A stretch of 64,000 nucleotides of DNA from a virus (IMGVR_UViG_3300026484_000001:62001-126000); one strand, 5' to 3'; counted from the first letter of the stretch, positions 1 to 64,000 are shown. The notes: generated by a model from the sequence alone, not told the origin. A program made the numbers and translations.

Positions 1-23
1 TTCGAGTCCCTGACACTCCACCA
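1..23 (+). tRNA. 3' end of a tRNA, cut by window edge
   Basis: The window opens inside a T-loop (TTCGAGTCC) and runs through an acceptor strand to an encoded CCA at 21-23. The anticodon lies outside the window, so its identity cannot be given. Confidence 0.7.
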
Positions 24-64
24 ATTTATTATTCAGCATTCAGCCCATTAATAGTGGGTTAAAT

Positions 65-140
65 GGTGAGTATAGTACAATGGTTAGTACGGAGGGTTGT
101 GAACCTTCTAATTCCAGTTCAATTCTGGATACTCACACCA
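65..140 (+). tRNA. tRNA-His (GTG)
   Basis: Seven-pair acceptor GTGAGTA/TACTCAC with an extra 5' G at 65, as expected for histidine tRNA. Anticodon stem GAGGG/CCTTC encloses loop TTGTGAA, giving anticodon GTG. Encoded CCA at 138-140. Confidence 0.93.
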
Positions 141-141
141 T

Positions 142-216
142 GGCTCGGTCGTCTAATGGTTAGGACAACTGGTTTTCGACCAGTTAATCAGAGTTCAATT
201 CTCTGTCGAGTCACCA
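142..216 (+). tRNA. tRNA-Glu (TTC)
   Basis: Acceptor GGCTCGG/TCGAGTC, anticodon stem ACTGG/CCAGT with loop TTTTCGA (anticodon TTC), T-arm AGAG-TTCAATT-CTCT and encoded CCA. It follows tRNA-His with one base between. Confidence 0.93.
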
Positions 217-237
217 ATTTATTTATAAGGCTATGAC

Positions 238-435
238 ATGAAAGATATGTATATGGAAGATGTTGGCAGTTTGTCAAGTGAAACATGTGATTTTATATCT
301 GAAAAGCTGAAACAATTTAACACACGGCTGACTGATGAACAAGTTAAGGATCTCGTTGAGAACCAAATTTGGGACGCAGTTTTTGAAAAACTAGAAAACT
401 TTTGTGACAATGATTACAGAAGTCAAATGGGATAA
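238..435 (+). CDS. hypothetical protein (65 aa)
   Basis: Small acidic protein, not recognised. It follows an AAGG ribosome site 10 bases upstream and lies inside the tRNA array. The reading frame continues past its stop into the homing-endonuclease remnant that follows, so the two may once have been one gene, but the first 65 residues show no endonuclease motif. Confidence 0.55.
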   Translation: MKDMYMEDVGSLSSETCDFISEKLKQFNTRLTDEQVKDLVENQIWDAVFEKLENFCDNDYRSQMG

Positions 436-780
436 GGGGGTAATGCTGAAAAGCAACATCGTGGAGGAAGAAGTAACGGTCAATATGTTAATGACAGTTT
501 CGGCGAAAAAGTATTTCTTCAATCTTCTTACGAACTATTATGTTCCGAGATACTGAACGAAATGGGCATATTATGGGTTAGACCAAAATCACTTCCATAT
601 GAGATAGATGGTAAAAAGAGAAAATACTTCCCTGATTTTCTCCTAGTGGATTATGGTATCTATTTAGATCCCAAAAATGATTTTTTGATTAAAAAGATAT
701 TCCTAAAATAAGAGCAGTAGAAGAACAAAATGATGTTTCCGTATTCATTTTATCGAAACAAAACATAACAACAGATTTCA
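436..780 (+). pseudogene. degenerate PD-(D/E)xK homing endonuclease fragment
   Basis: Translated from 436 in the frame of the upstream ORF, the sequence reads as an endonuclease core: a SSYELL..EIL.E.GI.W.RP segment, then KYFPDF and YLDPKND, which fit the PD...(D/E)xK catalytic pattern of Vsr-like and phage homing endonucleases. There is no start codon or N-terminal part. Near 690 one missing base shifts the frame; the homology then continues in another frame (KIRAVEEQNDVSVFILSKQN) up to the next tRNA. It is therefore truncated and frameshifted. Such genes commonly sit in or next to phage tRNA clusters. Confidence 0.65.
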
Positions 781-856
781 TGGCGAGTATCATAATGGCT
801 AATGACACCACCTCATAAGTGGTTCTATGCTGGTTCAAATCCAGTCTCGCCAACCA
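781..856 (+). tRNA. tRNA-Met or Ile2 (CAT)
   Basis: Acceptor TGGCGAG/CTCGCCA, anticodon stem ACCAC/GTGGT with loop CTCATAA (anticodon CAT), encoded CCA at 854-856. An elongator Met and a lysidine-modified Ile tRNA cannot be told apart from the anticodon alone. Confidence 0.88.
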
Positions 857-872
857 AACCAAAAACAAACAT

Positions 873-943
873 GCCAACCGATCAGGGATCAGTCAGTGCT
901 CATAACACAGACCAGCTTAGATCGTTACTAAGGGTTGGCACCA
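873..943 (+). tRNA. atypical tRNA-like gene (CAT)
   Basis: Perfect acceptor GCCAACC/GGTTGGC followed by A-CCA, anticodon stem CAGTG/CACAG with loop CTCATAA, and stem CTTAG/CTAAG with the unusual T-loop ATCGTTA. The D-arm is poor and position 8 is G rather than T. It is 71 nt long. It may be a decayed or specialised CAT tRNA; a related T-loop occurs in the structured RNA at 3611-3696. Confidence 0.5.
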
Positions 944-946
944 AAT

Positions 947-1020
947 GCGGACATAGTATAAAGGGATTATGGCGGTCTTCCAAACCGTGGATGCGAGTTC
1001 GAGCCTCGCTGTCCGCTCCA
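947..1020 (+). tRNA. tRNA-Gly (TCC)
   Basis: Acceptor GCGGACA/TGTCCGC, anticodon stem GCGGT/ACCGT with loop CTTCCAA, T-arm GCGAG-TTCGAGC-CTCGC, discriminator T and encoded CCA. Confidence 0.93.
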
Positions 1021-1025
1021 AACAT

Positions 1026-1100
1026 ACTCGGTTATTTCAGTGGTAGAATGTCTCCCTTACAAGGAGGAGGTCGTTGGTTCGAGTCCAACACCGAGTACCA
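1026..1100 (+). tRNA. tRNA-Val (TAC)
   Basis: Acceptor ACTCGGT/ACCGAGT, anticodon loop CTTACAA (TAC) on stem TCTCC/GGAGG, T-arm GTTGG-TTCGAGT-CCAAC, encoded CCA. Confidence 0.93.
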
Positions 1101-1114
1101 AACACAACAAACAT

Positions 1115-1190
1115 GCTCTTCTAGCTTATGTGGTACAAGCATCGGTTTGAAGAACCGAGGATTGAAGTTCAACTCTTCAGGGGAGCACCA
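1115..1190 (+). tRNA. tRNA-Phe (GAA)
   Basis: Acceptor GCTCTTC/GGGGAGC (two G-U pairs), anticodon stem TCGGT/ACCGA with loop TTGAAGA (GAA), encoded CCA at 1188-1190. Confidence 0.92.
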
Positions 1191-1214
1191 TATTTTAATT
1201 ATAAAGGAATTATC

Positions 1215-1301
1215 ATGAGAGATAAGGATAATAGAAAAATCACACAATCAAAAAAGTCGTACGATCGCAAGAAAGTACAAAAACATCGTTGGCAGGATTA
1301 A
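1215..1301 (+). CDS. possible small basic peptide (28 aa)
   Basis: A 28-codon ORF starting MRDKDNRKITQ, rich in Lys and Arg, preceded by AAAGGA seven bases before its ATG. It lies between tRNA-Phe and tRNA-Trp. Function unknown. The good ribosome site is the only support. Confidence 0.4.
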   Translation: MRDKDNRKITQSKKSYDRKKVQKHRWQD

Positions 1302-1322
1302 CATTCAATTAATCCAAAATAT

Positions 1323-1397
1323 ATGCATGTAGCTCAGAGGCAGAGCAATGGTCTCCAAAACCATAGGTCGAGATTTCGAAATTCTCCATGTATGCCA
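1323..1397 (+). tRNA. tRNA-Trp (CCA)
   Basis: Acceptor ATGCATG/CATGTAT, D-arm GCTC/GAGC, anticodon stem ATGGT/ACCAT with loop CTCCAAA (anticodon CCA), discriminator G and encoded CCA. Confidence 0.9.
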
Positions 1398-1399
1398 AT

Positions 1400-1471
1400 G
1401 CCCAAACTGACGGATTCAGACTCGAGGTTTCGACCCTTGATGTCAAGGTTCAACTCCTTGTTTGGGCTCCA
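1400..1471 (+). tRNA. tRNA-Arg (TCG), short D-arm
   Basis: Acceptor GCCCAAA/TTTGGGC, anticodon stem CGAGG/CCTTG with loop TTTCGAC (TCG), T-arm CAAGG-TTCAACT-CCTTG, discriminator T, encoded CCA. The D-arm (TGA-CGGAT-TCA) is unusually small and position 8 is C. Confidence 0.82.
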
Positions 1472-1578
1472 CTTCAATTTACACAATCAAAAACAAACTC
1501 AATTATCATCATTAAATATCGTCATAATATACAAAGTTCCCTGAGAAAACTCATAACTAAAATTTAAGAAAACTCCTG

Positions 1579-1584
1579 TATAAT
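1579..1584 (+). promoter_or_regulatory. promoter, extended -10
   Basis: TGTATAAT with TTTAAG about 10 bases upstream, 39 bases before the start of the next gene. This is a one-box version of the phage's usual promoter. Confidence 0.6.
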
Positions 1585-1622
1585 AGTAATGTTTATAACA
1601 GGATTTCCGAACAGAGGCGAAT

Positions 1623-1805
1623 ATGACAATTAAGTTCATACACAATAGAAAAACAGTTTTAGAATACACGGTTGCTAACTTAAGCGATCCAATTGTTCCA
1701 AAAAAACACGACCAACTAGATATTGATGGTCAAAACATGGTTATTGTTGATTTTTCAGCATTCCAAGATTTAGTAGTATTCAAGGTGGAAACATGCGAAA
1801 AATAA
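1623..1805 (+). CDS. hypothetical protein (60 aa)
   Basis: Unrecognised 60-residue protein, first gene after the promoter at 1579. It overlaps the start of the amidase gene by 13 bases, so the two are probably co-transcribed and translationally coupled. Confidence 0.7.
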   Translation: MTIKFIHNRKTVLEYTVANLSDPIVPKKHDQLDIDGQNMVIVDFSAFQDLVVFKVETCEK

Positions 1806-2269
1806 CACACATAATAGTTCATGAAAGTGACTCAGGATGGGGTGATGCCTCGGCTATAAATAGTTGGCATTTAGATAGAGGCTGGAATGGTATTGGATAT
1901 CACAAGGTTATCTTGAACGGAAAAAGAACCTCAAAATCAAAATATAAAGAGTCTGAAGATGGTATCATTGAGTGTGGTAGGATGCTACATTTGAGTGGTG
2001 CTCATGCAAGAGGTTATAACAAACAATCAATTGGATTGTGTCTGATCGGAAAACATGGTAAATTCACGAGCTTACAAATGAGTACTTTAATGGATGAAAT
2101 AGTCAGGCTAATGGGTGCTTATGATATCCCTACATCGAATGTATTGGGCCACTATGAAATTCCTCTTAGTGGTGGAAAAACTTGTCCGGAAATTGATATG
2201 ATGATTTTCAGAAATGAATTGCAAATGAGACTTGATGCTCTTGATGCAATGAACAAATTTGGAGCATAA
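1793..2269 (+). CDS. N-acetylmuramoyl-L-alanine amidase, endolysin type
   Basis: Amidase_2/PGRP-type enzyme (158 aa) that cleaves the amide bond between N-acetylmuramic acid and L-alanine in peptidoglycan. The layout matches T7 lysozyme: zinc ligands H10 (HIIVHESD), H120 (LGHYEIP) and C131 (KTCPEID), with Y36 (GIGYH) and K129 at the positions of the catalytic Tyr and Lys. The SIGLCLIG strand is also typical. There is no signal peptide, so release would need a holin; none is evident next to it. The enzyme domain fills the whole protein, with no wall-binding domain. It could act in lysis or, as in T7, also have regulatory contacts. Confidence 0.93.
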   Translation: MRKITHIIVHESDSGWGDASAINSWHLDRGWNGIGYHKVILNGKRTSKSKYKESEDGIIECGRMLHLSGAHARGYNKQSIGLCLIGKHGKFTSLQMSTLMDEIVRLMGAYDIPTSNVLGHYEIPLSGGKTCPEIDMMIFRNELQMRLDALDAMNKFGA

Positions 2270-2270
2270 C

Positions 2271-2825
2271 ATGTTAAAAAACACAACAATAATTATTCAA
2301 GCACATAAGGTGATTGAACCTACATTATCTCAGGCACTAGCTATTTGCCCAAATGTCATAATTTTTAATGACAAGGCGAAATTTAAACATGATTCGGCAA
2401 CAGTTGTGAGAGGAAGAGGGTTTTCTGGAAAATATGAAGATGCATATGAAATGTGTTTACCATTAGTGCAAACAGAATTTGTTTGTAGAATAAATGGTGG
2501 AGATGAGATTTTGGATCTTCAGGAGCCAACTGGTGACATTTGGCTCGCTAGATATAATAAAGATCACCCAGACCATAAAATGGACAAAGATTATTTTAAA
2601 CATGCTGGTGCTTCTATTATAAGTGGTTCAGTAATAAAAACTGAAATTATGAAAGATCTTCTTGATGGGTACACTGTTGAAAATAAGGCGAAGTGGGGAA
2701 AATTTGGAAAATATTGTGGTGATATAATTTTGAATTCAGAATTCAAAATTTCACAAGCTGAGACTCAAAGCCTAGATTTCACATTCAAAATGTGGGGTTC
2801 AAGAGAAAATTCATATAAAGTATAA
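2271..2825 (+). CDS. hypothetical protein, weak glycosyltransferase-like look
   Basis: 184 aa. The ATG at 2271 is preferred because TTGGAG lies just upstream; an in-frame ATG at 2259 is also possible. The N-terminal part (TIIIQAHK...ICPNVIIFNDKA) and the segment FVCRINGGDEILD resemble the nucleotide-sugar domain of small GT-A-like phage proteins, but no clear DxD motif is visible, so this is only a hint. It overlaps the amidase stop region and ends at an intrinsic terminator, closing the short operon. Confidence 0.6.
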   Translation: MLKNTTIIIQAHKVIEPTLSQALAICPNVIIFNDKAKFKHDSATVVRGRGFSGKYEDAYEMCLPLVQTEFVCRINGGDEILDLQEPTGDIWLARYNKDHPDHKMDKDYFKHAGASIISGSVIKTEIMKDLLDGYTVENKAKWGKFGKYCGDIILNSEFKISQAETQSLDFTFKMWGSRENSYKV

Positions 2826-2844
2826 GAATTTTGTAATTCTTTTT
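2824..2844 (+). terminator. intrinsic terminator
   Basis: Stem AAGAATT/AATTCTT with a 4-base loop followed by TTT, directly after the stop codon. A second hairpin (AAGGGGG...CTCCCTT, 2850-2868) follows. Confidence 0.6.
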
Positions 2845-2885
2845 GTGAAAAGGGGGTTTTGCTCCCTTCAACCATTAAATAGAAG

Positions 2886-2893
2886 TATAAATA
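2886..2893 (+). promoter_or_regulatory. TATAAATA, T4-type late promoter match
   Basis: An exact match to the T4 late -10 consensus TATAAATA, 17 bases before a small ORF with its own ribosome site. The match is short and may be chance, but a gp33-like co-activator candidate is encoded at 21906. Confidence 0.4.
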
Positions 2894-2909
2894 ACAACAA
2901 GGAACTAAG

Positions 2910-2981
2910 ATGAAGTCTGATAAAAGACCCACTTTAAGCTGTAATTTGAATTCGCTGAATTCGGATATGATTAAACTTTAG
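2910..2981 (+). CDS. possible leader peptide (23 aa)
   Basis: ORF starting MKSDKRPTLSC, preceded by AAGGA at seven bases. Its stop overlaps a 9-bp hairpin (2981-3005). Size and position suggest a leader peptide or a spurious ORF. No function is claimed. Confidence 0.3.
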   Translation: MKSDKRPTLSCNLNSLNSDMIKL

Positions 2982-3005
2982 TTCACCCTCTATCTCAGGG
3001 TGAAC
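2981..3005 (+). terminator. 9-bp hairpin, possible terminator
   Basis: GTTCACCCT pairs perfectly with AGGGTGAAC across a 7-base loop. No T-run follows at once (a T-rich stretch starts about 20 bases later), so termination is uncertain. Confidence 0.4.
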
Positions 3006-3052
3006 ATTCACTCTGGGAGCAATTTTTAAATTCCCCCAAATTTCTTATCAAT

Positions 3053-3086
3053 CTTAAGTAAGCTCTAAGCTAACTTTAGGTATAAT
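3053..3086 (+). promoter_or_regulatory. promoter
   Basis: CTTAAG, then CTAAGC, then TATAAT at 3081-3086. The block from about 3033 is almost identical to the one before the gene at 48008. Confidence 0.8.
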
Positions 3087-3151
3087 ATACTATATGAAAA
3101 GTAAATGGTTATTCCGCTTCTTTTTATCGTTCTTTAAAGTTTATATGATCT

Positions 3152-3184
3152 TTAAGCTGACTCTAAGTTAGTTTACGGTATAAT
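3152..3184 (+). promoter_or_regulatory. promoter
   Basis: TTAAGC (3152-3157), 21 bases, TATAAT (3179-3184). It drives the small RNA that starts near 3190. Confidence 0.85.
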
Positions 3185-3189
3185 ATAGG

Positions 3190-3255
3190 TAACGAAAGTT
3201 AAGTAACACGAATGAAGATTACAAAGGTTTATTTACCTTTGACTTAACTTTTAAA
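3190..3255 (+). ncRNA. small hairpin RNA closed by a 10-bp stem
   Basis: Starting about six bases after a strong -10, the transcript folds as AAAGTTAAGT (3195-3204) paired with ACTTAACTTT (3242-3251), with CAAAGGT (3222-3228) paired with ACCTTTG (3235-3241). No ORF is present. The closing stem is followed by a T-rich run, which could end transcription. Confidence 0.65.
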
Positions 3256-3267
3256 TCTATCAAAGCT

Positions 3268-3300
3268 TTAAGCTGACTCTAAGTTAGTTTACGGTATAAT
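3268..3300 (+). promoter_or_regulatory. promoter
   Basis: TTAAGC (3268-3273), 21 bases, TATAAT (3295-3300). The 35-bp core is identical to those at 3152 and 3452. Confidence 0.85.
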
Positions 3301-3306
3301 ATAGGT

Positions 3307-3445
3307 ATCTTAATAAGATGATAAGGTTTGTAAGGTGACTAAAGAGGTTCGAATCCTCCCTTGATTTTCAAGAGATTTTAAATGTTGGAAAAGTTGCCTC
3401 AACTCAGGTTCGAATCCTGACATTTTATTAAGTTTCAAATCTTTC
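3307..3445 (+). ncRNA. structured RNA with two tandem T-arm-like hairpins
   Basis: About 130 nt between two promoters. The ends pair (CTTAATAA at 3310-3317 with TTATTAAG at 3426-3433). Inside are two hairpins that copy the T-arm of tRNA: AGAGG-TTCGAAT-CCTC and TCAGG-TTCGAAT-CCTGA, with the same 7-base loop. Two short hairpins (CTTGA/TCAAG and AGTTG/CAACT) lie between. AAATGT/ACATTT could form a short acceptor-like helix on the second T-arm. There is no anticodon arm and no CCA. Confidence 0.6.
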
Positions 3446-3451
3446 AAAACT

Positions 3452-3484
3452 TTAAGCTGACTCTAAGTTAGTTTACGGTATAAT
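3452..3484 (+). promoter_or_regulatory. promoter
   Basis: TTAAGC (3452-3457), 21 bases, TATAAT (3479-3484). Transcription would start at the first base of a 13-bp closing stem. Confidence 0.85.
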
Positions 3485-3489
3485 ATAGG

Positions 3490-3860
3490 ATAAACTCTTT
3501 AATCAGGGCATCGATAAGCGGTCTAAGTCTTTTGACTGTGACCGCAACACGGTGTCTTTATTAAAGAGTTTAGTGTTTAGCTGACACGACACTCTGAGTT
3601 TTGAAGTCAGAACCTTGGGAATGTAGCATAGAGGTAAATGTAACTGCCGTGGAGGCAGAGAAGAGGGATCGTTACCCTCCTTTCTCTACAAGGGTTTTGA
3701 GTGAAAAATGTTGATCTTTTCGAGCACACTAGTCACTGCTCGAAAACTCAACATGAACGAATAGAAAGTCACTGTGCTGGGATCACCTGGATTTCAGTGA
3801 AACTTCTAACCGAGTTTGCAAGGTAGCACCTTGCGACTCAATGAATTACGAAATTTATTA
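3490..3860 (+). ncRNA. multi-domain structured RNA
   Basis: The first domain is closed by a perfect 13-bp stem (3491-3503 with 3560-3572). It holds GCGGTC/GACCGC, AAGTC-TTTT-GACT and GGCATCG/CGGTGTC helices. A tRNA-like domain follows (3611-3696). Next is a long hairpin with ATGTTGA/TCAACAT and TTTTCGAGCA/TGCTCGAAAA (3708-3754), then CACTG/CAGTG and GCAAGGT-AGC-ACCTTGC (3818-3834). No ORF fits. The domains may be one transcript or be cut apart after transcription. Confidence 0.6.
3611..3696 (+). ncRNA. tRNA-like domain, T-loop ATCGTTA
   Basis: AACCTT/AGGGTT and TGTAG/CTACA form an interrupted acceptor-like stem with no CCA end. Inside are a D-arm-like CAT-AGAGGTAA-ATG, an anticodon-like arm CTGC-CGTGGAG-GCAG (bases 34-36 would be TGG, with G instead of the invariant T at 33), and T-arm GAGGG-ATCGTTA-CCCTC. 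The G33 argues against normal decoding. Confidence 0.45.
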
Positions 3861-3865
3861 TATGA

Positions 3866-3898
3866 TTAAGCTTCTTTTAAGGAAGTTTACAGTATAAT
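3866..3898 (+). promoter_or_regulatory. promoter of the large RNA
   Basis: TTAAGC (3866-3871), 21 bases, TATAAT (3893-3898), just before the 1.5 kb structured RNA. Confidence 0.8.
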
Positions 3899-3903
3899 AA
3901 CGG

Positions 3904-5423
3904 TAACTTAAAAGGAAACTATAAGAACTTCATTAAGTTCATATCGGCATCCAGGGATAGTGTCTACTGCAAAGTATCGGCATCCGTGGCTAGTGTTTAT
4001 GAATTTAATGAAGTGCTTAGTACATAATGTCTGGCTTGGTTGTAGGTTTGCCCTATGTCAACGAAGACAAAGTGGAACGGGATTTCCGGACGCATATATT
4101 CGTAAAGATACTCTCAGTAATGGGACGAAAGGGGGATTGATAATCCTTCGCGGAAGTAATTCCGAACAAGTATGCAAAACAGAAAACTCATTAAGACATC
4201 ATCACGGTGGTGTTCGAATTGAACGATGAAGTACGAACTAAACAGTCTGGCCAACGGTGACACTGTTTGATCCCGCAAGGATCTAGTACATGCAAAATTC
4301 ATAAGAAATGACAAGTTTAATCTGTAGTTCATTGGTCCGAGTCGTAACTGGCAAGGGCTTATGTTCAGTCTACATGAAAAAAGTCGCAAGGCTGAGTATC
4401 GTGATGGACGGTGAAAGTAGTGTGTTGCATGAAATCACAAAAGGTGGGAAGCATTCTGAGGCTCAAAAGGCTTTGGAACTTCTGAGGGAGCCCATCTTTA
4501 TCAATCCGTAATAGCTTAAAGATAAGCATTTGTATTTGGCACAAAAGATTCAGGGTCATACCTGATTACTAATAAAAAACGCAAAGTCTCCCTCACCGTC
4601 ACTTGAAAGTGGCTTAAGTCTACACCCATAATGTGGGAATGAAGACATGTTGATGCTCGCAAGGCGGATATATGTTTAGTGGAAAGCAAAGTTATCCGGC
4701 TCGCACTGGAGAATGGCTCGCAAGGTCAGACTGAGTAGAACATTAGAGTAGAGTGACGGGATGCAAGAAAAGCTACTTGTTGGCGAAAGCCTAAACAAAA
4801 GCAGTCATTGGAAATACTCGACCGAAAGGATGAGTGGATAACACTGGGAAACAATAATCCAGTCAAAGGTTCCAGCTGAAAGCTATAATCTCAGGCTTCA
4901 AAATAAACTTTAAGAGTTTATTGAAATAAATTTGTGTAGCAGTGTTCGACTCCCGACCCACACAGAGTGGGTATTAAACGGGCAACTGTTATTGGCACTG
5001 GTGTGGGATCACGAGGATTATGAAAAGAATAATCGCAAATTTATTTCAATAAGTTCTTAATTTACTCAAAATGAAGAATGGAATGTAGGCTTATCAAGTT
5101 GAAAGTGTGAGAACTGGATGTGGAATTGGCTTATGAAACTAGAAGAAATTGTTTCTAACGAAAGTACGGATGAATGAATGAATATGAGATGCAAATTGGG
5201 TTTACCAGATAATTCTCTCCGGAACTCTTAGTAGAAAAGAACATCACTGAGGTTGTATATTCAGTGATTGACTTTCAAACTTTTATTATATGCTTTGAAT
5301 GGGTCAGAAGATAATGATGGAGGGTGCGCACCTGAAGTCAGTGATGATATGACAAATCACTTTGAAAATGATAATATTTAAGTTTTCAGAAGTGGTGAGG
5401 TTCGATCCCTCACCTTTGCACCA
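3904..5423 (+). ncRNA. large structured RNA (about 1.5 kb) with T-arm and CCA at the 3' end
   Basis: No convincing protein is encoded here; the short ORFs lack ribosome sites and their translations show no pattern. A 16-bp stem (3928-3943 with 3998-4013, one G-U) encloses two copies of ATCGGCATCC. A perfect 17-bp stem (4918-4934 with 5036-5052) encloses another domain with hairpin CCCAC/GTGGG. Many helices end in GNRA loops (CCGCAAGG, CTCGCAAGG, GGCGAAAGCC, CCGAAAGG). The 3' end is a 7-bp T-arm, GGTGAGG-TTCGATC-CCTCACC (5394-5414), then TTTGCACCA. Size, GNRA richness and position within a phage tRNA cluster recall the GOLLD and ROOL classes of large phage RNA; I cannot confirm membership. Confidence 0.7.
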
Positions 5424-5437
5424 ACAAATTTTAAATG

Positions 5438-5510
5438 TGCGGGGAACAGCGGATGTAATTTGGGCTCATAACCCAGACCCTGTGGGTTCAACTCCCACCC
5501 ACCGCAACCA
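5438..5510 (+). tRNA. tRNA-fMet-like (CAT), short D-arm
   Basis: Anticodon stem and loop GGG-CTCATAA-CCC carries the three G-C pairs typical of initiator tRNA, and the 3' end CCGCAACCA also matches it. T-arm GTGGG-TTCAACT-CCCAC. The first acceptor pair is T-A rather than the initiator C/A mismatch, one acceptor position (G/A) is mispaired, and the D-arm is small with a CGGAT loop like that of tRNA-Arg (TCG). Confidence 0.75.
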
Positions 5511-5515
5511 AATAT

Positions 5516-5592
5516 TGTATACGATTTCTCCAGGCGAGAAAGCTTGACTGTTAATCAAGAAGTGACTGGTTCGAGTCCAGTGTATACAGCCA
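5516..5592 (+). tRNA. tRNA-Asn (GTT)
   Basis: Acceptor TGTATAC/GTATACA, anticodon stem CTTGA/TCAAG with loop CTGTTAA (GTT), T-arm ACTGG-TTCGAGT-CCAGT, discriminator G and encoded CCA. Confidence 0.93.
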
Positions 5593-5600
5593 AACAACTT

Positions 5601-5693
5601 AAATTTAAGAACTCTGTCCTTGATCGGGATTAATATGGTACGAGCGGAAATGATCATCCGTGGACTGTTCGACTCAGTCGAGTTCTTAAATTT
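5601..5693 (+). ncRNA. tRNA-like RNA locked in a 14-bp closing stem
   Basis: AAATTTAAGAACTC (5601-5614) pairs perfectly with 5680-5693. The 65-nt interior is close to the size of a tRNA body. It ends in a canonical T-arm, GACTG-TTCGACT-CAGTC (5663-5679), directly joined to the closing stem as in a tRNA. It also has a D-arm-like TCC/GGGA and a hairpin CGGA/TCCG. There is no CCA and no normal anticodon loop. It follows tRNA-Asn by eight bases. Confidence 0.6.
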
Positions 5694-5936
5694 GGGTTGA
5701 TTACCTGAAGAGTCGCTATTGTTTTCGACTCAAAAAATACACAAACACGATAGTAAGTGATCGATACACACCACTGTTGGCATATCGCACAGACGATGCA
5801 GCGAGTTCCGGCTACACAGGGCAGAGGGAAACATCTAGAAGGTTTCATCGCAATTGTACATTGTGCGATTAACAAACTAAAATGAGCAAAAACTCGACCC
5901 ACTTAAAGATTTAATCAATCTCGGGTCGTTTCAAGT
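5694..5936 (+). ncRNA. structured non-coding stretch
   Basis: No ORF and no promoter of its own. Possible helices are GAGTC/GACTC, ATCGCACA/TGTGCGAT (8 bp, enclosing about 80 nt), GAAAC/GTTTC and CGACCC/GGGTCG. It runs directly into tRNA-Asp, so it is probably part of the tRNA transcript. Confidence 0.4.
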
Positions 5937-6013
5937 GGCCTACTAACTCAATTGGCTAGAGTGTCTCGTTGTCTGCGAGAAGGTTATCGGTTCGAGTCCG
6001 ATGTGGGTCGCCA
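5937..6013 (+). tRNA. tRNA-Asp (GTC)
   Basis: Acceptor GGCCTAC/GTGGGTC, anticodon stem TCTCG/CGAGA with loop TTGTCTG (GTC), T-arm ATCGG-TTCGAGT-CCGAT, discriminator G and encoded CCA. Confidence 0.93.
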
Positions 6014-6298
6014 TTTTCAAAATTGAATAAAGTAACTAACTAGAGTGGGAATGCTTGGATTGAGTTCTAGCACATACCTTAATAATGTTCTCGCATCCTT
6101 GATTTAGCGATCACGGGACAAGTACACATGCTCCTCTATGATACAATATGCATCACTTGTATCATAAATGTTTGTTATTTTATTCAGTCTTGCAAGAATA
6201 AACTGAAGTGTCGGAATATCAAGAACTGCACTATAAAGTACGATTATCTGGTGAGATGCATACTGCTGAACCTACTCTAAAAGGGTTATGGCACCAAT
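6014..6298 (+). ncRNA. structured non-coding stretch with possible tRNA-like end
   Basis: Holds a 9-bp hairpin ATGATACAA/TTGTATCAT (6138-6165) and TTATTC/GAATAA. It ends GGCACCA (6290-6296), like a tRNA 3' end, but I cannot find a matching 5' acceptor strand or a normal T-loop. Left unassigned. Confidence 0.35.
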
Positions 6299-6389
6299 GG
6301 AAGATCATTCTGGACGGCTCCAGACACAGACTTGAAATCTGTAGGCATTTTAAAAGCAGTGTGGGGATCGACACCTCGTTCTTCCTCCA
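6299..6389 (+). tRNA. tRNA-Ser (TGA)
   Basis: Acceptor GGAAGA/TCTTCC, anticodon stem ACAGA/TCTGT with loop CTTGAAA (TGA), long class II variable arm, T-loop ATCGACA, discriminator T and encoded CCA. Confidence 0.87.
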
Positions 6390-6416
6390 TTTTAAATATA
6401 AACATAAGGAAATACA

Positions 6417-6479
6417 ATGAAAACGACAAAATTAACGAAAACGACAAAACTTACAGACACATCTGAAAGAGATAGTTAG
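6417..6479 (+). CDS. possible small peptide (20 aa)
   Basis: ORF with an internal KTTKLT repeat after an AAGGA ribosome site. Its end lies inside a terminator hairpin. Very short and of doubtful reality. Confidence 0.25.
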   Translation: MKTTKLTKTTKLTDTSERDS

Positions 6480-6510
6480 GTAAAACTAGCTATGGGGTGT
6501 GTCTTTAATA
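6455..6510 (+). terminator. terminator-like double hairpin
   Basis: AGACACA (6455-6461) pairs with TGTGTCT (6498-6504), and inside it ATAGTTAG pairs with CTAGCTAT. A TTTAAT run follows. Confidence 0.5.
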
Positions 6511-6521
6511 AAAATAAAGAT

Positions 6522-6596
6522 GCATCCGAAGCTTAGTTGGCGAAGCACACGACTTTTAATCGTGGGAACAGAGTTCGATTCTCTGCGGTTGCACCA
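6522..6596 (+). tRNA. tRNA-Lys (TTT), copy 1
   Basis: Anticodon stem CACGA/TCGTG with loop CTTTTAA, T-arm CAGAG-TTCGATT-CTCTG, encoded CCA. One T-T mismatch in the acceptor (GCATCCG/CGGTTGC). Confidence 0.88.
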
Positions 6597-6604
6597 TTCA
6601 ATGT

Positions 6605-6680
6605 GGATGTGTAACTCAATTGGCAGAGTACTCGGCTTTTAACCGAGAGGTTGTGGGATCATTGCCCACCGCATCCACCA
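6605..6680 (+). tRNA. tRNA-Lys (TTT), copy 2
   Basis: Acceptor GGATGTG/CGCATCC, anticodon stem CTCGG/CCGAG with loop CTTTTAA, encoded CCA. Its body differs from copy 1, so it is not a recent duplicate. Confidence 0.9.
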
Positions 6681-6681
6681 T

Positions 6682-6756
6682 GCTTAATTAGTATAGTGGC
6701 GATTATCCTCGTTTTGTAATCGAGGGACAGGTGTTCGATTCACCTATTAAGCTCCA
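6682..6756 (+). tRNA. tRNA-Thr (TGT), copy 1
   Basis: Acceptor GCTTAAT/ATTAAGC, loop TTTGTAA (TGT) with a T-T mismatch at the top of the anticodon stem, T-arm AGGTG-TTCGATT-CACCT, discriminator T, encoded CCA. Confidence 0.85.
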
Positions 6757-6768
6757 AATTTTTAAAAT

Positions 6769-6845
6769 GCCGGATTAGCTCCAACTGGAAGAGCATTTCA
6801 CTTGTAATGAAAGGGCTATCTGTTCGAATCAGATATCCGGCACCA
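6769..6845 (+). tRNA. tRNA-Thr (TGT), copy 2
   Basis: Acceptor GCCGGAT/ATCCGGC, anticodon stem TTTCA/TGAAA with loop CTTGTAA (TGT), T-arm ATCTG-TTCGAAT-CAGAT, encoded CCA. Acceptor and discriminator differ from copy 1. Confidence 0.93.
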
Positions 6846-7330
6846 TTTATAGTATAAAGAACATTTTGGTGATTTTTGTACTGTTAAATGTTCACACTAA
6901 ATCAAAAACAATGGTAGGGTAAATGAGTATGCATGCTTCCGCTCATCAGTCCAGAAAATTGAGAAGTGTAAAAAGGTCTATTGTAGCCTCAGAACCTTGA
7001 AAGGGAGAGGGAATATGCCTTGGAGATATCCAAAAGCTTTTTGGCGAAAATTTGTGCAAAACAAAATCCGCTCCAATCAACTCAATTATATACAAGGGAT
7101 TTTATAACAGTCACCTGATCTTGTATATAATTGAGCGGATTTCGACCTAAATGATTGCCTCCGACTTCAACAAGACAAAGGCTCAAGAAAATCATTTGTT
7201 AGGGTTGTGCCCATCTTACACGGTTCTTGTTCCGGTGTAGGCTCTGGGGAACTCTCTGAGTCGTCCGCTCCAACAAACGACTGCCCTCTATTTGAACTTA
7301 TTGTAAGGTCATTCAACGGTGGTTTTTTAT
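6846..7330 (+). ncRNA. structured RNA with a 23-bp interrupted stem
   Basis: No convincing ORF. GAACATTT/AAATGTTC, ATGAG/CTCAT, then CTCAATTATATACAAG (7081-7096) pairs perfectly with 7120-7135 and AAATCCG (7064-7070) with CGGATTT (7136-7142). After it AAATGATT/AATCATTT forms 8 bp. GAGCGGA near 7134 can instead pair with TCCGCTC near 7270, so two folds compete. It lies between tRNA-Thr and tRNA-Leu. Confidence 0.55.
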
Positions 7331-7417
7331 GCTTCTCTGGTGGAATTGGTATACACGGTGGTCTTAGAAACCACTGCTCGAAAGGGCTTCCGAGTTCGAG
7401 TCTCGGGGGAAGCACCA
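7331..7417 (+). tRNA. tRNA-Leu (TAG)
   Basis: Acceptor GCTTCTC/GGGAAGC, anticodon stem GTGGT/ACCAC with loop CTTAGAA (TAG), class II variable arm, T-loop TTCGAGT, encoded CCA. Confidence 0.92.
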
Positions 7418-7451
7418 TAATTTTTATTATAAACTAAAACAAGGAAGGCAA

Positions 7452-7565
7452 ATGTCGCACATAAATGCAAAAATTGCTGAACTTGAGAAAGACGGTAAAC
7501 GAGAAAACATAGATTTTCGTATAGTATATTTTTCAGAATCAGCAGAATTAAAAATGTTGAAATAA
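7452..7565 (+). CDS. small hypothetical protein (37 aa)
   Basis: ORF starting MSHINAKIAELEK with AAGGAAGG upstream. Charged, no membrane segment, not recognised. It lies between tRNA-Leu and tRNA-Ser. Confidence 0.45.
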   Translation: MSHINAKIAELEKDGKRENIDFRIVYFSESAELKMLK

Positions 7566-7589
7566 CAAAATTCAAAAAAGGAGTCACGA

Positions 7590-7670
7590 ATGTTGACAAG
7601 GTTAAGATCATTATCAAGATGTTTATGTTTAAGATTATTGTCAATTCGTGATGGATTGAGTTGTAGCTAA
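7590..7670 (+). CDS. possible small Arg/Leu-rich peptide (26 aa)
   Basis: ORF starting MLTRLRSLSR behind a strong AAGGAG site. The cationic, leucine-rich composition could be a short amphipathic peptide. Real gene status is uncertain. Confidence 0.35.
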   Translation: MLTRLRSLSRCLCLRLLSIRDGLSCS

Positions 7671-7689
7671 ACTGCTATAATTTCAATTC

Positions 7690-7775
7690 GGATAGTGCAA
7701 GCAAGGTGCTTAAGGTGGTTGCTAACCACTGGGGTGTAAACAGCCTGATGGGTTCAATTCCCATACTATCCTCCA
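7690..7775 (+). tRNA. tRNA-Ser (GCT)
   Basis: Acceptor GGATAGT/ACTATCC, anticodon loop TTGCTAA (GCT) on stem GTGG/CCAC, class II variable arm, T-loop TTCAATT, encoded CCA. Confidence 0.92.
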
Positions 7776-7866
7776 TCTTCAATTAGTACATTCAGTACAA
7801 CCTTCAAAAACACAAACACTTTATTATTCATTCACAAATTTACTTGGTTATTCAAGCAACACATAT

Positions 7867-7953
7867 GCTCTCATGGTGGAATTGGCATACACAATGGACT
7901 TAAAATCCATGGCTCGGAAGGGCTTCTCGGTTCAAATCCGAGTGGGAGCACCA
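7867..7953 (+). tRNA. tRNA-Leu (TAA)
   Basis: Acceptor GCTCTCA/TGGGAGC, anticodon stem ATGGA/TCCAT with loop CTTAAAA (TAA), class II variable arm, encoded CCA. Confidence 0.93.
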
Positions 7954-7967
7954 TACTAAACAAATGT

Positions 7968-8043
7968 GCCGATGTACTTCAACGGATAGAAATTCCGACT
8001 TCTAATCGGAAAGTTGGGGGTTCAAGCCCCTCCATCGGTACCA
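7968..8043 (+). tRNA. tRNA-Arg (TCT)
   Basis: Acceptor GCCGATG/CATCGGT, anticodon stem TCCGA/TCGGA with loop CTTCTAA (TCT), encoded CCA. Confidence 0.92.
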
Positions 8044-8044
8044 T

Positions 8045-8119
8045 GTATGATTGGCCAAATGGTAAGGCACGGGATTGCAAATCCTGAGATTGTCAGTTCG
8101 AGTCTGACATCATGCTCCA
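8045..8119 (+). tRNA. tRNA-Cys (GCA)
   Basis: Acceptor GTATGAT/ATCATGC, anticodon stem CGGGA/TCCTG with loop TTGCAAA (GCA), T-arm TGTCA-GTTCGAGTC-TGACA, encoded CCA. Last tRNA of the cluster. Confidence 0.92.
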
Positions 8120-8153
8120 ATTTTGATGTATTAAATATCAACAAGGTTGTAAA

Positions 8154-8681
8154 ATGAACAAATTAGAATTCAATGAAGAAAACTTCGACATGTTAGTCGA
8201 GAGGATGCACTTCCTCAGGGAAGAAGTTAAAAAATACAAATATGACCATTTAACTGGTTTAAAACTCAGAAAAGATTTTGATGAGAAGCTTGATAGGATG
8301 TATGAAGCTTATGAATTTGAAGATCAACCATTTGTTTTCATTATGGCAGATGCTGATGGTCTACACAATACTAATAGGACTCTAGGTTATGATGCTGGTG
8401 ATGAGCTTCTTATAACTATATCGAGTGAGCTCCGTGCGGAGTTCGGTGATTGTAGAAATGTTGATATATTTCGAATATCCGGCGACGAATTTGCGGTTTT
8501 GATGACTGGTGATTTGTGTGGCGATGCAATTGACGAAAAAATGAAAAATGTCACAAGTTGCTCATATGCATCAGTCTTCATGGATGAGACTGAATGTCAT
8601 CCAAGCCCATCATCTGTTTTTAAGTGTGCTGATAAAAAACTCACTGAAGTAAAGAAAACTAAAAAGCCTGAAAGAATTTAA
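8154..8681 (+). CDS. GGDEF-domain protein (diguanylate cyclase-like)
   Basis: 175 aa, a complete stand-alone GGDEF domain. Visible landmarks in order: DHLTGL (31-36), metal-binding MADADGL with D66 and D68, GYDAGDELL (78-86) and the signature SGDEF (109-113), ending in ADKKLTEVKK as cyclases do. The first G of GGDEF is S, a variant seen in some active enzymes. An RxxD resembling the product-inhibition site is at 101-104 but one residue closer to the signature than usual. No membrane or sensor domain is present; only a short N-terminal helix precedes it. Known members make c-di-GMP from two GTP. A phage copy could change host signalling, or act as a binding decoy if inactive. It follows the tRNA cluster with no promoter of its own. 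Confidence 0.88.
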   Translation: MNKLEFNEENFDMLVERMHFLREEVKKYKYDHLTGLKLRKDFDEKLDRMYEAYEFEDQPFVFIMADADGLHNTNRTLGYDAGDELLITISSELRAEFGDCRNVDIFRISGDEFAVLMTGDLCGDAIDEKMKNVTSCSYASVFMDETECHPSPSSVFKCADKKLTEVKKTKKPERI

Positions 8682-8710
8682 GCAAGCTCTAAGCTAACTT
8701 TAGGTATAAT
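8678..8710 (+). promoter_or_regulatory. promoter
   Basis: TTAAGC (8678-8683), 21 bases, TATAAT (8705-8710). The upstream box overlaps the end of the GGDEF gene. Confidence 0.85.
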
Positions 8711-8740
8711 ATAGTATATTAAAAGTTAAAAGGGCTTAAA

Positions 8741-9010
8741 ATGAAAACTTTCATACTCACCTCACTTATTGCATCAATCCTACTTACTGGATGTGGTGCT
8801 AAGACCCCCGAAACCAAGTGTTATACAAATACTTATCACAATGCTGATGTAATCCTTGCAGACCAAGAAAAAGGCTCTTCAAACGCAGTATCTAGTACAA
8901 CAACTTCTCAAACAACAGAAACAACTCATTGCTATGAAAAACCTCAAGACGATGCGAGTTACTTTTGGATTATTCCCGTGGCGATTGCTACTGTAACGAT
9001 GGTGATATAG
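8741..9010 (+). CDS. putative lipoprotein with C-terminal membrane segment
   Basis: 89 aa. An N-terminal signal with lipobox LLTG-C (cysteine near residue 18) predicts lipid attachment. The middle is Ser/Thr-rich and polar, with two further Cys, and the last 16 residues (about FWIIPVAIATVTMVI)are hydrophobic. Small phage lipoproteins act as outer spanins or superinfection-exclusion factors; nothing here decides which. First gene of the operon that leads to GroES/GroEL. Confidence 0.7.
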   Translation: MKTFILTSLIASILLTGCGAKTPETKCYTNTYHNADVILADQEKGSSNAVSSTTTSQTTETTHCYEKPQDDASYFWIIPVAIATVTMVI

Positions 9011-9220
9011 ATGGTTGATAAATTAGATCAGGAAATTACGATCTGTTGTATAGTTGCTGGTGGTCAGGGTGCTCTTCAGAGAATGAAAGTTGAAAAGATC
9101 GGCAGAATGAATAAAACAGTATGTCACCAGACAATGCCTGATTCATGTGCTCAAAAAATGAAGCTTATGTGGAAATCAGCAAGGGAGTCAGTTGTAATTG
9201 ATTCGTTGGTTAAAGGATGA
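9011..9220 (+). CDS. hypothetical protein (69 aa)
   Basis: Starts on the base after the previous stop and overlaps the next gene by four bases. Contains four Cys (CC near 12, later two single). Not recognised. Confidence 0.65.
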   Translation: MVDKLDQEITICCIVAGGQGALQRMKVEKIGRMNKTVCHQTMPDSCAQKMKLMWKSARESVVIDSLVKG

Positions 9221-9444
9221 TGGAAAAATTCATTGAAGAACATAAGTATAGGGATATTTATAGAATAGACCTTACTTTCATGAATGGACTATTCCATGTT
9301 CTAGTGGATTTATCATATGGACTAACCTTTGAGGCGGTTCATAAAGAATTGTCGGAATGCTACGAAATACTGACTGAAAAACTAACTTCGCACGACAGTA
9401 AATATCAAAACAAGTGTATGAATATTCATACAAAAGGAGAATAG
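9217..9444 (+). CDS. hypothetical protein (75 aa)
   Basis: Overlaps the previous gene (ATGATGG) and abuts groES. Alternating hydrophobic and charged residues suggest a small alpha/beta protein. Not recognised. Confidence 0.7.
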   Translation: MMEKFIEEHKYRDIYRIDLTFMNGLFHVLVDLSYGLTFEAVHKELSECYEILTEKLTSHDSKYQNKCMNIHTKGE

Positions 9445-9723
9445 ATGAGACCACTCGGATTTAAAGTAATTATAGAAAAGAAAACGGTGCAAGCGGAACA
9501 AACTTCCGGAACACTTATTATTGAACTTGAAAAGTCAACTTCAGATGCTGACGATGTTAGTGAGGGAACTGTAATTTCAGTAGGAAATGAAGTAAACTCT
9601 GTGATACATATGATAGATGTTGGTGATACCGTGAAATATGAAAATCATGGTGGGTATGAAGTGAATATTGACGGTAAAGACCTGATTATAGCTGATATCA
9701 AAAACATTCTGGTGGTATTATAA
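9445..9723 (+). CDS. groES: GroES-type co-chaperonin
   Basis: 92 aa, the length of bacterial GroES. It has the mobile-loop region (TSGTLIIEL) that docks on GroEL, followed by GTVISVGN, VGDTVKYENHGGYEV and the closing LIIADIKNILVVL. It would cap the chaperonin cage during protein folding in the cytoplasm. T4 codes only for a GroES-like protein (gp31) that works with host GroEL, but here a GroEL gene follows with a one-base overlap, so the pair is probably self-contained. Confidence 0.92.
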   Translation: MRPLGFKVIIEKKTVQAEQTSGTLIIELEKSTSDADDVSEGTVISVGNEVNSVIHMIDVGDTVKYENHGGYEVNIDGKDLIIADIKNILVVL

Positions 9724-11303
9724 TGAAAGATATTTTATATGGTTCAGAAGCGAGAGAACTTCTACAAGTTGGTGTTAATAAATTAGCAAAGGCGGTTGCG
9801 GTGACTATGGGACCTCTTGGTCGTAATGTTCTAATTCAGAGGGATAATGAAAATCCATTTCTCACCAAGGACGGTGTTACGGTAGCTGGTGAAGTTCAAT
9901 TGAAGAATCCAGTTGAAAATATGGCAGCAAGTCTAGTGAAAGAAGTTTCATCAAATACGGCATTCGAAGCTGGTGATGGTACGACTACATCTACTGTTTT
10001 AACTGATGCAATTTTCACACACGGTGTTGATGGCATCAAAAGTTCAACGAATATCGTTGAAATGAAAAAGGGTATGGATTCAGCGGTTCGTGAGGTTGTA
10101 AGCTACATTGAAATGAATAGTCGTAAGATTACATCTCATGAAGAAATTAAGCAAATTGCTACTATTTCAGCGAATTCAGATGTTCCTATGGGTCAGATGA
10201 TTGCGGATGCTATGGAAGCTGTTGGTGAAGACGGGATTATCAATATCGAAGAAAATAACGGTGTGACGGATGAACTTGCCTCAACTAAGGGCTTCAAATT
10301 CAATCGTGGTTACATGAGTCCAAACTTCGTGACAAATCCTGGTAAAGAAATTGCTGAACATGAAAATCCTTTCATTTTAGTAACTGATCAGCGAATTGGC
10401 CATTTAGCACACATATTACCTATTCTACAAAAGGTTCAGGAAACTGCAAGACCACTTATAATTTTAGCGGATGACTTTGACCCTGAAGCACTTAACACAG
10501 TTGTAGTGAATAAGGTTCGTGGTATCATGAATATGACGGTTGTAAAGTTACCAGGGTTTGGTGACGGAAAACGAGATCAGATGATTGACATTGCTATGAC
10601 TTCAGGTGCTACTATTGTTGGTGCTGAAACTGGTCGTACATTTGAGTCACTGACTTTAGAAGATCTCGGTGAAGCGAAGCGAGTTGTAGTTGAGAAACAG
10701 AATACTATTATCATCAACGGAAAGGGATCAAGTACTGAAGAAATTACTCAGCATAAAAATGCCTTAAAAGTACAAATTGAAGCACTCCCAGATGGTGATG
10801 CTAAAGTGTCTCTTAAATCTAGATTATCCCGCCTTTCAGGTGCAGCAGCAGTTATCAGAGTTGGTGCTCAGACTGAACTTGAAATGAGAGAAAAGAAAGA
10901 TAGATTTGATGATGCGGTTGCGGCAACAAAAGCAGCAGTGGCTGAGGGTATTGTTATTGGTGGTGGTTCTGCTTTGGCTAGGGCTTCACATTTCATCAAA
11001 GTGAATAGACAATCAACCAGTTCTGATTTTGACAAAGGGTTCGATGTGATTCTTGAAGCATGTTTTGCTCCTATAGAACAAATTGCAAATAATGCTGGTC
11101 GTAACGGCATTGAGATCGTTGGTGATCTTTCTGAACATGAGAATGAAAACTTCGGTTGGAATGCTCTTACTGATACTTATGAAGATTTATTTGAATCAGG
11201 TGTCATCGATCCGCTCAAAGTGACTAGAATTGCAATAATCAATGCTTGTAGTTGTGCTTCTACTCTTTTAACTACTGAAACGGTAATTTATACAGAAGAT
11301 TAA
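9723..11303 (+). CDS. groEL: GroEL-type chaperonin
   Basis: 526 aa, near the bacterial 545. ATP-site landmarks are present: TMGPLGRNVLIQ (28-39), GDGTTTSTVL (84-93), the catalytic Asp equivalent in RFDDAVAATKAAVAEG, and the GGGSALARA glycine loop. Apical-domain segments such as GFKFNRGYMSPNF and ILVTDQRI are also kept. The Gly-Met tail of cellular GroEL is missing. Folding of capsid or other large phage proteins is the likely role. Complete groES-groEL pairs occur in some large phages but are not usual in T4 relatives. The downstream promoter overlaps its stop codon. Confidence 0.95.
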   Translation: MKDILYGSEARELLQVGVNKLAKAVAVTMGPLGRNVLIQRDNENPFLTKDGVTVAGEVQLKNPVENMAASLVKEVSSNTAFEAGDGTTTSTVLTDAIFTHGVDGIKSSTNIVEMKKGMDSAVREVVSYIEMNSRKITSHEEIKQIATISANSDVPMGQMIADAMEAVGEDGIINIEENNGVTDELASTKGFKFNRGYMSPNFVTNPGKEIAEHENPFILVTDQRIGHLAHILPILQKVQETARPLIILADDFDPEALNTVVVNKVRGIMNMTVVKLPGFGDGKRDQMIDIAMTSGATIVGAETGRTFESLTLEDLGEAKRVVVEKQNTIIINGKGSSTEEITQHKNALKVQIEALPDGDAKVSLKSRLSRLSGAAAVIRVGAQTELEMREKKDRFDDAVAATKAAVAEGIVIGGGSALARASHFIKVNRQSTSSDFDKGFDVILEACFAPIEQIANNAGRNGIEIVGDLSEHENENFGWNALTDTYEDLFESGVIDPLKVTRIAIINACSCASTLLTTETVIYTED

Positions 11304-11332
11304 GCAAGCTCTAAGCTTGTTTTAGGTATAAT
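11300..11332 (+). promoter_or_regulatory. promoter
   Basis: TTAAGC (11300-11305, over the groEL stop), 21 bases, TATAAT (11327-11332). It drives a small ORF and then the second large RNA. Confidence 0.85.
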
Positions 11333-11357
11333 ATAGTATAACTAAAAAGGATTCATT

Positions 11358-11471
11358 ATGATGGTAAAATGTAGAAAAACTGGTCGCATGTATGATCCAG
11401 AATTAGGGTTTGAAAAATTACTCAAAGAATCTTGGGTTATCGCGATTATGAAAAGACTTCGTTTCAGGTAA
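11358..11471 (+). CDS. small basic protein (37 aa)
   Basis: Starts MMVKCRKTGRMYDPE after AAAAAGG; basic at both ends. It sits between a strong promoter and the structured RNA, so it may be a real small gene or the 5' part of the RNA. Not recognised. Confidence 0.45.
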   Translation: MMVKCRKTGRMYDPELGFEKLLKESWVIAIMKRLRFR

Positions 11472-12190
11472 ACGAATATGGGAGTGGTGCTAATGGAGAG
11501 AGGCTGAAATGCTCGGGTTGCACCAGATGGCAAACTTAGATTACTCACGATTGAGCAAGGATAAGACCTGACTATTGGTATGTTAGGGGATAATCATGTT
11601 AGTGTTGGAAATAAGTGTACATGAGTTGGACAACTAACCATCAACTGCGAAGACAGTATAAACTCGGGTGGCACGAGATGTGAGAGTAACACTGTGCCGT
11701 ACAATTAATAAACTACTGAGGGCAACGGGACTCAGCATGACTCGGTGAGCGAGCAGTTCTTTATGGGTGTACTTGATATCAGTGCACAGCGGAAGCTTAT
11801 GAAGTGGGCTTCCCCACAGAAATGTGTTTTACAATCGTTGCTTCGGGTTACACACCACTGCGTCCAGTCGACCCTAGATGGTCAAAAGTGACTGTGTCTG
11901 AAGCACATTTATCCTCGATTGGTATAATTGGTTATTACTACTTATATGGCAGAGAAGCCAACATCCAAGATTTTAGCGGATCATGGTAGCAGTTGAAGAG
12001 GCGAAGTAGATTTGTTGGTGAATGTGAAATAACACCAACTTTTTGAAAAGCACAAAGGCTTGAAGTTCTAGCATAAGGTGCTAAATTGCTGAGTTCTATC
12101 TCAATTCACAGCGGATAGAATAGGTTTAAAAATGACAAGCGGAAGACAGCAAATAAGGTGATTGTGGTTCGAGTCCACGGTTGGGGGCCA
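11472..12190 (+). ncRNA. second large structured RNA (about 0.7 kb), ends in T-arm and CCA
   Basis: No plausible coding frame. Helices visible by eye: GGTGC/GCACC, CTGAG/CTCAG, CTCG-GTGAG-CGAG, GTGGG/CCCAC, GACC/GGTC and a perfect GTTGGTG/CACCAAC, plus longer-range GTTAG/CTAAC with GTTG/CAAC. The 3' end is GATTGTGG-TTCGAGT-CCACGGTT (8 bp with wobble pairs) then GGGGGCCA. TCTCAAT near 12099 could pair with GTTGGGG as an acceptor, but no anticodon arm is visible. It therefore shares the T-arm-CCA end with the 3904-5423 RNA while differing in sequence. Confidence 0.65.
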
Positions 12191-12211
12191 AATTTAATAT
12201 AAAGAAGAATA

Positions 12212-12541
12212 ATGAAAACAAAAATTCGTGAAAGAAACTACATTATCAGGGCTGAAATGGGTGGTACTATGCCGTACTATTTTGGTAGATACAAGAGCTA
12301 TTTAGGTAGACGAGTTTTATACCTTGATAAGCTTCGTACTTACATACTTGATGATAAAAAGAACGGCAGTTATGGCAATTTCAAAAGGTTCACTCTGGAA
12401 GAAGCCGAAGAAATGTTGAAACTCATCAAGGCTTGGTGGATGAATAATCCAAGGAAAAACCATTACAAGCCTAAAAAGTTTTATATTCAAAAAATCAGTA
12501 AAATGGAAAAACAATTCAAGAAGGATTTTGCATGCAAGTAA
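12212..12541 (+). CDS. hypothetical protein (109 aa)
   Basis: Basic, aromatic-rich protein, unrecognised. The GRYKSYLGRR and KNHYKPKKFY segments suggest nucleic-acid contact, which is only a guess from charge. It begins 22 bases after the structured RNA and overlaps the next gene by 10 bases. Confidence 0.75.
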   Translation: MKTKIRERNYIIRAEMGGTMPYYFGRYKSYLGRRVLYLDKLRTYILDDKKNGSYGNFKRFTLEEAEEMLKLIKAWWMNNPRKNHYKPKKFYIQKISKMEKQFKKDFACK

Positions 12542-12825
12542 AATTAGTGCGAGACAAATATATCAATATCATTCCAAAAGATCAAATTGAAATTCTAACT
12601 GATGAACAATCACATCAATGGCTTGTTGCGAAAATAGCTGAGGAAACTCAGGAGATTATTGACAGCAACTTCAATGATATCAGTGAATATGCTGATGTTT
12701 TTGAAATATTAATTGCACTTGCGAAGAAAAATGGCTTTACAAAGGCTGATATTCTTAGAGCAAGGAATACGAAATTGAAAGACAAGGGTTCTTTTGATTT
12801 GAATCTACTATGGACGGAGGTCTAA
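12532..12825 (+). CDS. MazG/PRA-PH-like NTP pyrophosphohydrolase
   Basis: 97 aa. KLVRDKYINII at the start, then KIAEETQEII (the ExxE metal motif) and YADVFEILIALAKKNG with the second acidic pair, closing with RNTKLKDKGSFD. This is the all-alpha NTP-pyrophosphatase layout of the phosphoribosyl-ATP pyrophosphohydrolase-like subgroup. Such enzymes split NTPs to NMP and pyrophosphate; the substrate cannot be read from sequence. Phage MazG-type enzymes have been linked to dNTP pools and alarmone levels. Confidence 0.8.
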   Translation: MQVKLVRDKYINIIPKDQIEILTDEQSHQWLVAKIAEETQEIIDSNFNDISEYADVFEILIALAKKNGFTKADILRARNTKLKDKGSFDLNLLWTEV

Positions 12826-12826
12826 T

Positions 12827-13069
12827 ATGACAATTTATGCTTGGATGATAGCTTATCCTTATTTGGCGATACTTGCATTTGCATTTATTATTTACACATT
12901 GACGGTGAACTTACTTGATGAAACTGATGGCATGTTTCCACGGTACTTCTCTGCTGTAACATTACCGTGGGTCTATGCTTACTACATTCATGTAAGTTCA
13001 TATTTGATGTATGGTGAAAGTTCTTTAGTAAACCTTTTCCAATATCTTCCTAAATTAAGCTTGTTCTAA
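12827..13069 (+). CDS. small membrane protein (80 aa)
   Basis: Two hydrophobic segments: about residues 5-28 and 42-62. No recognised family. Its C-terminal codons overlap the next promoter. Confidence 0.7.
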   Translation: MTIYAWMIAYPYLAILAFAFIIYTLTVNLLDETDGMFPRYFSAVTLPWVYAYYIHVSSYLMYGESSLVNLFQYLPKLSLF

Positions 13070-13087
13070 GTAAAGTTTAGGCATAAT
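13055..13087 (+). promoter_or_regulatory. promoter
   Basis: TTAAGC (13055-13060), 21 bases, CATAAT (13082-13087). Confidence 0.75.
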
Positions 13088-13111
13088 ATAGAATAACTAA
13101 AAAGGATACAT

Positions 13112-13291
13112 ATGTCACAAGAAGTAGCTGAACTGAACATCGATGATTTCAGAAGTATTTTCATCCAAACTGAAATTGGTGAAATTGGAATAACGGAAAC
13201 TGAAGAGGGTGTTAGATTTTCCCTTGATGGCGAAACAACTGTGATTAAGTTCGCGGGAAACAACTCATTTACCATGAAAAAGGACAAATAA
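13112..13291 (+). CDS. hypothetical protein (59 aa)
   Basis: Starts MSQEVAELNIDDF after AAAAAGG and ends in a TAATG overlap with the next gene. A beta-rich small protein with alternating hydrophobic residues; not recognised. Confidence 0.75.
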   Translation: MSQEVAELNIDDFRSIFIQTEIGEIGITETEEGVRFSLDGETTVIKFAGNNSFTMKKDK

Positions 13292-13590
13292 TGGCAAGTA
13301 TGGAATATTGTATGTTTGAAAACACACAAGCGGAAATGGAGCAAGTTGTAAATGCTCTTCAAGAGGGTATAAAGCTCGGTGACAGAGAGATGTCAGCTTA
13401 TCGTTCATTAGTTGAACTATGTGAACAATTCGGGGAATGTCCTGATCCGATTGAAGATTATGAAGATGATATCTATGTCGAATGCAGCGATCCTGATTGT
13501 GAAGATGATATCTATGTCGAATGCAGCGATCCTGATTGTGAAGATGATATCTATGTCGAATGCAGCGATCCTGATTGTGAGGGATGCTAA
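13291..13590 (+). CDS. protein with three exact 13-residue Cys/Asp repeats
   Basis: 99 aa. The first 60 residues are an unrecognised helical segment. The rest is three copies of EDDIYVECSDPDC followed by EGC. Each copy brings two Cys and several acidic residues, so metal binding is possible but not shown. The repeat is exact at DNA level, which points to recent expansion. Confidence 0.75.
   Translation: MASMEYCMFENTQAEMEQVVNALQEGIKLGDREMSAYRSLVELCEQFGECPDPIEDYEDDIYVECSDPDCEDDIYVECSDPDCEDDIYVECSDPDCEGC
13462..13578 (+). repeat. 39-bp coding tandem repeat, three copies
   Basis: Units at 13462-13500, 13501-13539 and 13540-13578 are identical and keep the frame of the surrounding gene. Confidence 0.95.
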
Positions 13591-13941
13591 ATGTTTGGAT
13601 TTGACCTAGCTTTAGAAATCCTTATAATTGGCCTGGTAATGAATATCGTGTTCATGGTTTTAACATTCATGTGGTTATTACCTCAAATAATCTCATATGA
13701 CAAAGTTCGCATGGCGACTTTTATCTTAGAACTGGAAAAATTACAAGCTTATAGAAAAACGGTATATCCTAAATGGGATATCACTCTAAAACAGTTTTCA
13801 TTTATGATACCGTTCTTTGCCGCATACTTACAATTTGTGAATTACTTGTACACATGGTCTCATAGAGGTCCTCTTGTTGAGAACATTATAAATCGTGAAA
13901 AAGAGCAAATTGAAGCTTACAAAGCTAAAAATAGTAAATAG
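13591..13941 (+). CDS. membrane protein (116 aa)
   Basis: A long hydrophobic segment at about residues 6-36 and a second near 68-88, then a charged C-terminal tail. It starts directly after the repeat protein. Not recognised. Confidence 0.72.
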   Translation: MFGFDLALEILIIGLVMNIVFMVLTFMWLLPQIISYDKVRMATFILELEKLQAYRKTVYPKWDITLKQFSFMIPFFAAYLQFVNYLYTWSHRGPLVENIINREKEQIEAYKAKNSK

Positions 13942-13945
13942 TACA

Positions 13946-13981
13946 AGAGGCTTTGCCTCTGTATACCAGTGGAGCCACTGG
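13946..13981 (+). terminator. two tandem hairpins
   Basis: AGAGGC-TTT-GCCTCT (13946-13960) and CCAGTG-GAG-CCACTGG (13966-13981), followed by an AT-rich stretch. Probably a terminator or transcript-end stabiliser. Confidence 0.5.
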
Positions 13982-14011
13982 ACTTTATTTATATACATTT
14001 AAGGAGAGAAG

Positions 14012-14368
14012 ATGGATTTTATGAAATATGTTGAAGAACATGATATGGATAAGCTGACAAAAAATAAGGTAACTAATAAATATGTCAAGGCGAATTTTGA
14101 TGTAGCACCTCGTGAGGTTGAAAAGATTACAGTTGCTGGTCAGGTTCCAGTCAATGAGATATTCATGGGTCAGACTATGCCTATTAACATTTTCCTTGGG
14201 TTCGTTCAGGGGAAATTGACTGGTGATAATGTTACTCACATTGAGACTGTTCGTGCTCCGAGTGGTCCAGCATTTAGACTTCTTAATAAAGAAATGGTTG
14301 AATTATCTGAGAAAGATATGGTCTCTGGTATTAAAGAGGCTCTATTAGATCGAATTAAAGGATTCTAA
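14012..14368 (+). CDS. hypothetical protein (118 aa)
   Basis: Strong AAGGAG ribosome site. No recognised domain. First of four overlapping genes that end with gp47, so a link with nucleic-acid metabolism is possible from context only. Confidence 0.75.
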   Translation: MDFMKYVEEHDMDKLTKNKVTNKYVKANFDVAPREVEKITVAGQVPVNEIFMGQTMPINIFLGFVQGKLTGDNVTHIETVRAPSGPAFRLLNKEMVELSEKDMVSGIKEALLDRIKGF

Positions 14369-14931
14369 TGTCAAAAGTATTCGTGATTGGTGATACACAC
14401 TTTCTTCATGCTAATATCATAAAGTACACTGGAAGACCAGAGAACTTCAACCGCCTTATGGTTGAGAACTGGAACAAAGTTGTAGGTGCTGATGATATGG
14501 TTATTCATCTTGGTGATTTTTCGGCTGGTGTCAAAGGTCGTATAGATTTACTTGAGGGGATTGCTAACATACTGAATGGTGAAAAGATTCTCATAAGAGG
14601 GAATCACGACCATTTTTCAAATGGTAGATACACTGACCATCTTGGGTTCAAAGAGGTTTATGACTACCTAGCGATTGAAGATGTGCTTTTTACTCACTAT
14701 CCGCTTGAAATTACTGAGTATTCAAAACCTCAGGAAATCAACCGTGTGAAATCCTTACAAGGGTTCATGGTGAATAACAAGCTTAAATATGTTGTCCATG
14801 GCCACACCCACCGTCGTTTGGTGGATGTTCCTGGGCATTACAACTGTTCTGTTGAACATATAGATTATACACCGATTGAACTCGGTGAACTATTAAAAGG
14901 AGCTGTAAATGGCGAATATAAAAAACTGTGA
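14368..14931 (+). CDS. calcineurin-like metallophosphoesterase (small)
   Basis: 187 aa. Two-metal phosphoesterase motifs in order: GDTHF (8-12), GDFSAG, RGNHD and HGHTHR. This compact form is common in phages; substrates range from nucleotides to phosphoproteins and are not evident here. It overlaps both neighbours. It is one of three such enzymes within 3.4 kb. Confidence 0.88.
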   Translation: MSKVFVIGDTHFLHANIIKYTGRPENFNRLMVENWNKVVGADDMVIHLGDFSAGVKGRIDLLEGIANILNGEKILIRGNHDHFSNGRYTDHLGFKEVYDYLAIEDVLFTHYPLEITEYSKPQEINRVKSLQGFMVNNKLKYVVHGHTHRRLVDVPGHYNCSVEHIDYTPIELGELLKGAVNGEYKKL

Positions 14932-15175
14932 AGATTGCTACTACTCGAGACCAGCTGTAAGCGAAGATTTCGTGTTCTGTAGCTATGTTGCTGATGTTAT
15001 GGCAATTAAGGGTGTTGAGAATGGGTACGATATGAAGTTGGCTCAAGAACTCACAAAAACAATCGCATTCAGTGGTGATGTTTATGAAGCTTATATTGAT
15101 ACTGGTAAAGAATATCCAGTCCTGGGACCAGTTGTCACGAAAGTGTCGAATTGTAGAAAATACAAGGTCAATTAA
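14909..15175 (+). CDS. hypothetical protein with Cys pair (88 aa)
   Basis: CEDC near residue 7 and two later Cys could form a metal site. It overlaps the preceding phosphoesterase by 23 bases and gp47 by one base. Not recognised. Confidence 0.7.
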   Translation: MANIKNCEDCYYSRPAVSEDFVFCSYVADVMAIKGVENGYDMKLAQELTKTIAFSGDVYEAYIDTGKEYPVLGPVVTKVSNCRKYKVN

Positions 15176-16251
15176 TGAAAGTTGTCGTTCTAGGTGATTT
15201 GCACTTCGGGATGAAAGGTTTTAATGACAAATTCTTCGATAATCAACTAAAATTCTTTACTGAACAATTATTCCCATACATGAAAAAGCATGATATCAAT
15301 GAAATAATTCAGCTTGGTGATTGGCTTGATAACCGCAAAAATATGGACATTAAGTTCTTCAATCGCATTGTGGATGAATTCCTTGAAGTATTGAAAGCTC
15401 ATGGATTCAAATTTACAACTTTCCTTGGTAATCATGATATCTACTACAATTCACGACTTGATGTGAATATGGTTAAATACTTTGAAACTTTATACCCTGA
15501 CAATGTTAAGGTATATTCAACTCGTGAAAAGGTGAAATATGGCGATATGACATATATGTTCGTACCTTGGGTGACTGACAAGGGGGTTTCACTTTCTGAA
15601 CTGAGAAATGTGGATGTTCTTTTTGGACACTTTGAGATCAAGAATTTTGAAATGGTTAAGGGTCACAAAGACCAAAAATCTAGCCTTTCGACTGACTTTT
15701 TCAAGAAAGCACCATCTCTAAAGAGGGTGGTGTCTGGTCATTACCATGTTCAGGGAAATGATGGCTTCGTAATGTATGCCGGAACTCCTTATCAACTGAA
15801 TTGGGGTGATTACCAAACTGAGCGAGGCTTCTTTGTATTTGAGGGTTCTGACTATGAATTCATTGAAAATACTCAGTCCGCGAAGTACATTAAGATCAAA
15901 TATGACTCAAACTCTGAAAAGATGATTGAGGTCAGTGGTGTAGAACATGCTTCTATATTTGCTGATTGTGTTGATGAACTTCATGTAGACTTGAAAACCC
16001 ATAAGGTCAAATTCTTCATTAATCAAAGTGAAGACAAAAATTATGAAAGTGTAATATTCAGGCTCAATGAACTTGGGTATGAAATGGATATTATCAATAA
16101 TGTTGAAATATCCGACCTGATCGGAACCGACTTTGTCGGTGAGATCGACAATGTCGGTGGGACTGAACTTATCCTGAGGTCAGCGAAAGACAACAAACCA
16201 CACCTCGTTCCTCTTTTGAACGAAATCTTACAAGAAATTCAGCAAGATTAA
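15175..16251 (+). CDS. 47: gp47-like Mre11-type recombination nuclease subunit
   Basis: 358 aa. Phosphoesterase motifs of the Mre11/SbcD type: GDLHFG (8-13), QLGDWLDNR, LGNHDIYY, then GHFE and SGHYHVQ, followed by YAGTPYQLNW. In T4 gp47 with gp46 resects DNA ends for recombination-dependent replication and host DNA breakdown. The gp46 partner is encoded 3.9 kb downstream rather than next to it as in T4. A promoter follows at once. Confidence 0.93.
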   Translation: MKVVVLGDLHFGMKGFNDKFFDNQLKFFTEQLFPYMKKHDINEIIQLGDWLDNRKNMDIKFFNRIVDEFLEVLKAHGFKFTTFLGNHDIYYNSRLDVNMVKYFETLYPDNVKVYSTREKVKYGDMTYMFVPWVTDKGVSLSELRNVDVLFGHFEIKNFEMVKGHKDQKSSLSTDFFKKAPSLKRVVSGHYHVQGNDGFVMYAGTPYQLNWGDYQTERGFFVFEGSDYEFIENTQSAKYIKIKYDSNSEKMIEVSGVEHASIFADCVDELHVDLKTHKVKFFINQSEDKNYESVIFRLNELGYEMDIINNVEISDLIGTDFVGEIDNVGGTELILRSAKDNKPHLVPLLNEILQEIQQD

Positions 16252-16275
16252 AAGTCTTTGCTGAATCTTCATATT

Positions 16276-16308
16276 TTAAGCAAGCTCTAAGCTAACTTTA
16301 GGTATAAT
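16276..16308 (+). promoter_or_regulatory. promoter
   Basis: TTAAGC (16276-16281), 21 bases, TATAAT (16303-16308). Confidence 0.87.
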
Positions 16309-16337
16309 ATAGTATAACTAAATTTAAAAGGCTTAAA

Positions 16338-16652
16338 ATGAAAACTCCAAAATTATACAAAATCGAATCGACTCGTAGAGGTAACACTTATTCAATGGTT
16401 GGTACTCTTGCTCACTTAATACAAGCACATAGACATACTTTAGAAGTTGGTGCTTCTTGGGCTCACGAAAGTGGAAATAAGAAAATCAACCAGAATCCTA
16501 AGTCTGCTGCGACACTTGTAAAGAATCTTTATAATGCTAAAAATAATGCTGCGGCAGACGGTTGGTCTGGTTGTACATTTGAACTTGGTGAAGTGTCAGC
16601 TGAAGAAAAGGCTAAATATTTTGCTGAGAATCCTATCGAGGAAGCTGTATAG
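16338..16652 (+). CDS. hypothetical protein (104 aa)
   Basis: Soluble, unrecognised; starts MKTPKLYKIEST close behind a strong promoter, suggesting an early gene. It overlaps the next gene by one base. Confidence 0.75.
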   Translation: MKTPKLYKIESTRRGNTYSMVGTLAHLIQAHRHTLEVGASWAHESGNKKINQNPKSAATLVKNLYNAKNNAAADGWSGCTFELGEVSAEEKAKYFAENPIEEAV

Positions 16653-16906
16653 TGACCGATTTATCCCTGAAAATAGAAGTTCTTGAGGTTTGCCTTGAAG
16701 AACTTCTTACAATGGCTGGTTACGACCTCACCATAAAATGTCAGATAGATCCGTTCGGTACAATAGCAGTTGCAAAGGCTATTTTCGAACCAGGAACAAC
16801 TTTTGACATTGAGTTCAAGGAATTCAGGCCGCAAGAAATTGCCCATCAGCTTTTTGTGAAATATTACAGAACACATCATCCGGAGACTTTCCCACAATGT
16901 TGGTAG
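16652..16906 (+). CDS. hypothetical protein (84 aa), GTG start
   Basis: GTG at 16652 overlaps the preceding TAG, the same coupling seen at other junctions in this phage. No recognised domain. Its last 10 bases overlap the next phosphoesterase gene. Confidence 0.7.
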   Translation: MTDLSLKIEVLEVCLEELLTMAGYDLTIKCQIDPFGTIAVAKAIFEPGTTFDIEFKEFRPQEIAHQLFVKYYRTHHPETFPQCW

Positions 16907-17727
16907 ATATTATCAGTGACTTACATATTGATTTTTGGATCAATCCTTCAAGCGGTACGAGACAAAAGCATATTGATAAATATATCAATGAAGTGCTCAA
17001 GCCTCTAGGTGGAGAAGTATTAATCGTTGCTGGAGATATCGGACATAAAAACTTTCAGATGAAAGAAATTATGACGGCTCTGGGAGAGATTTATCCCCAT
17101 GTTATCATTGTACTTGGGAATCACGATTTATATATTGAGGCAAATGACCCGAAAAAAACTCGTAAAGATTCTGTTGATAGGCTACTCGGTATAATTAAAA
17201 TTGTTGATGGAATTGATAATCTAACCATGCTTCGTGGTCAAACAGTGGTGATTAACGGTATAAAGTTTGGCGGAAGTATGGGTTGGTACAACTTTAGTGA
17301 ATTCGGGAATGAAAATCTTGGTGATGCTGAAATTCAAAAAATGTACCTTTCTAGGAGTTCTGACCCTCATTATATCAGAGGAATGACATCTACAAATATG
17401 TACGGAGATAACCGCCTTAACGGTCGTGAGATATTCCGAACTGAGATTGAAAAGATTACTGAAGTTCTGGGCCAACAGCCTCAAGTGATGATCACACATA
17501 TACCACCGTGGATTTCCGATGAGAATAAAAAGCTTACTGAATTCCAAGAGGACCTGAACTATGAATATTTTGACCGCCCTGAACTTCTGAAACAAGTTCC
17601 TATTTGGGTGCATGGTCATACACATTATCCTGAGGATAAAGTCCATAATGGTTGTCGTGTTGTATCTCAGCCTCTTGGCTATAAGACTGACGAATTACGA
17701 ACTTCTATTAAACAAATAGAAATTTAA
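16897..17727 (+). CDS. calcineurin-like phosphoesterase
   Basis: 276 aa. Motifs SDLHIDF (7-13), VAGDIGH, LGNHDLY, then ITHIPPW and HGHTHYP. The spacing resembles Icc/CpdA-like and ser/thr phosphatase-like enzymes rather than Mre11. Cyclic-nucleotide or general phosphodiesterase activity is possible. A promoter overlaps its stop. Confidence 0.88.
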   Translation: MLVDIISDLHIDFWINPSSGTRQKHIDKYINEVLKPLGGEVLIVAGDIGHKNFQMKEIMTALGEIYPHVIIVLGNHDLYIEANDPKKTRKDSVDRLLGIIKIVDGIDNLTMLRGQTVVINGIKFGGSMGWYNFSEFGNENLGDAEIQKMYLSRSSDPHYIRGMTSTNMYGDNRLNGREIFRTEIEKITEVLGQQPQVMITHIPPWISDENKKLTEFQEDLNYEYFDRPELLKQVPIWVHGHTHYPEDKVHNGCRVVSQPLGYKTDELRTSIKQIEI

Positions 17728-17756
17728 GCTGGTTTTAAACTAATGTACGGTATAAT
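17724..17756 (+). promoter_or_regulatory. promoter
   Basis: TTAAGC (17724-17729), 21 bases, TATAAT (17751-17756). Upstream of a 220-base leader and rtcB. Confidence 0.82.
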
Positions 17757-17907
17757 CTAGTACAACTAAAAAGGCTCAATAAACCGAAGAACTGATACGG
17801 GACAGAGACTGACTACTTTCAGCTCTTAAAAGAATGTACAATGGTGCTCAAATCGGTTGTTGGCTTTTTGAATACTTACGAAACAGCTTTACATGAAGGG
17901 AAATAAT
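17757..17907 (+). other. untranslated leader before the rtcB operon
   Basis: About 150 bases with no good gene; a 20-codon ORF at 17834 lacks a clear ribosome site. ACCGA and TCGGT could pair at long range. Possible regulatory leader, nothing firmer. Confidence 0.3.
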
Positions 17908-17985
17908 ATGACTGCTTTACAAATAGCTAAACAAATGCCTCGTCGTAGGGGCGAAGAACCAGTATCTGGAAGAGAAGGGAAATAA
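17908..17985 (+). CDS. small peptide upstream of rtcB (25 aa)
   Basis: MTALQIAKQMPRRRGEE-type basic peptide behind GAAGGGA; its TAA overlaps the rtcB ATG (TAATG). It may couple rtcB translation. Confidence 0.5.
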   Translation: MTALQIAKQMPRRRGEEPVSGREGK

Positions 17986-19223
17986 TGAAAAATACAAAAA
18001 TATATGCCGAAGTCTTAGAACAATCAGCTCTTGATCAATTTGAAGCTGCAATGGCTCTTGAGTGTAATATACAAGGAGCTCTAATGCCCGATGCCCACAC
18101 TGGATATACTTTGCCCATTGGAGCGGTGATCAAGTCTTCAGGGACTGTTTTCCCGTCATATGTAGGGTATGATATCGGATGTGGTATGTGTGCGATTAAG
18201 GTGAATATTCACAAAGAGGAATTAAATTTAGAAACTCTTAAGGAATCTATACTAAAAAGAATTCCTATTGGGTTCAATCGCCACAACACACCAAAAGTAA
18301 TTCCTGATAAAATTCATGAAATGAAAATGACTTCTTTTACTAGAGGTCACTTAGACAATATTGGTACTATACAAATTGGTACTTTAGGCGGTGGGAACCA
18401 CTTTATTGAAATTGGTGAAGCTGATTTCGATTCTGAGATCGATTCTTCAGGTGAAACATGGATTGTTATACATTCAGGCTCTCGTGGTCTAGGCCATAAA
18501 ATTGCTGATCACTATATGAAGCTTGCTGCAACTGATTCTCTAGATACAGTTGAAATGGAACATGAGTTTTTTATGTCTCATCAGTCTCTTTTTGAGCATA
18601 ACAAACCTCGCTATGATATTGAGATTGAGCGGTACTATGAGAAAGAAAAACTGAAATTGGCTAAGGATGTTGAGGGTCATTACGGATTTGATATCACATC
18701 TAAGAACGGATCAGACTATTTGAATGACATGGAAGTTGGTCTTGAGTTCGCTCTAGCGAACCGCAAAGCTATGATTGAGAATATCCTTGAGGCTATTTTT
18801 GAACAAACTGGTGAAAGAACTACTGGATGTCTAATCAATAGAAACCACAACCATGCTGAAGTTTCTGAGGATGGGTTCGTAATTCATCGCAAAGGTGCTA
18901 CACATGCGGATGATGGTATGCTTGGTGTAATTCCAGGAAATATGCTTGACGGTTCGTTCATTGTATCTGGTCTTGGAAATCCTGAGTCTATGAATTCATC
19001 ATCTCATGGTGCTGGTCGTGTTCTTTCTCGTAAAAAAGCAAGAGAAACTTTGTCAGTTGAAACATTCAACTCTGACATGGAAAATGTTGTTACTAATCAC
19101 TCAGTAGATACTATTGACGAGTCTCCACAAGCTTATAAAAACATTTTTGAAGTTATGAAATTGCAAAAAGATTTAGTGGAAGTTGTCGATCGTTGTAGAC
19201 CTTTTTTAAATATCAAAGGATAA
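17985..19223 (+). CDS. rtcB: RtcB-type RNA ligase
   Basis: 412 aa. It joins 2',3'-cyclic phosphate or 3'-phosphate ends to 5'-OH ends using GTP and Mn. Key sites are visible: PDAHTGYTLPIG, metal-binding C66 in YDIGCGM, GGGNHFIE, the IHSGSRGLGH block, NRNHNHAEV and SSHGAGRVLSRKKA containing the guanylated-His region. Ends of this type are left by anticodon nucleases, RtcB therefore suits repair of tRNA cut by host defence. The phage also has an Rnl2-type ligase and its own tRNAs. Confidence 0.95.
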   Translation: MKNTKIYAEVLEQSALDQFEAAMALECNIQGALMPDAHTGYTLPIGAVIKSSGTVFPSYVGYDIGCGMCAIKVNIHKEELNLETLKESILKRIPIGFNRHNTPKVIPDKIHEMKMTSFTRGHLDNIGTIQIGTLGGGNHFIEIGEADFDSEIDSSGETWIVIHSGSRGLGHKIADHYMKLAATDSLDTVEMEHEFFMSHQSLFEHNKPRYDIEIERYYEKEKLKLAKDVEGHYGFDITSKNGSDYLNDMEVGLEFALANRKAMIENILEAIFEQTGERTTGCLINRNHNHAEVSEDGFVIHRKGATHADDGMLGVIPGNMLDGSFIVSGLGNPESMNSSSHGAGRVLSRKKARETLSVETFNSDMENVVTNHSVDTIDESPQAYKNIFEVMKLQKDLVEVVDRCRPFLNIKG

Positions 19224-19225
19224 TT

Positions 19226-19456
19226 ATGGAAACATATTCAAAATGGGAAACATCAAGTTATTGTTCTGGCTGTGACTCTATCAATTCATATGATGGGGCA
19301 TACATCACATGTGGTGTATGTGGCAACACTGGTCACTCGTTCAAACCTATGCGCAAAGTTTATATGACTGTGCCATTTTTGAAGTTCTTCAAAAGATCAA
19401 AATTGATTGCGGTAGAAGTGAAATTCTATAATAAAGTAGAAAGATTTAAACTTTAA
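19226..19456 (+). CDS. small zinc-ribbon protein (76 aa)
   Basis: CSGC near residue 13 and CGVC near 29 form a four-Cys zinc ribbon; the rest is basic and aromatic. It follows rtcB by two bases, so RNA or DNA binding is plausible but unproven. Confidence 0.7.
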   Translation: METYSKWETSSYCSGCDSINSYDGAYITCGVCGNTGHSFKPMRKVYMTVPFLKFFKRSKLIAVEVKFYNKVERFKL

Positions 19457-19484
19457 GCAAGTCTTAAGCTAACTTACAGTATAA
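19452..19484 (+). promoter_or_regulatory. promoter
   Basis: TTAAGC (19452-19457), 21 bases, TATAAT (19479-19484). Confidence 0.85.
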
Positions 19485-19512
19485 TATATTATATAAAGTA
19501 GAAAGGCTTAAA

Positions 19513-19989
19513 ATGAAATTCGTGCAATACTTAACAAGACAAAACGGTGAGTTCGCTTACACCGAAAGAAATATAGTTGAAGTATATGATGCTGAAAAGC
19601 ACAAAGATGTTGACTTTAGTGCTGATGCTGGTTGCATTATGAACAACGATTGTTGGATGCATGTCGATAAAGTACTATATGCTATCGAGTTAATAGAAAT
19701 CCCTGAGTGGATGGAACCTAAAGAATACGATGCTCTTACTTGGATGCAATACACTCGTATTGGTGGAAATGAGGAACTTGGCAGAGAAACTTACAAAAAA
19801 CTTACCGAATTTATCCTTAATGACGAAAGACTTGTAATTACTTGCCTAGTTCTTTTAAACACAAAGCGGTTTAGAAATGCATTTAGACAATCTTTAAGAG
19901 ATCAAATTGTATCTTGGATCAACGGTGAGAATTCATATCCCATACCACTGACTCAGAAACAAAGACAATGTGTTGAAAGGAGATACTAA
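19513..19989 (+). CDS. hypothetical protein (158 aa)
   Basis: Unrecognised soluble protein; basic C-terminal third. First gene of the operon that contains gp46 and gp44. Its stop overlaps the next ATG by one base. Confidence 0.75.
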   Translation: MKFVQYLTRQNGEFAYTERNIVEVYDAEKHKDVDFSADAGCIMNNDCWMHVDKVLYAIELIEIPEWMEPKEYDALTWMQYTRIGGNEELGRETYKKLTEFILNDERLVITCLVLLNTKRFRNAFRQSLRDQIVSWINGENSYPIPLTQKQRQCVERRY

Positions 19990-20174
19990 TGACAAAGTGG
20001 GGTTTTTATATTGGTCAACGGATACAATATAAGGGGTTCAGTGGTCACAATCAAACTGCGTGGGTCGTAGATTTCACTGACAAATTTGTAGTGATCTCCG
20101 CTCATAGAGGCTCAAAGACGGATACGACCAGACGAAAACCATCTAATATACAAGGGGAAATCATTGAAAATTAA
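19989..20174 (+). CDS. hypothetical protein (61 aa)
   Basis: Small beta-rich protein (GFYIGQRIQYKG...WVVDFTDKFVVI) that looks like an SH3-like barrel. It overlaps gp46 by 11 bases. Function unknown. Confidence 0.7.
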   Translation: MTKWGFYIGQRIQYKGFSGHNQTAWVVDFTDKFVVISAHRGSKTDTTRRKPSNIQGEIIEN

Positions 20175-21897
20175 CTTCAAAAGAATTGGGTTTAAGAACA
20201 TATTTTCATATGGGAACAAACTTACTGAATTTCATTTTGAAAACGGTATAGATCTGGTCACTGGAAAGAATGGAAACGGTAAATCAACTTTCGTTGATGC
20301 ACTGACATTCGCACTATTCGGGAAGCCTTTCCGTAAGATTAAAATTGGAAACCTCATTAACAATAAGAACAACAAAGACCTTTGGGTTGAGGTTGAATTT
20401 GATGTTAATGGGAAAGACTTCAAGATTGTCAGAGGGCAAAAGCCTCAGATATTTGATATATATAAGATGGAGGGTGACGAATTCGTGAAGATGGAAGCAC
20501 ACTCAACTATCAAAGACCATCAAAAGTTCCTTGAAGACAATATCTTACAATTCGGTGAATCTGTTTTTAGACAGCTCATCGCACTTGGTGCAAATCTCAG
20601 TTCATCGAGATCATTTATGGATCTCACAAAAGCTGAGAAAGAAGAAGTGCTCCAAGTCATAACTGACACGGCGATCTTTAATTCAATTAAAGAGAAAACT
20701 CGTGAACGAAAGTTGAGGCTCAAAACACAAGAAACTGACTTTGCTTATCAATCAAAGGTTCTCAAACAAAGCTTGGCTTCATCTAAGATTAATATCAAAC
20801 AGATGGAACAGCAAAATACTGAATTCAGGACTAACAAAGACCGTGTCATTTTAGATATTGAGGCTGAGTTAGCACTGAAGCGGGAGAAAATACCACAGTA
20901 TGTTTCGGCACTTAAAAAGTTAGATTTGATTAAGACCGAGCACCACAAATTGGTTCGTAAGCTAGAACCGATCGAAGAAGCAACCGCTGAACTTGAGTCA
21001 CAAAAGCGGGACTTAGAAGCTGATGCGAGGGCTTATGTCAAAAATGAAAAAGACAAAATTGTGTGCCCTAAATGTTCTTTTGAAATGAAGAAAGATATGG
21101 GGTTCAGTGTCGACGAACTTAAAGATCAACTTAGACACCTCAGCACTAGAATCGCCGATATGAGCAGTGTAATTCTACCGCTTAGAAACGACATAGAAGC
21201 TATGAGGGTTCAACTGACAAACCAAAGTCGTATTGAGGCGAACTCAAAGGCGATTAAACTTGAAATCAAGACACTTGAAACTCGTCTAGAAGAAACAAAT
21301 GCATGGGTTGAGATTGACATCAACTACACTGAATTTGAAAAGACTAGGCGAGATTATGACACTGTCAATGAAAGGCTTATAAAAGTCCGTGGGGATATTA
21401 CTGACTTGGCAGACATAGAAAGTATGGTATCTGATAAGAACCTCAAGGGGATTATTCTTAATCAGCAACTACCATTCCTTAATAGGTTTATCAATGAGTT
21501 TTTAGAACTATTTGAATCAAAGTTCAACTTTGTGATTGATGAGGAGTTTCATGAAACTATCATCAGCAGAGGCTCCGATAATGAGTTCAACTCACTGTCA
21601 AACGGTCAAAAGCAACGGATCACAATGTCAATTTTATTTGCATTTCTAAAGCTTATCGAAGAACGGAATGGTGTTAGTACAAATCTGTTAATCCTTGATG
21701 AATATCTTGACTCAAGCCTTGACATTGATGGGATTAACGAGACACTGAGAATACTTGATGAAGTATTTAGTGAGACTAAGGATGTGGTGTTAATATCACA
21801 CAATCCTGACATTAAGAATAGATTTGAACTACTAAATCGTTCTTACAAAACAACTATGGTAGATGGGTTCAGCTCGTTTGACATAGAAAGCACTTAG
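20164..21897 (+). CDS. 46: gp46-like Rad50-type recombination ATPase
   Basis: 577 aa with TTG start. Walker A GKNGNGKS (34-41), a coiled-coil middle with the zinc hook CPKC near residue 300, ABC signature LSNGQKQR and Walker B LLILDEYLD, then the D-loop and a switch His (LISHN). In T4 gp46 drives gp47 nuclease for end resection. The start was chosen because no ATG lies near it and the protein starts MKINFKRIGFKNIFSYG as family members do. Confidence 0.95.
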   Translation: MKINFKRIGFKNIFSYGNKLTEFHFENGIDLVTGKNGNGKSTFVDALTFALFGKPFRKIKIGNLINNKNNKDLWVEVEFDVNGKDFKIVRGQKPQIFDIYKMEGDEFVKMEAHSTIKDHQKFLEDNILQFGESVFRQLIALGANLSSSRSFMDLTKAEKEEVLQVITDTAIFNSIKEKTRERKLRLKTQETDFAYQSKVLKQSLASSKINIKQMEQQNTEFRTNKDRVILDIEAELALKREKIPQYVSALKKLDLIKTEHHKLVRKLEPIEEATAELESQKRDLEADARAYVKNEKDKIVCPKCSFEMKKDMGFSVDELKDQLRHLSTRIADMSSVILPLRNDIEAMRVQLTNQSRIEANSKAIKLEIKTLETRLEETNAWVEIDINYTEFEKTRRDYDTVNERLIKVRGDITDLADIESMVSDKNLKGIILNQQLPFLNRFINEFLELFESKFNFVIDEEFHETIISRGSDNEFNSLSNGQKQRITMSILFAFLKLIEERNGVSTNLLILDEYLDSSLDIDGINETLRILDEVFSETKDVVLISHNPDIKNRFELLNRSYKTTMVDGFSSFDIEST

Positions 21898-21905
21898 GAG
21901 ATAAG

Positions 21906-22160
21906 ATGGCATACGAAACAAGAGGCTCAACAGCTTTTAAAAAAGTTCAAGAGTTCAAAAGAGAAAATAAGGTCACGGAACATTCGATGATGCAGTTGAT
22001 CTTACTATACTGTGAAAAGAAAGAGTTAGATCCTATTGAATTCGGTGAAGAACTGAAGAGGGACAAAAACTTCCGTGAGATGTTCAAAGCTGATTTGATG
22101 CACCACAATGAAGCGAAATTCATTGACACTGAAAAGCAAGCAGTGAGTGAGTGGGAATAA
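21906..22160 (+). CDS. small protein, gp33-like late co-activator candidate
   Basis: 84 aa. The core TEHSMMQLILLYCEKKELDPIE followed by a K/R/L segment resembles the conserved middle of T4-type gp33 (helix, Cys/Glu, then D.EDI), which bridges RNA polymerase and the gp45 clamp at late promoters. The C-terminal clamp-binding tail is not obvious. I give it as a candidate only; no gp55 was found in the window. Confidence 0.42.
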   Translation: MAYETRGSTAFKKVQEFKRENKVTEHSMMQLILLYCEKKELDPIEFGEELKRDKNFREMFKADLMHHNEAKFIDTEKQAVSEWE

Positions 22161-22177
22161 AATAAAAAGGTAAAAAT

Positions 22178-22744
22178 ATGCTACATTATAATCACCAATA
22201 TGACATTAGTAACGGGATATTTCTTACATTTGATTCTCAGCTACAAACAAGATTGCTTCACTCTAGACACGGAGCCTCTGTTCGTGAAAAGGTCAAACCA
22301 TCATTCCCACATACGAAATACGAGACTATGACTAAAGAAAACTTCGTCATGACATGTCTATACATTATGTATGACTCGGCTCCGAGTTCGTACCGTGGGA
22401 TGATCACTGAACTTCACGAAGTTGACCAAAAGCTCGTGAACGATTTTAAATATAAGATACTGAATTACAACGACTACATGGGTAGAGATATCAAATTCCT
22501 CAAAGAAGAATATGGGAATGCTACATATCAACAAGTTTTCAGGTCATTGGTTGACAAAAAAGTTGAGTTTTTTACCGTTTGGTTCTTTATAATGTTCAAT
22601 CCGAACATTAATCGCGACACGATACGAAAATCAAGAAGTTTGGCTCACTTACTCCGTAAGATTGAGTCATTAATGAAGTTTCTGACATTTAGACAAGAGT
22701 CAGTAGAACGAATTGGGGTTCTTTTTAAAGAGCTCGAACTATAA
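22178..22744 (+). CDS. hypothetical protein, possibly gp59-like helicase loader
   Basis: 188 aa, mostly helical, basic and aromatic. The segment YNDYMGRDIKFLKEE...YQQVFRSLVDKKVEFFTVWFF has the spacing of the C-terminal half of gp59 helicase-assembly proteins, but identity is weak. It lies between gp33-like and gp44, a replication context. gp62 was considered and rejected because a better match exists at 26661. Confidence 0.4.
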   Translation: MLHYNHQYDISNGIFLTFDSQLQTRLLHSRHGASVREKVKPSFPHTKYETMTKENFVMTCLYIMYDSAPSSYRGMITELHEVDQKLVNDFKYKILNYNDYMGRDIKFLKEEYGNATYQQVFRSLVDKKVEFFTVWFFIMFNPNINRDTIRKSRSLAHLLRKIESLMKFLTFRQESVERIGVLFKELEL

Positions 22745-22753
22745 GGATAATTT

Positions 22754-23698
22754 ATGAATAAGAATATGGACCATACGATTTGGGCTGAGAGATATAGACC
22801 TACTACTTTAGAAGACTTGGTCTTCCCTGAAAAACTCCGTACAAAGGTTCAGGAATGGATCAATACTGGTGAAATCCCACATATTGGTATATTCGGAAGC
22901 ATTCCTGGTACAGGAAAGTCAAGCTTACTTTCGGTGTTGATTGACACATTACACACTGACACTTGTTGGATTAATGGTTCAAAAAACAACGGTATTGACA
23001 CAATCCGTGGTGAAATTAGTGGATTTGCTCAAAACATTGCCGTAACTGGTAACATCAAACTTGTTTGTATTGACGAAGCTGATTATCTTACAGTTCCGGC
23101 TCAAGCGACTCTTAGATCTGACCTTGAGTTATATGCTAAGAATACTCGTTTTGCATTTACTGGAAACTTGCCTGAAAAGATCATCCCTCCATTGATGCAA
23201 AGACTTCAGGTGTTTGACCTTGATAAGATTTATCAAGAGAACAAAAAAGAACTTGGTGGTCAAATCTTTCAAAGACTGATCAATATCCTGAATGAGGAAG
23301 AAGTTCAGCATAAGGCAAAAGATGTTATGGCGGTCGTTAAGAACTTCTATCCGTCTACTCGTGCGATGCTCATGTTCATGGAACAAAATACGGTTGATTC
23401 TGTACTTGATGTTGCTGATCTAGCGAAAGCTGATACAGTATTTGACACACTTATTGAAGCTATGAAAGCCAGAAAGTTTAAAGATGTTAGAACTGCTGTG
23501 ACTGAACTTATGATTCCGGCTGACTTCTATACTTGGATGTGGAAAAACATTGATATCTTTGAAATGCCGTCCCAGCCTCAAGTCATTATGTTACTCGCTG
23601 AATTCCAAGATAAATCAATGAGAGCAAGCAATAAGCAAATCCCACTTATCGCAATGTTGGTAAATATCATACAAGACCCTGATGTCAAATTCGTATAA
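22754..23698 (+). CDS. 44: clamp-loader ATPase subunit gp44
   Basis: 314 aa AAA+ protein. WAERYRPTTLEDLV at the start is the typical clamp-loader opening. Walker A GSIPGTGKS (48-56), Walker B KLVCIDEADYL, sensor-1 TGN and the arginine-finger region near MQRLQVFDL. With gp62 it opens the gp45 ring and loads it at primer ends. It overlaps the next gene by 17 bases. Confidence 0.94.
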   Translation: MNKNMDHTIWAERYRPTTLEDLVFPEKLRTKVQEWINTGEIPHIGIFGSIPGTGKSSLLSVLIDTLHTDTCWINGSKNNGIDTIRGEISGFAQNIAVTGNIKLVCIDEADYLTVPAQATLRSDLELYAKNTRFAFTGNLPEKIIPPLMQRLQVFDLDKIYQENKKELGGQIFQRLINILNEEEVQHKAKDVMAVVKNFYPSTRAMLMFMEQNTVDSVLDVADLAKADTVFDTLIEAMKARKFKDVRTAVTELMIPADFYTWMWKNIDIFEMPSQPQVIMLLAEFQDKSMRASNKQIPLIAMLVNIIQDPDVKFV

Positions 23699-24047
23699 AC
23701 GATTCATCCAGAGGGTCGGTGAGGAAGGGATTCTCACTGCTGCTCGGTTTGGGAAGGCGGTTAAAGTCATTGACATAAGGGTGAATGGTGCTGTCAAAAA
23801 GCCACTTACCATTTTATTCAACGAAAATCACTTACAAGTTGAAGATACTCACATTATATTCGAAAGTCATGAAGCTGAGGTTCTTTTCTTACAAGATCTA
23901 TACTTTGTTCTAGAAGAGTATAGTGAAATTCCCACAAAATCTCGTATAACCAACGGTCAGAAAGAAGTCACCATCGACCAGCTACTTGCTGAAGCTCGTA
24001 AAGATATTCAAAAAACATCACAAGGAGACATTGATGGCGAAAAATAG
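23682..24047 (+). CDS. hypothetical protein (121 aa)
   Basis: Overlaps gp44 and uvsX at its two ends. Beta-rich in the middle, charged at the C-terminus. Its place between gp44 and uvsX suggests a replication role, but I recognise no motif. It does not look like RegA. Confidence 0.72.
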   Translation: MSNSYKRFIQRVGEEGILTAARFGKAVKVIDIRVNGAVKKPLTILFNENHLQVEDTHIIFESHEAEVLFLQDLYFVLEEYSEIPTKSRITNGQKEVTIDQLLAEARKDIQKTSQGDIDGEK

Positions 24048-24951
24048 TATGATTGACAGATTGTCAAAAAACAAAGCACTCAAAGAGAGTGTATTCACTA
24101 AGAATCAAGATGCTGAAATTGATTTCATCAACACGGGAGCACTGGTGCTTAATGTGTTATTCTCTGGCCGTTTACAAGGCGGAATTCCTGTTGGGAAGAT
24201 CAGTTCAATTGCTGCTCCTTCAAGCTTAGGAAAGTCATTTGTTGGTATGAAAATTGCCAAAAACGCACAGAAAAAGGGTAAAGACTGGATTGTCATTTAC
24301 ATGGACACGGAAATGGCATTTGATTTTGATTTTGCTGATTCAATTGGGATTGATCTTGATAGATTGCTGGTTATTCAAAATAACCACATTGAAGAAGTTC
24401 AAAAACAAATCATGGCAGTTACCGCTGAGTTCTCAAAAGAAGAACGAAAAAAGGTTCTGATTGTTGTAGATTCATGGGGCGGTCTAGTTACCTCAAAAAC
24501 TGTAGACGATGCCAAAACTGGTAAAGATGTTACGGATATGACTGTTGCTAAGAAAAAGAATACATTATCAAAACTAATGACTTCTTTGGGTGTTACTATT
24601 TTTGTTGTTAATCAAGTTTATGATTGTCAAGTTGCTGGTACTATGGTAAAAACTGACTCCGGTGAGAAAGCAATTGAGGTGTTGAAAGAGGGAGACAAAG
24701 TTTTAACGACTGATGGTTTTCAAGATGTCTTAGAAACAGTTGAACACGAGGATGCTCATATTTTTGAAATTGAGTTGGAAGATGGTTCAACGATAAAATG
24801 TACTGAGGGTCATAAGTTCATTATTAGAAATACATTGACTGATTCTTTGGAATGGATCCCTGCAGGTGCTCTGTCCGAAAATATGGAAATTCTATGTGAA
24901 AGTGATTTAGAAGAGATAAAATCTAAAGAACTCGCCGAATATACCTTGTAA
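24034..24951 (+). CDS. uvsX: UvsX recombinase N-terminal part fused to N-intein
   Basis: N-extein 24034-24624 (197 aa): RecA/UvsX core with Walker A APSSLGKS (61-68) and LIVVDSWGGL, reaching IFVVNQVYD, the strand before the DNA-binding loop. From Cys at 24625 the sequence changes to an intein N-domain (108 aa): block A CQVAGTMVKT, GEKAIEVLKEGDKVLTTDG, and block B LEDGSTIKCTEGHKF, ending in a TAA at 24949-24951. The start ATG at 24034 follows AAGGAG. The rest of UvsX is a separate ORF at 25408. A working recombinase would need protein trans-splicing. Confidence 0.88.
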   Translation: MAKNSMIDRLSKNKALKESVFTKNQDAEIDFINTGALVLNVLFSGRLQGGIPVGKISSIAAPSSLGKSFVGMKIAKNAQKKGKDWIVIYMDTEMAFDFDFADSIGIDLDRLLVIQNNHIEEVQKQIMAVTAEFSKEERKKVLIVVDSWGGLVTSKTVDDAKTGKDVTDMTVAKKKNTLSKLMTSLGVTIFVVNQVYDCQVAGTMVKTDSGEKAIEVLKEGDKVLTTDGFQDVLETVEHEDAHIFEIELEDGSTIKCTEGHKFIIRNTLTDSLEWIPAGALSENMEILCESDLEEIKSKELAEYTL

Positions 24952-25407
24952 ATTTCATTATCATCATCTACGAAGGGGAAAACATATGATGAAATCTACG
25001 GTGATGATGAGTTCATTAGAAACAAGAAAATTGCTATGAGTGAAAAACAGAAAGGTGTTAAAAAGACACAAGAAGTTATTCAGCGAATGGTAAATAATCA
25101 TTGGTCATTGAGGATGAAAAATACTTGGTCTTCGTATAAGAAAGGTTCCAAGCTCTCTGATGAAACTATTCGAAAAATATCGGATGGGACAAAGTTGTTT
25201 TGGGACAATGATGATGAACTTAAAAAGAAGTTTTCGGAAAGAAACAAGGGCTCGAAAAATCCAAATTTTGGGAAAAAGCACACTGATGAAGCTAAGAAAA
25301 AATGTCAGAAGCTTCAAAGGTATTGGTAAAATGTCCTCACTGTGGGACAGAAACAACAAGAGGTCCGGCAAAAAGATGGCACTTCGAAAATTGTAAAAGG
25401 AAATGTG
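24952..25407 (+). pseudogene. homing endonuclease remnant between the intein halves
   Basis: In the same frame as the N-intein, just past its stop, comes KGKTYDEIYGDDEF and then a stretch with NUMOD3-like repeats (GSKLSDETIRKIS, KGSKNPNFGKKHTDEA). It could be a free ORF from ATG 25036 to 25329. A frame change follows, after which KCPHCGTETTRGPAKRWHF..C encodes the zinc finger found at the C-terminus of many phage homing endonucleases. No HNH or GIY-YIG active site is seen, so the nuclease is probably dead or reduced. Confidence 0.7.
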
Positions 25408-25995
25408 ATGAAAATTAAAAAAATAAAACAACTCAAAGACAGGGAAAATGTATATGATATAAGAACTGAAAGTCATAACTACATTATGACTAATGGTGTG
25501 GTATCACATAACACGATGGACCAATATAACCCATTAGCAATTGCAGGTGGTCGTGGTTTATACTTTGCTTGTTCAAGCATTGTACTTGGTTCTTCAAAAT
25601 CAAGACATAAGGCTACACAATCAGATACTGAAGTTCTGGGAGCATTGATCTTAGCAACTACTAAAAAGTCACGGTTCTGTAAAGAACTCACGAAACTCAG
25701 ATATCTAATCAAGTATGAGGGCGGAATTCATCCTTACTACGGGCTTATGGAAGATGCACTAGAGGGCGGTTATATTGACAAGCCATCTATGGGCTACTAT
25801 TCACGACCTTGTGTAACTGGTGATAAAAAGTGGCGAGAAAGAGAGGTATGGGACAATGCTAAAGAGTTCTGGACACCGATCTTAACTGACACCGATTTCG
25901 CTTGGTACATCGAGAAAAAGTACACATTTATGCATTCACAGCTAGATGATGAAGACTTTGACATCGATATGGCTAAATTACCAAAGTCTGAGTAA
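25408..25995 (+). CDS. uvsX: C-intein fused to UvsX C-terminal part
   Basis: ATG at 25408 follows AAAAGGA by seven bases. The first 35 residues are a C-intein of the size seen in known split inteins: block F NVYDIRTESHNYI and block G GVVSHN. Splicing would expose Thr as the first C-extein residue (25513). The 160-residue extein (TMDQYNPLAIAGGRGLYFACSS...) continues the RecA fold where the N-part stops, giving a 357-residue UvsX (T4 has about 390). An in-frame upstream ATG at 25342 has no ribosome site. Confidence 0.85.
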   Translation: MKIKKIKQLKDRENVYDIRTESHNYIMTNGVVSHNTMDQYNPLAIAGGRGLYFACSSIVLGSSKSRHKATQSDTEVLGALILATTKKSRFCKELTKLRYLIKYEGGIHPYYGLMEDALEGGYIDKPSMGYYSRPCVTGDKKWREREVWDNAKEFWTPILTDTDFAWYIEKKYTFMHSQLDDEDFDIDMAKLPKSE

Positions 25996-25997
25996 CT

Positions 25998-26030
25998 TTA
26001 AGCAAGCTCTAAGCTTGTTTTAGGTATAAT
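25998..26030 (+). promoter_or_regulatory. promoter
   Basis: TTAAGC (25998-26003), 21 bases, TATAAT (26025-26030). Confidence 0.87.
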
Positions 26031-26060
26031 ATAGTATATCAAAAGTAAAAAGGCACTAAG

Positions 26061-26264
26061 GTGACTGAAAACAAATTTAACAAAATGTTACAATCACTGG
26101 GCTTCATCACCCAGGAGTTAGAAGCGGATGGAATGGAAGTTGATGATTCAATTGTTTATGAAATTGCTGCTAATGTGATGAGAGAATACTCCGGTGTTGA
26201 AAAATACCTTTTGGATAAGTTTGGTGTCAGTGATGCACAGTGCTGGATTGCAGATAGAATTTAA
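26061..26264 (+). CDS. hypothetical protein (67 aa), GTG start
   Basis: GTG behind AAAAAGG, 31 bases after the -10. Acidic helical protein; not recognised. Confidence 0.7.
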   Translation: MTENKFNKMLQSLGFITQELEADGMEVDDSIVYEIAANVMREYSGVEKYLLDKFGVSDAQCWIADRI

Positions 26265-26283
26265 TTAAACGCAAGGAGTCAAT

Positions 26284-26661
26284 ATGACTAAAGATTTATC
26301 AAGAGTAGAAGCAAAACTGGATCTAATTTTCGGAATGTTCAGTAACCAACTAATGAGTGCACAAGCAATTGAGGCATTTCAAGCTACTCAGGACAAAGAA
26401 GACGATCAGTCTAAAGAGATCAATGCGAAAGCTGAAAGTGCTTTTAAACATCACAACAAAAATATGATGGACTCAGTTGACTATTACATCACACTATTCG
26501 GTGTCGATGCAAATGCGAAACTTGTTGATCTGTTAAAAGATGCTGGATATGGTGCTAAAAATGAGGCTCCAACTGAATCTGATGTTGCTAATGAGCCTGG
26601 GCTTGAAGTAGCTAACGATGTTAAGGCATCTGGCTCACATAAATCAGAAACGGTTGAATAA
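26284..26661 (+). CDS. hypothetical protein (125 aa)
   Basis: Helical acidic N-terminal two thirds, then a disordered Glu/Asn/Ala-rich tail. AAGGAG upstream. One-base overlap with gp62. Not recognised. Confidence 0.72.
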   Translation: MTKDLSRVEAKLDLIFGMFSNQLMSAQAIEAFQATQDKEDDQSKEINAKAESAFKHHNKNMMDSVDYYITLFGVDANAKLVDLLKDAGYGAKNEAPTESDVANEPGLEVANDVKASGSHKSETVE

Positions 26662-27128
26662 TGACTGAACTTGATGAATGGGGAATTGAGGTTTATAATG
26701 AGCCTATAATCGAAGATTATGTTCCTGAAAAGAAAAGGGGGAAGTCTGTTTTTGACATTATGATGTCAGCTTTTAACAAAAAGTTCAAACCAACACAAGT
26801 TGAAAAAGAATCTATCCCTGAATTCTTGTTTCATCAAATTCTATCTAACGACCCACAAACGGTGCAACTTGCACTGATGTTCACGACTCATCAAATTCCT
26901 GTTGCTAAGCAATGGGATATGGTCAATGAGTTACTTGGAAAGTGTTATATAGCTTATCCCAAGAAAACGAAAGTTGACACTGATGATTTGAATATCATCA
27001 GTGACTTTTATAATTGTTCACTCCGTGTGGCTGAACAATACTGTGGTCTTTTAACTACAGTCCAAATCAACGATATAATCGAGCGATCACAAACTGGTCA
27101 CTTGAAAACTAAAAAAGGCAAGAAATGA
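26661..27128 (+). CDS. 62: clamp-loader small subunit gp62 (probable)
   Basis: 155 aa. The pattern IPEFLFHQILSNDPQTVQLALMFTTH followed by KQWDMVNELLGKCYIAYPKK and DLNIISDFYNCSLRVAEQYCGLLT matches the gp62 layout in T4-like and cyanophage loaders (a short helical bundle, a basic ...KR..W/YPK region, then a helix-turn-helix-like C-terminus). It holds the gp44 tetramer together. It is about 3 kb away from gp44, whereas in T4 they adjoin. Confidence 0.65.
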   Translation: MTELDEWGIEVYNEPIIEDYVPEKKRGKSVFDIMMSAFNKKFKPTQVEKESIPEFLFHQILSNDPQTVQLALMFTTHQIPVAKQWDMVNELLGKCYIAYPKKTKVDTDDLNIISDFYNCSLRVAEQYCGLLTTVQINDIIERSQTGHLKTKKGKK

Positions 27129-28099
27129 ATGAGTATATAAATTTATCACACAATGACATGGATGGGGCTGGTTGTAATATCGTCCTAAGATCTAGATATC
27201 CGGATATGAAAACGATCCACTCTAGCTACAATGATATCATTGAGAACCTTGAACTGATAGATGAAAATATGGACCACCGTGTTAAGGCAATGTTCATCAC
27301 TGACTTGAACTTCGATGTACCATCATTTATTCAGCTTGCAAAAGTTATTTCACGGAATCCTGGTGTGAAATTCGTTTATATCGACCACCACCCTTATGAG
27401 GGTGCAGTTGGTGAGATCTTTGAAAAGATCAAAAAACTTCCAAACTTCATCGTTGTACATGAAATTGGCAAATCAGCTACTAAATTATGTTATGAGACTA
27501 TTAAGTCAGATGATGTAGAACTTGGTAAACTGGTTGATTATATCAACGCATTTGATATTTGGCTCGAAACTCAAGATCCTAAGAACTTCAAAGTTGGTTG
27601 GTTTCTAAATACAATCTTCTGGGAACTTAAAATGTCAGGGTTTAAGTCAAATCTCATTAAAAATGACTACAAGATTCCTAAGTTTTTCAAGACTATGTAT
27701 GCTGATCAGGTTGAAGATAAAAATAAGTACATTGAAAAGATGAAAGGGAACGGTTTACTGATTGAAGATGAAGAAAACTCAGTGTTGATCGCATTCAGTG
27801 ATAAGTACAAATCATGGTTCCAAAATGACTTTCCTGATTATGTTGTACACATTCTTCCTTATGTGAGTAAGAATAACATCTCAGTCAGAATCTCAAATAC
27901 CCCCGAAGTAACTTGGGCAAAAGAGATGAAAGAAGAGATGGTTGCATTCATTCAGTCTTATCCTTACACGATGAGCTGTGGTGGTCATGAACACGCATTC
28001 GGTTCAGCTATTGAACCAGATGCTCCTAAAGAAGATATCTTTGCTCTAATTGAGGGCTTATCTGAAATTGCTGGTACATATTTACGAAAACACCAGTAA
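27125..28099 (+). CDS. DHH-family phosphoesterase
   Basis: 324 aa. Motif I LSHNDMDGAG (7-16), a middle ITDLN aspartate, the name motif DHH at 87-89 (VYIDHHPYE), and a C-terminal DHHA1-type CGGHEHAFGSA near residue 288. Family members include RecJ exonuclease, oligoribonuclease/NrnA and cyclic-dinucleotide or pApA hydrolases. Size and DHHA1 domain fit the NrnA-like group rather than RecJ, so small RNA or dinucleotide substrates are likely. This is of note beside the phage GGDEF gene. Confidence 0.85.
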   Translation: MNEYINLSHNDMDGAGCNIVLRSRYPDMKTIHSSYNDIIENLELIDENMDHRVKAMFITDLNFDVPSFIQLAKVISRNPGVKFVYIDHHPYEGAVGEIFEKIKKLPNFIVVHEIGKSATKLCYETIKSDDVELGKLVDYINAFDIWLETQDPKNFKVGWFLNTIFWELKMSGFKSNLIKNDYKIPKFFKTMYADQVEDKNKYIEKMKGNGLLIEDEENSVLIAFSDKYKSWFQNDFPDYVVHILPYVSKNNISVRISNTPEVTWAKEMKEEMVAFIQSYPYTMSCGGHEHAFGSAIEPDAPKEDIFALIEGLSEIAGTYLRKHQ

Positions 28100-28100
28100 T

Positions 28101-28133
28101 TTAAGCTTATTCTAAGCTGATGTACGACATAAT
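28101..28133 (+). promoter_or_regulatory. promoter
   Basis: TTAAGC (28101-28106), 21 bases, CATAAT (28128-28133). Confidence 0.75.
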
Positions 28134-28158
28134 ATAAAATATAAACAAAGGCTTATGA

Positions 28159-29535
28159 ATGACAGAAGTTATACTTAAAAATCTGGTGACAAACGGTGAG
28201 TATTTTGCCAAAGTGTACCAGCACATCAAACCAGAACATTTTGAGTCATCAGAGCAAATTGAAATATTCAATGCTATGCACGACTATGTTTTAAAGTATG
28301 ATGCGCAACCAAATATCAAGGAACTGGGCTTATTCATCAAGAATACGGCAAAGTTAAGTGATTCACAGCGACAAGATGTCATTGTTGAATATAAATCAGT
28401 TATGACTGAGGCTCCAGTTGAAAATGAAGAGTTCTTACTTGAAGAGACTGAGAAGTATATTCAAAAGATGGAACTATCGGATGCTATTTTCCGGTCAGCT
28501 GAGATCATAGAACAAGATATGCCGTTTGAGGGTGTTATCGGTTTAGTTGAGAATGCACTTAGTGTGACATTTGACACTGATACTGGTATGAACTTCGGTA
28601 TGTCAGCGGAAGATCGCTTCGCCTACTACACACAAACAATTACAGGGTTTAAGCTTGGAATTCGTTCAGTGGATATAGCACTTGGTGGTGGACTCCGTAG
28701 AAAGACATTGAATGTAGCAGTTGCTCCATCACACGGTGGTAAATCAGCATTACTGGTTGCCTCTGCTGCGGAACAATACTTACAAAAAGAAGATGTGCTC
28801 TTCGTTTCACTTGAAATGCCTGAGAATGAGATCGCTCGTCGTATTGATGCGAATCTACTTAATGTTCAGGCAAATGATTTAGGTAAAATGCGAAGAGATG
28901 AATATACTTCTCGTTTATCTAAAATTGATAAGGATGCTGGTCGTATAGTTGTAAAAGATTACTCAGCTGGTACATTTAGTGTTTTAACACTAAAATCATT
29001 ACTATCTGAGCTCAATTCAAAAGACGGATTCGATCCATCAGTGATCATCATAGATTACATCGGTTTAATGGCTTCGTCAAGGGTTTCACTGGCTCAGTCA
29101 GGCGGATCATATGCATATTTCAAGGCTATTGCTGAGGAATTACATGGTTTCGCAAAGAAATTTGACAAAGCCCTTTTCACAGCAGCACAGTTGAATCGTG
29201 GTGCTTATGATAATCTGGATTCAGGTCTTGATTCAATTGCCGACAGTTTGGGTGTTATTCAGACTGCCGATACGGTTATTGCGATTTTGTCTAATGGACA
29301 GCTTCGTGAGTACAATCAAGCTTTATTCAAGTTCTTGAAAAACAGAAATACTGGTAAACTGACATCGCATCTTGTTGAGGTTGACTTCGGAACAACGAGG
29401 TACACGGATCTAGATGATGGCCCAACAACTGCTTCAGGTGATCAAAAGGATGCTATGGAATCACTAAATAGTTCAGTTCTCCAGGCAGCAGTTGATAAGA
29501 ACAAGCCAAAAGAAAATATCATGAATTTCGATTAG
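28159..29535 (+). CDS. 41: replicative DNA helicase gp41 (DnaB family)
   Basis: 458 aa (T4 gp41 is 475). N-terminal helical domain, then the RecA-like motor: Walker A APSHGGKSALL near residue 190, LFVSLEMPENEIARR, Walker B VIIIDYIGLM, and AAQLNRGA with the sensor Gln, then DSIADSLGVIQTADTV. It unwinds the fork 5' to 3' on the lagging strand. Confidence 0.94.
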   Translation: MTEVILKNLVTNGEYFAKVYQHIKPEHFESSEQIEIFNAMHDYVLKYDAQPNIKELGLFIKNTAKLSDSQRQDVIVEYKSVMTEAPVENEEFLLEETEKYIQKMELSDAIFRSAEIIEQDMPFEGVIGLVENALSVTFDTDTGMNFGMSAEDRFAYYTQTITGFKLGIRSVDIALGGGLRRKTLNVAVAPSHGGKSALLVASAAEQYLQKEDVLFVSLEMPENEIARRIDANLLNVQANDLGKMRRDEYTSRLSKIDKDAGRIVVKDYSAGTFSVLTLKSLLSELNSKDGFDPSVIIIDYIGLMASSRVSLAQSGGSYAYFKAIAEELHGFAKKFDKALFTAAQLNRGAYDNLDSGLDSIADSLGVIQTADTVIAILSNGQLREYNQALFKFLKNRNTGKLTSHLVEVDFGTTRYTDLDDGPTTASGDQKDAMESLNSSVLQAAVDKNKPKENIMNFD

Positions 29536-29543
29536 GAGGAATT

Positions 29544-29807
29544 ATGTTAAAATTATATATTAAGATCTGGAAGCTTTATGGCTTCTGGCATATCGTGAAA
29601 AACTTCACAGCTTACTTCAAAGTCTTTAATGGGCTCCAGGTTATGGCTGAGAAGTTCAATGTTCTCAAAGAGTGGAACCAATTCAAAAGTCACACAAATG
29701 TCGGTAAAAACTTCACATATCTGAACCTTATGCAGTTAAAATACCAACTTGAATCTCAAAAAGGTATCAATTATCAAAAGAAACTTAGATTTCTTACAAA
29801 GGTGTAA
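29544..29807 (+). CDS. hypothetical protein (87 aa)
   Basis: Strongly basic and aromatic; AGGAGGA upstream. It lies between gp41 and gp43A, so a nucleic-acid role is possible. Not recognised. Confidence 0.72.
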   Translation: MLKLYIKIWKLYGFWHIVKNFTAYFKVFNGLQVMAEKFNVLKEWNQFKSHTNVGKNFTYLNLMQLKYQLESQKGINYQKKLRFLTKV

Positions 29808-29809
29808 CT

Positions 29810-30205
29810 ATGTTGATAAAAAGTATAGATATTGATAATATCTGGAAGTTCCCATTCGGGACTCAGGTATTCATCAAACAAAATCAACTAGATAAAGCTG
29901 ATCCTGATTTATCTGAGGGTTGGTTCACTTACACGGCAAGAGACCAAGAACTCGGTGAGTTATTCGTTGATACTTATGGTGAACTATTTTGGAGTTCAGG
30001 TGAACTTTCTGGCGACACGGTTAAGATTGAGACTCAGGAAACTGAAGATTTAGTCAAAATGTTCGTGAAAGGGCTTACAGCTTACACCATCAGTCTACAC
30101 GAAGAACCAATCATGCATGCGGAAACTATCGCATACAATGCCGTCACAACTAAAAACATGCTTGCACTACAAGAGCTATTTGAAAACGATATTAATCCGG
30201 ATTAA
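29810..30205 (+). CDS. hypothetical protein (131 aa)
   Basis: Acidic soluble protein, unrecognised. Ends at the promoter of the polymerase gene. Confidence 0.72.
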   Translation: MLIKSIDIDNIWKFPFGTQVFIKQNQLDKADPDLSEGWFTYTARDQELGELFVDTYGELFWSSGELSGDTVKIETQETEDLVKMFVKGLTAYTISLHEEPIMHAETIAYNAVTTKNMLALQELFENDINPD

Positions 30206-30234
30206 GCTGGTTCTAAGCAAGATTACGGTATAAT
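30202..30234 (+). promoter_or_regulatory. promoter of DNA polymerase part A
   Basis: TTAAGC (30202-30207), 21 bases, TATAAT (30229-30234); the start codon is only 20 bases away. Confidence 0.82.
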
Positions 30235-30253
30235 ACTCTCATAAAGGATTACC

Positions 30254-31768
30254 ATGGCAAAACAATATGAAATGTCTTGGAGAAGTGGTACTGACTACTT
30301 CTGTAGAACAAGAGATACTGAAACAAATGAAGTCAGTTTTGAAAAGATAGACCCTGAATGGGAGTTTTATGAAAGATCTAACGGTGGTGAGTTTTCATCA
30401 CTACTGGACAAATCAGTTCAACTACAACCTCGTATTTTCAATGATACAAAATCTCAAAAAGAGTACACTGGTATGATGGACACTTTGGGTCGCGAAGTAT
30501 TTGGTGGACAAAGACCTGAATACCATCACATTCGTAAAAACTATTGGAACAATGGTCTTGTAAGTGAAATGAGAATCTGGTTCTTCGATATTGAAGTAAT
30601 TAAAGCTGGTGATTATGCATTCCCTGATGCCCAAAAGGCTGAAAAGCCAGTTACACAAATTCAGATACTAGATTCTTACACTGATAAGATTATCATCATT
30701 AGTACGGATAATATGAAAGAGCCTGAGAAGTTCAAGAAATGGGGAGACCAACTGGTTTTCAAATATGTTGAATCTGAAAAAGCTCTTTTTAATATGTTCT
30801 TCAAATTACTTGAGGGGCTGAAGCCTACTGTGCTCACCGCATGGGGTGGTGACAACTTTGACTTTCCATACTTAACACACCGTGCCATGAAATTAGATGG
30901 TGTGAATTATCGTCGTCTTAGCCCTATTAATAAGGTCAGTCAGATCCGTTCAATGGGTACTGATAAGAACTATAAATGGGAGGGATTGTACTTAATTGAT
31001 ATGATGGAAGCCTATAAGAAGTTCACATTTACACCGCAAACTTCGTACAGTCTTGATAACATTGCTAAAGAAGAACTTGGTCTCGGTGAGGGAAAAGTGA
31101 ACTATGGTGAATTCGATAACATTATTGATTTTCATGATAATGATATTGATAAGTTCCTTGAGTATTCTATCATGGATGTTGTAATTCTTAAAAAGCTTGA
31201 AGATAAAATCAAGCTTGTCGCTCTTATGCAAATCCTGTCAGTAATGATGGGATGTAATATGGAAGACTCGATGGGGACGGTTAATCCTTGGACTCAATAC
31301 CTGACAAATCTCGGTTATGAGAAACAACTGGTTATGCCGTACAATAAACACGGTTCACTGGATAAGACAATTATCGGTGGATATGTCCGTGACCCGAAAA
31401 AAGGTAAACATGAATGGTTGGCTTCAATCGATGTCAACTCAATGTATCCTCTATTAGGAATGCGTGCTTTCAATATGAGCCCCGAAACTTATATCGAAGA
31501 ATACAAAATGCCAGCTGATCTTTTAGCTCTGAGAAACAGACTTCATACTCACGAAGATGAGAATGTTTATCTTGATGAAAGTCTACTTGAAGAGATTAAA
31601 GAAATGTGTCACAAATATGATGTGGCTTATGGTATGAATGCTTTCTTTATGAGAGATGAGGAAGGAATTATCCCTGAAAGGGTTGCTGACATTTACTCAA
31701 CTCGTAAAGAAGCCAAACGAAAAATGCTTATGTATAAAGCATTCAAAGCTCGACTCAAGGTGACATAA
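30254..31768 (+). CDS. 43A: DNA polymerase gp43, N-terminal part (exonuclease and palm start)
   Basis: 504 aa. Family B polymerase. Exo I is WFFDIEVI with D112 and E114, the same numbering as T4 gp43. Exo II is GGDNFDFPYL and Exo III YSIMDVVILKKLEDK. Motif A is SIDVNSMYPLLGMRAFN with the first catalytic Asp. The protein ends (KAFKARLKVT-stop) between motif A and the fingers; motifs B and C are encoded separately at 32945. It must pair with part B to polymerise. Confidence 0.92.
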   Translation: MAKQYEMSWRSGTDYFCRTRDTETNEVSFEKIDPEWEFYERSNGGEFSSLLDKSVQLQPRIFNDTKSQKEYTGMMDTLGREVFGGQRPEYHHIRKNYWNNGLVSEMRIWFFDIEVIKAGDYAFPDAQKAEKPVTQIQILDSYTDKIIIISTDNMKEPEKFKKWGDQLVFKYVESEKALFNMFFKLLEGLKPTVLTAWGGDNFDFPYLTHRAMKLDGVNYRRLSPINKVSQIRSMGTDKNYKWEGLYLIDMMEAYKKFTFTPQTSYSLDNIAKEELGLGEGKVNYGEFDNIIDFHDNDIDKFLEYSIMDVVILKKLEDKIKLVALMQILSVMMGCNMEDSMGTVNPWTQYLTNLGYEKQLVMPYNKHGSLDKTIIGGYVRDPKKGKHEWLASIDVNSMYPLLGMRAFNMSPETYIEEYKMPADLLALRNRLHTHEDENVYLDESLLEEIKEMCHKYDVAYGMNAFFMRDEEGIIPERVADIYSTRKEAKRKMLMYKAFKARLKVT

Positions 31769-31844
31769 TGACTTAGTATCAATGGGCGGATGTCTATTTT
31801 TTAATGATCTTCGGTGGAGGCGGTGGAGACTTTTCTTTCGATAT

Positions 31845-31877
31845 TTAAGCTTGTTTTAAGCTGATGTACGGTATAAT
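31845..31877 (+). promoter_or_regulatory. promoter
   Basis: TTAAGC (31845-31850), 21 bases, TATAAT (31872-31877), inside the gap between the polymerase halves. Confidence 0.85.
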
Positions 31878-31901
31878 ATAGTATAACTAAAAAGGATTAA
31901 C

Positions 31902-32267
31902 ATGCAACACTTAGACTTCATCATTTTAAACGAAAAGGACATTATCGTTGATAAGAACTGTAACTTCAATCTAGAGACTACTGTAAGTGGATTTGAAATC
32001 TACTCAGCTGATCGTGTTCATACGGTACGAGGTGACAAAGTTTCAATGACTAAGCAAATGGATAAGATCCGTTACATACCGTTGTATATCAAGATTGATG
32101 ATTGTATGGTGAGAGTCTTTAATATGTACGGACAATTCAATCCTACTGTTACTCGTGCAAAGTCTGAAGCGATTATTCCTCAAATCGATGCGGTTAAAAA
32201 ATCAATTGAGGATATGTTCACGATGATTAATGACTCAGAAAATAGTATGAAAGTTCTCATAAAATAA
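31902..32267 (+). CDS. hypothetical protein (121 aa)
   Basis: Unrecognised soluble protein with an own promoter, inserted between polymerase parts. No endonuclease motif was found. Confidence 0.72.
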   Translation: MQHLDFIILNEKDIIVDKNCNFNLETTVSGFEIYSADRVHTVRGDKVSMTKQMDKIRYIPLYIKIDDCMVRVFNMYGQFNPTVTRAKSEAIIPQIDAVKKSIEDMFTMINDSENSMKVLIK

Positions 32268-32303
32268 GCTACATTACGGTACAATAGTATAAAAAGGTAA
32301 ACT

Positions 32304-32453
32304 ATGAAAGTAAAATATATTGGTGGGAAACACCCTATGTTAAAATATGGGGAAGTGTATGAAGTGTTCACATCTAATGTGACTGGTGTCCAAGTTAGGA
32401 CAAGAACTGGCTTTGCTGGTATTCAAAATGTAAATTTCACTAAGGAGAAATAA
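32304..32453 (+). CDS. hypothetical protein (49 aa)
   Basis: Starts MKVKYIGGKHPM after AAAAAGG; beta-rich (SH3-like look). TAATG overlap with the next gene. Its own weak -10 (TACAAT, 32280-32285) lies 19 bases upstream. Confidence 0.7.
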   Translation: MKVKYIGGKHPMLKYGEVYEVFTSNVTGVQVRTRTGFAGIQNVNFTKEK

Positions 32454-32722
32454 TGACTGAAGCAAAAGAACTTTCTGCTGATACAATGGATCAGCTTCGC
32501 ACTCTAGCACTCGGAATGGGTGTAGATGCAAAAACTATTGAAAATATGACTGATGATGAGGTTCTTATGAATACTCGCCAAATCATAGCTGAACATGCTG
32601 GTGATCGTGCTTCTCCTCACTGGAAAGATTTACAATCTGAAGAAGATAAAAATGCTCGTTTAGCCAAGGCTGAAGCCAAAAGAGAGCGAAAAAGACTTAA
32701 AAAGACAAGATACACTGACTAA
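32453..32722 (+). CDS. hypothetical protein (89 aa)
   Basis: Acidic first two thirds and a Lys/Arg-rich tail (RERKRLKKTR). Not recognised. Last gene in the insert between 43A and 43B. Confidence 0.72.
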   Translation: MTEAKELSADTMDQLRTLALGMGVDAKTIENMTDDEVLMNTRQIIAEHAGDRASPHWKDLQSEEDKNARLAKAEAKRERKRLKKTRYTD

Positions 32723-32944
32723 GTGGTCTCGACACCCCAACCTTTCATGTGACATGTTCTGGTTCAGGAGTCGTTCGACTGTAAATACTATCCTGGAGTG
32801 AATATTACTTCTAGTGGGTAGAAAGGTAAATCGTTGTTTTTGTAAGTCAAAGGCTGTATCAGTTCTACAAGCTGATTTAGTATATAATAGTATTCAATAA
32901 CAAATTACCATTCAATAACAAACTACCATTTAGGAGGTAAAGAT
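32723..32944 (+). promoter_or_regulatory. leader of polymerase part B with promoter and repeat
   Basis: No ORF. Hairpins CATG-TGA-CATG and AGTCG/CGACT, then a -10 TATAAT at 32883-32888, two 18-bp direct repeats (32892-32909, 32910-32927) and a strong AGGAGG at 32933-32937 ahead of a TTG start. The repeat lies in the 5' end of the transcript. Confidence 0.6.
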
Positions 32945-34156
32945 TTGAAACTTTCCATAGAAGAGGTTTTTGCTAAGATTGATTCAGGGGAAATGACCAT
33001 AGATGTCATCAATAACTCGGATTGGTCTCATATAGAAGATGTCAATTTTGATGCACTTGATTCAAAAATTGCATACTTTGATACCCTACAAATGGCACTG
33101 AAAATTGCGATGAACTCCTTGTATGGAGCACTTGCAAATGTTCACTTTCCATTATTCAATCGTGACATTGCTGCGAGCATTACTGGAAACGGTCGCATCT
33201 TTATTCAAGGGCTTGCAACTTACATTAACGGAAAGCTACAACAAGCACTTAATTCAAAGGCGAACTTCGTAGTTTACGGTGATACCGATTCAGTTTACTT
33301 CACTCTACAGGAATTAGTTGATAAGATTTCAACTAAAGATCCGAGTCTAGACACTGCTGGACTATTGGATAAGATTTTAAGCTTCGATAAAAAGCTTCTG
33401 GACCCATGGGTCCAGGAGTATATTGATAAATATGCTGATGACTTTAACGCATTCAATAAAGATCCTATTGGGGCAAAACTTGAAAAAATTGCTGATAAGG
33501 GTATTTTCATTGCTAAAAAGAAATACGCACTGAGAGCAGTTTGGGATGAGGGTTCATTCCTCGTTGAAAATCCTAAAATGGCTGTAACTGGGCTTGAAAT
33601 CGTAAGATCTTCAACACCTATGTTTTGTCGTAAAGAGCTAAAAAAGGTCATTGATATTATCATGGACCATGACGAGCGATCTGTAGTTGACTTTATCAAA
33701 ACTGCTGAAGAGGGCTGGTACAAGGCTTCAATTAATGACCTGAGTCGTGTAAGTGGTATCGGAAGCCTGAGTTATGATGGTGTTCCTGGATCACTTTTCA
33801 AAATTGATGATAAGGGTGATTTTGAACTTAATAAGAACGGTCGTAAACTATCCGCTCCTATGAATGTTCGTGCTGCGATGAACTATAATATGTTTATTGA
33901 AGAGCACAACATGAAAAGTTATCCGAAACTGACAACTGACGACAAGATCAAATATGTGTTCCTGACTACACCAAACACTCTGGGTGATGATGTGGTTGGG
34001 TTTTTAGATGAGCAATTCATACACGATGCAAACCTACTAAGATTTGTAGACAAGTCTCGTATGTGGGAAGGATTCTTCATGAGTCCGCTGAATATCATGC
34101 TTGATGCTGTTGAATATGATATTAATACTAATTTCGAGGTTGATGAATGGTTGTAA
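32945..34156 (+). CDS. 43B: DNA polymerase gp43, C-terminal part (fingers, palm, thumb)
   Basis: 403 aa, TTG start behind AGGAGGTAAAGA. It opens with a linker-like segment, then DTLQMALKIAMNSLYGA (motif B) and VVYGDTDSVYF (motif C, two catalytic Asp), then KKKYALRAVWDEG and thumb sequences, ending in DEWL, a likely clamp-binding tail. Parts A and B add up to 907 residues against 898 for T4 gp43, so little or nothing is lost at the break. Some Aeromonas T4-like phages also have gene 43 in two parts. Confidence 0.92.
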   Translation: MKLSIEEVFAKIDSGEMTIDVINNSDWSHIEDVNFDALDSKIAYFDTLQMALKIAMNSLYGALANVHFPLFNRDIAASITGNGRIFIQGLATYINGKLQQALNSKANFVVYGDTDSVYFTLQELVDKISTKDPSLDTAGLLDKILSFDKKLLDPWVQEYIDKYADDFNAFNKDPIGAKLEKIADKGIFIAKKKYALRAVWDEGSFLVENPKMAVTGLEIVRSSTPMFCRKELKKVIDIIMDHDERSVVDFIKTAEEGWYKASINDLSRVSGIGSLSYDGVPGSLFKIDDKGDFELNKNGRKLSAPMNVRAAMNYNMFIEEHNMKSYPKLTTDDKIKYVFLTTPNTLGDDVVGFLDEQFIHDANLLRFVDKSRMWEGFFMSPLNIMLDAVEYDINTNFEVDEWL

Positions 34157-34329
34157 ATGATTACATGGACATAGTCCAACAAACGAGGTTATTTCTTCTG
34201 ACGGTGCAAGCCAACGAGGAAACTGACGAAACTTTGGCTGAAATGTCAATACTTCTGAAATCAGAAGTGACTACACATAATGTTGACCGCTTGGGTTATC
34301 TTGTAGAAAAAATTGAAAAGGAACACTAA
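34147..34329 (+). CDS. hypothetical protein (60 aa)
   Basis: Overlaps 43B by 10 bases and the next gene by one. Acidic helical protein; not recognised. Confidence 0.68.
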   Translation: MVVNDYMDIVQQTRLFLLTVQANEETDETLAEMSILLKSEVTTHNVDRLGYLVEKIEKEH

Positions 34330-35498
34330 TGCTAAATAGAAATGCCGATGTACTTTACAATGATGTAGATCAAGAGAAAATCAATTCAGCGAATCCTAAA
34401 ATGTTCGCTGATGTACTTGAATTTCACAACACCTACATATTTGAGAGACATGAAATTTACAAACGGAAGGAGATTCAAAACCTCCCACAAGATGAATGGA
34501 CTGATGACGAAGTCTTTCAAAAATATAGGTTCACAAATGTTCGCCGTGAGATAGATCGTGAGTCGGTGTGGCTTATTAGAAACATCAGTGAAAATAACGA
34601 CTTGACTTTAATTGAAAAGATCCTGAACTCTATCCTATTCAGAACTTTCAATAAATCATCTACGATGGAGCTGTTTGGCTGCCCAATTAAAGATTTTGAT
34701 GATATTGAAAGATATCGACCTATGTTTGAGCGATATGCTGAACTGAATCCAAAATATGTATTCTTCACTCCCGCTTTTAACACAGGTGGTCTTAAAGCTG
34801 CAAATGCATTCCCGGATGCAAATGATATGTATGAATGTACATCATCAGGGAAAGAAGTAAAAATTACCAACGGTGTAGATGAAAAGAGATTGACTCTTAG
34901 GCAAGCCAAAGATTATATTGCGATCAATGAAGATTGGTCTATTATAGGACTTGAGCCGAATATGCCGATGCGCATGATGCACTTGGTTAGAAATGCATAT
35001 CATAACAAACTCGCTGAAAAGATACTTGAATGTACTGACCAGCGAGAGGTGTTTGATGTACTTCAGGAAGTTAAGGGGTTCAGTAAATTCCTTGCTTATC
35101 AGGTTTTCGTTGACCTTACATACATCCCTGAATTCAAATTCAGTGAAAATGAGTTCACTGTTAGTGGACCTGGATGTCATAACGGACTTGAGTTTTTATT
35201 CTCAGACCGTGATGGGTTAAATGATGAAGAGTTACTATTCTGGCTTAGAAATAATCTACCAAACATATGGAAACGAGAAAACCTGAAATATGATCTTAAT
35301 AAGTTATTTGACCATCTTCCTGAACACGACCGTTGCTTAAATGTGATGATGCTTGAAAATTCGTTCTGTGAACTTGGAAAGTATACAAAAGCTAGAAAGG
35401 GCATTGGTCGCCCACGAGTTACATACAAACCTACTGAAGATTCTAATGTTAGAGTTCAGATGGTGAACGAGTGTACACTTGATGAGTGGGCTGATTAA
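34329..35498 (+). CDS. DNA-base hypermodification protein (HMUDK-helical / aGPT-Pplase type)
   Basis: 389 aa. The stretch WTDDEVFQKYRFTNVRREIDRESVWL is the hallmark of the helical 5-hydroxymethyluracil-DNA-kinase-associated / thymine pyrophosphorylase-like group described by computational work on phages with hypermodified thymine. HhH-type features follow (EVKGFSKFLAYQVFVDLTYIPEF), then GPGCHNGLEFLF. These proteins act on 5-hydroxymethyl-dU already in DNA. A P-loop kinase and a second family member are encoded at 41697 and 39419. It ends in DEWAD, like several neighbours that end in DEWL/F. Confidence 0.75.
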   Translation: MLNRNADVLYNDVDQEKINSANPKMFADVLEFHNTYIFERHEIYKRKEIQNLPQDEWTDDEVFQKYRFTNVRREIDRESVWLIRNISENNDLTLIEKILNSILFRTFNKSSTMELFGCPIKDFDDIERYRPMFERYAELNPKYVFFTPAFNTGGLKAANAFPDANDMYECTSSGKEVKITNGVDEKRLTLRQAKDYIAINEDWSIIGLEPNMPMRMMHLVRNAYHNKLAEKILECTDQREVFDVLQEVKGFSKFLAYQVFVDLTYIPEFKFSENEFTVSGPGCHNGLEFLFSDRDGLNDEELLFWLRNNLPNIWKRENLKYDLNKLFDHLPEHDRCLNVMMLENSFCELGKYTKARKGIGRPRVTYKPTEDSNVRVQMVNECTLDEWAD

Positions 35499-35644
35499 TG
35501 GATAAGGAAGACTTCTTTGACATGTTAGTCGCATTCGTAAAATCGGTGAAGAGTCAGGATTCAACTGACGATTCATTTAGTTGGCATCTGGGTCATTTAG
35601 ATTTTCCAGAGGCTATGATAGAACAATTTAATGAAATGATTTAA
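35498..35644 (+). CDS. hypothetical protein (48 aa)
   Basis: Starts MDKEDFFDMLVAF on the last base of the previous stop. Acidic; not recognised. Confidence 0.65.
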   Translation: MDKEDFFDMLVAFVKSVKSQDSTDDSFSWHLGHLDFPEAMIEQFNEMI

Positions 35645-35655
35645 GGATAATGAAA

Positions 35656-36348
35656 ATGGCAAAATTTAACACAATGACACACGAAGATATGAGAGCACTT
35701 TTAACGGCACAAGCAAGTTTAAATGTAAAGTACACTGGCGAAGATTGGGCTTCTAAAGTTCCCGTGGCTCACTTCATCGCAGCAATGCAAGCGGAATATG
35801 GTGAATTACTTGAAAGTTCTCCGAGAACTGGTGACCTTGTTGGTGATGATATGCCAAAGGGTTGGAAGTGGTGGAAGCCATATCTTGAAAATGATGTAAA
35901 TAACAACAAAGTTGAGGGTGTTGACATGATTCACTTTGCAATGAGTGCTATGCTTGTTCGCCTTGGTGGTGTTGATGAAGTCATGAGTGAGATTGAGAAA
36001 CTTGAGATTCAGCCTGATAAGCCAGAACAAGCTGACGAGTTCATCGCAACTGCACTTATCGGTTCTGTAAGTGGTTTCACGATTAACATTCTTTTCACTG
36101 ACTCACCTCAGGAAGTCACTGCTGCATATATTTACCTTGTTGATGCTCTTTGTGACTATTGTTTAATGACACCTGAAGAGATGGTTGAGCTTTACAACAA
36201 GAAAAACAAACTGAACTCTGAGAGAATTGAGGGCGGTTACACTAAAGATGCTGACTCATACCAAAAGTATGATGAAGACGGAAACGAAGATAATACTAAG
36301 ATGTTTGATTCAGTACCTGATACTGAATGTTCACCTTGTGAATCTTAA
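35656..36348 (+). CDS. dimeric dUTPase-like pyrophosphatase
   Basis: 230 aa from the ATG at 35656 (better spacing from AAGG than the ATG at 35650). All-alpha NTPase fold: HFIAAMQAEYGELLES with the ExxE metal motif, GWKWWKPYLEND, GVDMIHFAMSAML with ExxD, and LYNKKNKLNSERIEGGY. These match dimeric dUTPase/dCTPase enzymes. It would make dUMP from dUTP; in phages with modified thymine, relatives also destroy dTTP, so that the host base is kept out. Confidence 0.82.
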   Translation: MAKFNTMTHEDMRALLTAQASLNVKYTGEDWASKVPVAHFIAAMQAEYGELLESSPRTGDLVGDDMPKGWKWWKPYLENDVNNNKVEGVDMIHFAMSAMLVRLGGVDEVMSEIEKLEIQPDKPEQADEFIATALIGSVSGFTINILFTDSPQEVTAAYIYLVDALCDYCLMTPEEMVELYNKKNKLNSERIEGGYTKDADSYQKYDEDGNEDNTKMFDSVPDTECSPCES

Positions 36349-36354
36349 AGAATT

Positions 36355-36404
36355 CTAGTAAATACTAGGATTTAGTTAATTATCATCTCTTTTGAGATGA
36401 TAAT
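36355..36404 (+). terminator. terminator hairpins after the dUTPase gene
   Basis: CTAGT/ACTAG (from 36355), then ATTATCATCTC-TTTT-GAGATGATAAT, a perfect 11-bp hairpin at 36379-36404. Confidence 0.65.
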
Positions 36405-36455
36405 CCAGTTAATTACCCGGAAATGGTTATTTAATATATTCCATTAAGAATAGAA

Positions 36456-36506
36456 TTTTTTTAGTATAGATAATATGGTTTTTTACTATTATCTATACTA
36501 AAAAAA
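36456..36506. terminator. bidirectional terminator, 20-bp inverted repeat
   Basis: 36456-36475 and 36487-36506 are perfect inverted repeats with an 11-base loop. The arms start with T7 and end with A7, so both strands give a hairpin followed by a U-run. Confidence 0.8.
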
Positions 36507-36533
36507 GCCTCTTTTATTTGTAAATATACAATT

Positions 36534-36566
36534 TTAAGCTTACTCTAAGGAGTTTTTAGTTATAAT
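36534..36566 (+). promoter_or_regulatory. promoter
   Basis: TTAAGC (36534-36539), 21 bases, TATAAT (36561-36566). Confidence 0.85.
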
Positions 36567-36590
36567 ATAGTATAACTAAAAAGGCTTAAC

Positions 36591-36884
36591 ATGAAAATGA
36601 CACCAGAACACTTCAAAAAACTTTCTTCAATCGTAGATGACTTCATTGCGGTAAAAACTCCCGAACATTTAGTAAACTATTGTAATTCTATTGCTGGTGA
36701 TGAAAGAATTCATGATCTTGAAACTCGTTTTGCATGGGACATCTACTGGGCAATCCCGAGAACTCTGCGAAGTGTTTGGTATGAAGATGCTAAACAGTAT
36801 AACGATAACCATATGACAACTGCTCTTAAGAAAGCGGTAAAAACTTCAATGGGTGAACTTTATCCATTCACGAAAAGGATATAA
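36591..36884 (+). CDS. hypothetical protein (97 aa)
   Basis: Resembles small phage proteins of unknown function; Trp-rich middle (FAWDIYWAIPRTLRSVWYEDA). No motif recognised. Confidence 0.72.
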   Translation: MKMTPEHFKKLSSIVDDFIAVKTPEHLVNYCNSIAGDERIHDLETRFAWDIYWAIPRTLRSVWYEDAKQYNDNHMTTALKKAVKTSMGELYPFTKRI

Positions 36885-36886
36885 TT

Positions 36887-37294
36887 ATGACAAGAGCAAA
36901 ATGGCAAGCAACAAGAAGAAAGGGTGTATTTTATACACAGACATTTAGCAGAGGGGCGGTTCTAGCATATTCTGAAATTGAATTCATTGATGAAATCCTT
37001 ATATCAGAGCGAGACGGTGATTTATATGTGCACTTTGACATCAACTTCAAGTCAGGAGAGAAGAAGCAGCAGAAATATACCATCGAGCCTGAAATGAAAA
37101 CTGTTTCAGTTTCAAGATTGTTCCGCTCAAATAAAGATGTTCAGAAGAAAATGGGCTTCCGTGACTATATTGACCTCTTATCTACTGAAGAAGCTGAAGA
37201 AAAATGTGCAGCTTATAAAGCAGCAAAATCAGACCATGCGAAGCTGACAGCAAGATTTAAGAAATATTGTAAACTATCTGCTAAATTAAGTTAG
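36887..37294 (+). CDS. hypothetical protein (135 aa)
   Basis: Basic N-terminus, beta-rich middle, helical C-terminus. Two bases after the previous gene. Not recognised. Confidence 0.72.
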   Translation: MTRAKWQATRRKGVFYTQTFSRGAVLAYSEIEFIDEILISERDGDLYVHFDINFKSGEKKQQKYTIEPEMKTVSVSRLFRSNKDVQKKMGFRDYIDLLSTEEAEEKCAAYKAAKSDHAKLTARFKKYCKLSAKLS

Positions 37295-37318
37295 TTTTAA
37301 GTAAATACACGGTATAAT
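37286..37318 (+). promoter_or_regulatory. promoter
   Basis: TTAAGT (37286-37291), 21 bases, TATAAT (37313-37318). Confidence 0.8.
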
Positions 37319-37348
37319 ATAGTATATCAAAAGTTAAAAGGAAATATT

Positions 37349-37780
37349 ATGTTAGATGTAGCAATAGCAATCACTTCAGAGGCATTCAGAGGCAAGTTCG
37401 ACAAAGGTGGAAAGCCTTACATCCTTCACTGCCTTCGTGTCATGAACGGTGTTATACACTTGGGAGAGGATCATGCATGTGTAGCTATAATGCACGATTT
37501 AATCGAAGACACAAAATACACTGCCCAGGATCTTTATGATCTAGGGTTCAACTCGGATGTTGTGAACAATGTCGTAGCTATGACACACATCAAGGGTGTA
37601 CCATATTCTGAATATGTTATGGAAATTAGTAAATTTGCAATCGCAACTGAGGTTAAGAAATCAGACCTCAAGGATAACAGTGATATCACTCGTTTAAAAG
37701 GAATCACTGAGAAAGATACTAAGCGAATGGAAAAATACCATAAAGCTTACACATTCCTTACAACTGGGTCTGGATACTAA
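37349..37780 (+). CDS. HD-domain hydrolase, MESH1/SpoT-like
   Basis: 143 aa. HD motifs with SpoT-type flanks: DKGGKPYILHCLRV (H27), IMHDLIEDTKYT (H49, D50, E53, D54) and VKKSDLKDNSD (D106, N110). The ED pair after HD is typical of (p)ppGpp 3'-pyrophosphohydrolases of the small MESH1 type. Loss of alarmone would blunt the stringent response. A nucleotide other than (p)ppGpp is possible. Confidence 0.82.
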   Translation: MLDVAIAITSEAFRGKFDKGGKPYILHCLRVMNGVIHLGEDHACVAIMHDLIEDTKYTAQDLYDLGFNSDVVNNVVAMTHIKGVPYSEYVMEISKFAIATEVKKSDLKDNSDITRLKGITEKDTKRMEKYHKAYTFLTTGSGY

Positions 37781-37791
37781 AAAGGCAAAAT

Positions 37792-38313
37792 ATGCAAATT
37801 AAAATGTTTAATTTCGATGGTGCTGATGATAAGCACTACAATGTGAGCAAAAGCTCGCATGTTTATGACAAACGGTTCACATCAGTGTTCCATAGGGATG
37901 GGTTCATCTCTGATACAAGCTATAAGAAGCTCATGAGGCTCGCAATTCTAGGTGGTTTAACATCATTTAGACATAAGGGTCCAGTGGTTCTGAGTTTTGA
38001 GGACTACAGAGGTAGGAATTTCAGTATTCTTATGATTCTTGATAGATTTGACCTTGTTAATGACATTTTTATTATAACGGTTTTTAAGGGTTCAAAAGAG
38101 TTCCCATTCTACAAGCATTTCACCAAAGAGCATAACCGCCTATGGATATCCCCTGATAAGTTTGTACTGCCGTACATGGACACGAAAACTCGTACGAAGC
38201 AGAAAATGGAACGAGAACGACACTTGGTTGATATCGGGTGCTGGGACGAAGATGTGAAATTCATAGACACGATGAATCGCGCAAAAGTAAAAAGGTCAAA
38301 TGGTGGATATTAA
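37792..38313 (+). CDS. hypothetical protein (173 aa)
   Basis: Basic C-terminus. It overlaps the MazF-like gene by 14 bases, so it might be its partner, but it is longer than usual antitoxins and shows no AbrB or RHH motif. Not recognised. Confidence 0.7.
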   Translation: MQIKMFNFDGADDKHYNVSKSSHVYDKRFTSVFHRDGFISDTSYKKLMRLAILGGLTSFRHKGPVVLSFEDYRGRNFSILMILDRFDLVNDIFIITVFKGSKEFPFYKHFTKEHNRLWISPDKFVLPYMDTKTRTKQKMERERHLVDIGCWDEDVKFIDTMNRAKVKRSNGGY

Positions 38314-38620
38314 ACAAAATGATATTTGGATGGTGAGTCTAGGTCACGATGCCGTTGGGCATGAGCAAAAAGGTGACCGCCCATTCGTGGTGATCAGTTC
38401 TGATGAATATAATAGGAACTCGGGAACTCCCGTAGGCTTCTTTCTCAGTACATCACTCAAAAAATCAACAAACCGCTTCGCTGTAGAGCTAGTTAGTGGT
38501 GTTGCTAACATTTCTCAAGTAAGAACACTTTCAAGTCTGAGATTCAAGAAGTTCATGAACAATGCTGGTAAGGGCTCGACTCAAAGGCTTATGGAAAAAT
38601 TCATAGCAGAAGTTCTATAA
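38300..38620 (+). CDS. MazF/PemK-like toxin-family protein
   Basis: 106 aa. QNDIWMVSLGHDAVGHEQKGDRPFVVIS is the family's first strand pair with the conserved GHEQ.G.RP loop; ISQVRTLSSLRFKKF matches the later S.Q.R.ls..R block. Active members are ribosome-independent mRNA or tRNA endonucleases. No MazE-type antitoxin is adjacent. It may be used to cut host transcripts or as an orphan of a former toxin pair. Confidence 0.78.
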   Translation: MVDIKQNDIWMVSLGHDAVGHEQKGDRPFVVISSDEYNRNSGTPVGFFLSTSLKKSTNRFAVELVSGVANISQVRTLSSLRFKKFMNNAGKGSTQRLMEKFIAEVL

Positions 38621-38621
38621 T

Positions 38622-38654
38622 TTAAGCTGTCCCTAAGATGTTTTTAGGTATAAT
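38622..38654 (+). promoter_or_regulatory. promoter
   Basis: TTAAGC (38622-38627), 21 bases, TATAAT (38649-38654). Confidence 0.85.
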
Positions 38655-38678
38655 ATAGAATAACTAAAAAGGACTAAC

Positions 38679-38870
38679 ATGACAGATTTAATTATATTGG
38701 GTATCGAGTGTGAATGGGATATTGGTCAAGAGGGTGTTTGTTTCTTAGGATATGATGCTGTTCATAATTTCATTAGCCGAAACTGGGATGATGAAGAAAT
38801 GGAAATGACTCAAGTCGAGGCTGAAGAGCAAGGGCTTCTTAGTACATTTAACTTTGTAGTAGAGAAATAG
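38679..38870 (+). CDS. hypothetical protein (63 aa)
   Basis: Acidic small protein (WDDEEMEMTQVEAEEQ); not recognised. Leads the operon of modification genes. Confidence 0.7.
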   Translation: MTDLIILGIECEWDIGQEGVCFLGYDAVHNFISRNWDDEEMEMTQVEAEEQGLLSTFNFVVEK

Positions 38871-38877
38871 GAGAAAT

Positions 38878-39417
38878 ATGAAAAATAAAATTATAGGGGT
38901 CGATGTAGACCTGACTTTATGTGACTCTGTTACACCATGGCAAAATTGGTATCGTGATCTAACTGGACATGATATCAGTGAAGAAATTGATGAAGTGAAT
39001 AATGATCTTCAAGACCTTATGAAGCGACACAACGATCCGCTATCATTTTGGAAAAAACCTGATCTTTATGACAAGATTCCACCGTTTCAAGATGCAATTG
39101 ATGTACTTCAGCGGTTAAGTGACAGAGGATACACAATCCTTTTTATAAGCACTTGTTTTCCTGAACATGAGAACTCAAAGAGAATGTTCCTTAAAAGACA
39201 CTTCCCCATGGGTTCTGGTTTTATTTCAACATCTGACAAGCAGTACATTACAATGGACTGGTTCATTGATGACTATAAAAAGAACTTGAAAGCGGTTCAG
39301 GCTCACCAACCTGAGTGTAATTGTTTTCACATCAAAAGTGGAATAAATAAGGCTGATGGATTCCCATTCGGTGATTGGGATGAATTTGAAAGTATGATAT
39401 TAGCATCGGAGGATTAA
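38878..39417 (+). CDS. HAD-family 5'(3')-deoxyribonucleotidase-like phosphatase
   Basis: 179 aa. VDVDLTLCDS (D9, D11, T13) is the HAD nucleophile motif of the NT5C group; FISTC gives the motif II Ser/Thr, and DWFIDDYKKN the motif IV Asp pair. These enzymes dephosphorylate dUMP/dTMP. Next to modification genes, the likely role is removal of dTMP, as known for dTMPases of hydroxymethyluracil phages. Confidence 0.8.
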   Translation: MKNKIIGVDVDLTLCDSVTPWQNWYRDLTGHDISEEIDEVNNDLQDLMKRHNDPLSFWKKPDLYDKIPPFQDAIDVLQRLSDRGYTILFISTCFPEHENSKRMFLKRHFPMGSGFISTSDKQYITMDWFIDDYKKNLKAVQAHQPECNCFHIKSGINKADGFPFGDWDEFESMILASED

Positions 39418-39418
39418 T

Positions 39419-40654
39419 ATGGATTTAAAGCGGTTCACAGAACTGAATGGTGTTGAGGAGATCAGTGACCTTGAACAAGGTATGGATTTTCGTGACCCAA
39501 AAGTTAGGCGGGAGGTTTTCCTGAGATTCTATGGTTTTCACCTTGAGTACAAATCACATCCAGGTGCAGTTTACTATGTTATGCCATTTTTAGCTAACAA
39601 GTACAAATGGGACCTTGAAACGAAATTGTGGTTTGCATTCATTAATGGCGCAACACAGAATCCTCTAACATCTTGGGTTATTTTCAATCACTTCCCAACA
39701 GTTGATACTGATCCCGAAGTCATGGAAAAATGGCATAGGGAATATTGGAGAAACTTAGATTATGATATTGATCGTCGTTACCAAAAGGGGCACTTCGTTG
39801 AGATGTTCGAAAATTACAAGGAGTTGTTAAATGGTAAGACTCAAGTGGAGTATTTTGGTGATATTTGTAGTTCTGATGATCCATATAAAAACTTCGAGGC
39901 TTTATGGGATGTTGTTTATAATGACTTTTTCATGTATGGTCGCCTTTCTACATTTTCATATACTGAGTATCTGAAGATTTCAGGGCTGAACATTGATTGT
40001 AATACATTACTGATACATGATAAGTCAGGCTCCAAATCACATAGGAATGGTCTTTGTAAGGTGCTCGGTCGTGACGACATGGATGTTGATAAGCGAAACG
40101 AAATACTGATTCCTGGTCTTGAAAATGGTCACACCAAAGAGATTATGAACTGGCTTGAAAAAGAGGGTGAACTTCTTATGAGCGAAGCCAAAGAGCGGTT
40201 CGCTGGTACTGACTTCATTGAAGATGTAAATTATTACACTTTAGAGAGCACACTTTGTTGTTACAAATCGTGGCATAGGGTCAATCGTCGTTATGCGAAT
40301 GTCTATAATGATATGTTCCATGACCGCATCCTCAAGGCTGAAACTCGTGATTGGTATGAGATTGACGGTATGAGCATCAACTTCAAAGATTTTTGGGAAG
40401 CCAGGGAGGCTTATCTCCCTGAAGAACTTCGACTTGAGATTCAGGAAAATGATCCCGGATTGGTTAAGGTTAAACAAAATTGGTATAGGCTGACAGGTCA
40501 AGTGCCTATGATGGAAATGTACGACCCTGTGTTCAAGAATGACTTTCTTAAGAACTATGAAAACCGTGCAATTGAATGGTATGGCAAACCACCTACACCA
40601 AAGCCTAAAAAGGTTAAAATAGAATCACCAGATATAACGGAGGAGTGGCTATGA
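39419..40654 (+). CDS. thymine-hypermodification transferase (aGPT-Pplase clade 2 type)
   Basis: 411 aa. Strong family blocks: SHPGAVYYVMPFLA, LWFAFINGATQNPLTSWVIF, DYDIDRRYQKGHF, FFMYGRLSTFSYTEYLKISG, GSKSHRNGLCKVLGRDDMD and YYTLESTLCCYKSWHRVNRRY. These mark the alpha-glutamyl/putrescinyl-thymine pyrophosphorylase-like family, thought to attach an amino acid or amine to activated 5-hydroxymethyl-dU in DNA. GGAGG ribosome site at the start; overlaps the PLP gene. Confidence 0.82.
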   Translation: MDLKRFTELNGVEEISDLEQGMDFRDPKVRREVFLRFYGFHLEYKSHPGAVYYVMPFLANKYKWDLETKLWFAFINGATQNPLTSWVIFNHFPTVDTDPEVMEKWHREYWRNLDYDIDRRYQKGHFVEMFENYKELLNGKTQVEYFGDICSSDDPYKNFEALWDVVYNDFFMYGRLSTFSYTEYLKISGLNIDCNTLLIHDKSGSKSHRNGLCKVLGRDDMDVDKRNEILIPGLENGHTKEIMNWLEKEGELLMSEAKERFAGTDFIEDVNYYTLESTLCCYKSWHRVNRRYANVYNDMFHDRILKAETRDWYEIDGMSINFKDFWEAREAYLPEELRLEIQENDPGLVKVKQNWYRLTGQVPMMEMYDPVFKNDFLKNYENRAIEWYGKPPTPKPKKVKIESPDITEEWL

Positions 40655-41700
40655 ATGAAAGACAGTCTATAAATGACGACACACATGACAGTGTAATTCC
40701 TGATGGGGCTGAACGATGGGCTGATTATATGAAAGTTCTTACTCCCGTAGAAAAGAAGTCAGATGGTATGTGGTACAAAAGGGAAGACAAATTTGCCCTC
40801 CTTGGTATCAATACAATCAACGGTTCAAAATGTAGACAACTTCTACACCTATTTGAAACTCGCCCAGCTGGGGTTGATACTGTAATCCATGCTACAAATG
40901 TGAACAGTTCACCTCAAACACCCATGACTGCGGCAATGGCACACCACTATGGCCTGAGATGTATTCAAGTTGCTGGTGGTTCAAGTCATAAAAGTTTATC
41001 AACTAAGGACTTGCCACTATTCGCTACTATGTTCGGAACTGAATATGAAACGACAATGGGCTCAGGCTTCAATGTGAATATTCAGCGAAGAGTTCGTGAT
41101 ATTATGAAAGACTTCCCAAATTCGTTTACGATTGAGCGGGACATCACACTAGATCATAAATTAGAGTTCAATGGACCTGAAAAAATTCTAGCATTTCACG
41201 ATGTCGGTGCTTATCAGACTAAGAACTTTCCTGATCATATTGAGGAATTGGTCATACCGTTTGGTTCAGCAAACTCAACAACATCAGTATTGTTGGGTCT
41301 ATCGAGGGATCGTCCTAAAAATCTTAAGAAAATACACCTTGTCAATGTAGGAGTTGACAAACGAGCTTATATGTTTGAAAGACTTGACATAATGGGTGCT
41401 GATTATTCTCAGTATGAATTTGTATGGCACGAAAGCGGTTACCCTTATTCAAAAACACTGAAGAATGTCAAGATTGATGATATCACATTCCATTATAGGT
41501 ATGAGGCAAAAGTTTATCAGCATATACTTGATTTTCATCCTGAGTTGTTTAAAGAAACGACACTATTTTGGGTCATTGGATCTGTTCCTGACCTTGCAAC
41601 AACCGCCAAAAACATTGGCAAGGCTATCCCAGAAGAGATAAATGAATTCTTCTGGGAAGCAAAACCTGAAATTGACGAATGGCTGAAGGAGTCTGAATGA
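40651..41700 (+). CDS. PLP-dependent enzyme, cysteine synthase/ACC deaminase fold
   Basis: 349 aa from the ATG at 40651 (AGGAG upstream); an in-frame GTG at 40645 is less likely. WYKREDKFALLGINTINGSKCRQL contains the PLP lysine (K60). PFGSANSTTSVLLGL is a phosphate-binding glycine-serine loop of fold type II enzymes. Fold II PLP enzymes occur in hypermodified-thymine phages, where they edit the amino acid already attached to the base. The exact reaction is unknown. Confidence 0.75.
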   Translation: MNERQSINDDTHDSVIPDGAERWADYMKVLTPVEKKSDGMWYKREDKFALLGINTINGSKCRQLLHLFETRPAGVDTVIHATNVNSSPQTPMTAAMAHHYGLRCIQVAGGSSHKSLSTKDLPLFATMFGTEYETTMGSGFNVNIQRRVRDIMKDFPNSFTIERDITLDHKLEFNGPEKILAFHDVGAYQTKNFPDHIEELVIPFGSANSTTSVLLGLSRDRPKNLKKIHLVNVGVDKRAYMFERLDIMGADYSQYEFVWHESGYPYSKTLKNVKIDDITFHYRYEAKVYQHILDFHPELFKETTLFWVIGSVPDLATTAKNIGKAIPEEINEFFWEAKPEIDEWLKESE

Positions 41701-42410
41701 GAGTTATAAATTACATCGGTGCAAATGCAACTGGTAAATCGACAAGGGTTACTGTCCTTGTAAACTACTTAGAATCTAAGTTCGATGTTGAAGATGTAGA
41801 ATTCACATATACTAAGAAGTCTAAGAAAAATGGTGACAAGCAAGTCACTACAAAAGTCGGACTTCGCTTCTCAAATGGAGTTGTAATCTTTGGTAAGTTT
41901 GACGGAAGTCGTAAATGGATTGGCCTTGACACTGGTATGTGTTCATCTTGGGATCAAAGATCAGCATTTATCACTGAAATGAAAGCTCGTGGGGCTGAAA
42001 CAGTAGTATTTGAGGGTTATTTTAACAACCGCAGTAAGATTGCTGGTCCTGAGACATTTCACAATGCTGGTGCTGATGAAGTTCATATTCTAGCGAGTTT
42101 TTACGACAAATGTGAAGACTTCTTGATGAGAACTAATATCAGATCAGGAAAGTTGAGTCGTGGTATGGAATGGGCTGAAAATGCTCCTGGTTGGAAAGAC
42201 AACAAGGGCATCATCAACTCACAAAAATATTGGCTAGAACAAGCTAAAGAAAATGACACGGTCACTCGTATTGACATTGATGAATCAAGAGGTTATCTTG
42301 TTGAAAGATTCTTTGAAAAAGACTTTGATTATAATACATTTTATGAGTCATTTGAAAGTCCCTCAGTTGAAGCGAAAGCCCCTGGAGCGGACTTAGATGA
42401 GTGGTTCTAA
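41697..42410 (+). CDS. P-loop kinase, candidate 5-hydroxymethyl-dU DNA kinase
   Basis: 237 aa. Walker A GANATGKST (8-16) at the N-terminus and ETVVFEGYFNN as a Walker B-like strand. It overlaps the PLP gene by four bases and ends in DEWF, like other modification proteins here. In known pathways a P-loop kinase phosphorylates the 5-hydroxymethyl group of dU in DNA to make it a leaving group. Assignment rests mainly on context. Confidence 0.65.
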   Translation: MRVINYIGANATGKSTRVTVLVNYLESKFDVEDVEFTYTKKSKKNGDKQVTTKVGLRFSNGVVIFGKFDGSRKWIGLDTGMCSSWDQRSAFITEMKARGAETVVFEGYFNNRSKIAGPETFHNAGADEVHILASFYDKCEDFLMRTNIRSGKLSRGMEWAENAPGWKDNKGIINSQKYWLEQAKENDTVTRIDIDESRGYLVERFFEKDFDYNTFYESFESPSVEAKAPGADLDEWF

Positions 42411-42482
42411 CCTTATATTAACCTTAAAATGGTGTTATTAACCTTTTAAGGTTAATATAGTGATTTTAAGGTTAATATAAGG
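42411..42482. repeat. 19-bp inverted repeat with an inner palindrome
   Basis: 42411-42429 and 42464-42482 are perfect complements. TATTAACCTT/AAGGTTAATA forms a second nested hairpin with a TT loop. Probably a terminator for the kinase gene; the same TTAAGG supplies the -35-like box of the next promoter. Confidence 0.75.
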
Positions 42483-42498
42483 TAATATACGGTATAAT
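42466..42498 (+). promoter_or_regulatory. promoter
   Basis: TTAAGG (42466-42471) inside the inverted repeat, 21 bases, TATAAT (42493-42498). Confidence 0.7.
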
Positions 42499-42524
42499 AT
42501 AGTATATTTAAACAAAGGCTTAAA

Positions 42525-42755
42525 ATGAAATCTTACAACCTAGCAATGGCAAAGAACTTTTATTTCTATGCAATCACAACCTACATAACATTCATAGTGA
42601 TATCACCAATAGCAATGACAATGGCGATGATAATCGGTGGACTTTCTTCAGTGAAAGACACTTATGGTAGAATCGCTGGTGAGTTCAAAAAAGTGAACAA
42701 GGTTGAATGGAAAGAAATTAGTAATGCAGTTTATGCGAAGTATGGGGTTGCATAA
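42525..42755 (+). CDS. small membrane protein (76 aa)
   Basis: One hydrophobic segment at about 12-40 and a charged C-terminal half. Not recognised. Confidence 0.7.
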   Translation: MKSYNLAMAKNFYFYAITTYITFIVISPIAMTMAMIIGGLSSVKDTYGRIAGEFKKVNKVEWKEISNAVYAKYGVA

Positions 42756-43585
42756 TGAAGAATCTTATGAAATGTGTAGTACACTATATGCAAACTGGCG
42801 AACACTATGAGTTTGACACAATGGAAGAGCAAAGAGAATACCAAAAGGTTTCTACGAAAATGTTACTTGCTGGCGGTGGTGATACTATTCGTGAGATGGC
42901 GACATTAGCTATGATACATGCAAAACCAGTTGAGGGAAAGCATGACTGGGATGGCTTACACGGAAAAACATTCGTTGAGGTCAAAAATGAAACTATGTCT
43001 GAGAAAGGCAAGTTTGGTGGAAAGGGCATCTTCAACAATCTCACTTGGAGATCATATGAGAAATATTCAAAGGGTGGTATATATCTTCAAGGCTGTTATG
43101 GTCGTGATGGTATTTTGGTCGCAGTTGTAGCATTTCGCATTGAGCACCTACTTCCTAAGCTACATAAAGCACTGACTAGAGTAATGCCAAACGGTGATGT
43201 CTCCGGGAAGAATGTTACGATCAATATTAGTGCCAGTGATTTCCCAGAAGAGACCGAATTAGTGTATCTTCGTGAGGATGCACATCGCTCTCTATTCCCA
43301 AAGGCAATGTGGGCTCTTATGGCCGTTAGTTATGCTAACGGAACTAAGATTAAGGGTAGATCATACCTGAAAACCGAAAAGAAGTCAAAGGTCAAATTCA
43401 CTAACCAAAAGGAAACTGCCGCGAAATATACCAAAGTTGCTGAAATGGTTCGAACCATTTACAACTCAAATATATTCACGATCAACTATGATACTGAAAG
43501 AATTGAAATTGGTGATACATCAGTCAAACTTTCATCACTCAAACAACGATATCGTCGTGTAATCAAAAATAAGGAAGCTAAATGA
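42755..43585 (+). CDS. hypothetical protein, possible PD-(D/E)xK nuclease
   Basis: 276 aa. HDWDGLHGKTFVEVKNET fits the PD...ExK layout (Asp, spacer, VEVK), and a Gly-rich GGKGIFNNLTW follows. This suggests a restriction-like nuclease, perhaps one that spares modified phage DNA, but the motif is short. It lies inside the modification cluster and overlaps the next gene by four bases. Confidence 0.5.
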   Translation: MKNLMKCVVHYMQTGEHYEFDTMEEQREYQKVSTKMLLAGGGDTIREMATLAMIHAKPVEGKHDWDGLHGKTFVEVKNETMSEKGKFGGKGIFNNLTWRSYEKYSKGGIYLQGCYGRDGILVAVVAFRIEHLLPKLHKALTRVMPNGDVSGKNVTINISASDFPEETELVYLREDAHRSLFPKAMWALMAVSYANGTKIKGRSYLKTEKKSKVKFTNQKETAAKYTKVAEMVRTIYNSNIFTINYDTERIEIGDTSVKLSSLKQRYRRVIKNKEAK

Positions 43586-44691
43586 AACATATAACAGGAA
43601 AAACAATAAACGAGGTTGTGTACAAGTCGCTTGATGCACTGATTTCAGAGGGTTATAGATCCCCATCTAGGAACGGTGACATTAGTACGATTTACAATGC
43701 ATTCGTTGAAATTGAAAATCCTCGTTCTAGACATTTAAGTCTAGTTGGCCGTGATAGCAACATCTTTGCTACTATCGCTGAAACATTCTGGGTGTTCGCT
43801 GGTGATAATGCAATTGACCCTTATTTACAATTCTTTTTACCTCGTGCTAGAGATTATGCTGATGATGGTGAAACATGGCGAGGCGGTTATCCCGAGAGAA
43901 TCAAAAATGGTAACCAGATTGATGATGTTATTCAGCAATTCAGAAATGAGGGGCTTTATACTCGTCGTGCTGTAACTGCTATTTATGACACAAACCTTGA
44001 TACTGCTGTGAATCTGAGAAAGGTTTATGGCCTTGAAACTACTAAAGATCGCCCATGTAACCTGATTATGGACTTCTTCGTAACTCCTGACAAGCGGTTA
44101 CACATGAATGTTAAGTCTCGTTCAGGTGATGTGCTTTGGGGATTTGGCTCAATTAACATTTTTGAGTGGACTTTCTACCAAGAGATGATACTTCAGTTCT
44201 TACAAGATGAGATTGACCCTGATGTTACTATGGGCGGTTACAATCACCATGTGACAAACTTACACCTATATGATTTCAGCGGTGCTCAAGGGTATGCTGT
44301 TGTTGAAAATAAGCTGAAGCAATCACTTGGTGTTCAGAACTTTGACCGTTTGGTTTTTCCTGATGTAGATTTTGTACATAGTTATTTCAAGTTCTTCGTC
44401 GCTCGTGTAAACACATTCATTGAAGAGGGTCGCACTGACTACACTGAAATGGTTGAAGAAATGACAAGGTTGTTTACTGATAATGGTATTCCAACTGAAG
44501 ACAACTTACTTTATGACTACATGAGAGTGACAGTTGCATACACTGCCGCAAAGAACATGAAGCTTCCAAAGGGTATAAAAACACCCGATATTGAAGTTAA
44601 TCTTGATGCTTGTGGGCCTGAGTTTGTCCGTGCTATCGCCAATTCAAAGTTTCGTAAGTTCACAATCTATTACAATGGAGTTAAGCAATGA
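43582..44691 (+). CDS. thymidylate synthase family, probable dUMP hydroxymethylase
   Basis: 369 aa. RPCN gives the catalytic Cys (C159) and RSGD (180-183) the phosphate-binding Arg, with GSINIFEW supplying the Asn (N192) that recognises uracil; dCMP hydroxymethylases have Asp there. It therefore should use dUMP. The sequence is far from cellular ThyA (PPCH, PFNI). In the modification context I favour a dUMP hydroxymethylase making 5-hydroxymethyl-dUMP, but plain thymidylate synthase is not excluded. Confidence 0.8.
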   Translation: MKHITGKTINEVVYKSLDALISEGYRSPSRNGDISTIYNAFVEIENPRSRHLSLVGRDSNIFATIAETFWVFAGDNAIDPYLQFFLPRARDYADDGETWRGGYPERIKNGNQIDDVIQQFRNEGLYTRRAVTAIYDTNLDTAVNLRKVYGLETTKDRPCNLIMDFFVTPDKRLHMNVKSRSGDVLWGFGSINIFEWTFYQEMILQFLQDEIDPDVTMGGYNHHVTNLHLYDFSGAQGYAVVENKLKQSLGVQNFDRLVFPDVDFVHSYFKFFVARVNTFIEEGRTDYTEMVEEMTRLFTDNGIPTEDNLLYDYMRVTVAYTAAKNMKLPKGIKTPDIEVNLDACGPEFVRAIANSKFRKFTIYYNGVKQ

Positions 44692-45488
44692 TAAATCTAA
44701 AATCAGTCAATAAGGCACTATCTGAGGATGGAGCCTATGTGCACCGTGCTCTTGATATTGAACTTGGTATTTCGCTGGAGGGTGTTACAGCTGAATTAGA
44801 TGCGATCAGTGCTTCATACAGTGATGTCGCAGTTACTCAAAAGCTTTACAGACCTCGTGAAAACCACCCTGATCGCACAGGCGATGCTGTTATGAGCACT
44901 ATTGGCGAGCCTAAACATGCTCCTTTCTTGAAGATGCAAGGCAAAAACAAAAACCTTATGCGTCTCCAAATGCAGTATAATGATATTCTAAGCTACTTCT
45001 TCGGGGAAGATATGAGTGATACAAAGTCACTAATGAATTGGCAACGGTATAGACAAGGTGGGGACAATGCTCTTCCTTTCCATGTTGATTCCGAGTTCTT
45101 CAAAGGGCAATGGGATAAAGATTATATTGATCTTGAAGATGGGTTGATCCCTCGCTTTGTGATGGTTATGATAACTGAAAATGAAAATGCTGGTGCTGGG
45201 TTACAAATCAAGGGGAAAGATGGTGAGGTTTCAAATCTTGAACTGAATCCTGGTGATATGGTGATATTTGACAATACTAAGATGCTCCATGGAGTTCCAG
45301 TATCAACACCAAATAAGAGATCAATGGTCGGCTTCCGTAATTTTGAAGCTTATCCACTTTATTTCAATAAAGTTGAATTTGATGGTTCTCAACCATATGA
45401 AAATGGTCATATCAAGGGCTTCGCTGAAACAGTTGATCCTGATAAGGCTAGAACTATGCTATTCGAGGAGGAATTCACATATGCTTAA
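44688..45488 (+). CDS. 2-oxoglutarate/Fe(II)-dependent oxygenase
   Basis: 266 aa. Double-stranded beta-helix ligands: H132 and D134 (LPFHVDSEFF), distal H201 (MLHGVPV) and the 2OG-binding R211 (NKRSMVGF). LELNPGDMVIFDN precedes the distal His as in the family. It overlaps the thymidylate synthase-like gene. Substrate is unknown; further oxidation of a modified base or of a precursor is a reasonable idea. Confidence 0.85.
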   Translation: MINLKSVNKALSEDGAYVHRALDIELGISLEGVTAELDAISASYSDVAVTQKLYRPRENHPDRTGDAVMSTIGEPKHAPFLKMQGKNKNLMRLQMQYNDILSYFFGEDMSDTKSLMNWQRYRQGGDNALPFHVDSEFFKGQWDKDYIDLEDGLIPRFVMVMITENENAGAGLQIKGKDGEVSNLELNPGDMVIFDNTKMLHGVPVSTPNKRSMVGFRNFEAYPLYFNKVEFDGSQPYENGHIKGFAETVDPDKARTMLFEEEFTYA

Positions 45489-46017
45489 TTTAAACTTGTT
45501 CGGTGGTCCAGGGCTTGGAAAGTCCACGACTGCTGCGGGAATATTTCATGAACTGAAGAAAACTGGTTCTAAAGTTGAATACATCACTGAGTACGCAAAA
45601 GACTTGGTGTTTAGTAAAGACTTTTATCGTCTGAAAGATCAGACATACATTTTAGCTAAACAACATCACCATTTATTCAAACTCAAAGATCAGGTTGATT
45701 TGCTAATCCATGATGGCCCATTCCTACTTGGTTTGGTTTACCTACAAGAAAAGGACGGTTTTCCGGCTCAACAATTCCGAGACTATTTATTAGCACTATG
45801 GAATTCTTATGAGCATGTAAACATATTCCTGAAAAGAAATACTGATGCGCATGGATATCAAGAGTATGGTCGTGAACAAACACTTGAGCAAGCACAAGCA
45901 CTCGATGAACAAGTTCAAGACATGATGGATAAAAACGGTATTCCGTACCACATTGTTGAAGTTGGTGAAAACTCGGTCAAACATATCCTGGAAATCCTCG
46001 TAGGTCGTAGAAGTTAA
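45481..46017 (+). CDS. P-loop ATPase/kinase, NadR-kinase-like (AAA_28 type)
   Basis: 178 aa from the ATG at 45481, behind AGGAGGA. Walker A GGPGLGKST (8-16), VEYITEYAKDLV and LLIHDGPFLLG as a Walker B-like strand, then a lid region with Arg. Phages often carry this family; proposed substrates are nucleosides or nicotinamide riboside. It could phosphorylate a modified nucleotide here, but nothing shows it. Confidence 0.78.
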   Translation: MLNLNLFGGPGLGKSTTAAGIFHELKKTGSKVEYITEYAKDLVFSKDFYRLKDQTYILAKQHHHLFKLKDQVDLLIHDGPFLLGLVYLQEKDGFPAQQFRDYLLALWNSYEHVNIFLKRNTDAHGYQEYGREQTLEQAQALDEQVQDMMDKNGIPYHIVEVGENSVKHILEILVGRRS

Positions 46018-46046
46018 GCAAGGTTTAAGCTACATTATAGTATAAT
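46014..46046 (+). promoter_or_regulatory. promoter
   Basis: TTAAGC (46014-46019), 21 bases, TATAAT (46041-46046). Confidence 0.87.
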
Positions 46047-46073
46047 ATAGTATATTATCTGAAAAGGCTTAAA

Positions 46074-46313
46074 ATGAATAACATCCAATTAAAACTACAC
46101 AAGATCTCAACACTTCTGAACCTCTTATCAAAGGTGACTTTGGAGGAAGAAGTGTTGATTGATACTTTCTCAACATCTATTTTATTCACTATTGATGAAA
46201 TTGATGAGCGAGCTGTTCGTGAATCTTTTGAACAAAATGGTGTTGAGTTTTCATCTCGTATGGAAAGATCCGGTCGTTGGACATTTGACATTGATTTGTT
46301 AGGAGACGAGTAG
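46074..46313 (+). CDS. hypothetical protein (79 aa)
   Basis: Acidic protein, unrecognised. First of five overlapping small genes that lead to dNMP kinase. Confidence 0.7.
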   Translation: MNNIQLKLHKISTLLNLLSKVTLEEEVLIDTFSTSILFTIDEIDERAVRESFEQNGVEFSSRMERSGRWTFDIDLLGDE

Positions 46314-46537
46314 TGACTGCGAAGGAAGTTCTTGATGAACAAAACAAAATCACGGTTGACATTGATGGGGGCGGAGACTACCTCTATTGTGTCACAATAG
46401 GTAAATGTTGGAAATTTGTTGCTGAAACAGACTTCCAAGCTTACGAAAAAGCACTGAAATACATCATGGACAACGGTGTCAGAACTGATGCTGAAATAAA
46501 ATATGAATACGAGAGAGGTAAAAATGCACTTCAATAA
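46313..46537 (+). CDS. hypothetical protein (74 aa), GTG start
   Basis: TAGTG junction: the GTG uses the last base of the upstream stop. Not recognised. Confidence 0.68.
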   Translation: MTAKEVLDEQNKITVDIDGGGDYLYCVTIGKCWKFVAETDFQAYEKALKYIMDNGVRTDAEIKYEYERGKNALQ

Positions 46538-46709
46538 AAAGACTATAATCAAATCATTTAAGTTACTTGTAACTACGAAGCGGAAGCAAGGGGTTGTAGT
46601 TGAAAAACCTGAACTTGTTATACTATGGGACGATTATGTTCGCTCAGCAGTTAGTCAAGGGCTTGTTAATCCCAAAATGGCGATCAAGTGGGTAAATCCA
46701 TATGGTTAA
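46524..46709 (+). CDS. hypothetical protein (61 aa)
   Basis: ATG at 46524 preferred (GAGAGAGG upstream) over an in-frame ATG at 46503. Basic; not recognised. Overlaps both neighbours. Confidence 0.65.
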   Translation: MHFNKKTIIKSFKLLVTTKRKQGVVVEKPELVILWDDYVRSAVSQGLVNPKMAIKWVNPYG

Positions 46710-46995
46710 GTTATCATTTGAAGAATACAAAACAAACTATCAAGGTGTTCGTATCAAGGAAACTTGCTCAGCACTGAAAATGTCCAAAAAGGAGTGTGAG
46801 CAACTGCTTCGTGATGGTTACAATGACTATCTAAAAGAGTGTGGATTTGCTGGTGAGCCTATGTCATATGATGTATGGTCCAATCAACCTGGCCAAAAAG
46901 AGTTCTTCGCTAGGCTGTTTGTCTCAGAAGAGCGGTCTACTAGACACTTTAAGATGCAGCAAGCATATAAAAAATATAAGGAAAACTTCAAATGA
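46702..46995 (+). CDS. hypothetical protein (97 aa)
   Basis: KETCSALKMSKKECEQLL may form a helix-turn-helix-like unit; rest is charged. Overlaps dNMP kinase by four bases. Not recognised. Confidence 0.7.
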   Translation: MVKLSFEEYKTNYQGVRIKETCSALKMSKKECEQLLRDGYNDYLKECGFAGEPMSYDVWSNQPGQKEFFARLFVSEERSTRHFKMQQAYKKYKENFK

Positions 46996-47543
46996 AAATA
47001 GCTATTATGGGACAAGCCGGAGTCGGTAAAGATTTTGTTGTAGATGTATTTACAAAGAAATATGATTATACAAGGGTGTCATTTTCTGACCAACTGAAAA
47101 AATTAGCAGTAAAGATTTATCCTTGGTTTGAGCGGGATTATGCACCCGAAGTGAAAGAAAAGCCTCTTAACATTACAGTTGCTGGTGAACTTATCACCAA
47201 GACACCTCGTGAGATTTGGCTGAGTCTGAATAAACTCAGAGACATTGAAGATGGTATGTTCGTCCGTATGCTCGGCCAAGAAGTTAAGCTACTGAATGTC
47301 CCAAATATCATTATCAGTGATATCAGAACTCAAAATGAATATGACTGGTGTAAGGCAAATGACTACACAGTAGTTGCAGTGCTTCGTGAGAACATTGAAC
47401 ATGCTGAAAATAGCTTTGATGACTTCGTAAGAAGCCAAATTGCATTCGGTAATTATGAGTATGAGTTCAGAAATGATGAAACTGGTACTGATGAGATTGA
47501 GAAGTTCATTGAAAGTTGCTTCGTGGAGATATCTGATGATTAA
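46992..47543 (+). CDS. deoxynucleoside monophosphate kinase
   Basis: 183 aa. Walker A GQAGVGKD (7-14), the substrate region VSFSDQLKKLAVKIYPW, TPREIWLSL, and IIISDIRTQNEYDWCK followed by VLREN. The layout is that of T4 gp1 and Campylobacter-phage dNMP kinases. It would turn dNMPs, perhaps including hydroxymethyl-dUMP, into diphosphates. Confidence 0.87.
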   Translation: MKIAIMGQAGVGKDFVVDVFTKKYDYTRVSFSDQLKKLAVKIYPWFERDYAPEVKEKPLNITVAGELITKTPREIWLSLNKLRDIEDGMFVRMLGQEVKLLNVPNIIISDIRTQNEYDWCKANDYTVVAVLRENIEHAENSFDDFVRSQIAFGNYEYEFRNDETGTDEIEKFIESCFVEISDD

Positions 47544-47904
47544 TTTTGACTTGGATCGACTAGCAGTACCACTTCGCGGTCGTGGTGGTGGACAGACCAC
47601 CTCAGGGTTAGTTCAATTATTATCTCATATGGAATTTCTAGATGAAGATGTAGTGATAATCTGCCATGAACAACAAGTCATGGAATTTCACCTTGAACAA
47701 GCTATGAGAATCGCAAAACTCATGGGATTTAAAGCGGTTCGTGTTGCTGCTCAAACCATTGAGATTGACCGTGAAAAGCGGATTTACTGGGAACGACCAG
47801 GACATACGATTCGCCAGCGAAAGAAACATGCATACTACTTATCTTCTATCACAAAAGAACTTGTGTCTGAAGAGACTTTCTATAGAATGGATGGTCACCA
47901 ATAA
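47536..47904 (+). CDS. hypothetical protein (122 aa)
   Basis: ATG at 47536 overlaps the kinase stop. Start MINFDLDRLAVPLRGRGGGQTTSGLVQLLSH recalls a nucleotide-handling loop but no Walker motif is complete. Also seen: EDVVIICHE. Function unknown. Confidence 0.7.
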   Translation: MINFDLDRLAVPLRGRGGGQTTSGLVQLLSHMEFLDEDVVIICHEQQVMEFHLEQAMRIAKLMGFKAVRVAAQTIEIDREKRIYWERPGHTIRQRKKHAYYLSSITKELVSEETFYRMDGHQ

Positions 47905-47906
47905 AA

Positions 47907-47923
47907 ATCGGGGTTTCCCCGAT
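47907..47923 (+). terminator. intrinsic terminator-like hairpin
   Basis: ATCGGGG-TTT-CCCCGAT, perfect 7 bp, three bases after the stop codon. Confidence 0.65.
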
Positions 47924-47945
47924 ATCCCCAAATTTCTTATCAATC

Positions 47946-47978
47946 TTAAGCAAGCTCTAAGCTAACTTTAGGTATAAT
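47946..47978 (+). promoter_or_regulatory. promoter
   Basis: TTAAGC (47946-47951), 21 bases, TATAAT (47973-47978). The block 47926-47985 is nearly identical to 3033-3094. Confidence 0.87.
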
Positions 47979-48007
47979 ATACTATATCAAAACTTAAAAG
48001 GCTTAAT

Positions 48008-48253
48008 ATGAACATCTCAATTGACTTACAACTTAATGGCAAGATCGAAAACCGTGTTATTACTGAATTCGATAAACTGGTTACATTTACAGACGACGAC
48101 TTAATGAAAATCGGTAACTTACAAATTGGTGGAGTTCCTGAAGAAGTTGAGTATGAAATCTCTAAGCTGATTTTTAACCGTGTTGAGATTGCTAATCTCA
48201 GATTAGACAACGAAAAACTGGCTCTGAAAATGGCTTCCACAAGGATTGCATAA
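48008..48253 (+). CDS. hypothetical protein (81 aa)
   Basis: Soluble, acidic, unrecognised. Alone behind its promoter. Confidence 0.7.
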   Translation: MNISIDLQLNGKIENRVITEFDKLVTFTDDDLMKIGNLQIGGVPEEVEYEISKLIFNRVEIANLRLDNEKLALKMASTRIA

Positions 48254-48300
48254 TATTACTTAGAATCAGCAGACAGTAAAATCAGGGTCTATTGAAGGAA

Positions 48301-48408
48301 ATGTTTGAGGACACTAGTGATTCAGAGGCTTATAATAAGCTTATGAAACTCAGAAACTCAGGCATGGGGTATAATCTACTGACATTAAAACGAATGAAAG
48401 ATCGTTGA
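48301..48408 (+). CDS. possible small protein or gene remnant (35 aa)
   Basis: ORF starting MFEDTSDSEAYNKL in an otherwise empty 240-base gap. GAAGGAA lies right at the start codon, too close for a good ribosome site, so this may be the tail of a lost gene. Confidence 0.3.
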   Translation: MFEDTSDSEAYNKLMKLRNSGMGYNLLTLKRMKDR

Positions 48409-48465
48409 TGCTCACTTAAAAGATATGGAAGAGATAGATTAATCTAACTCTAAGCAACATTATGG

Positions 48466-48471
48466 TATAAC
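48466..48471 (+). promoter_or_regulatory. weak promoter before RNA ligase
   Basis: TATAAC with CTAAGC about 10 bases upstream; the usual second box is missing. Confidence 0.45.
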
Positions 48472-48495
48472 ACCATAACAAAGAAAGGTAATTCA

Positions 48496-49569
48496 ATGGA
48501 AAAACTAATTAAAATGCCATCAATCGGGCAATTTCGCAATGCGGTTCACGACCTACAACATCAAGTAAGATTCGTGGGAGTAGATGAGGCTGGTGAGGCT
48601 ATTTACGACAAGGGAATTCAATACCCTACAGTCGCATTCAAGGGAACTTGTAAGATTCACGGTACGAATGCCTCATACTGCCTAGATATAGACGGTAACG
48701 ACTGGTTTCAATCTAAGGGAAATGTCCTTTCAATTGAAAAAGACAATGCTGGCTTTTGCTTCTTCGGCACGGCTCGTAAAGAAGAATTCACTAGAATGGC
48801 TTGTGACCTTGTACTGAAAATAGGTGAACTTGAAGTTGGTGAGCGAACTGTAACACTATATGGTGAGTTCTGTGGTGGTAACATTCAAAAGGGTGTAGCT
48901 GTTTCAGGGCTTGACAAGATGTTCGTACTATTCGGTGCTAAACTATCACATGCTAATGTTGAAGACGGTGCTGCTGAATGGGTTGATATCTCAACCATTG
49001 AGTGTGACCACTCTAAGAACATCTATAATATCAATGATTTCCCTACATGGAAAATTGCTGTTAATCTAGCTGAACCAGCTGAGGCTCAGAACACTCTTAT
49101 CAACCTGACTGAAGAAGTCGAAAGAATCTGCCCTATTGGCGCATTCTTCGGTAGAACTGATCCCGAGTCTGAGGATTACAATACAATCGGTGAGGGGATC
49201 GTATGGGAATGCTCATTTAATGGGTCTACTGTCCGCTTTAAAGTCAAGGGCGAAAAACATAGTTCTTCAAAAGTTAAAAAACTGGCATCAGTTGATCCGG
49301 AAAAGATGGCGAATATCAAAGAATTCGTTGAATACTCAGTAACTGAAAACCGACTGAATCAAGGTGTTGAACAAGTTTTTGCAGGTGGACCAGCTATAAT
49401 TGGTGGTACTGGAGACTTCGTAAAATGGGTCAAAGGTGATGTCATCAAAGAGGAACTTGACACCATGGTGGCGAGTGGACTGGAGATGAGAGAAGTTGCT
49501 GGGCCAATTAGCAAAAAGGCCGCAAATTGGTTCAAAGAATATCTTAATAAACAATCTGGTTTGATCTAA
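48496..49569 (+). CDS. RNA ligase, T4 Rnl2 family
   Basis: 357 aa. Nucleotidyl-transferase motifs in order: I KIHGTN with AMP-binding K53, III GEFCGGNIQKG, IV EGIVWE and V RFKVKGEKH. A helical C-terminal domain follows. It seals 3'-OH/5'-phosphate nicks in RNA duplexes with ATP, so it covers a different kind of break from RtcB. Both could serve tRNA repair. Confidence 0.92.
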   Translation: MEKLIKMPSIGQFRNAVHDLQHQVRFVGVDEAGEAIYDKGIQYPTVAFKGTCKIHGTNASYCLDIDGNDWFQSKGNVLSIEKDNAGFCFFGTARKEEFTRMACDLVLKIGELEVGERTVTLYGEFCGGNIQKGVAVSGLDKMFVLFGAKLSHANVEDGAAEWVDISTIECDHSKNIYNINDFPTWKIAVNLAEPAEAQNTLINLTEEVERICPIGAFFGRTDPESEDYNTIGEGIVWECSFNGSTVRFKVKGEKHSSSKVKKLASVDPEKMANIKEFVEYSVTENRLNQGVEQVFAGGPAIIGGTGDFVKWVKGDVIKEELDTMVASGLEMREVAGPISKKAANWFKEYLNKQSGLI

Positions 49570-49766
49570 TGAAAGATTTTGAGGGTTATACTCTTGAAGT
49601 TGGGATGACGGTTGTTTTTGCATATACATTTGCAAAAAATACTACACTCAAAAGAGGTACAATAACCAAAGTTGGTATCAAACAAGCTAACATGGACATG
49701 GCTGAGATTGAGCATTCAGGTGGATCTAAGAACCGTGTCATTGGACACAAAATCACAAGGATCTGA
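49569..49766 (+). CDS. hypothetical protein (65 aa)
   Basis: One-base overlap with the RNA ligase stop. A small beta-rich protein with an SH3-like look (VGMTVVFAYT...RGTITKVG). Function unknown. Confidence 0.7.
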   Translation: MKDFEGYTLEVGMTVVFAYTFAKNTTLKRGTITKVGIKQANMDMAEIEHSGGSKNRVIGHKITRI

Positions 49767-49767
49767 C

Positions 49768-50100
49768 ATGAACTATAACTTCAAAATCAAGGCGAAAGCC
49801 TACTTTAAAGACTGTACACATTACGAGAAAGGGATTGCTGGTGTTGTAAGAGGCACTAAATTTATCCGATGTGATCGTTGTATGTGTGAAATTCATGAGT
49901 CTGAGACTAAATTCACGAAATTCGTTGATGGTGAACATGGAGCTGATATGGCCAAGATTTGTTCTGAATATCTAGGGATGAAGCAATACAATAGTTATTT
50001 GAATTTTGAAGCGGTTGATGTTGATGATATTAGTGATGATTATAAAAAATTGTGTCCCGCTTGTTCTGAAGAAATATTTGAAGATTTTTATAATAATTAA
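49768..50100 (+). CDS. hypothetical zinc-binding protein (110 aa)
   Basis: Start at 49768 (AAGGA upstream). CDRCMC near residue 35 and CPAC near 96, with other Cys, suggest metal binding. Ends at the next promoter. Confidence 0.68.
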   Translation: MNYNFKIKAKAYFKDCTHYEKGIAGVVRGTKFIRCDRCMCEIHESETKFTKFVDGEHGADMAKICSEYLGMKQYNSYLNFEAVDVDDISDDYKKLCPACSEEIFEDFYNN

Positions 50101-50129
50101 GCCTACTATAAGCTTATTTTAGGTATAAT
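50097..50129 (+). promoter_or_regulatory. promoter
   Basis: TTAAGC (50097-50102), 21 bases, TATAAT (50124-50129). Confidence 0.87.
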
Positions 50130-50153
50130 ATAGTATAACTAAAAAGGATTAAC

Positions 50154-50537
50154 ATGTTAAAAGATTATTCAAGTGAGAGTTACCCTCTCACAGTAAACGA
50201 ACAAAGGTTTATCAAAGGTTTCATGGGTGAAAATGGCTGTGGTGCCAAGACTCCTGGAGATTTACTGAATGACAATTATAGCTGGCAGTGTATTGAGGAT
50301 CTTCGTACTAATATGAAAGATCTATCAAATCGCCAAATCGCTGGTTATCTGAGCTCACTTCAAGACAAAGGTGTTCTTGGTGTTGAGGTTCGTGATGGTA
50401 AAGTGTTTGAGTCTACTTGTAAGAATGAGGAAGACCTGAAAGTTCTTCGGGATAATTTTGAGGCTGATTTGTACTGGGTTCTCGAAGAATACCTTACTAC
50501 GATCCCGAGTAACCTACAATTCGCGGAGGTGGTTTAA
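50154..50537 (+). CDS. hypothetical protein (127 aa), possible winged-helix
   Basis: LTVNEQRFIKGFMGENG...LSNRQIAGYLSSLQDKGVLGVEVRDGK has the order of a winged-helix DNA-binding unit, with a recognition helix followed by a short wing. This is a weak call from pattern only. Confidence 0.6.
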   Translation: MLKDYSSESYPLTVNEQRFIKGFMGENGCGAKTPGDLLNDNYSWQCIEDLRTNMKDLSNRQIAGYLSSLQDKGVLGVEVRDGKVFESTCKNEEDLKVLRDNFEADLYWVLEEYLTTIPSNLQFAEVV

Positions 50538-50857
50538 TGTTAGTGATTGATATATCCATTAATCGTGAAGTTCGTGTTGAGGAAATTGGTATCGTCCGTA
50601 TTGAGGGTGGTACAAATCCTGATGATATGAACAAATATGAGTTCGGCTTCGTAGAGAATGGTCGTCTAAGTGCTGTTCTAGGGACTACTCGCCATCGTTA
50701 TGGCGATTCAGGACTGATGCTTAGTGCAAAGGTACTTAGCATCCTTAATGACCAGGATATGAGCGGAGAAATTGCTCAGACTCGTAGAACCGCCCGTGAG
50801 CGAAAAGAAGCATTTGAGCACTTTGAAGCGGTTTCCAAAGCTTTGGAGTCAAGATAA
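50537..50857 (+). CDS. hypothetical protein (106 aa)
   Basis: Overlaps neighbours by one base on both sides. Beta-rich first half, basic helical C-terminus. Not recognised. Confidence 0.7.
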   Translation: MLVIDISINREVRVEEIGIVRIEGGTNPDDMNKYEFGFVENGRLSAVLGTTRHRYGDSGLMLSAKVLSILNDQDMSGEIAQTRRTARERKEAFEHFEAVSKALESR

Positions 50858-51387
50858 TGAAGAAACTCATAGTATCTCTAGCTATGTCAGCACTGTTTAT
50901 TACAAAGGCTTATGCCCTTTCTAAGGAACAACTGACAAACTTACAAATTGCTTATTCTATTGGTAAAATCACCAAAGGCAAGGACGGTATGACCTTTGAA
51001 AAGGCTATGGCAAGCATGATGTTGACTGAATCATCCGCTGGGGTCAATAACAAAGGTGATGATGGTGCGAGTCTCGGACCTATGCAAATGCAATTGGCTA
51101 CAATTCGTGATATGCAAAAGCGGATTAAGGAATTAAGCTGGTTATCAGCCTTGAGCGATAAGCAAATCAAAGAGAAACTGATCAACAGTACTCAGTTCAG
51201 CTGTATTCTAGCTGGTTTCTATATAAGACATAATTATAATTATGCTGTAAAGCAGAAGATGTGGAATCCTTATTTCAAGTCAATCAGCCGTTACAATGGC
51301 GGATGGAACAATAAAGAATACTATGGTCGTGTTATGAAAAATATGAAGATAATCAATAAGCTTATTGCTGAAGGGAAGTTGAAATGA
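50857..51387 (+). CDS. secreted lytic transglycosylase-like protein
   Basis: 176 aa. Signal peptide MKKLIVSLAMSALFITKAYA with likely cleavage after residue 20. SLT-type fold: catalytic Glu E58 (MLTESSAG), SLGPMQMQ, and SRYNGGWNNKEYYGRVM. It would cut glycan strands from the periplasmic side. It may be a second lysis or infection-stage wall enzyme besides the amidase at 1793. Confidence 0.82.
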   Translation: MKKLIVSLAMSALFITKAYALSKEQLTNLQIAYSIGKITKGKDGMTFEKAMASMMLTESSAGVNNKGDDGASLGPMQMQLATIRDMQKRIKELSWLSALSDKQIKEKLINSTQFSCILAGFYIRHNYNYAVKQKMWNPYFKSISRYNGGWNNKEYYGRVMKNMKIINKLIAEGKLK

Positions 51388-51551
51388 CAGTATATTGGGT
51401 AGATGTTGATAAACTTGAAATCAAACAAGAGAGTTTTGATGTAGGCAATTTAATGGCATTTAGTGAGGAGATGGATCAAACCCATCAGGACGGCTGGTTT
51501 GGCAATGAGGAAGATGCTCTTGAAAACCTAAAAGATCTCTTGGAGGATTAA
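51384..51551 (+). CDS. hypothetical protein (55 aa)
   Basis: Starts MTVYWVDVDKLEIK, overlaps the previous stop (ATGA). Strongly acidic. Not recognised. Confidence 0.68.
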   Translation: MTVYWVDVDKLEIKQESFDVGNLMAFSEEMDQTHQDGWFGNEEDALENLKDLLED

Positions 51552-51552
51552 T

Positions 51553-52302
51553 ATGAACTGCGAATCAATGAAAATAGAATGTTTCTTTACTGAACTTGAA
51601 AAGGTAAAACCAAAAATTGACCCTGTGATTGATAAAATCAACTGGAGAGAATTGAGTCGCCATATCACTATTGATGAAGCTATTCTTGATTATTACCAAA
51701 AGAATATCAACTGGACCATGATGGGTGCTCGCTTATTTAGTGAAAATGTTGACCTATTCAACAAATACGAAAACCTTGGTCTTTTTAAGATTGGGGAACT
51801 TCGTGGACAACCGTCTTATGACCTATTAATGAGTCGTTTTTACGAAATCCATAAAGACTGTATTAATCCGAACAATTTTAGTTCTGTCAACACTATTAAT
51901 ATAGTGAAGCTTATGATTGCTGATCCACGATTTACTCCCGAAGAGTTGGTTGAAATGATGTTCAGAGAGAGTAGCATGTTCAACCATTCAAAAAACCTTA
52001 GAGAGTTGATGCTTGAAACATACGGCAATGACTTCTCAATGAAGTTTTGGGCTCGTGTCGAAGAAGGAAATTCAATTGGTTATTTTGAAGATTGGATTGA
52101 ACACGGCAAGGTTCGTTCATACTATGATAAAACTTTACCATCTCACCGTCGTGCTGTGCTTAATCGACTTTCTCGCAAAAGCTTAGAGGAACTAATGTTC
52201 CCAATTGATAAATTCACTCTAAGAGAACTGATTTATCACAATTTCGTATATGACCTGAAAACTATTTTCAGATTTGTATTCAAAGGAAAATTAAAATGGT
52301 AA
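51553..52302 (+). CDS. hypothetical protein (249 aa)
   Basis: Helical, charged; GGAGG just upstream. No motif recognised. Its C-terminus is hydrophobic-basic (FRFVFKGKLKW). Confidence 0.72.
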   Translation: MNCESMKIECFFTELEKVKPKIDPVIDKINWRELSRHITIDEAILDYYQKNINWTMMGARLFSENVDLFNKYENLGLFKIGELRGQPSYDLLMSRFYEIHKDCINPNNFSSVNTINIVKLMIADPRFTPEELVEMMFRESSMFNHSKNLRELMLETYGNDFSMKFWARVEEGNSIGYFEDWIEHGKVRSYYDKTLPSHRRAVLNRLSRKSLEELMFPIDKFTLRELIYHNFVYDLKTIFRFVFKGKLKW

Positions 52303-52649
52303 TTGCAAGATTAAAAACTACTGATAATCCAGCTATGGCTGAAATATTTCAGGGAACCCTTGGTAAGCTAGATTTGAACATGATGATGTCAATCAGCTTC
52401 GAAAGAGTTGGATATATGTCAATCAGTGACATTAGACTGAGCACCCTTACATCTTCAAGAATTGAAAGCATCAATTATGAGTACAAGGAAGAAAGTGTGT
52501 TTCTCACAGTAGCTACTAAGAATTCAATATATGTTTTTGAGGCTCTATATGATCAAGAAATACCTGAGTTTGAGGGATACAGTGAGAAACAAATCAAGCG
52601 AATAAAGCGACAAAATGAAATAGCGGAGGTGAAGCTTGAAGAGTCATAA
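52296..52649 (+). CDS. hypothetical protein (117 aa)
   Basis: Overlaps both neighbours. Soluble with a charged helical C-terminus. Not recognised. Confidence 0.7.
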   Translation: MVIARLKTTDNPAMAEIFQGTLGKLDLNMMMSISFERVGYMSISDIRLSTLTSSRIESINYEYKEESVFLTVATKNSIYVFEALYDQEIPEFEGYSEKQIKRIKRQNEIAEVKLEES

Positions 52650-53265
52650 AGAAATCAATGATGAACTGGAGACTGTCTATAAATGTGAGCCAGTGGAAAC
52701 TGAGGAATGTGAGCCAGTGGAAACTGAGGAATGTGAGCCTGGTATGACCGAGGCTGTACCATTTGACCCGAAAACTTCAAACTTATACCAACATGCTGTT
52801 AAAGAACTTCAATGGCTCACTGAAGAAGAGGATGATGAAGATCCAAACGGTGGACCGAATAAATGGGCTTATGATAATATCCTTGAATTAATTGAGGTTT
52901 TTGCTAGACAAGGTCATTCAGGAATGTCTGCTCCTTATGTGATCAACATATTCAAAGAACTTGCTAACTACAAGATAATTGGCGGTTTGACTGGTGAAGA
53001 TAATGAGTGGAATGATGTTAGTGAGTATGGTGATGGGACTATGCTTTATCAAAATAATCGTGACTCAAGAGTGTTCAAAGATGACTCCGGTGCTTGGTTT
53101 TTAGATGGGACTCTATTTGAAGATCCCATCTATCCAGGAAACTATATGTCAACAATAAAATCAAGACATTATATCAAGAGTTTTCCTTACACACCCAAAA
53201 CTGTGTATAAAAAGGCTCCGATCTGGAAAAAGATTGCTGCGAGGCTATTCCCTTCTAAGTTTTAA
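52636..53265 (+). CDS. hypothetical protein (209 aa), TTG start, short repeats
   Basis: TTG behind GGAGGTGAAGC. The N-terminus has CEPVETEE in two exact 24-bp copies plus a third partial copy. The C-terminus is basic. Not recognised. Confidence 0.68.
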   Translation: MKSHKEINDELETVYKCEPVETEECEPVETEECEPGMTEAVPFDPKTSNLYQHAVKELQWLTEEEDDEDPNGGPNKWAYDNILELIEVFARQGHSGMSAPYVINIFKELANYKIIGGLTGEDNEWNDVSEYGDGTMLYQNNRDSRVFKDDSGAWFLDGTLFEDPIYPGNYMSTIKSRHYIKSFPYTPKTVYKKAPIWKKIAARLFPSKF

Positions 53266-53277
53266 GTCAATATACAG

Positions 53278-53283
53278 CATAAT
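53278..53283 (+). promoter_or_regulatory. promoter, one-box form
   Basis: CATAAT with TTAAGT 10 bases upstream (53262-53267). Confidence 0.5.
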
Positions 53284-53303
53284 ATTCAAACAAAGGCTTA
53301 AAA

Positions 53304-53403
53304 ATGAACTTCTCGGGAAAATGATGTTGGGTCTATGTTCTGTGAACAGTACGGAGCAGAGTTATTCAGTGGCTTTAATACCACCTTACAATATATCAAT
53401 TAG
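53304..53403 (+). pseudogene. small ORF broken by a one-base frame change
   Basis: ATG behind AAAGG reads MNFSGK and stops. One base less in the GGGAAAATGA run would instead give a 32-codon protein (MNFSGNDVGSMFCEQYG...) ending at 53403. Either a recent frameshift or slippage on the A-run. Confidence 0.4.
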
Positions 53404-53411
53404 GAGATACA

Positions 53412-53717
53412 ATGAGAAATAAATTTAAGACAAGGAACAAATCGATGTTCAGCTTGGGTCAGAAATCCAAATTCATGATTTCAAATAGTAGCGGAATCCT
53501 CGGGCTTATCGGTATCGTATTATTCTCCACTGGTATGGTAGCCTTTTTTACATGGTGGCTAGGAGCTGGAATTACAGCTATATACAGCTTTGGGCCATCT
53601 GGGCTCAGTATTGGTATGGCTTTATGGAATAGTGTCATATATGCCGTTTCAGCACTACTTGGCGGTGTAGTAGTTTTATCTACTGGAGTAGTATTTATGG
53701 TCGCGAGTTATGACTGA
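53412..53717 (+). CDS. membrane protein with two segments (101 aa)
   Basis: Basic N-terminus, then hydrophobic stretches at about 28-58 and 68-98. Two-segment topology with a short cytoplasmic start would fit a holin, though no lysis gene adjoins. GGAG upstream. Overlaps the UvsY-like gene. Confidence 0.7.
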   Translation: MRNKFKTRNKSMFSLGQKSKFMISNSSGILGLIGIVLFSTGMVAFFTWWLGAGITAIYSFGPSGLSIGMALWNSVIYAVSALLGGVVVLSTGVVFMVASYD

Positions 53718-54126
53718 AGAAAAGAAGCCTCTCGAGGAGACTCTTTTTGAGAAATATAACGAGTTCATAGTATTTGAACTCAAGGATGTTGACCGCAAAC
53801 TCATTGAGTTGGTTGGTGTCGTTGGATTCTATCAAAGTTCATATTTCACTCTAAAGAAAAAGTTCGATATCTACAGTAATAAGCTTGACCGCATGTGGAC
53901 TGAGAAATACTTGTACTACAAGAATGAGTACAATATCACTCTCAATAACACTGAAATCAAGCAGTTCATAGAAAAGGATCTCGAATATTTAGACCAAAAG
54001 ATGAAAGTCCAAACGGTGAAAACATTAGTTGAACAAGTTGAGTTGACCCTGAAAGGGCTTGACTCTTTAGGTTGGCAGTTGAAAACTATCGTTGACTGGG
54101 AAAAATTCAAACAAGGAAGCTATTAA
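53710..54126 (+). CDS. uvsY: UvsY-like recombination mediator
   Basis: 138 aa, as T4 UvsY (137). Helical throughout; the C-terminus LKGLDSLGWQLKTIVDWEKFKQG matches the family ending (ALDxI.SRGF.IK...) and the gene directly precedes uvsW. UvsY loads UvsX on gp32-covered DNA. Residue identity is low, so position and length carry much of the call. Confidence 0.68.
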   Translation: MTEEKKPLEETLFEKYNEFIVFELKDVDRKLIELVGVVGFYQSSYFTLKKKFDIYSNKLDRMWTEKYLYYKNEYNITLNNTEIKQFIEKDLEYLDQKMKVQTVKTLVEQVELTLKGLDSLGWQLKTIVDWEKFKQGSY

Positions 54127-55814
54127 TGGAGATTTATGACCTGAATGAGTCCCACTCAATCGTTGATTTCAGTGACATGGACCCTGATGAAAGTTTAGCT
54201 ATAAAACTTGAGATGATGGAATCACTGTCAGTGTTTGTTGAGGGTTACAAATTCATGCCCTCATATAGAGCTGGTGTATTTGACGGTAAAAGGCATTTCT
54301 TTGAGATGACTCCTGAAATGAATATCAAGATCCCAAAAGGGTTGGTTGAAGTTGTAATCAAGAAATTCGGTAAGTATTTGATCGAGGACTATGTCCCTAT
54401 TAAAGAGGCTCCGTCCGTTACACTTGAAACTCTGAATGAGATTGTTGCTGAATTGAATTTACCCTTTCCACCATACGATTATCAGCTTAATGCTGTATAT
54501 ATTGCCCTGAACCAGCCTCGAAAGGTGCTCGTTGCGGCAACTGGTGCTGGTAAATCACTAATCCTGTACATAATGATGCATGCTTGGCAGTCACTCGGTT
54601 TGAAAGGGTTATTAATCGTTCCGAATATCGGGTTGGCCGAACAGATGAGGTCTGACTTCATAGATTATAGTAAGAATTATCCTGACCCTGAGAAAGTGGT
54701 TGATGAATATCTTCACTTGGTCTATGGTGGTAAAGAAAAACACTTTGATAAGCCTATGACAATTAGTACATGGCAATCAGCTATTCGTATGAAAAAAGAC
54801 GGATTCCTTGGTCTTGGGTATGTTGCTATTGACGAGGCTCACTTGGCGACAGGTGATTCACTCCAACACCTACTTGAAATTAGCTCAAATTGTCAATATA
54901 AAATTGGCTTGACTGGGACACTTCCTACTAATCATGAGCATAGATTTACTCTTGCTGCTACATTAGGGAAGTCTGAGCAAATAATCAATCCTCAAGGATT
55001 GATTGAAAGGGGATTAGCTACACCAGTACAGATCAACATGTGGTATTTGAACTATTCTGAAGATGAGAAAAAACTCGTTAAGCGAATGAATTACCAAAAA
55101 GAGATGAAATTCGTTGAGGAGCATTTTGCTCGTAACAACTTCATTGCTAAATTGGCTATTGGTGCGACTAAGAAATTTGGGAATACTCTAGTGCTCTATA
55201 ATACGATTTCACATGGTGAATTCTTATTGACACTGATACTACAGAACAAATTCGGTATTGACTCCGCATATGTCCTTGAGAAGTGTACTCCTATGCAAGT
55301 CAAGAAGTGTTTTGAGGCTGAACCTGAGAAAATATTCACTACTAATCCATTGACCCCTAAGGACAAGAAAGCATTATCAAAGCATTTCAGTGCTAAGGAG
55401 ATTGAGGAAAGATTTGATACTTTAGTTAAGTACAATATCTATCTTATCAAGGGATCAGTAGAGGGTGATATCAGAAATGACATCAGGGCTTATGTTGAAA
55501 ATGCTGATGAGGCTATTGTCATTGCGACATATGGTACTGCCTCAACTGGACTGAATATTAAGCGGTTACATAATATCTTTATGACCTCAAGCACTAAATC
55601 ATCAGTCCGTCTTAGGCAGTCAACTGGTCGTGGTATGCGACTACATGGCGATAAAGACATGATGAGATTATTTGATTTCGTTGATGATTTCAGTAAAAAG
55701 CTAAAGAACGGTAAGGTACAAAATAAGAATTACATCCTCAAGCACTCATTTGAACGACTTGAAAGCTATTTCAAGGATGGATTCCCTATTATTGAAAAGG
55801 AAATTGACATTTAG
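54126..55814 (+). CDS. uvsW: UvsW-type DNA/RNA helicase
   Basis: 562 aa SF2 helicase. An N-terminal domain, then PYDYQLNAVYIAL (Q-like), Walker A AATGAGKSLI, AIDEAHLATG (DEAH), GLTGTL, then VIATYGTASTGLNIKRLH and RQSTGRGMR (motif VI). In T4 UvsW unwinds R-loops and branch-migrates forks, moving replication from origin to recombination mode. Confidence 0.93.
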   Translation: MEIYDLNESHSIVDFSDMDPDESLAIKLEMMESLSVFVEGYKFMPSYRAGVFDGKRHFFEMTPEMNIKIPKGLVEVVIKKFGKYLIEDYVPIKEAPSVTLETLNEIVAELNLPFPPYDYQLNAVYIALNQPRKVLVAATGAGKSLILYIMMHAWQSLGLKGLLIVPNIGLAEQMRSDFIDYSKNYPDPEKVVDEYLHLVYGGKEKHFDKPMTISTWQSAIRMKKDGFLGLGYVAIDEAHLATGDSLQHLLEISSNCQYKIGLTGTLPTNHEHRFTLAATLGKSEQIINPQGLIERGLATPVQINMWYLNYSEDEKKLVKRMNYQKEMKFVEEHFARNNFIAKLAIGATKKFGNTLVLYNTISHGEFLLTLILQNKFGIDSAYVLEKCTPMQVKKCFEAEPEKIFTTNPLTPKDKKALSKHFSAKEIEERFDTLVKYNIYLIKGSVEGDIRNDIRAYVENADEAIVIATYGTASTGLNIKRLHNIFMTSSTKSSVRLRQSTGRGMRLHGDKDMMRLFDFVDDFSKKLKNGKVQNKNYILKHSFERLESYFKDGFPIIEKEIDI

Positions 55815-55821
55815 ACAGTTT

Positions 55822-55854
55822 TTAAGTTGTTTTTAAGTTGTTTTCAGGTATAAT
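55822..55854 (+). promoter_or_regulatory. promoter
   Basis: TTAAGT (55822-55827), 21 bases, TATAAT (55849-55854). Confidence 0.82.
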
Positions 55855-55882
55855 ATAGTATCTTAAAAGTAAAAGGACTTAA

Positions 55883-56464
55883 ATGAAAATCATATTTTCA
55901 ACCGCCTTGCAAAAGTTGATATGGGATAAGTGTATTATCCCACAAATCGACACTGGTGTTTGGGCAAACTCAAATATGCACAATAAGATGGTTTGGTTAA
56001 GAGCTGACACTTATTCAACGGATAACACTCATGCCGGAACTGATATTCCAAAGTTTGAGACTCGTTATGACTTTTTCAAGGATGAATTCCTATTTGTTCA
56101 TGGCTGGTCTATAATTGCCTATATCCGTGTTCACTACTCGTACAATGCTAAGGTATCAGTTTCTATTCCAGAGTCCGTGAGGGATCTAATAGAGCATATC
56201 ATAGCCATTGACGACCGTGATCAGAATAAAGACTACAGAATATCTCAAGTACGAAGTGTTTCTGAAATGAAATGCCGAGTTCAGGGATATAATACTGATG
56301 CCCAAAAGCGGTTTTCAAAATTGGTTCTTGATGCTAAGTCTAAGGGATTTGAACTTAAAGATATAATCTCAGTCCTGAAGATTGAGTGTTATGACAAGCG
56401 GTCTTTAAATCGTGATATTCAAGTAATGATAAAAGATTTAAAAACTAAGCTTGTATTAAGCTAG
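55883..56464 (+). CDS. hypothetical protein (193 aa)
   Basis: Unrecognised; aromatic-rich N-terminal half, basic helical C-terminal half that ends within a promoter box. Confidence 0.72.
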   Translation: MKIIFSTALQKLIWDKCIIPQIDTGVWANSNMHNKMVWLRADTYSTDNTHAGTDIPKFETRYDFFKDEFLFVHGWSIIAYIRVHYSYNAKVSVSIPESVRDLIEHIIAIDDRDQNKDYRISQVRSVSEMKCRVQGYNTDAQKRFSKLVLDAKSKGFELKDIISVLKIECYDKRSLNRDIQVMIKDLKTKLVLS

Positions 56465-56477
56465 ATTACGGTATAAT
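56445..56477 (+). promoter_or_regulatory. promoter
   Basis: CTAAGC (56445-56450), 21 bases, TATAAT (56472-56477), with TTAAGC as the inner box. Confidence 0.8.
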
Positions 56478-56536
56478 ATACTTATAAACAAATACAACGG
56501 TCGGACTTTTAAAAAGTTTTAAAACATGACTTAAAT

Positions 56537-56569
56537 TTAAGCTTAATCTAAGCAAAGTTACGGTATAAT
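56537..56569 (+). promoter_or_regulatory. second promoter
   Basis: TTAAGC (56537-56542), 21 bases, TATAAT (56564-56569). Two promoters in tandem precede this operon with gp45. Confidence 0.85.
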
Positions 56570-56598
56570 TACTGTAACTTAAAACTAAAAGGTAAAAT

Positions 56599-56910
56599 AT
56601 GCAAATCTCTGCTAATGTAATTCTTGACTTCCGTAACGAACTTGTGGCATATGCTAAATCACTTCAAACTGAGGCTCTTTCAGTTTCTCCTGTTAATTCA
56701 GCTATGGCTGATGCACTTGGTGGTATCGCTGAAGAAATCGAGCTCGCTCCTTCAAATTCAACGAACATGAATACTATCTGTGAGAAATACATTCAAATCT
56801 TCGCTGATGACATGAAAATCAAAGGTGCTGATCGTTACCTTGCTGCTCGTATAGCTAAAGAAATGGTTCCAAAAGTGCTAGCAGATGTAATGTTAGAGAT
56901 CGAAGACTAA
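56599..56910 (+). CDS. hypothetical protein (103 aa)
   Basis: Helical, Ala-rich, unrecognised. It stands between a double promoter and gp45, so it should be strongly expressed. Confidence 0.75.
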   Translation: MQISANVILDFRNELVAYAKSLQTEALSVSPVNSAMADALGGIAEEIELAPSNSTNMNTICEKYIQIFADDMKIKGADRYLAARIAKEMVPKVLADVMLEIED

Positions 56911-56934
56911 TCCAAACCAAAACAAGGAAAATTA

Positions 56935-57621
56935 ATGTTAAATGAAAATACGAGGAAAGTGCTCAAATCACTCACTTCTGTGTCTGGCTCAGCCATTCTA
57001 AGATATCCAATATCAACTGTGTCTCAAAAGGACAAGAGTTTGATCGCATTCGTCGATCTAGAGGCTTTAGATGAGGCTGAGTTTGGTGAATTCGGTGTGA
57101 GTTACCTGAGTGACCTATTAAGTCTTATTGACTTTTATGATGATGCTAATATTGAGATCAATGCTGGTATCATCGACATTAAGACTGAAACTTCTCATCA
57201 GAGATATCGTACAACTGAACTTGATATGATGAAAGCATTTGATGTTAGTCCTAAGATTCTTGATAATCTACTGGCTGAAACACCTCAAATCCGCTTCGAT
57301 ATCTCAAAAGACGAGCTTGACCGCTATAAGAAGATTGCTTCTTTAGTGAAATCTGAGTATTTCGTAGTTCAGGACGGTAGTATCACTGTTTGTAAGCTTG
57401 ATGCGACAAATACCTTACTTGATGAGTCTACAACTGACCATATCATGGATGCTTCGACTGAAGATCGTGTTGCCTTTGCCATGACAAATATCGATAAGAT
57501 CCCGTCTGGTAGTTATGAAGTTTCATTGATCAAAAATCCTAAATCTGGTAATTATATCAGCCTTTGGACTAGTGAAAATGATCCGTTCAAAATCGTGGTA
57601 TCAGTAGCGAAGACTTTCTAA
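56935..57621 (+). CDS. 45: sliding clamp gp45
   Basis: 228 aa (T4 gp45 has 228). Two-domain clamp subunit; VLKSLTSVSGSAILRYP start, FGVSYLSDLLSLIDFY and the long interdomain stretch match. Trimer rings tether gp43 to DNA and serve late transcription. The residue pattern LDNLLAETPQIRFDISKDELDRYKKIASL is typical. Confidence 0.9.
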   Translation: MLNENTRKVLKSLTSVSGSAILRYPISTVSQKDKSLIAFVDLEALDEAEFGEFGVSYLSDLLSLIDFYDDANIEINAGIIDIKTETSHQRYRTTELDMMKAFDVSPKILDNLLAETPQIRFDISKDELDRYKKIASLVKSEYFVVQDGSITVCKLDATNTLLDESTTDHIMDASTEDRVAFAMTNIDKIPSGSYEVSLIKNPKSGNYISLWTSENDPFKIVVSVAKTF

Positions 57622-57835
57622 AAAGTCTACTTTTTAGGCTTGATAAGGTGGCTTTTTAGTCACTTAGTCATTAAATAGCTATAAGGAGAAACAATGAAAA
57701 AAGTTATGGCATAGACTGTAATTTACACAGATATCTAGGAAAATAGTTTGGGCTTTCAAGTCTACTTGAATGTCCTACACAATACGAAAATATAAAAATA
57801 TTACGCAAAATAAAAACGAAAATAAGGAACTAAAT
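57622..57835 (+). promoter_or_regulatory. leader of the gp32 gene
   Basis: 214 bases without a real gene. A six-codon ORF (MKKVMA) follows AAGGAG at about 57682, and TTCAAGT-CT-ACTTGAA is a 7-bp hairpin. The last 60 bases are A-rich and unstructured, as in the T4 gp32 leader where gp32 binds its own mRNA. TATAAAAATA near 57790 is a weak late-promoter match. Confidence 0.45.
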
Positions 57836-58840
57836 ATGGGAAAATACGACTGGGGTTCAATGAAAGCTGGATTACAAAAAGGTGTTGGTGAGAAGAGTGA
57901 TAAAAAGGATTATAACGATCCTCGTGAGTGGAAACTAACAGTTGATGAAAATCAAAATGGAACAGCGGTTATCCGTCTTCTTCCGGGAAAAGGTGGTACA
58001 ACTCCTCCTATTGTAAGAATCTTCGAGCACTCTGTAAGAATCTTTAACAAGAAAAGTAACAAATATCGTTACTTCATTAATCCATCTCCTGCTTCAATTC
58101 AGGAAGACTGTCCAGCTTCTAAGCTATGGTACGAACTTGGTGACATTGGTACGGATGAGGCGAAAGCTTTACAAAAAGAGGTAAGTCGTTCAACGAAATT
58201 CATCTCTAATATCCTTGTAATCAATGATCCAGGAAATCCTGAAAACAACGGGAAAGTGTTCTACTGGAAATACGGTGTAAAGATGTTTGAGAAGTTCCAA
58301 AAGGCACTTGAGCCTACTGAAGCACAACTCAAAGTTGGTAAAAAAGGTGTTGAGCTTTTTGATCCTATGCTTGGTGCTGATATCGTAATTGATGCTCAAA
58401 AAGTTGCTGGTTTCCGTAACTATGATGGTTCTACTATTGAAGCACCATCTGCGGCATTCGCTACTGAAGCTGAAGCTGACGAAGTTGTTGATGAAAAATG
58501 TTTTGATTTGACTGAATTCATTTCACCTGATCATTACGAGCCATATGAGAAGTTACTTAAAAATCTTCGCTGGACTCTTGCTGGTTCTCCTATTGAGGCA
58601 CTTGCAATTCTAAGTGGTTCTGAAGTTATTACTGAAGAATATAAAGAGAGAGGTAACACAAGCGGAGCAAATGCGAAAGCTGACTCTGCTACACCATCTG
58701 CTGGTACTGCTTCTAAGCCAAAAGTTGAGCCGACTCCTGAACTGGAAACGACTCCTCAACCTCAGGTTGAAAAACCAAAGCCGAAACCAAAGCCAGTTGC
58801 ATCTGACGATGATGTACTTGCTATGCTAGACGATCTTTAG
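57836..58840 (+). CDS. 32: single-stranded DNA-binding protein gp32
   Basis: 334 aa from the ATG at 57836 (AAGGA, seven bases). The in-frame ATG at 57770 lacks a ribosome site. Core features: GKYDWGSMKAGLQKGV start, WKLTVDENQNGTAVIRLLPG, then a zinc-site region, and an acidic C-terminal tail ending DDDVLAMLDDL after a Pro/Lys/Thr linker. It coats single strands and recruits UvsY and helicase loader. Confidence 0.88.
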   Translation: MGKYDWGSMKAGLQKGVGEKSDKKDYNDPREWKLTVDENQNGTAVIRLLPGKGGTTPPIVRIFEHSVRIFNKKSNKYRYFINPSPASIQEDCPASKLWYELGDIGTDEAKALQKEVSRSTKFISNILVINDPGNPENNGKVFYWKYGVKMFEKFQKALEPTEAQLKVGKKGVELFDPMLGADIVIDAQKVAGFRNYDGSTIEAPSAAFATEAEADEVVDEKCFDLTEFISPDHYEPYEKLLKNLRWTLAGSPIEALAILSGSEVITEEYKERGNTSGANAKADSATPSAGTASKPKVEPTPELETTPQPQVEKPKPKPKPVASDDDVLAMLDDL

Positions 58841-59892
58841 TCATAGACTAAATCGAGTGGCTTATCCGTGGGCTTCCTTTGAGGCTCACGACCCAAACCA
58901 CTGAAGTGTTTTATAACATCTTCGTGTAGAGGAAATCTTATCTTGAGACTCCTCTTTAATTCATCCTCTGAAAAATCATCATACGGATTAATTCCTGTGA
59001 TTTTAATGAAATCATCTAACTGATAAATCCTCCAACCAAACTTATGACTATGACGACCATTCTGCCATAACGGAATCCATCTGACTACATCCGCATACAT
59101 AGGGTATTCTCTTAATCCGAGTTTCCGTTGAGTCATTCTATTCTTACTAAAAAGCTCTAGACTGATTTTTAACTCTTTGAGCACATACCCTTTCATGCCT
59201 CTTAAATGACGAGCCTGAACTTCCCCTTGCATATCTAGTATAACAATCCGAGTCTTAGGATTCAACTGAAAATGAGGTCTTGAAGATTTACCGCCTTTCG
59301 GACGACCACCCTTATTACTCTTTGGTTTAGGAATCCCTTTTTGAGCTTTGGTGATCGCTTCCTTGTGTGCTGGTGTTAAAGTTCGTTTACCACCGTATTC
59401 CTTTAGTGCTTTGGTTTTCGCTTTAGACTCTTGGGTCTTATTTATATAAATCTCTTCTGGGACTTCATCATTAGTCTGAATATACTCTACGAAGAAGTCC
59501 GAGCTGAAAGTCGTTCCTGCACCCAAAGTCTCAGAGGTCTTGATTATAAGAAGTTCGTATTCTGATAAATCAGTGATTTGTAGGCTTCTATAATACCCCT
59601 TTATTGATCTTAAAGATTCCTTAATCTTAATTTCAAGCTGACTCTTATATAGTTCAAGTTGATCCGACCGTTTGATTTTACCTGACGGCAGCAAAAAGGT
59701 CCTGACCCTTTTAAACTTCAAGTTCGAACTATCAGATTCTAAAGACTTAAAAGTATCACCATTAACACTCGAACTCGAATAACAAAGAAAAAATAATTTA
59801 TTAAAATAAGTCACTTGGTAAAGATGCATATAACTCATTTCACTACTCTCACTACTCTCACTACTCATTCCACTATTATTCATTATACTCAT
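58837..59892 (-). CDS. lone minus-strand protein, homing-endonuclease-like motifs
   Basis: 351 aa and the only convincing minus-strand gene. AGGAG lies eight bases before the ATG at 59892. LTPAHKEAITKAQKG is a NUMOD3-type unit, followed by an AT-hook-like GGRPKGGK. NUMOD units go with GIY-YIG or HNH homing endonucleases, but no catalytic motif is plain in the first 100 residues. It meets gp32 tail to tail with a four-base overlap. A DNA-binding mobile element is the best guess. Confidence 0.65.
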   Translation of the reverse strand: MSIMNNSGMSSESSESSEMSYMHLYQVTYFNKLFFLCYSSSSVNGDTFKSLESDSSNLKFKRVRTFLLPSGKIKRSDQLELYKSQLEIKIKESLRSIKGYYRSLQITDLSEYELLIIKTSETLGAGTTFSSDFFVEYIQTNDEVPEEIYINKTQESKAKTKALKEYGGKRTLTPAHKEAITKAQKGIPKPKSNKGGRPKGGKSSRPHFQLNPKTRIVILDMQGEVQARHLRGMKGYVLKELKISLELFSKNRMTQRKLGLREYPMYADVVRWIPLWQNGRHSHKFGWRIYQLDDFIKITGINPYDDFSEDELKRSLKIRFPLHEDVIKHFSGLGREPQRKPTDKPLDLVYD

Positions 59893-59995
59893 TTACAACT
59901 CCTATTCATTATGAGCTTATTTACTATATAGATAACTATAACCTCGACATCCACAAGTGACCCTCACTCACCCTGACACATAACTACTAAATTTA

Positions 59996-60049
59996 GACTG
60001 ACTAGACTGACTAGACTGACTAGACTGACTAGACTGACTAGACTGACTA
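59996..60049. repeat. GACTGACTA x 6
   Basis: Six exact 9-bp units in tandem. Confidence 0.95.
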
Positions 60050-60149
60050 GGCTCTATTGGGGGTGGTTCAGACGGTAGTTCGATATTAGTCTCTAGGAGA
60101 GGGTCACTTTCGGGTGATGAGGGGTTCAGTGCTTTTTTTGCATTTTTGG

Positions 60150-60197
60150 TTTCAGTGTTTCAGTGTTTCAGTGTTTCAGTGTTTCAGTGTTTCAGTG
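60150..60197. repeat. TTTCAGTG x 6
   Basis: Six exact 8-bp units, directly followed by the 28-bp repeat array. Confidence 0.95.
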
Positions 60198-60308
60198 CGG
60201 TTCAGGGGTTTATTTTATTTCAGGGCGGTTCAGGGGTTTATTTTATTTCAGTGCGGTTCAGGGGTTTATTTTATTTCAGTGCGGTTCAGGGGTTTATTTT
60301 ATTTCAGG
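60197..60308. repeat. 28-bp tandem repeat x 4
   Basis: Units at 60197, 60225, 60253 and 60281, each starting GCGGTTCAGGGG; only the last base varies (G or T). No spacers, so not CRISPR. Confidence 0.95.
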
Positions 60309-60548
60309 GGTTTGGTCACGGTTCGCAATGGGTTTTATACCACGCACAACACTTCAGGGAACTCTTTATTAATTTTATCCCTGATCTCTTAGCTTCTTAT
60401 TATGGAACATTATCTATGCCCTTAATCACCACCTCTTCTTCACGACACGGCATACTTAAGAGTCCTTGATACAAATGCTTGAGACAACACCCGAACAGAG
60501 GAGAGGGCATCTGAGGAACTTATAAGTCACACAGTCTACTTGATGATA

Positions 60549-60582
60549 GAGTATATATGAGTATATGAGTATATGAGTATAT
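60549..60582. repeat. GAGTATAT x 4
   Basis: Four 8-bp units, the first with two extra bases. Confidence 0.9.
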
Positions 60583-60602
60583 GGTATCAGTTCCCTAAAC
60601 TT

Positions 60603-60684
60603 CTTAACTAATCCCCTGGAGTGTTACAACGGAGACCTCTAAATATAGACCTTTGAGGTCATGTGTTCGAGGGGATTAGTTAAG
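60603..60684 (+). ncRNA. structured element closed by a 15-bp stem
   Basis: CTTAACTAATCCCCT (60603-60617) pairs perfectly with 60670-60684. Inside, GACCTC/GAGGTC forms a second helix. The shape (long closing stem, about 50 nt inside) repeats the elements at 3-7 kb. No promoter was found just upstream. Confidence 0.5.
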
Positions 60685-60846
60685 CTTGATCAGATCAAAT
60701 CAGATGTACACGACACAGAGTACAACCCTTAAAGTCTTAAAGTCTTAATGCTCTAATAATATTATAAAAAGTTTACTATATATGGAAATGTTTATAGGGA
60801 ACTAGGGAATGATAGAGGGAATGATATAGAGAACTAATCTTCACAT

Positions 60847-60912
60847 GAACTTCACACAGTCACTTGACAAAAGTATTTTGAACTTCACACAGTCACTAGA
60901 CAAAAGTATTTT
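60847..60912. repeat. 33-bp direct repeat x 2
   Basis: Two copies starting GAACTTCACACAGTCACT, differing at one base. Confidence 0.95.
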
Positions 60913-60916
60913 GAAC

Positions 60917-60949
60917 TTAAGCTGGATCAAAGCAAATTTACGGTATAAT
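60917..60949 (+). promoter_or_regulatory. promoter inside the repeat region
   Basis: TTAAGC (60917-60922), 21 bases, TATAAT (60944-60949). No gene follows for 490 bases, so it should make a non-coding transcript. Confidence 0.8.
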
Positions 60950-60955
60950 ACGGTT

Positions 60956-61400
60956 GGAATGAGAACTATGGAGGATCAGAACTAGGTATTGGGAATGGTA
61001 TTGGGAATGGTATTGGGAACTTTTTGAGAATAAAAACACCACCAAATGGGTTGGAGAATTTTGATGGTTGATGGTGGGTGTTTCGCCCTTTGCATTCCAA
61101 ACGAACTTTTGAAAAGGGTACTGCGAACCGAGGAGTATCCCGAGATTGCCACGAAGATGCCCCGAGGAGTTTTTGAGAATAAATGTCAACTTTCTCCAGA
61201 TGAAAAAGGTCCAAACTAACTTAGTAAAAAACACCAAAAAATTTTCGGGGGTGATTTTGGAAAGCCTATCGGGAATTGGAGTGAGGGAGCTCTCCGGGAG
61301 ATATTCATAAACGAGTTAATTTCTTAAGGGTATTGAGGTTCAGAAAGTCGTTTCCGGAGCTTTCCTCCGGAAACCTAAGTAACCTCTAAGTAACCTCTAA
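60956..61400 (+). ncRNA. possible non-coding transcript
   Basis: Region after the promoter has no plus-strand ORF of note. It opens with a 12-bp repeat (GGTATTGGGAAT x 3, 60985-61020) and holds TTTTTGAGAATAAA twice. Ends near the hairpin at 61350. Confidence 0.4.
61350..61374 (+). terminator. 10-bp hairpin
   Basis: GTTTCCGGAG...CTCCGGAAAC, perfect; possible terminator of the preceding transcript, though no T-run follows. Confidence 0.5.
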
Positions 61401-61418
61401 GTAAGTTTACGGTATAAT
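61386..61418 (+). promoter_or_regulatory. promoter
   Basis: CTAAGT (61386-61391), 21 bases, TATAAT (61413-61418). Confidence 0.8.
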
Positions 61419-61441
61419 AGAGTAACTAAAAAGGATTAAAA

Positions 61442-61813
61442 ATGGATTACAAAAGGATTGATCTGGATAAGATCACATTCAAGTACGAAAGATCAATGAA
61501 TCCTCAGGAGAGGCTCATACAACTTCATCAACTGTTCACTCGGGGTTTCGGGTTCAATCCTCACTTAGATTTGAACGAGCACATTGAGGGTTTGTCCAAG
61601 GAGCACTATATAAAAGATTGTGTGATAGCTTACTTGGAAAATGCGAATTGCTACATTACAAAGAAAGATGTGTATTGGTTTGTTGGTCTTGAAAAGGCGA
61701 ATGAGTCATTTAATAAGTTCTGGGAGTTTTTAACCAGATCTAGATCTAATGGCCAATACTTGATATTTGACAAAACTGTAAATGCATGGGGATTTACTTA
61801 TGACAGACTTTGA
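61442..61813 (+). CDS. hypothetical protein (123 aa)
   Basis: Soluble helical protein, unrecognised. Starts MDYKRIDLDKITF; overlaps the next gene. Confidence 0.72.
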   Translation: MDYKRIDLDKITFKYERSMNPQERLIQLHQLFTRGFGFNPHLDLNEHIEGLSKEHYIKDCVIAYLENANCYITKKDVYWFVGLEKANESFNKFWEFLTRSRSNGQYLIFDKTVNAWGFTYDRL

Positions 61814-62261
61814 ACTTGCAAGAGAACTAAGGCGGAAATATAAGTTACCTATTATGAAATGTAAGATGCTTACTAACTCATATGAAACTATGGAGGCAAT
61901 TGAAAATTATATTGCTGGGACAAAACCTCATCACTTTGAATTCGGAGTATTGGATTACAAAGAGTCGGATGAAATAAAACAACTAAGGAACCAAAAAATG
62001 AAAACTGGATATATGACTGTAGAACAATTTAATGATTTTGTAACAAGATGGGGCAACTCAACTGATGTTGAAAGATTTGTTGCATTGAAAGAATACAAAA
62101 ATGAGTTGCCTGATTTTAAAGTAAATATTGATAATGATGCTGTGTTTGTTACATTTGATGAACAAGCAGATGAACCCATCACACTTGATTTTGAAGAGTT
62201 CGGTTATGTCTTACTTACTGAACTCTTCAACTTCTCAGGTATCAAAGCGGAGATGGTATAA
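61800..62261 (+). CDS. hypothetical protein (153 aa)
   Basis: ATG at 61800 chosen; an in-frame ATG at 61782 is possible. Charged, no recognised motif. One-base overlap with the next gene. Confidence 0.7.
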   Translation: MTDFELARELRRKYKLPIMKCKMLTNSYETMEAIENYIAGTKPHHFEFGVLDYKESDEIKQLRNQKMKTGYMTVEQFNDFVTRWGNSTDVERFVALKEYKNELPDFKVNIDNDAVFVTFDEQADEPITLDFEEFGYVLLTELFNFSGIKAEMV

Positions 62262-62569
62262 TGGGTGCTGGACTTTGCCCTGATTATAACAATCCGAAGC
62301 CCATCTATAGAGACCGTTGCTCAATATGGAAGTTACAATTACATGATTGGGCTTCAATCATGAGTGACCGTTGTTTTATGTTTCAGGGAGAACCTTGTGT
62401 TGCTGATGTTGAGGTTTTCAGAAAGTGTAGAAAGTGCGGTATCATTCAAGAACAAAAGCACACAATGTCAAGCTCATTTTATTGGGAAGACTTGAACTCA
62501 TGTGAAACAAAAATTGTTGAAGATAAACTTACTAAAGGACTTCTTTGGTTTAAGGTGTATCAAAGCTAA
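62261..62569 (+). CDS. hypothetical Cys-rich protein (102 aa)
   Basis: CRKCGIIQEQK near the middle with further Cys suggests a zinc site. Trp-rich. Not recognised. Confidence 0.7.
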   Translation: MGAGLCPDYNNPKPIYRDRCSIWKLQLHDWASIMSDRCFMFQGEPCVADVEVFRKCRKCGIIQEQKHTMSSSFYWEDLNSCETKIVEDKLTKGLLWFKVYQS

Positions 62570-62582
62570 ATTATAGTATAAT
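62550..62582 (+). promoter_or_regulatory. promoter
   Basis: TTAAGG (62550-62555), 21 bases, TATAAT (62577-62582). Confidence 0.75.
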
Positions 62583-62608
62583 ATAACATATTAAAACAAA
62601 GGTCTAAA

Positions 62609-62902
62609 ATGAAATCATTTACTTCGGCTGAAATAGCTACACTAGAACAAAACTACAAAGATATGTGTGATGCGCATAACGAAATTACATTTGACGATGT
62701 CACACAACCTATTTTGGATGAGCTTATTGAATTGATGCAAATTGTTTGCGGAGAAGCTTATGCCGTTCAAGGGATGAATATGCCTCGTTTACCTCACATA
62801 GCATTATCCGATCTTGATGCTTCGACATTTTACGGAATGGTTGCAAAGCTTACTGAAAGTGCTCGTGACTTGCTAGTGGTAGCTAGAACTAGGAGAGTGT
62901 AG
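62609..62902 (+). CDS. hypothetical protein (97 aa)
   Basis: Acidic helical protein; not recognised. TAGTG junction with the next gene. Confidence 0.7.
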   Translation: MKSFTSAEIATLEQNYKDMCDAHNEITFDDVTQPILDELIELMQIVCGEAYAVQGMNMPRLPHIALSDLDASTFYGMVAKLTESARDLLVVARTRRV

Positions 62903-63213
62903 TGGTGAAAATACTTAAAATACAAGACCTTGATAATATTGCTGACCAACTTAAGCTTCAACAAGGGCTTATTATTTCTCTCAATCATGCTTTATACGGA
63001 GGATTGAACTCTGAAAATATAAGTCACATTTTAAATGTGACTCTTTCGAGGGATTATTCGGTAGATGAAGAATTTACTGGTGCTATGGATGATTATCAAA
63101 ATGCTCTGGATGATTTACAAAGAAAACACCGCAAAGTTCAGGATCTAACTTATAATAGACTTAATAGACTTAACAAACTCAAAACTCAAAGGAAAATTGA
63201 TGGTTCTAATTGA
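62902..63213 (+). CDS. hypothetical protein (103 aa), GTG start
   Basis: Two GTG codons in a row (62902, 62905); either may start. Helical, C-terminus basic. Overlaps rnh by 14 bases. Not recognised. Confidence 0.65.
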   Translation: MVKILKIQDLDNIADQLKLQQGLIISLNHALYGGLNSENISHILNVTLSRDYSVDEEFTGAMDDYQNALDDLQRKHRKVQDLTYNRLNRLNKLKTQRKIDGSN

Positions 63214-64000
63214 TTATTCACACTTACAAATGCGCAATTTATATATTGCTTTAGGAAATGCTCGCCCAAAGAAGAAAAATGGTGTTTTCGTAACTGAAGA
63301 TTTCATAAAAATGTTTTATCATCAGATGTTAATGTCATTTAACCTCATTTCCCGTGAATTTAAAGATTACGGTGAAGTGGTTGTGTGTATCGATGCTAGA
63401 ACTTACTGGAGAAAGGATATTTATCCAGCATTCAAGGCTCACCGTAAAAAAGATCGCGAAGAAAGTGATATTGACTTTGATGAATTCTTCAAATATGCAA
63501 CTGAATTTATTAGCTTACTTAAAACCGCCTTTCCTTACACTGTAATTGAGGTTGATAAGTCAGAAGCTGATGATATTATCGGTGTACTTGCTAAAGAGTA
63601 CGGAAGAACTGAGAAAGTTGTAGCTGTGTCTTCAGATAAGGATATGAAACAGATTCTTGAAGACGGTGCGGAGCTTTATGACCCTATTAAAAAGAAATTC
63701 ATAAGAATGACACCTGAAGAATACAAAGCTTGGAAATTTGAGCATATTCTGTGTGGTGATGAGGGTGATAACATACCTCATATCAAAAGAGAAACGATTT
63801 TCACTGAAAATTACTTAAAATATCTTGCGACTGAAGGAATTCACCTCAAAGATACAAAAACTCAGACAATTTGTGAGCAATATAATGAATTGTCTATCGC
63901 TGAACACCTTTTTGCTAAATATGATGTGTGGCGAGAGACTAAAAAGGACGGAAAGTTCAAAGATATCTACAAACCGACTCCATTTGGCCCAGCTGGTGCG
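63200..64000 (+). CDS. rnh: RNase H / 5'-3' exonuclease (T4 rnh type), cut by window end
   Basis: 267 residues visible, no stop. FEN-family nuclease: MVLIDYSHL with the first Asp, VVVCIDARTYWRKDIYPAFKAHR, EVDKSEADDIIGVLA with the acidic cluster, AVSSDKDMKQIL, and GDEGDNIPHI. T4 RNase H removes lagging-strand primers with gp32. The T4 enzyme has 305 residues, so roughly 40 are missing beyond the edge. Confidence 0.92.
   Translation, partial: MVLIDYSHLQMRNLYIALGNARPKKKNGVFVTEDFIKMFYHQMLMSFNLISREFKDYGEVVVCIDARTYWRKDIYPAFKAHRKKDREESDIDFDEFFKYATEFISLLKTAFPYTVIEVDKSEADDIIGVLAKEYGRTEKVVAVSSDKDMKQILEDGAELYDPIKKKFIRMTPEEYKAWKFEHILCGDEGDNIPHIKRETIFTENYLKYLATEGIHLKDTKTQTICEQYNELSIAEHLFAKYDVWRETKKDGKFKDIYKPTPFGPAGA

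What the first reader, a model, noticed from the sequence alone, without database searches (positions are those of the whole stretch)
3100..7330. Cluster of promoter-driven RNAs, each closed by a long stem, inside a phage tRNA locus
At least seven non-coding elements have ends that pair perfectly or nearly so: 3195/3251 (10 bp), 3310/3433 (8), 3491/3572 (13), 3708/3754 (7 plus 10), 3928/4013 (16), 4918/5052 (17), 5601/5693 (14) and 7064/7142 (23). Four identical-style promoters serve them. Long closing stems recall RNase III processing stalks around rRNA, or RNAs protected from exonucleases or circularised by RNA ligases, two of which this phage encodes. I know of no described family with this layout. 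Decoys for tRNA-targeting defence is a further idea.
Basis: partly seen in the sequence, partly recalled or inferred. Interest (0 to 1): 0.9.

Follow-up and report, generated by a model that had tools for sequence, protein, structure and literature searches.

The report
Paired-end RNAs between phage tRNA genes
Between its tRNA genes this phage encodes several small RNAs whose two ends zip together into long stems; distant relatives, and unrelated phages grown on E. coli K-12, keep such stems while changing their sequence, so these RNAs are probably real and can be tested in the laboratory.

Summary
The stems are real and not chance. Six of the eight strongest end-to-end helices (score >=15) in the 155-kb phage genome lie in this 5.3-kb tRNA locus; shuffled copies average 0.01. 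Most named intervals fold far better than shuffles. The other elements match no Rfam family. Two relatives (groEL 51-54% identical) carry the same kind of promoter-plus-stem RNAs. Five proposed homologous families keep their helices by 15 compensatory pairs against 5 broken. Unrelated cultured phages (Stephanstirmvirinae on E. coli and Klebsiella) also fill tRNA spacers with stem-closed RNAs that covary. Best reading: paired-terminus small RNAs, released from tRNA-array transcripts or started at their own promoters, with the long stem fixing and protecting the ends. Contents vary: some are tRNA-like (compare T4 RNA C), some rods, and in the E. coli phages one displays a loop complementary to ribosome-binding sites. 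Circles, RNase III stalks and decoys remain untested. Side result: relatives carry Y-RNA-like, tRNA-mimicking RNAs directly upstream of a phage Ro60 gene.

The parts
3054..3090 (+). First copy of the phage promoter motif (TAAGCTAACTTTAGGTATAAT type)
   Evidence: repeat family D2; same motif in relatives L011 and L039
3154..3189 (+). Promoter motif, copy identical with 3270 and 3454
   Evidence: (0 mismatches, none expected by chance)
3190..3254 (+). Element X: 11-bp closing stem stacked directly on a 6-7 bp hairpin, 17-nt single-stranded linker (minihelix-like)
   Evidence: fold z -4.6, 0 of 200 shuffles
3270..3305 (+). Promoter motif, identical copy
3306..3438 (+). Element A: closing stem 3309/3432 and two perfect T-arm-like hairpins (AGGTTCGAATCCT), one stacked on the closing stem; tRNA-like
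   Evidence: (D10), fold z -1.7 only; counterpart by position of L011:5144-5225 and L039:7620-7712
3454..3489 (+). Promoter motif, identical copy
3488..3575 (+). Element E: rod-like hairpin closed by 13 bp starting at the predicted transcription start
   Evidence: fold z -9.7; counterpart L039:7712-7789, 4 compensatory pairs
3608..3690 (+). Degenerate tRNA-like sequence (Rfam tRNA 31.6 bits at 3617-3687; no U33 in the anticodon loop as read)
   Evidence: sequence; fold no better than shuffles
3708..3754 (+). Hairpin, 7+10 bp
   Evidence: fold z -3.5
3866..3903 (+). Diverged promoter copy upstream of element C and GOLLD
   Evidence: repeat family D1
3918..4020 (+). Element C: 22-column closing stem directly 5' of GOLLD; interior holds a 25-nt tandem repeat
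   Evidence: fold z -7.1; stem shared with L039:7851-7993 with 1 compensatory and 1 G-U/G-C change
4018..4905 (+). GOLLD RNA (known family RF02032), with a tRNA-like insert at 4505-4573
   Evidence: 224 bits, E 4e-62; full length from alignment with L011
4908..5062 (+). Element D: 25-27 column closing stem directly 3' of GOLLD
   Evidence: helix score 24.9; fold z -6.6; counterpart L011:8463-8581, 5 compensatory pairs and none broken
5595..5700 (+). Cloverleaf-like element with a 20-column closing stem and a T-arm (GACTG TTCGACT CAGTC) stacked on it; starts 3 nt after tRNA-Asn
   Evidence: fold z -4.3; tRNA end
6014..6196 (+). Possible further stem-closed spacer starting right after tRNA-Asp
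   Evidence: helix score 15.9; first 127 nt fold no better than shuffles
7064..7143 (+). Hairpin with 10+15 bp closing helices
   Evidence: fold z -5.6
60598..60690 (+). Isolated element of the same build outside the tRNA locus (22-column stem)
   Evidence: helix score 16.2; fold z -5.6

Best explanation
These are small stable non-coding RNAs with paired termini, scattered between the tRNA genes and on both sides of GOLLD. Four elements start at or near the predicted start of transcription from the phage's own promoters; others lie in the array transcript, one starting 3 nt after a tRNA. The long end-to-end helix is the selected part. It most likely fixes the two ends and shields the RNA from 5'-end-dependent and 3' decay once neighbouring tRNAs have been cut out. 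The interior is a variable payload: tRNA-like in some (A, 5595), rod-like in others (C, E). Shown: the helices, their excess over chance, their preservation in relatives, and the same layout in unrelated cultured phages. Inferred: transcription, release by tRNA processing, stability and any function of the payload.
For: Helix excess in this locus and fold energies. Proposed counterparts in L011 and L039, in similar order after the same promoter motif, keep helices with 15 compensatory, 6 one-sided and 5 broken pairs. In family B the stem sequence is kept while the interior differs. In Stephanstirmvirinae, elements begin at the 3' end of one tRNA and some end 2-4 nt before the next (anhysbys: 108574-108771 before tRNA-Met 108775; starts at 108925, 109340, 109814; 110203-110299 before tRNA-Gln 110303). 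Their helices covary: spacer after tRNA-Ser, 42 pairs, 163 of 168 cells paired, 5 compensatory pairs, against 0 compensatory and 65-96 paired when slid; Gly-Gln spacer, 27 columns with compensatory changes between clades. Real tRNAs of the window phage lack such leader-trailer pairing. T4 has two stable RNAs in its tRNA cluster; rnaC folds with a T-arm beside its terminal helix.
Against: No expression data. Element A folds only slightly better than shuffles. Only two relatives were found, so most families in the window rest on two sequences, aligned by hand. The window's elements and those of the E. coli phages share layout, not sequence, so common descent or function is not shown. The layout is not universal: no helix of score >=15 in the T4 or mycobacteriophage tRNA clusters and one in Karimac.
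Confidence: 0.5

Rival explanations
1. Processing stalks: the long stems are RNase III sites that separate GOLLD and tRNAs from the array transcript, and the interiors are discarded.
For: GOLLD has a long hairpin on each side in both phages that have it (window 3922-4019 and 4910-5060; L011 7495-7551 and 8463-8581); stems of 15-28 bp would suit RNase III (general knowledge).
Against: Four elements start at or near a promoter, which a separator does not need; interiors are structured and, in the E. coli phages, conserved and covarying.
Confidence: 0.22
2. tRNA-mimicking decoys that occupy host tRNA-cutting or tRNA-binding proteins during infection.
For: T-arms stacked on the closing stem in element A and at 5595; L039:7620-7712 has a 7-bp acceptor, T-arm and CCA but no normal anticodon arm; the phage encodes two RNA ligases.
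Against: Elements C, D and E and the hairpins have no tRNA-like arms; no target is known.
Confidence: 0.12
3. Antisense RNAs with paired termini, displaying a loop complementary to translation starts.
For: The conserved loop of the Gly-Gln spacer in E. coli/Klebsiella phages is the complement of GAAGGAGAAAACCATGAG and matches 20 nt of a PaulScherrer start region; the L011 hairpin 7495-7551 pairs with a start region better than 12 shuffles (17.3 vs maximum 14.9).
Against: Window interiors do not exceed shuffles except marginally at 3708 (14.6 vs 12.7); the PaulScherrer target is not kept in anhysbys.
Confidence: 0.06
4. Circular RNAs made by the phage ligases.
For: Ends are brought together by the stem; RtcB and an RNA_ligase-family protein are encoded.
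Against: No sequence sign of a cleavage or ligation motif; many phages encode such ligases for tRNA repair (PMC7824862).
Confidence: 0.04
5. Decayed tRNA genes and chance or DNA-level inverted repeats without RNA function.
For: Degenerate tRNA-like sequences occur here (3617-3687, 5449-5506); stems are AT-rich.
Against: Helix excess and compensatory changes; real tRNAs next door show no such stems.
Confidence: 0.06

Closest known systems
T4 RNA C and RNA D (species 1 and 2 RNAs)
   Same: Small stable RNAs of a phage tRNA cluster; rnaC has a T-arm beside a terminal helix
   Different: No long closing stem (no helix of score >=13 in the T4 cluster); no sequence comparison made
GOLLD/ROOL RNA islands
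   Same: The locus contains a full GOLLD beside tRNA genes, with a tRNA-like insert
   Different: The small stem-closed elements are outside GOLLD and match no Rfam family
Bacterial Y RNAs (YrlA type)
   Same: Long stem made by the two ends, with a tRNA-like module in some (resemblance from my own knowledge)
   Different: Window phage has no TROVE/Ro60 match and no copy of the signature found beside Ro60 in relatives
Engineered paired-termini antisense RNAs
   Same: A long terminal stem on a small RNA; the Gly-Gln spacer of E. coli phages also has an open, start-site-complementary loop
   Different: Window elements have structured interiors without clear complementarity

Membership tests
GOLLD (RF02032) | Match to the covariance model above gathering score | tested here: met
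   224 vs 150 bits at 4439-4897
tRNA (RF00005) for the stem-closed elements | Covariance-model match over the element | tested here: not met
   No match at elements X, A, E, C, D, 5595 or 7064 even at E<=5; ARAGORN none
Any described Rfam family for the stem-closed elements | Match at gathering score, or E<=5 with lax filters | tested here: not met
   Only GOLLD and tRNA-type matches plus weak chance-like ones
Bacterial Y RNA | Encoded with a Ro60/TROVE protein | tested here: not met
   No PF05731 match in G000, while three other phage records match
T4 RNA C/D | Stable RNA accumulating in infected cells | not testable with these tools
   Needs RNA from infected cells
T4 RNA C/D | Homologous sequence and structure | not tested
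   No direct comparison made; only layout compared
Paired-termini antisense RNA | Open loop complementary to a translation start above chance | tested here: not met
   Window elements at or near shuffles, (3708 marginal; 12 shuffles only; phage starts only, host starts not tested)
Circular RNA | Covalently joined ends | not testable with these tools
   Needs RNase R and junction reads

The most novel reading that the evidence does not exclude
Phage tRNA arrays of unrelated lineages carry a general, undescribed class of spacer RNA: a paired-terminus chassis released by tRNA processing that holds interchangeable payloads (tRNA mimics, rods, start-site antisense loops).
Probability: 0.3. Interest if true: 0.8.

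Novelty: new variant of a known kind. Interest (0 to 1): 0.6.

Why it matters
Spacers in phage tRNA arrays are usually treated as filler. If they are stable RNAs with selected end helices, they form a hidden layer of phage RNA biology, and phages isolated on E. coli K-12 (PaulScherrer, alia, anhysbys) make it directly testable. It would also give the unexplained T4 RNAs C and D a possible wider context.

Tried and rejected
Rfam for the small elements, at gathering and lax thresholds: nothing beyond GOLLD and tRNA. DNA similarity of the locus in 50,697 phage records: the listed hits lie on tRNA genes. Leader-trailer pairing around real tRNAs as the explanation: absent in the window; suggestive at most around one tRNA of L011 and one of L039. 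Y RNA reading for the window: no Ro60 and no signature motif. Antisense to the window phage's own translation starts: not above shuffles except marginally at 3708. DprA-like gene as the conserved target of the E. coli phage loop: not kept in anhysbys. Same-species contig L042: identical over 4,156 nt, so no information. Pattern hits for GOLLD in viral contigs (L052-L054, L056-L058): no Rfam support. MAFFT alignment A3 misplaces the 3' strand of anhysbys, so the helix strands were compared explicitly instead.

Full report
The window is bases 62001-126000 of a 154,998-bp viral record. The locus 2826-8153 holds tRNA genes, a full-length GOLLD RNA (4439-4897 by model; about 4018-4905 by alignment with a relative) and, between them, the elements named in the finding.

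Observation. All eight pairings are in the sequence, several longer than stated. Scoring helices that close 40-220 nt (Watson-Crick +1, G-U +0.3, mismatch -2), the 155-kb genome has eight of score >=15, six of them in this locus; 100 dinucleotide shuffles of the locus gave a mean of 0.01. Seven of the eight intervals fold well below shuffled energies; the one at 3306 does so only weakly. Real tRNA genes in the same locus lack pairing of leader with trailer, so the stems are a property of the other elements. Promoter motifs precede four of the elements; the motif is used elsewhere in the genome too.

Relatives. groEL lies downstream of the locus. Two viral contigs whose groEL is 51-54% identical have comparable loci: L011, which has GOLLD, and L039, which does not. 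Short shared blocks there are promoters, GOLLD and tRNAs, plus two blocks covering small elements (families A and B). Taking order and stem sequence together I paired five families: A (L011:5144, L039:7620, window 3306 by position only), B (L011:5327, L039:8072), C (window 3922, L039:7851), D (window 4910, L011:8463) and E (window 3491, L039:7712). On hand-aligned strands the helices show 55 unchanged, 15 compensatory, 6 one-sided and 5 broken pairs. The alignments were chosen to pair, so this leans towards structure; D and E, with 5 and 4 compensatory changes, are the strongest.

Other phages. Of five cultured tRNA clusters scanned, T4 and a GOLLD-bearing mycobacteriophage have no helix of score >=15, Karimac has one, Klebsiella phage KP13-26 four and Aeromonas phage AhP_Mru1 two. 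Several in the last two fill the gap between two tRNA genes; one in AhP_Mru1 instead encloses tRNA-His. KP13-26 belongs to Stephanstirmvirinae, which includes phages isolated on E. coli K-12. In anhysbys five of nine genome-wide helices of score >=15 lie in the 2.5-kb array, with bases at tRNA ends. The spacer after tRNA-Ser covaries: 42 pairs, 163 of 168 cells paired, 5 compensatory pairs, none when the strands are slid. The Gly-Gln spacer keeps its helix across three clades while its loop stays constant and complementary to a Shine-Dalgarno plus ATG. It matches 20 nt at the start of a DprA-like gene in PaulScherrer, but that target is not kept in anhysbys.

Mechanism. I favour paired-terminus small RNAs: ends set by the promoter or by excision of neighbouring tRNAs, protected by the stem, carrying a payload that varies. 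The helices, their excess and their preservation are shown; transcription, processing, stability and payload function are inferred. Element A, the 5595 element and L039:7620 resemble tRNA halves; T4 rnaC, whose role is unknown as far as I recall, folds with a T-arm beside its terminal helix. RNase III stalks are the main rival, helped by the hairpins on both sides of GOLLD in two phages.

Novelty. No Rfam family matches the small elements, and my few literature searches turned up no description of stem-closed spacer RNAs; the library is open-access only. The setting (GOLLD/tRNA islands) and the general kind (stable RNAs of phage tRNA clusters) are known, so I call it a new variant of a known kind.

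Side result. Downstream of groEL both relatives carry long-stem RNAs with the signature ATTACAG-N5-RAWTACATC...CGATTTCAT, some enclosing a circularly permuted tRNA-like module. They lie directly upstream of a TROVE/Ro60 gene; one further record with both signature and Ro60 was found, and two with the signature alone. I predicted the Ro60 gene from the build of the RNAs before searching for it. The window phage has neither.

Noticed in passing
L011:12596-12886; L039:12009-12668; L095:12818 and 13114; L073:7745 and 7866; L129: Y-RNA-like long-stem RNAs with a strict internal signature; in L011 and L039 directly upstream of a phage Ro60/TROVE gene, and the L129 record also encodes one. Some carry a permuted tRNA-like module (L095: acceptor capped by a TTCG loop).
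   Followed up: partly
L011:18350-18835; L039:17098-17413: tmRNA matches in both relatives (57.8 and 50.1 bits, gathering 47).
   Followed up: no
window 4505-4573 and L011:8054-8124: tRNA-like inserts inside GOLLD; the L011 one is called tRNA-Leu(TAG) by ARAGORN.
   Followed up: no
window 6299-6385: A class II tRNA, probably tRNA-Ser(TGA), missed by ARAGORN; scores 43.9 bits as tRNA-Sec, below cut-off.
   Followed up: no
window 11340-12290: About 900 bases after groEL, behind a promoter motif, that look like a structured RNA ending in a T-arm and GCCA; no Rfam match.
   Followed up: partly
window 5190-5425: A tRNA-like 3' half with T-arm and ACCA whose possible 5' half lies about 200 bases upstream; perhaps an interrupted tRNA.
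   Followed up: no
window 42410-42483: 21-bp perfect inverted repeat in an intergenic stretch just upstream of a promoter-like TATAAT.
   Followed up: no
window 59940-60340: Dense short tandem repeats (GACTAGACT; TTTCAGTG) in a non-coding stretch, possibly an origin-like region.
   Followed up: no
L195:4028-4118 (PaulScherrer 148485-148575) and relatives: Conserved spacer loop complementary to a Shine-Dalgarno plus ATG.
   Followed up: partly
L011:7495-7551: Hairpin upstream of GOLLD whose loop pairs with a phage start region better than 12 shuffles.
   Followed up: no
window 23986-24951: RecA-like protein that appears interrupted by an intein-like sequence, by reading only.
   Followed up: no
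L192:2913-4541 (Karimac): Annotated Ro-like RNA binding protein inside a phage tRNA cluster.
   Followed up: no
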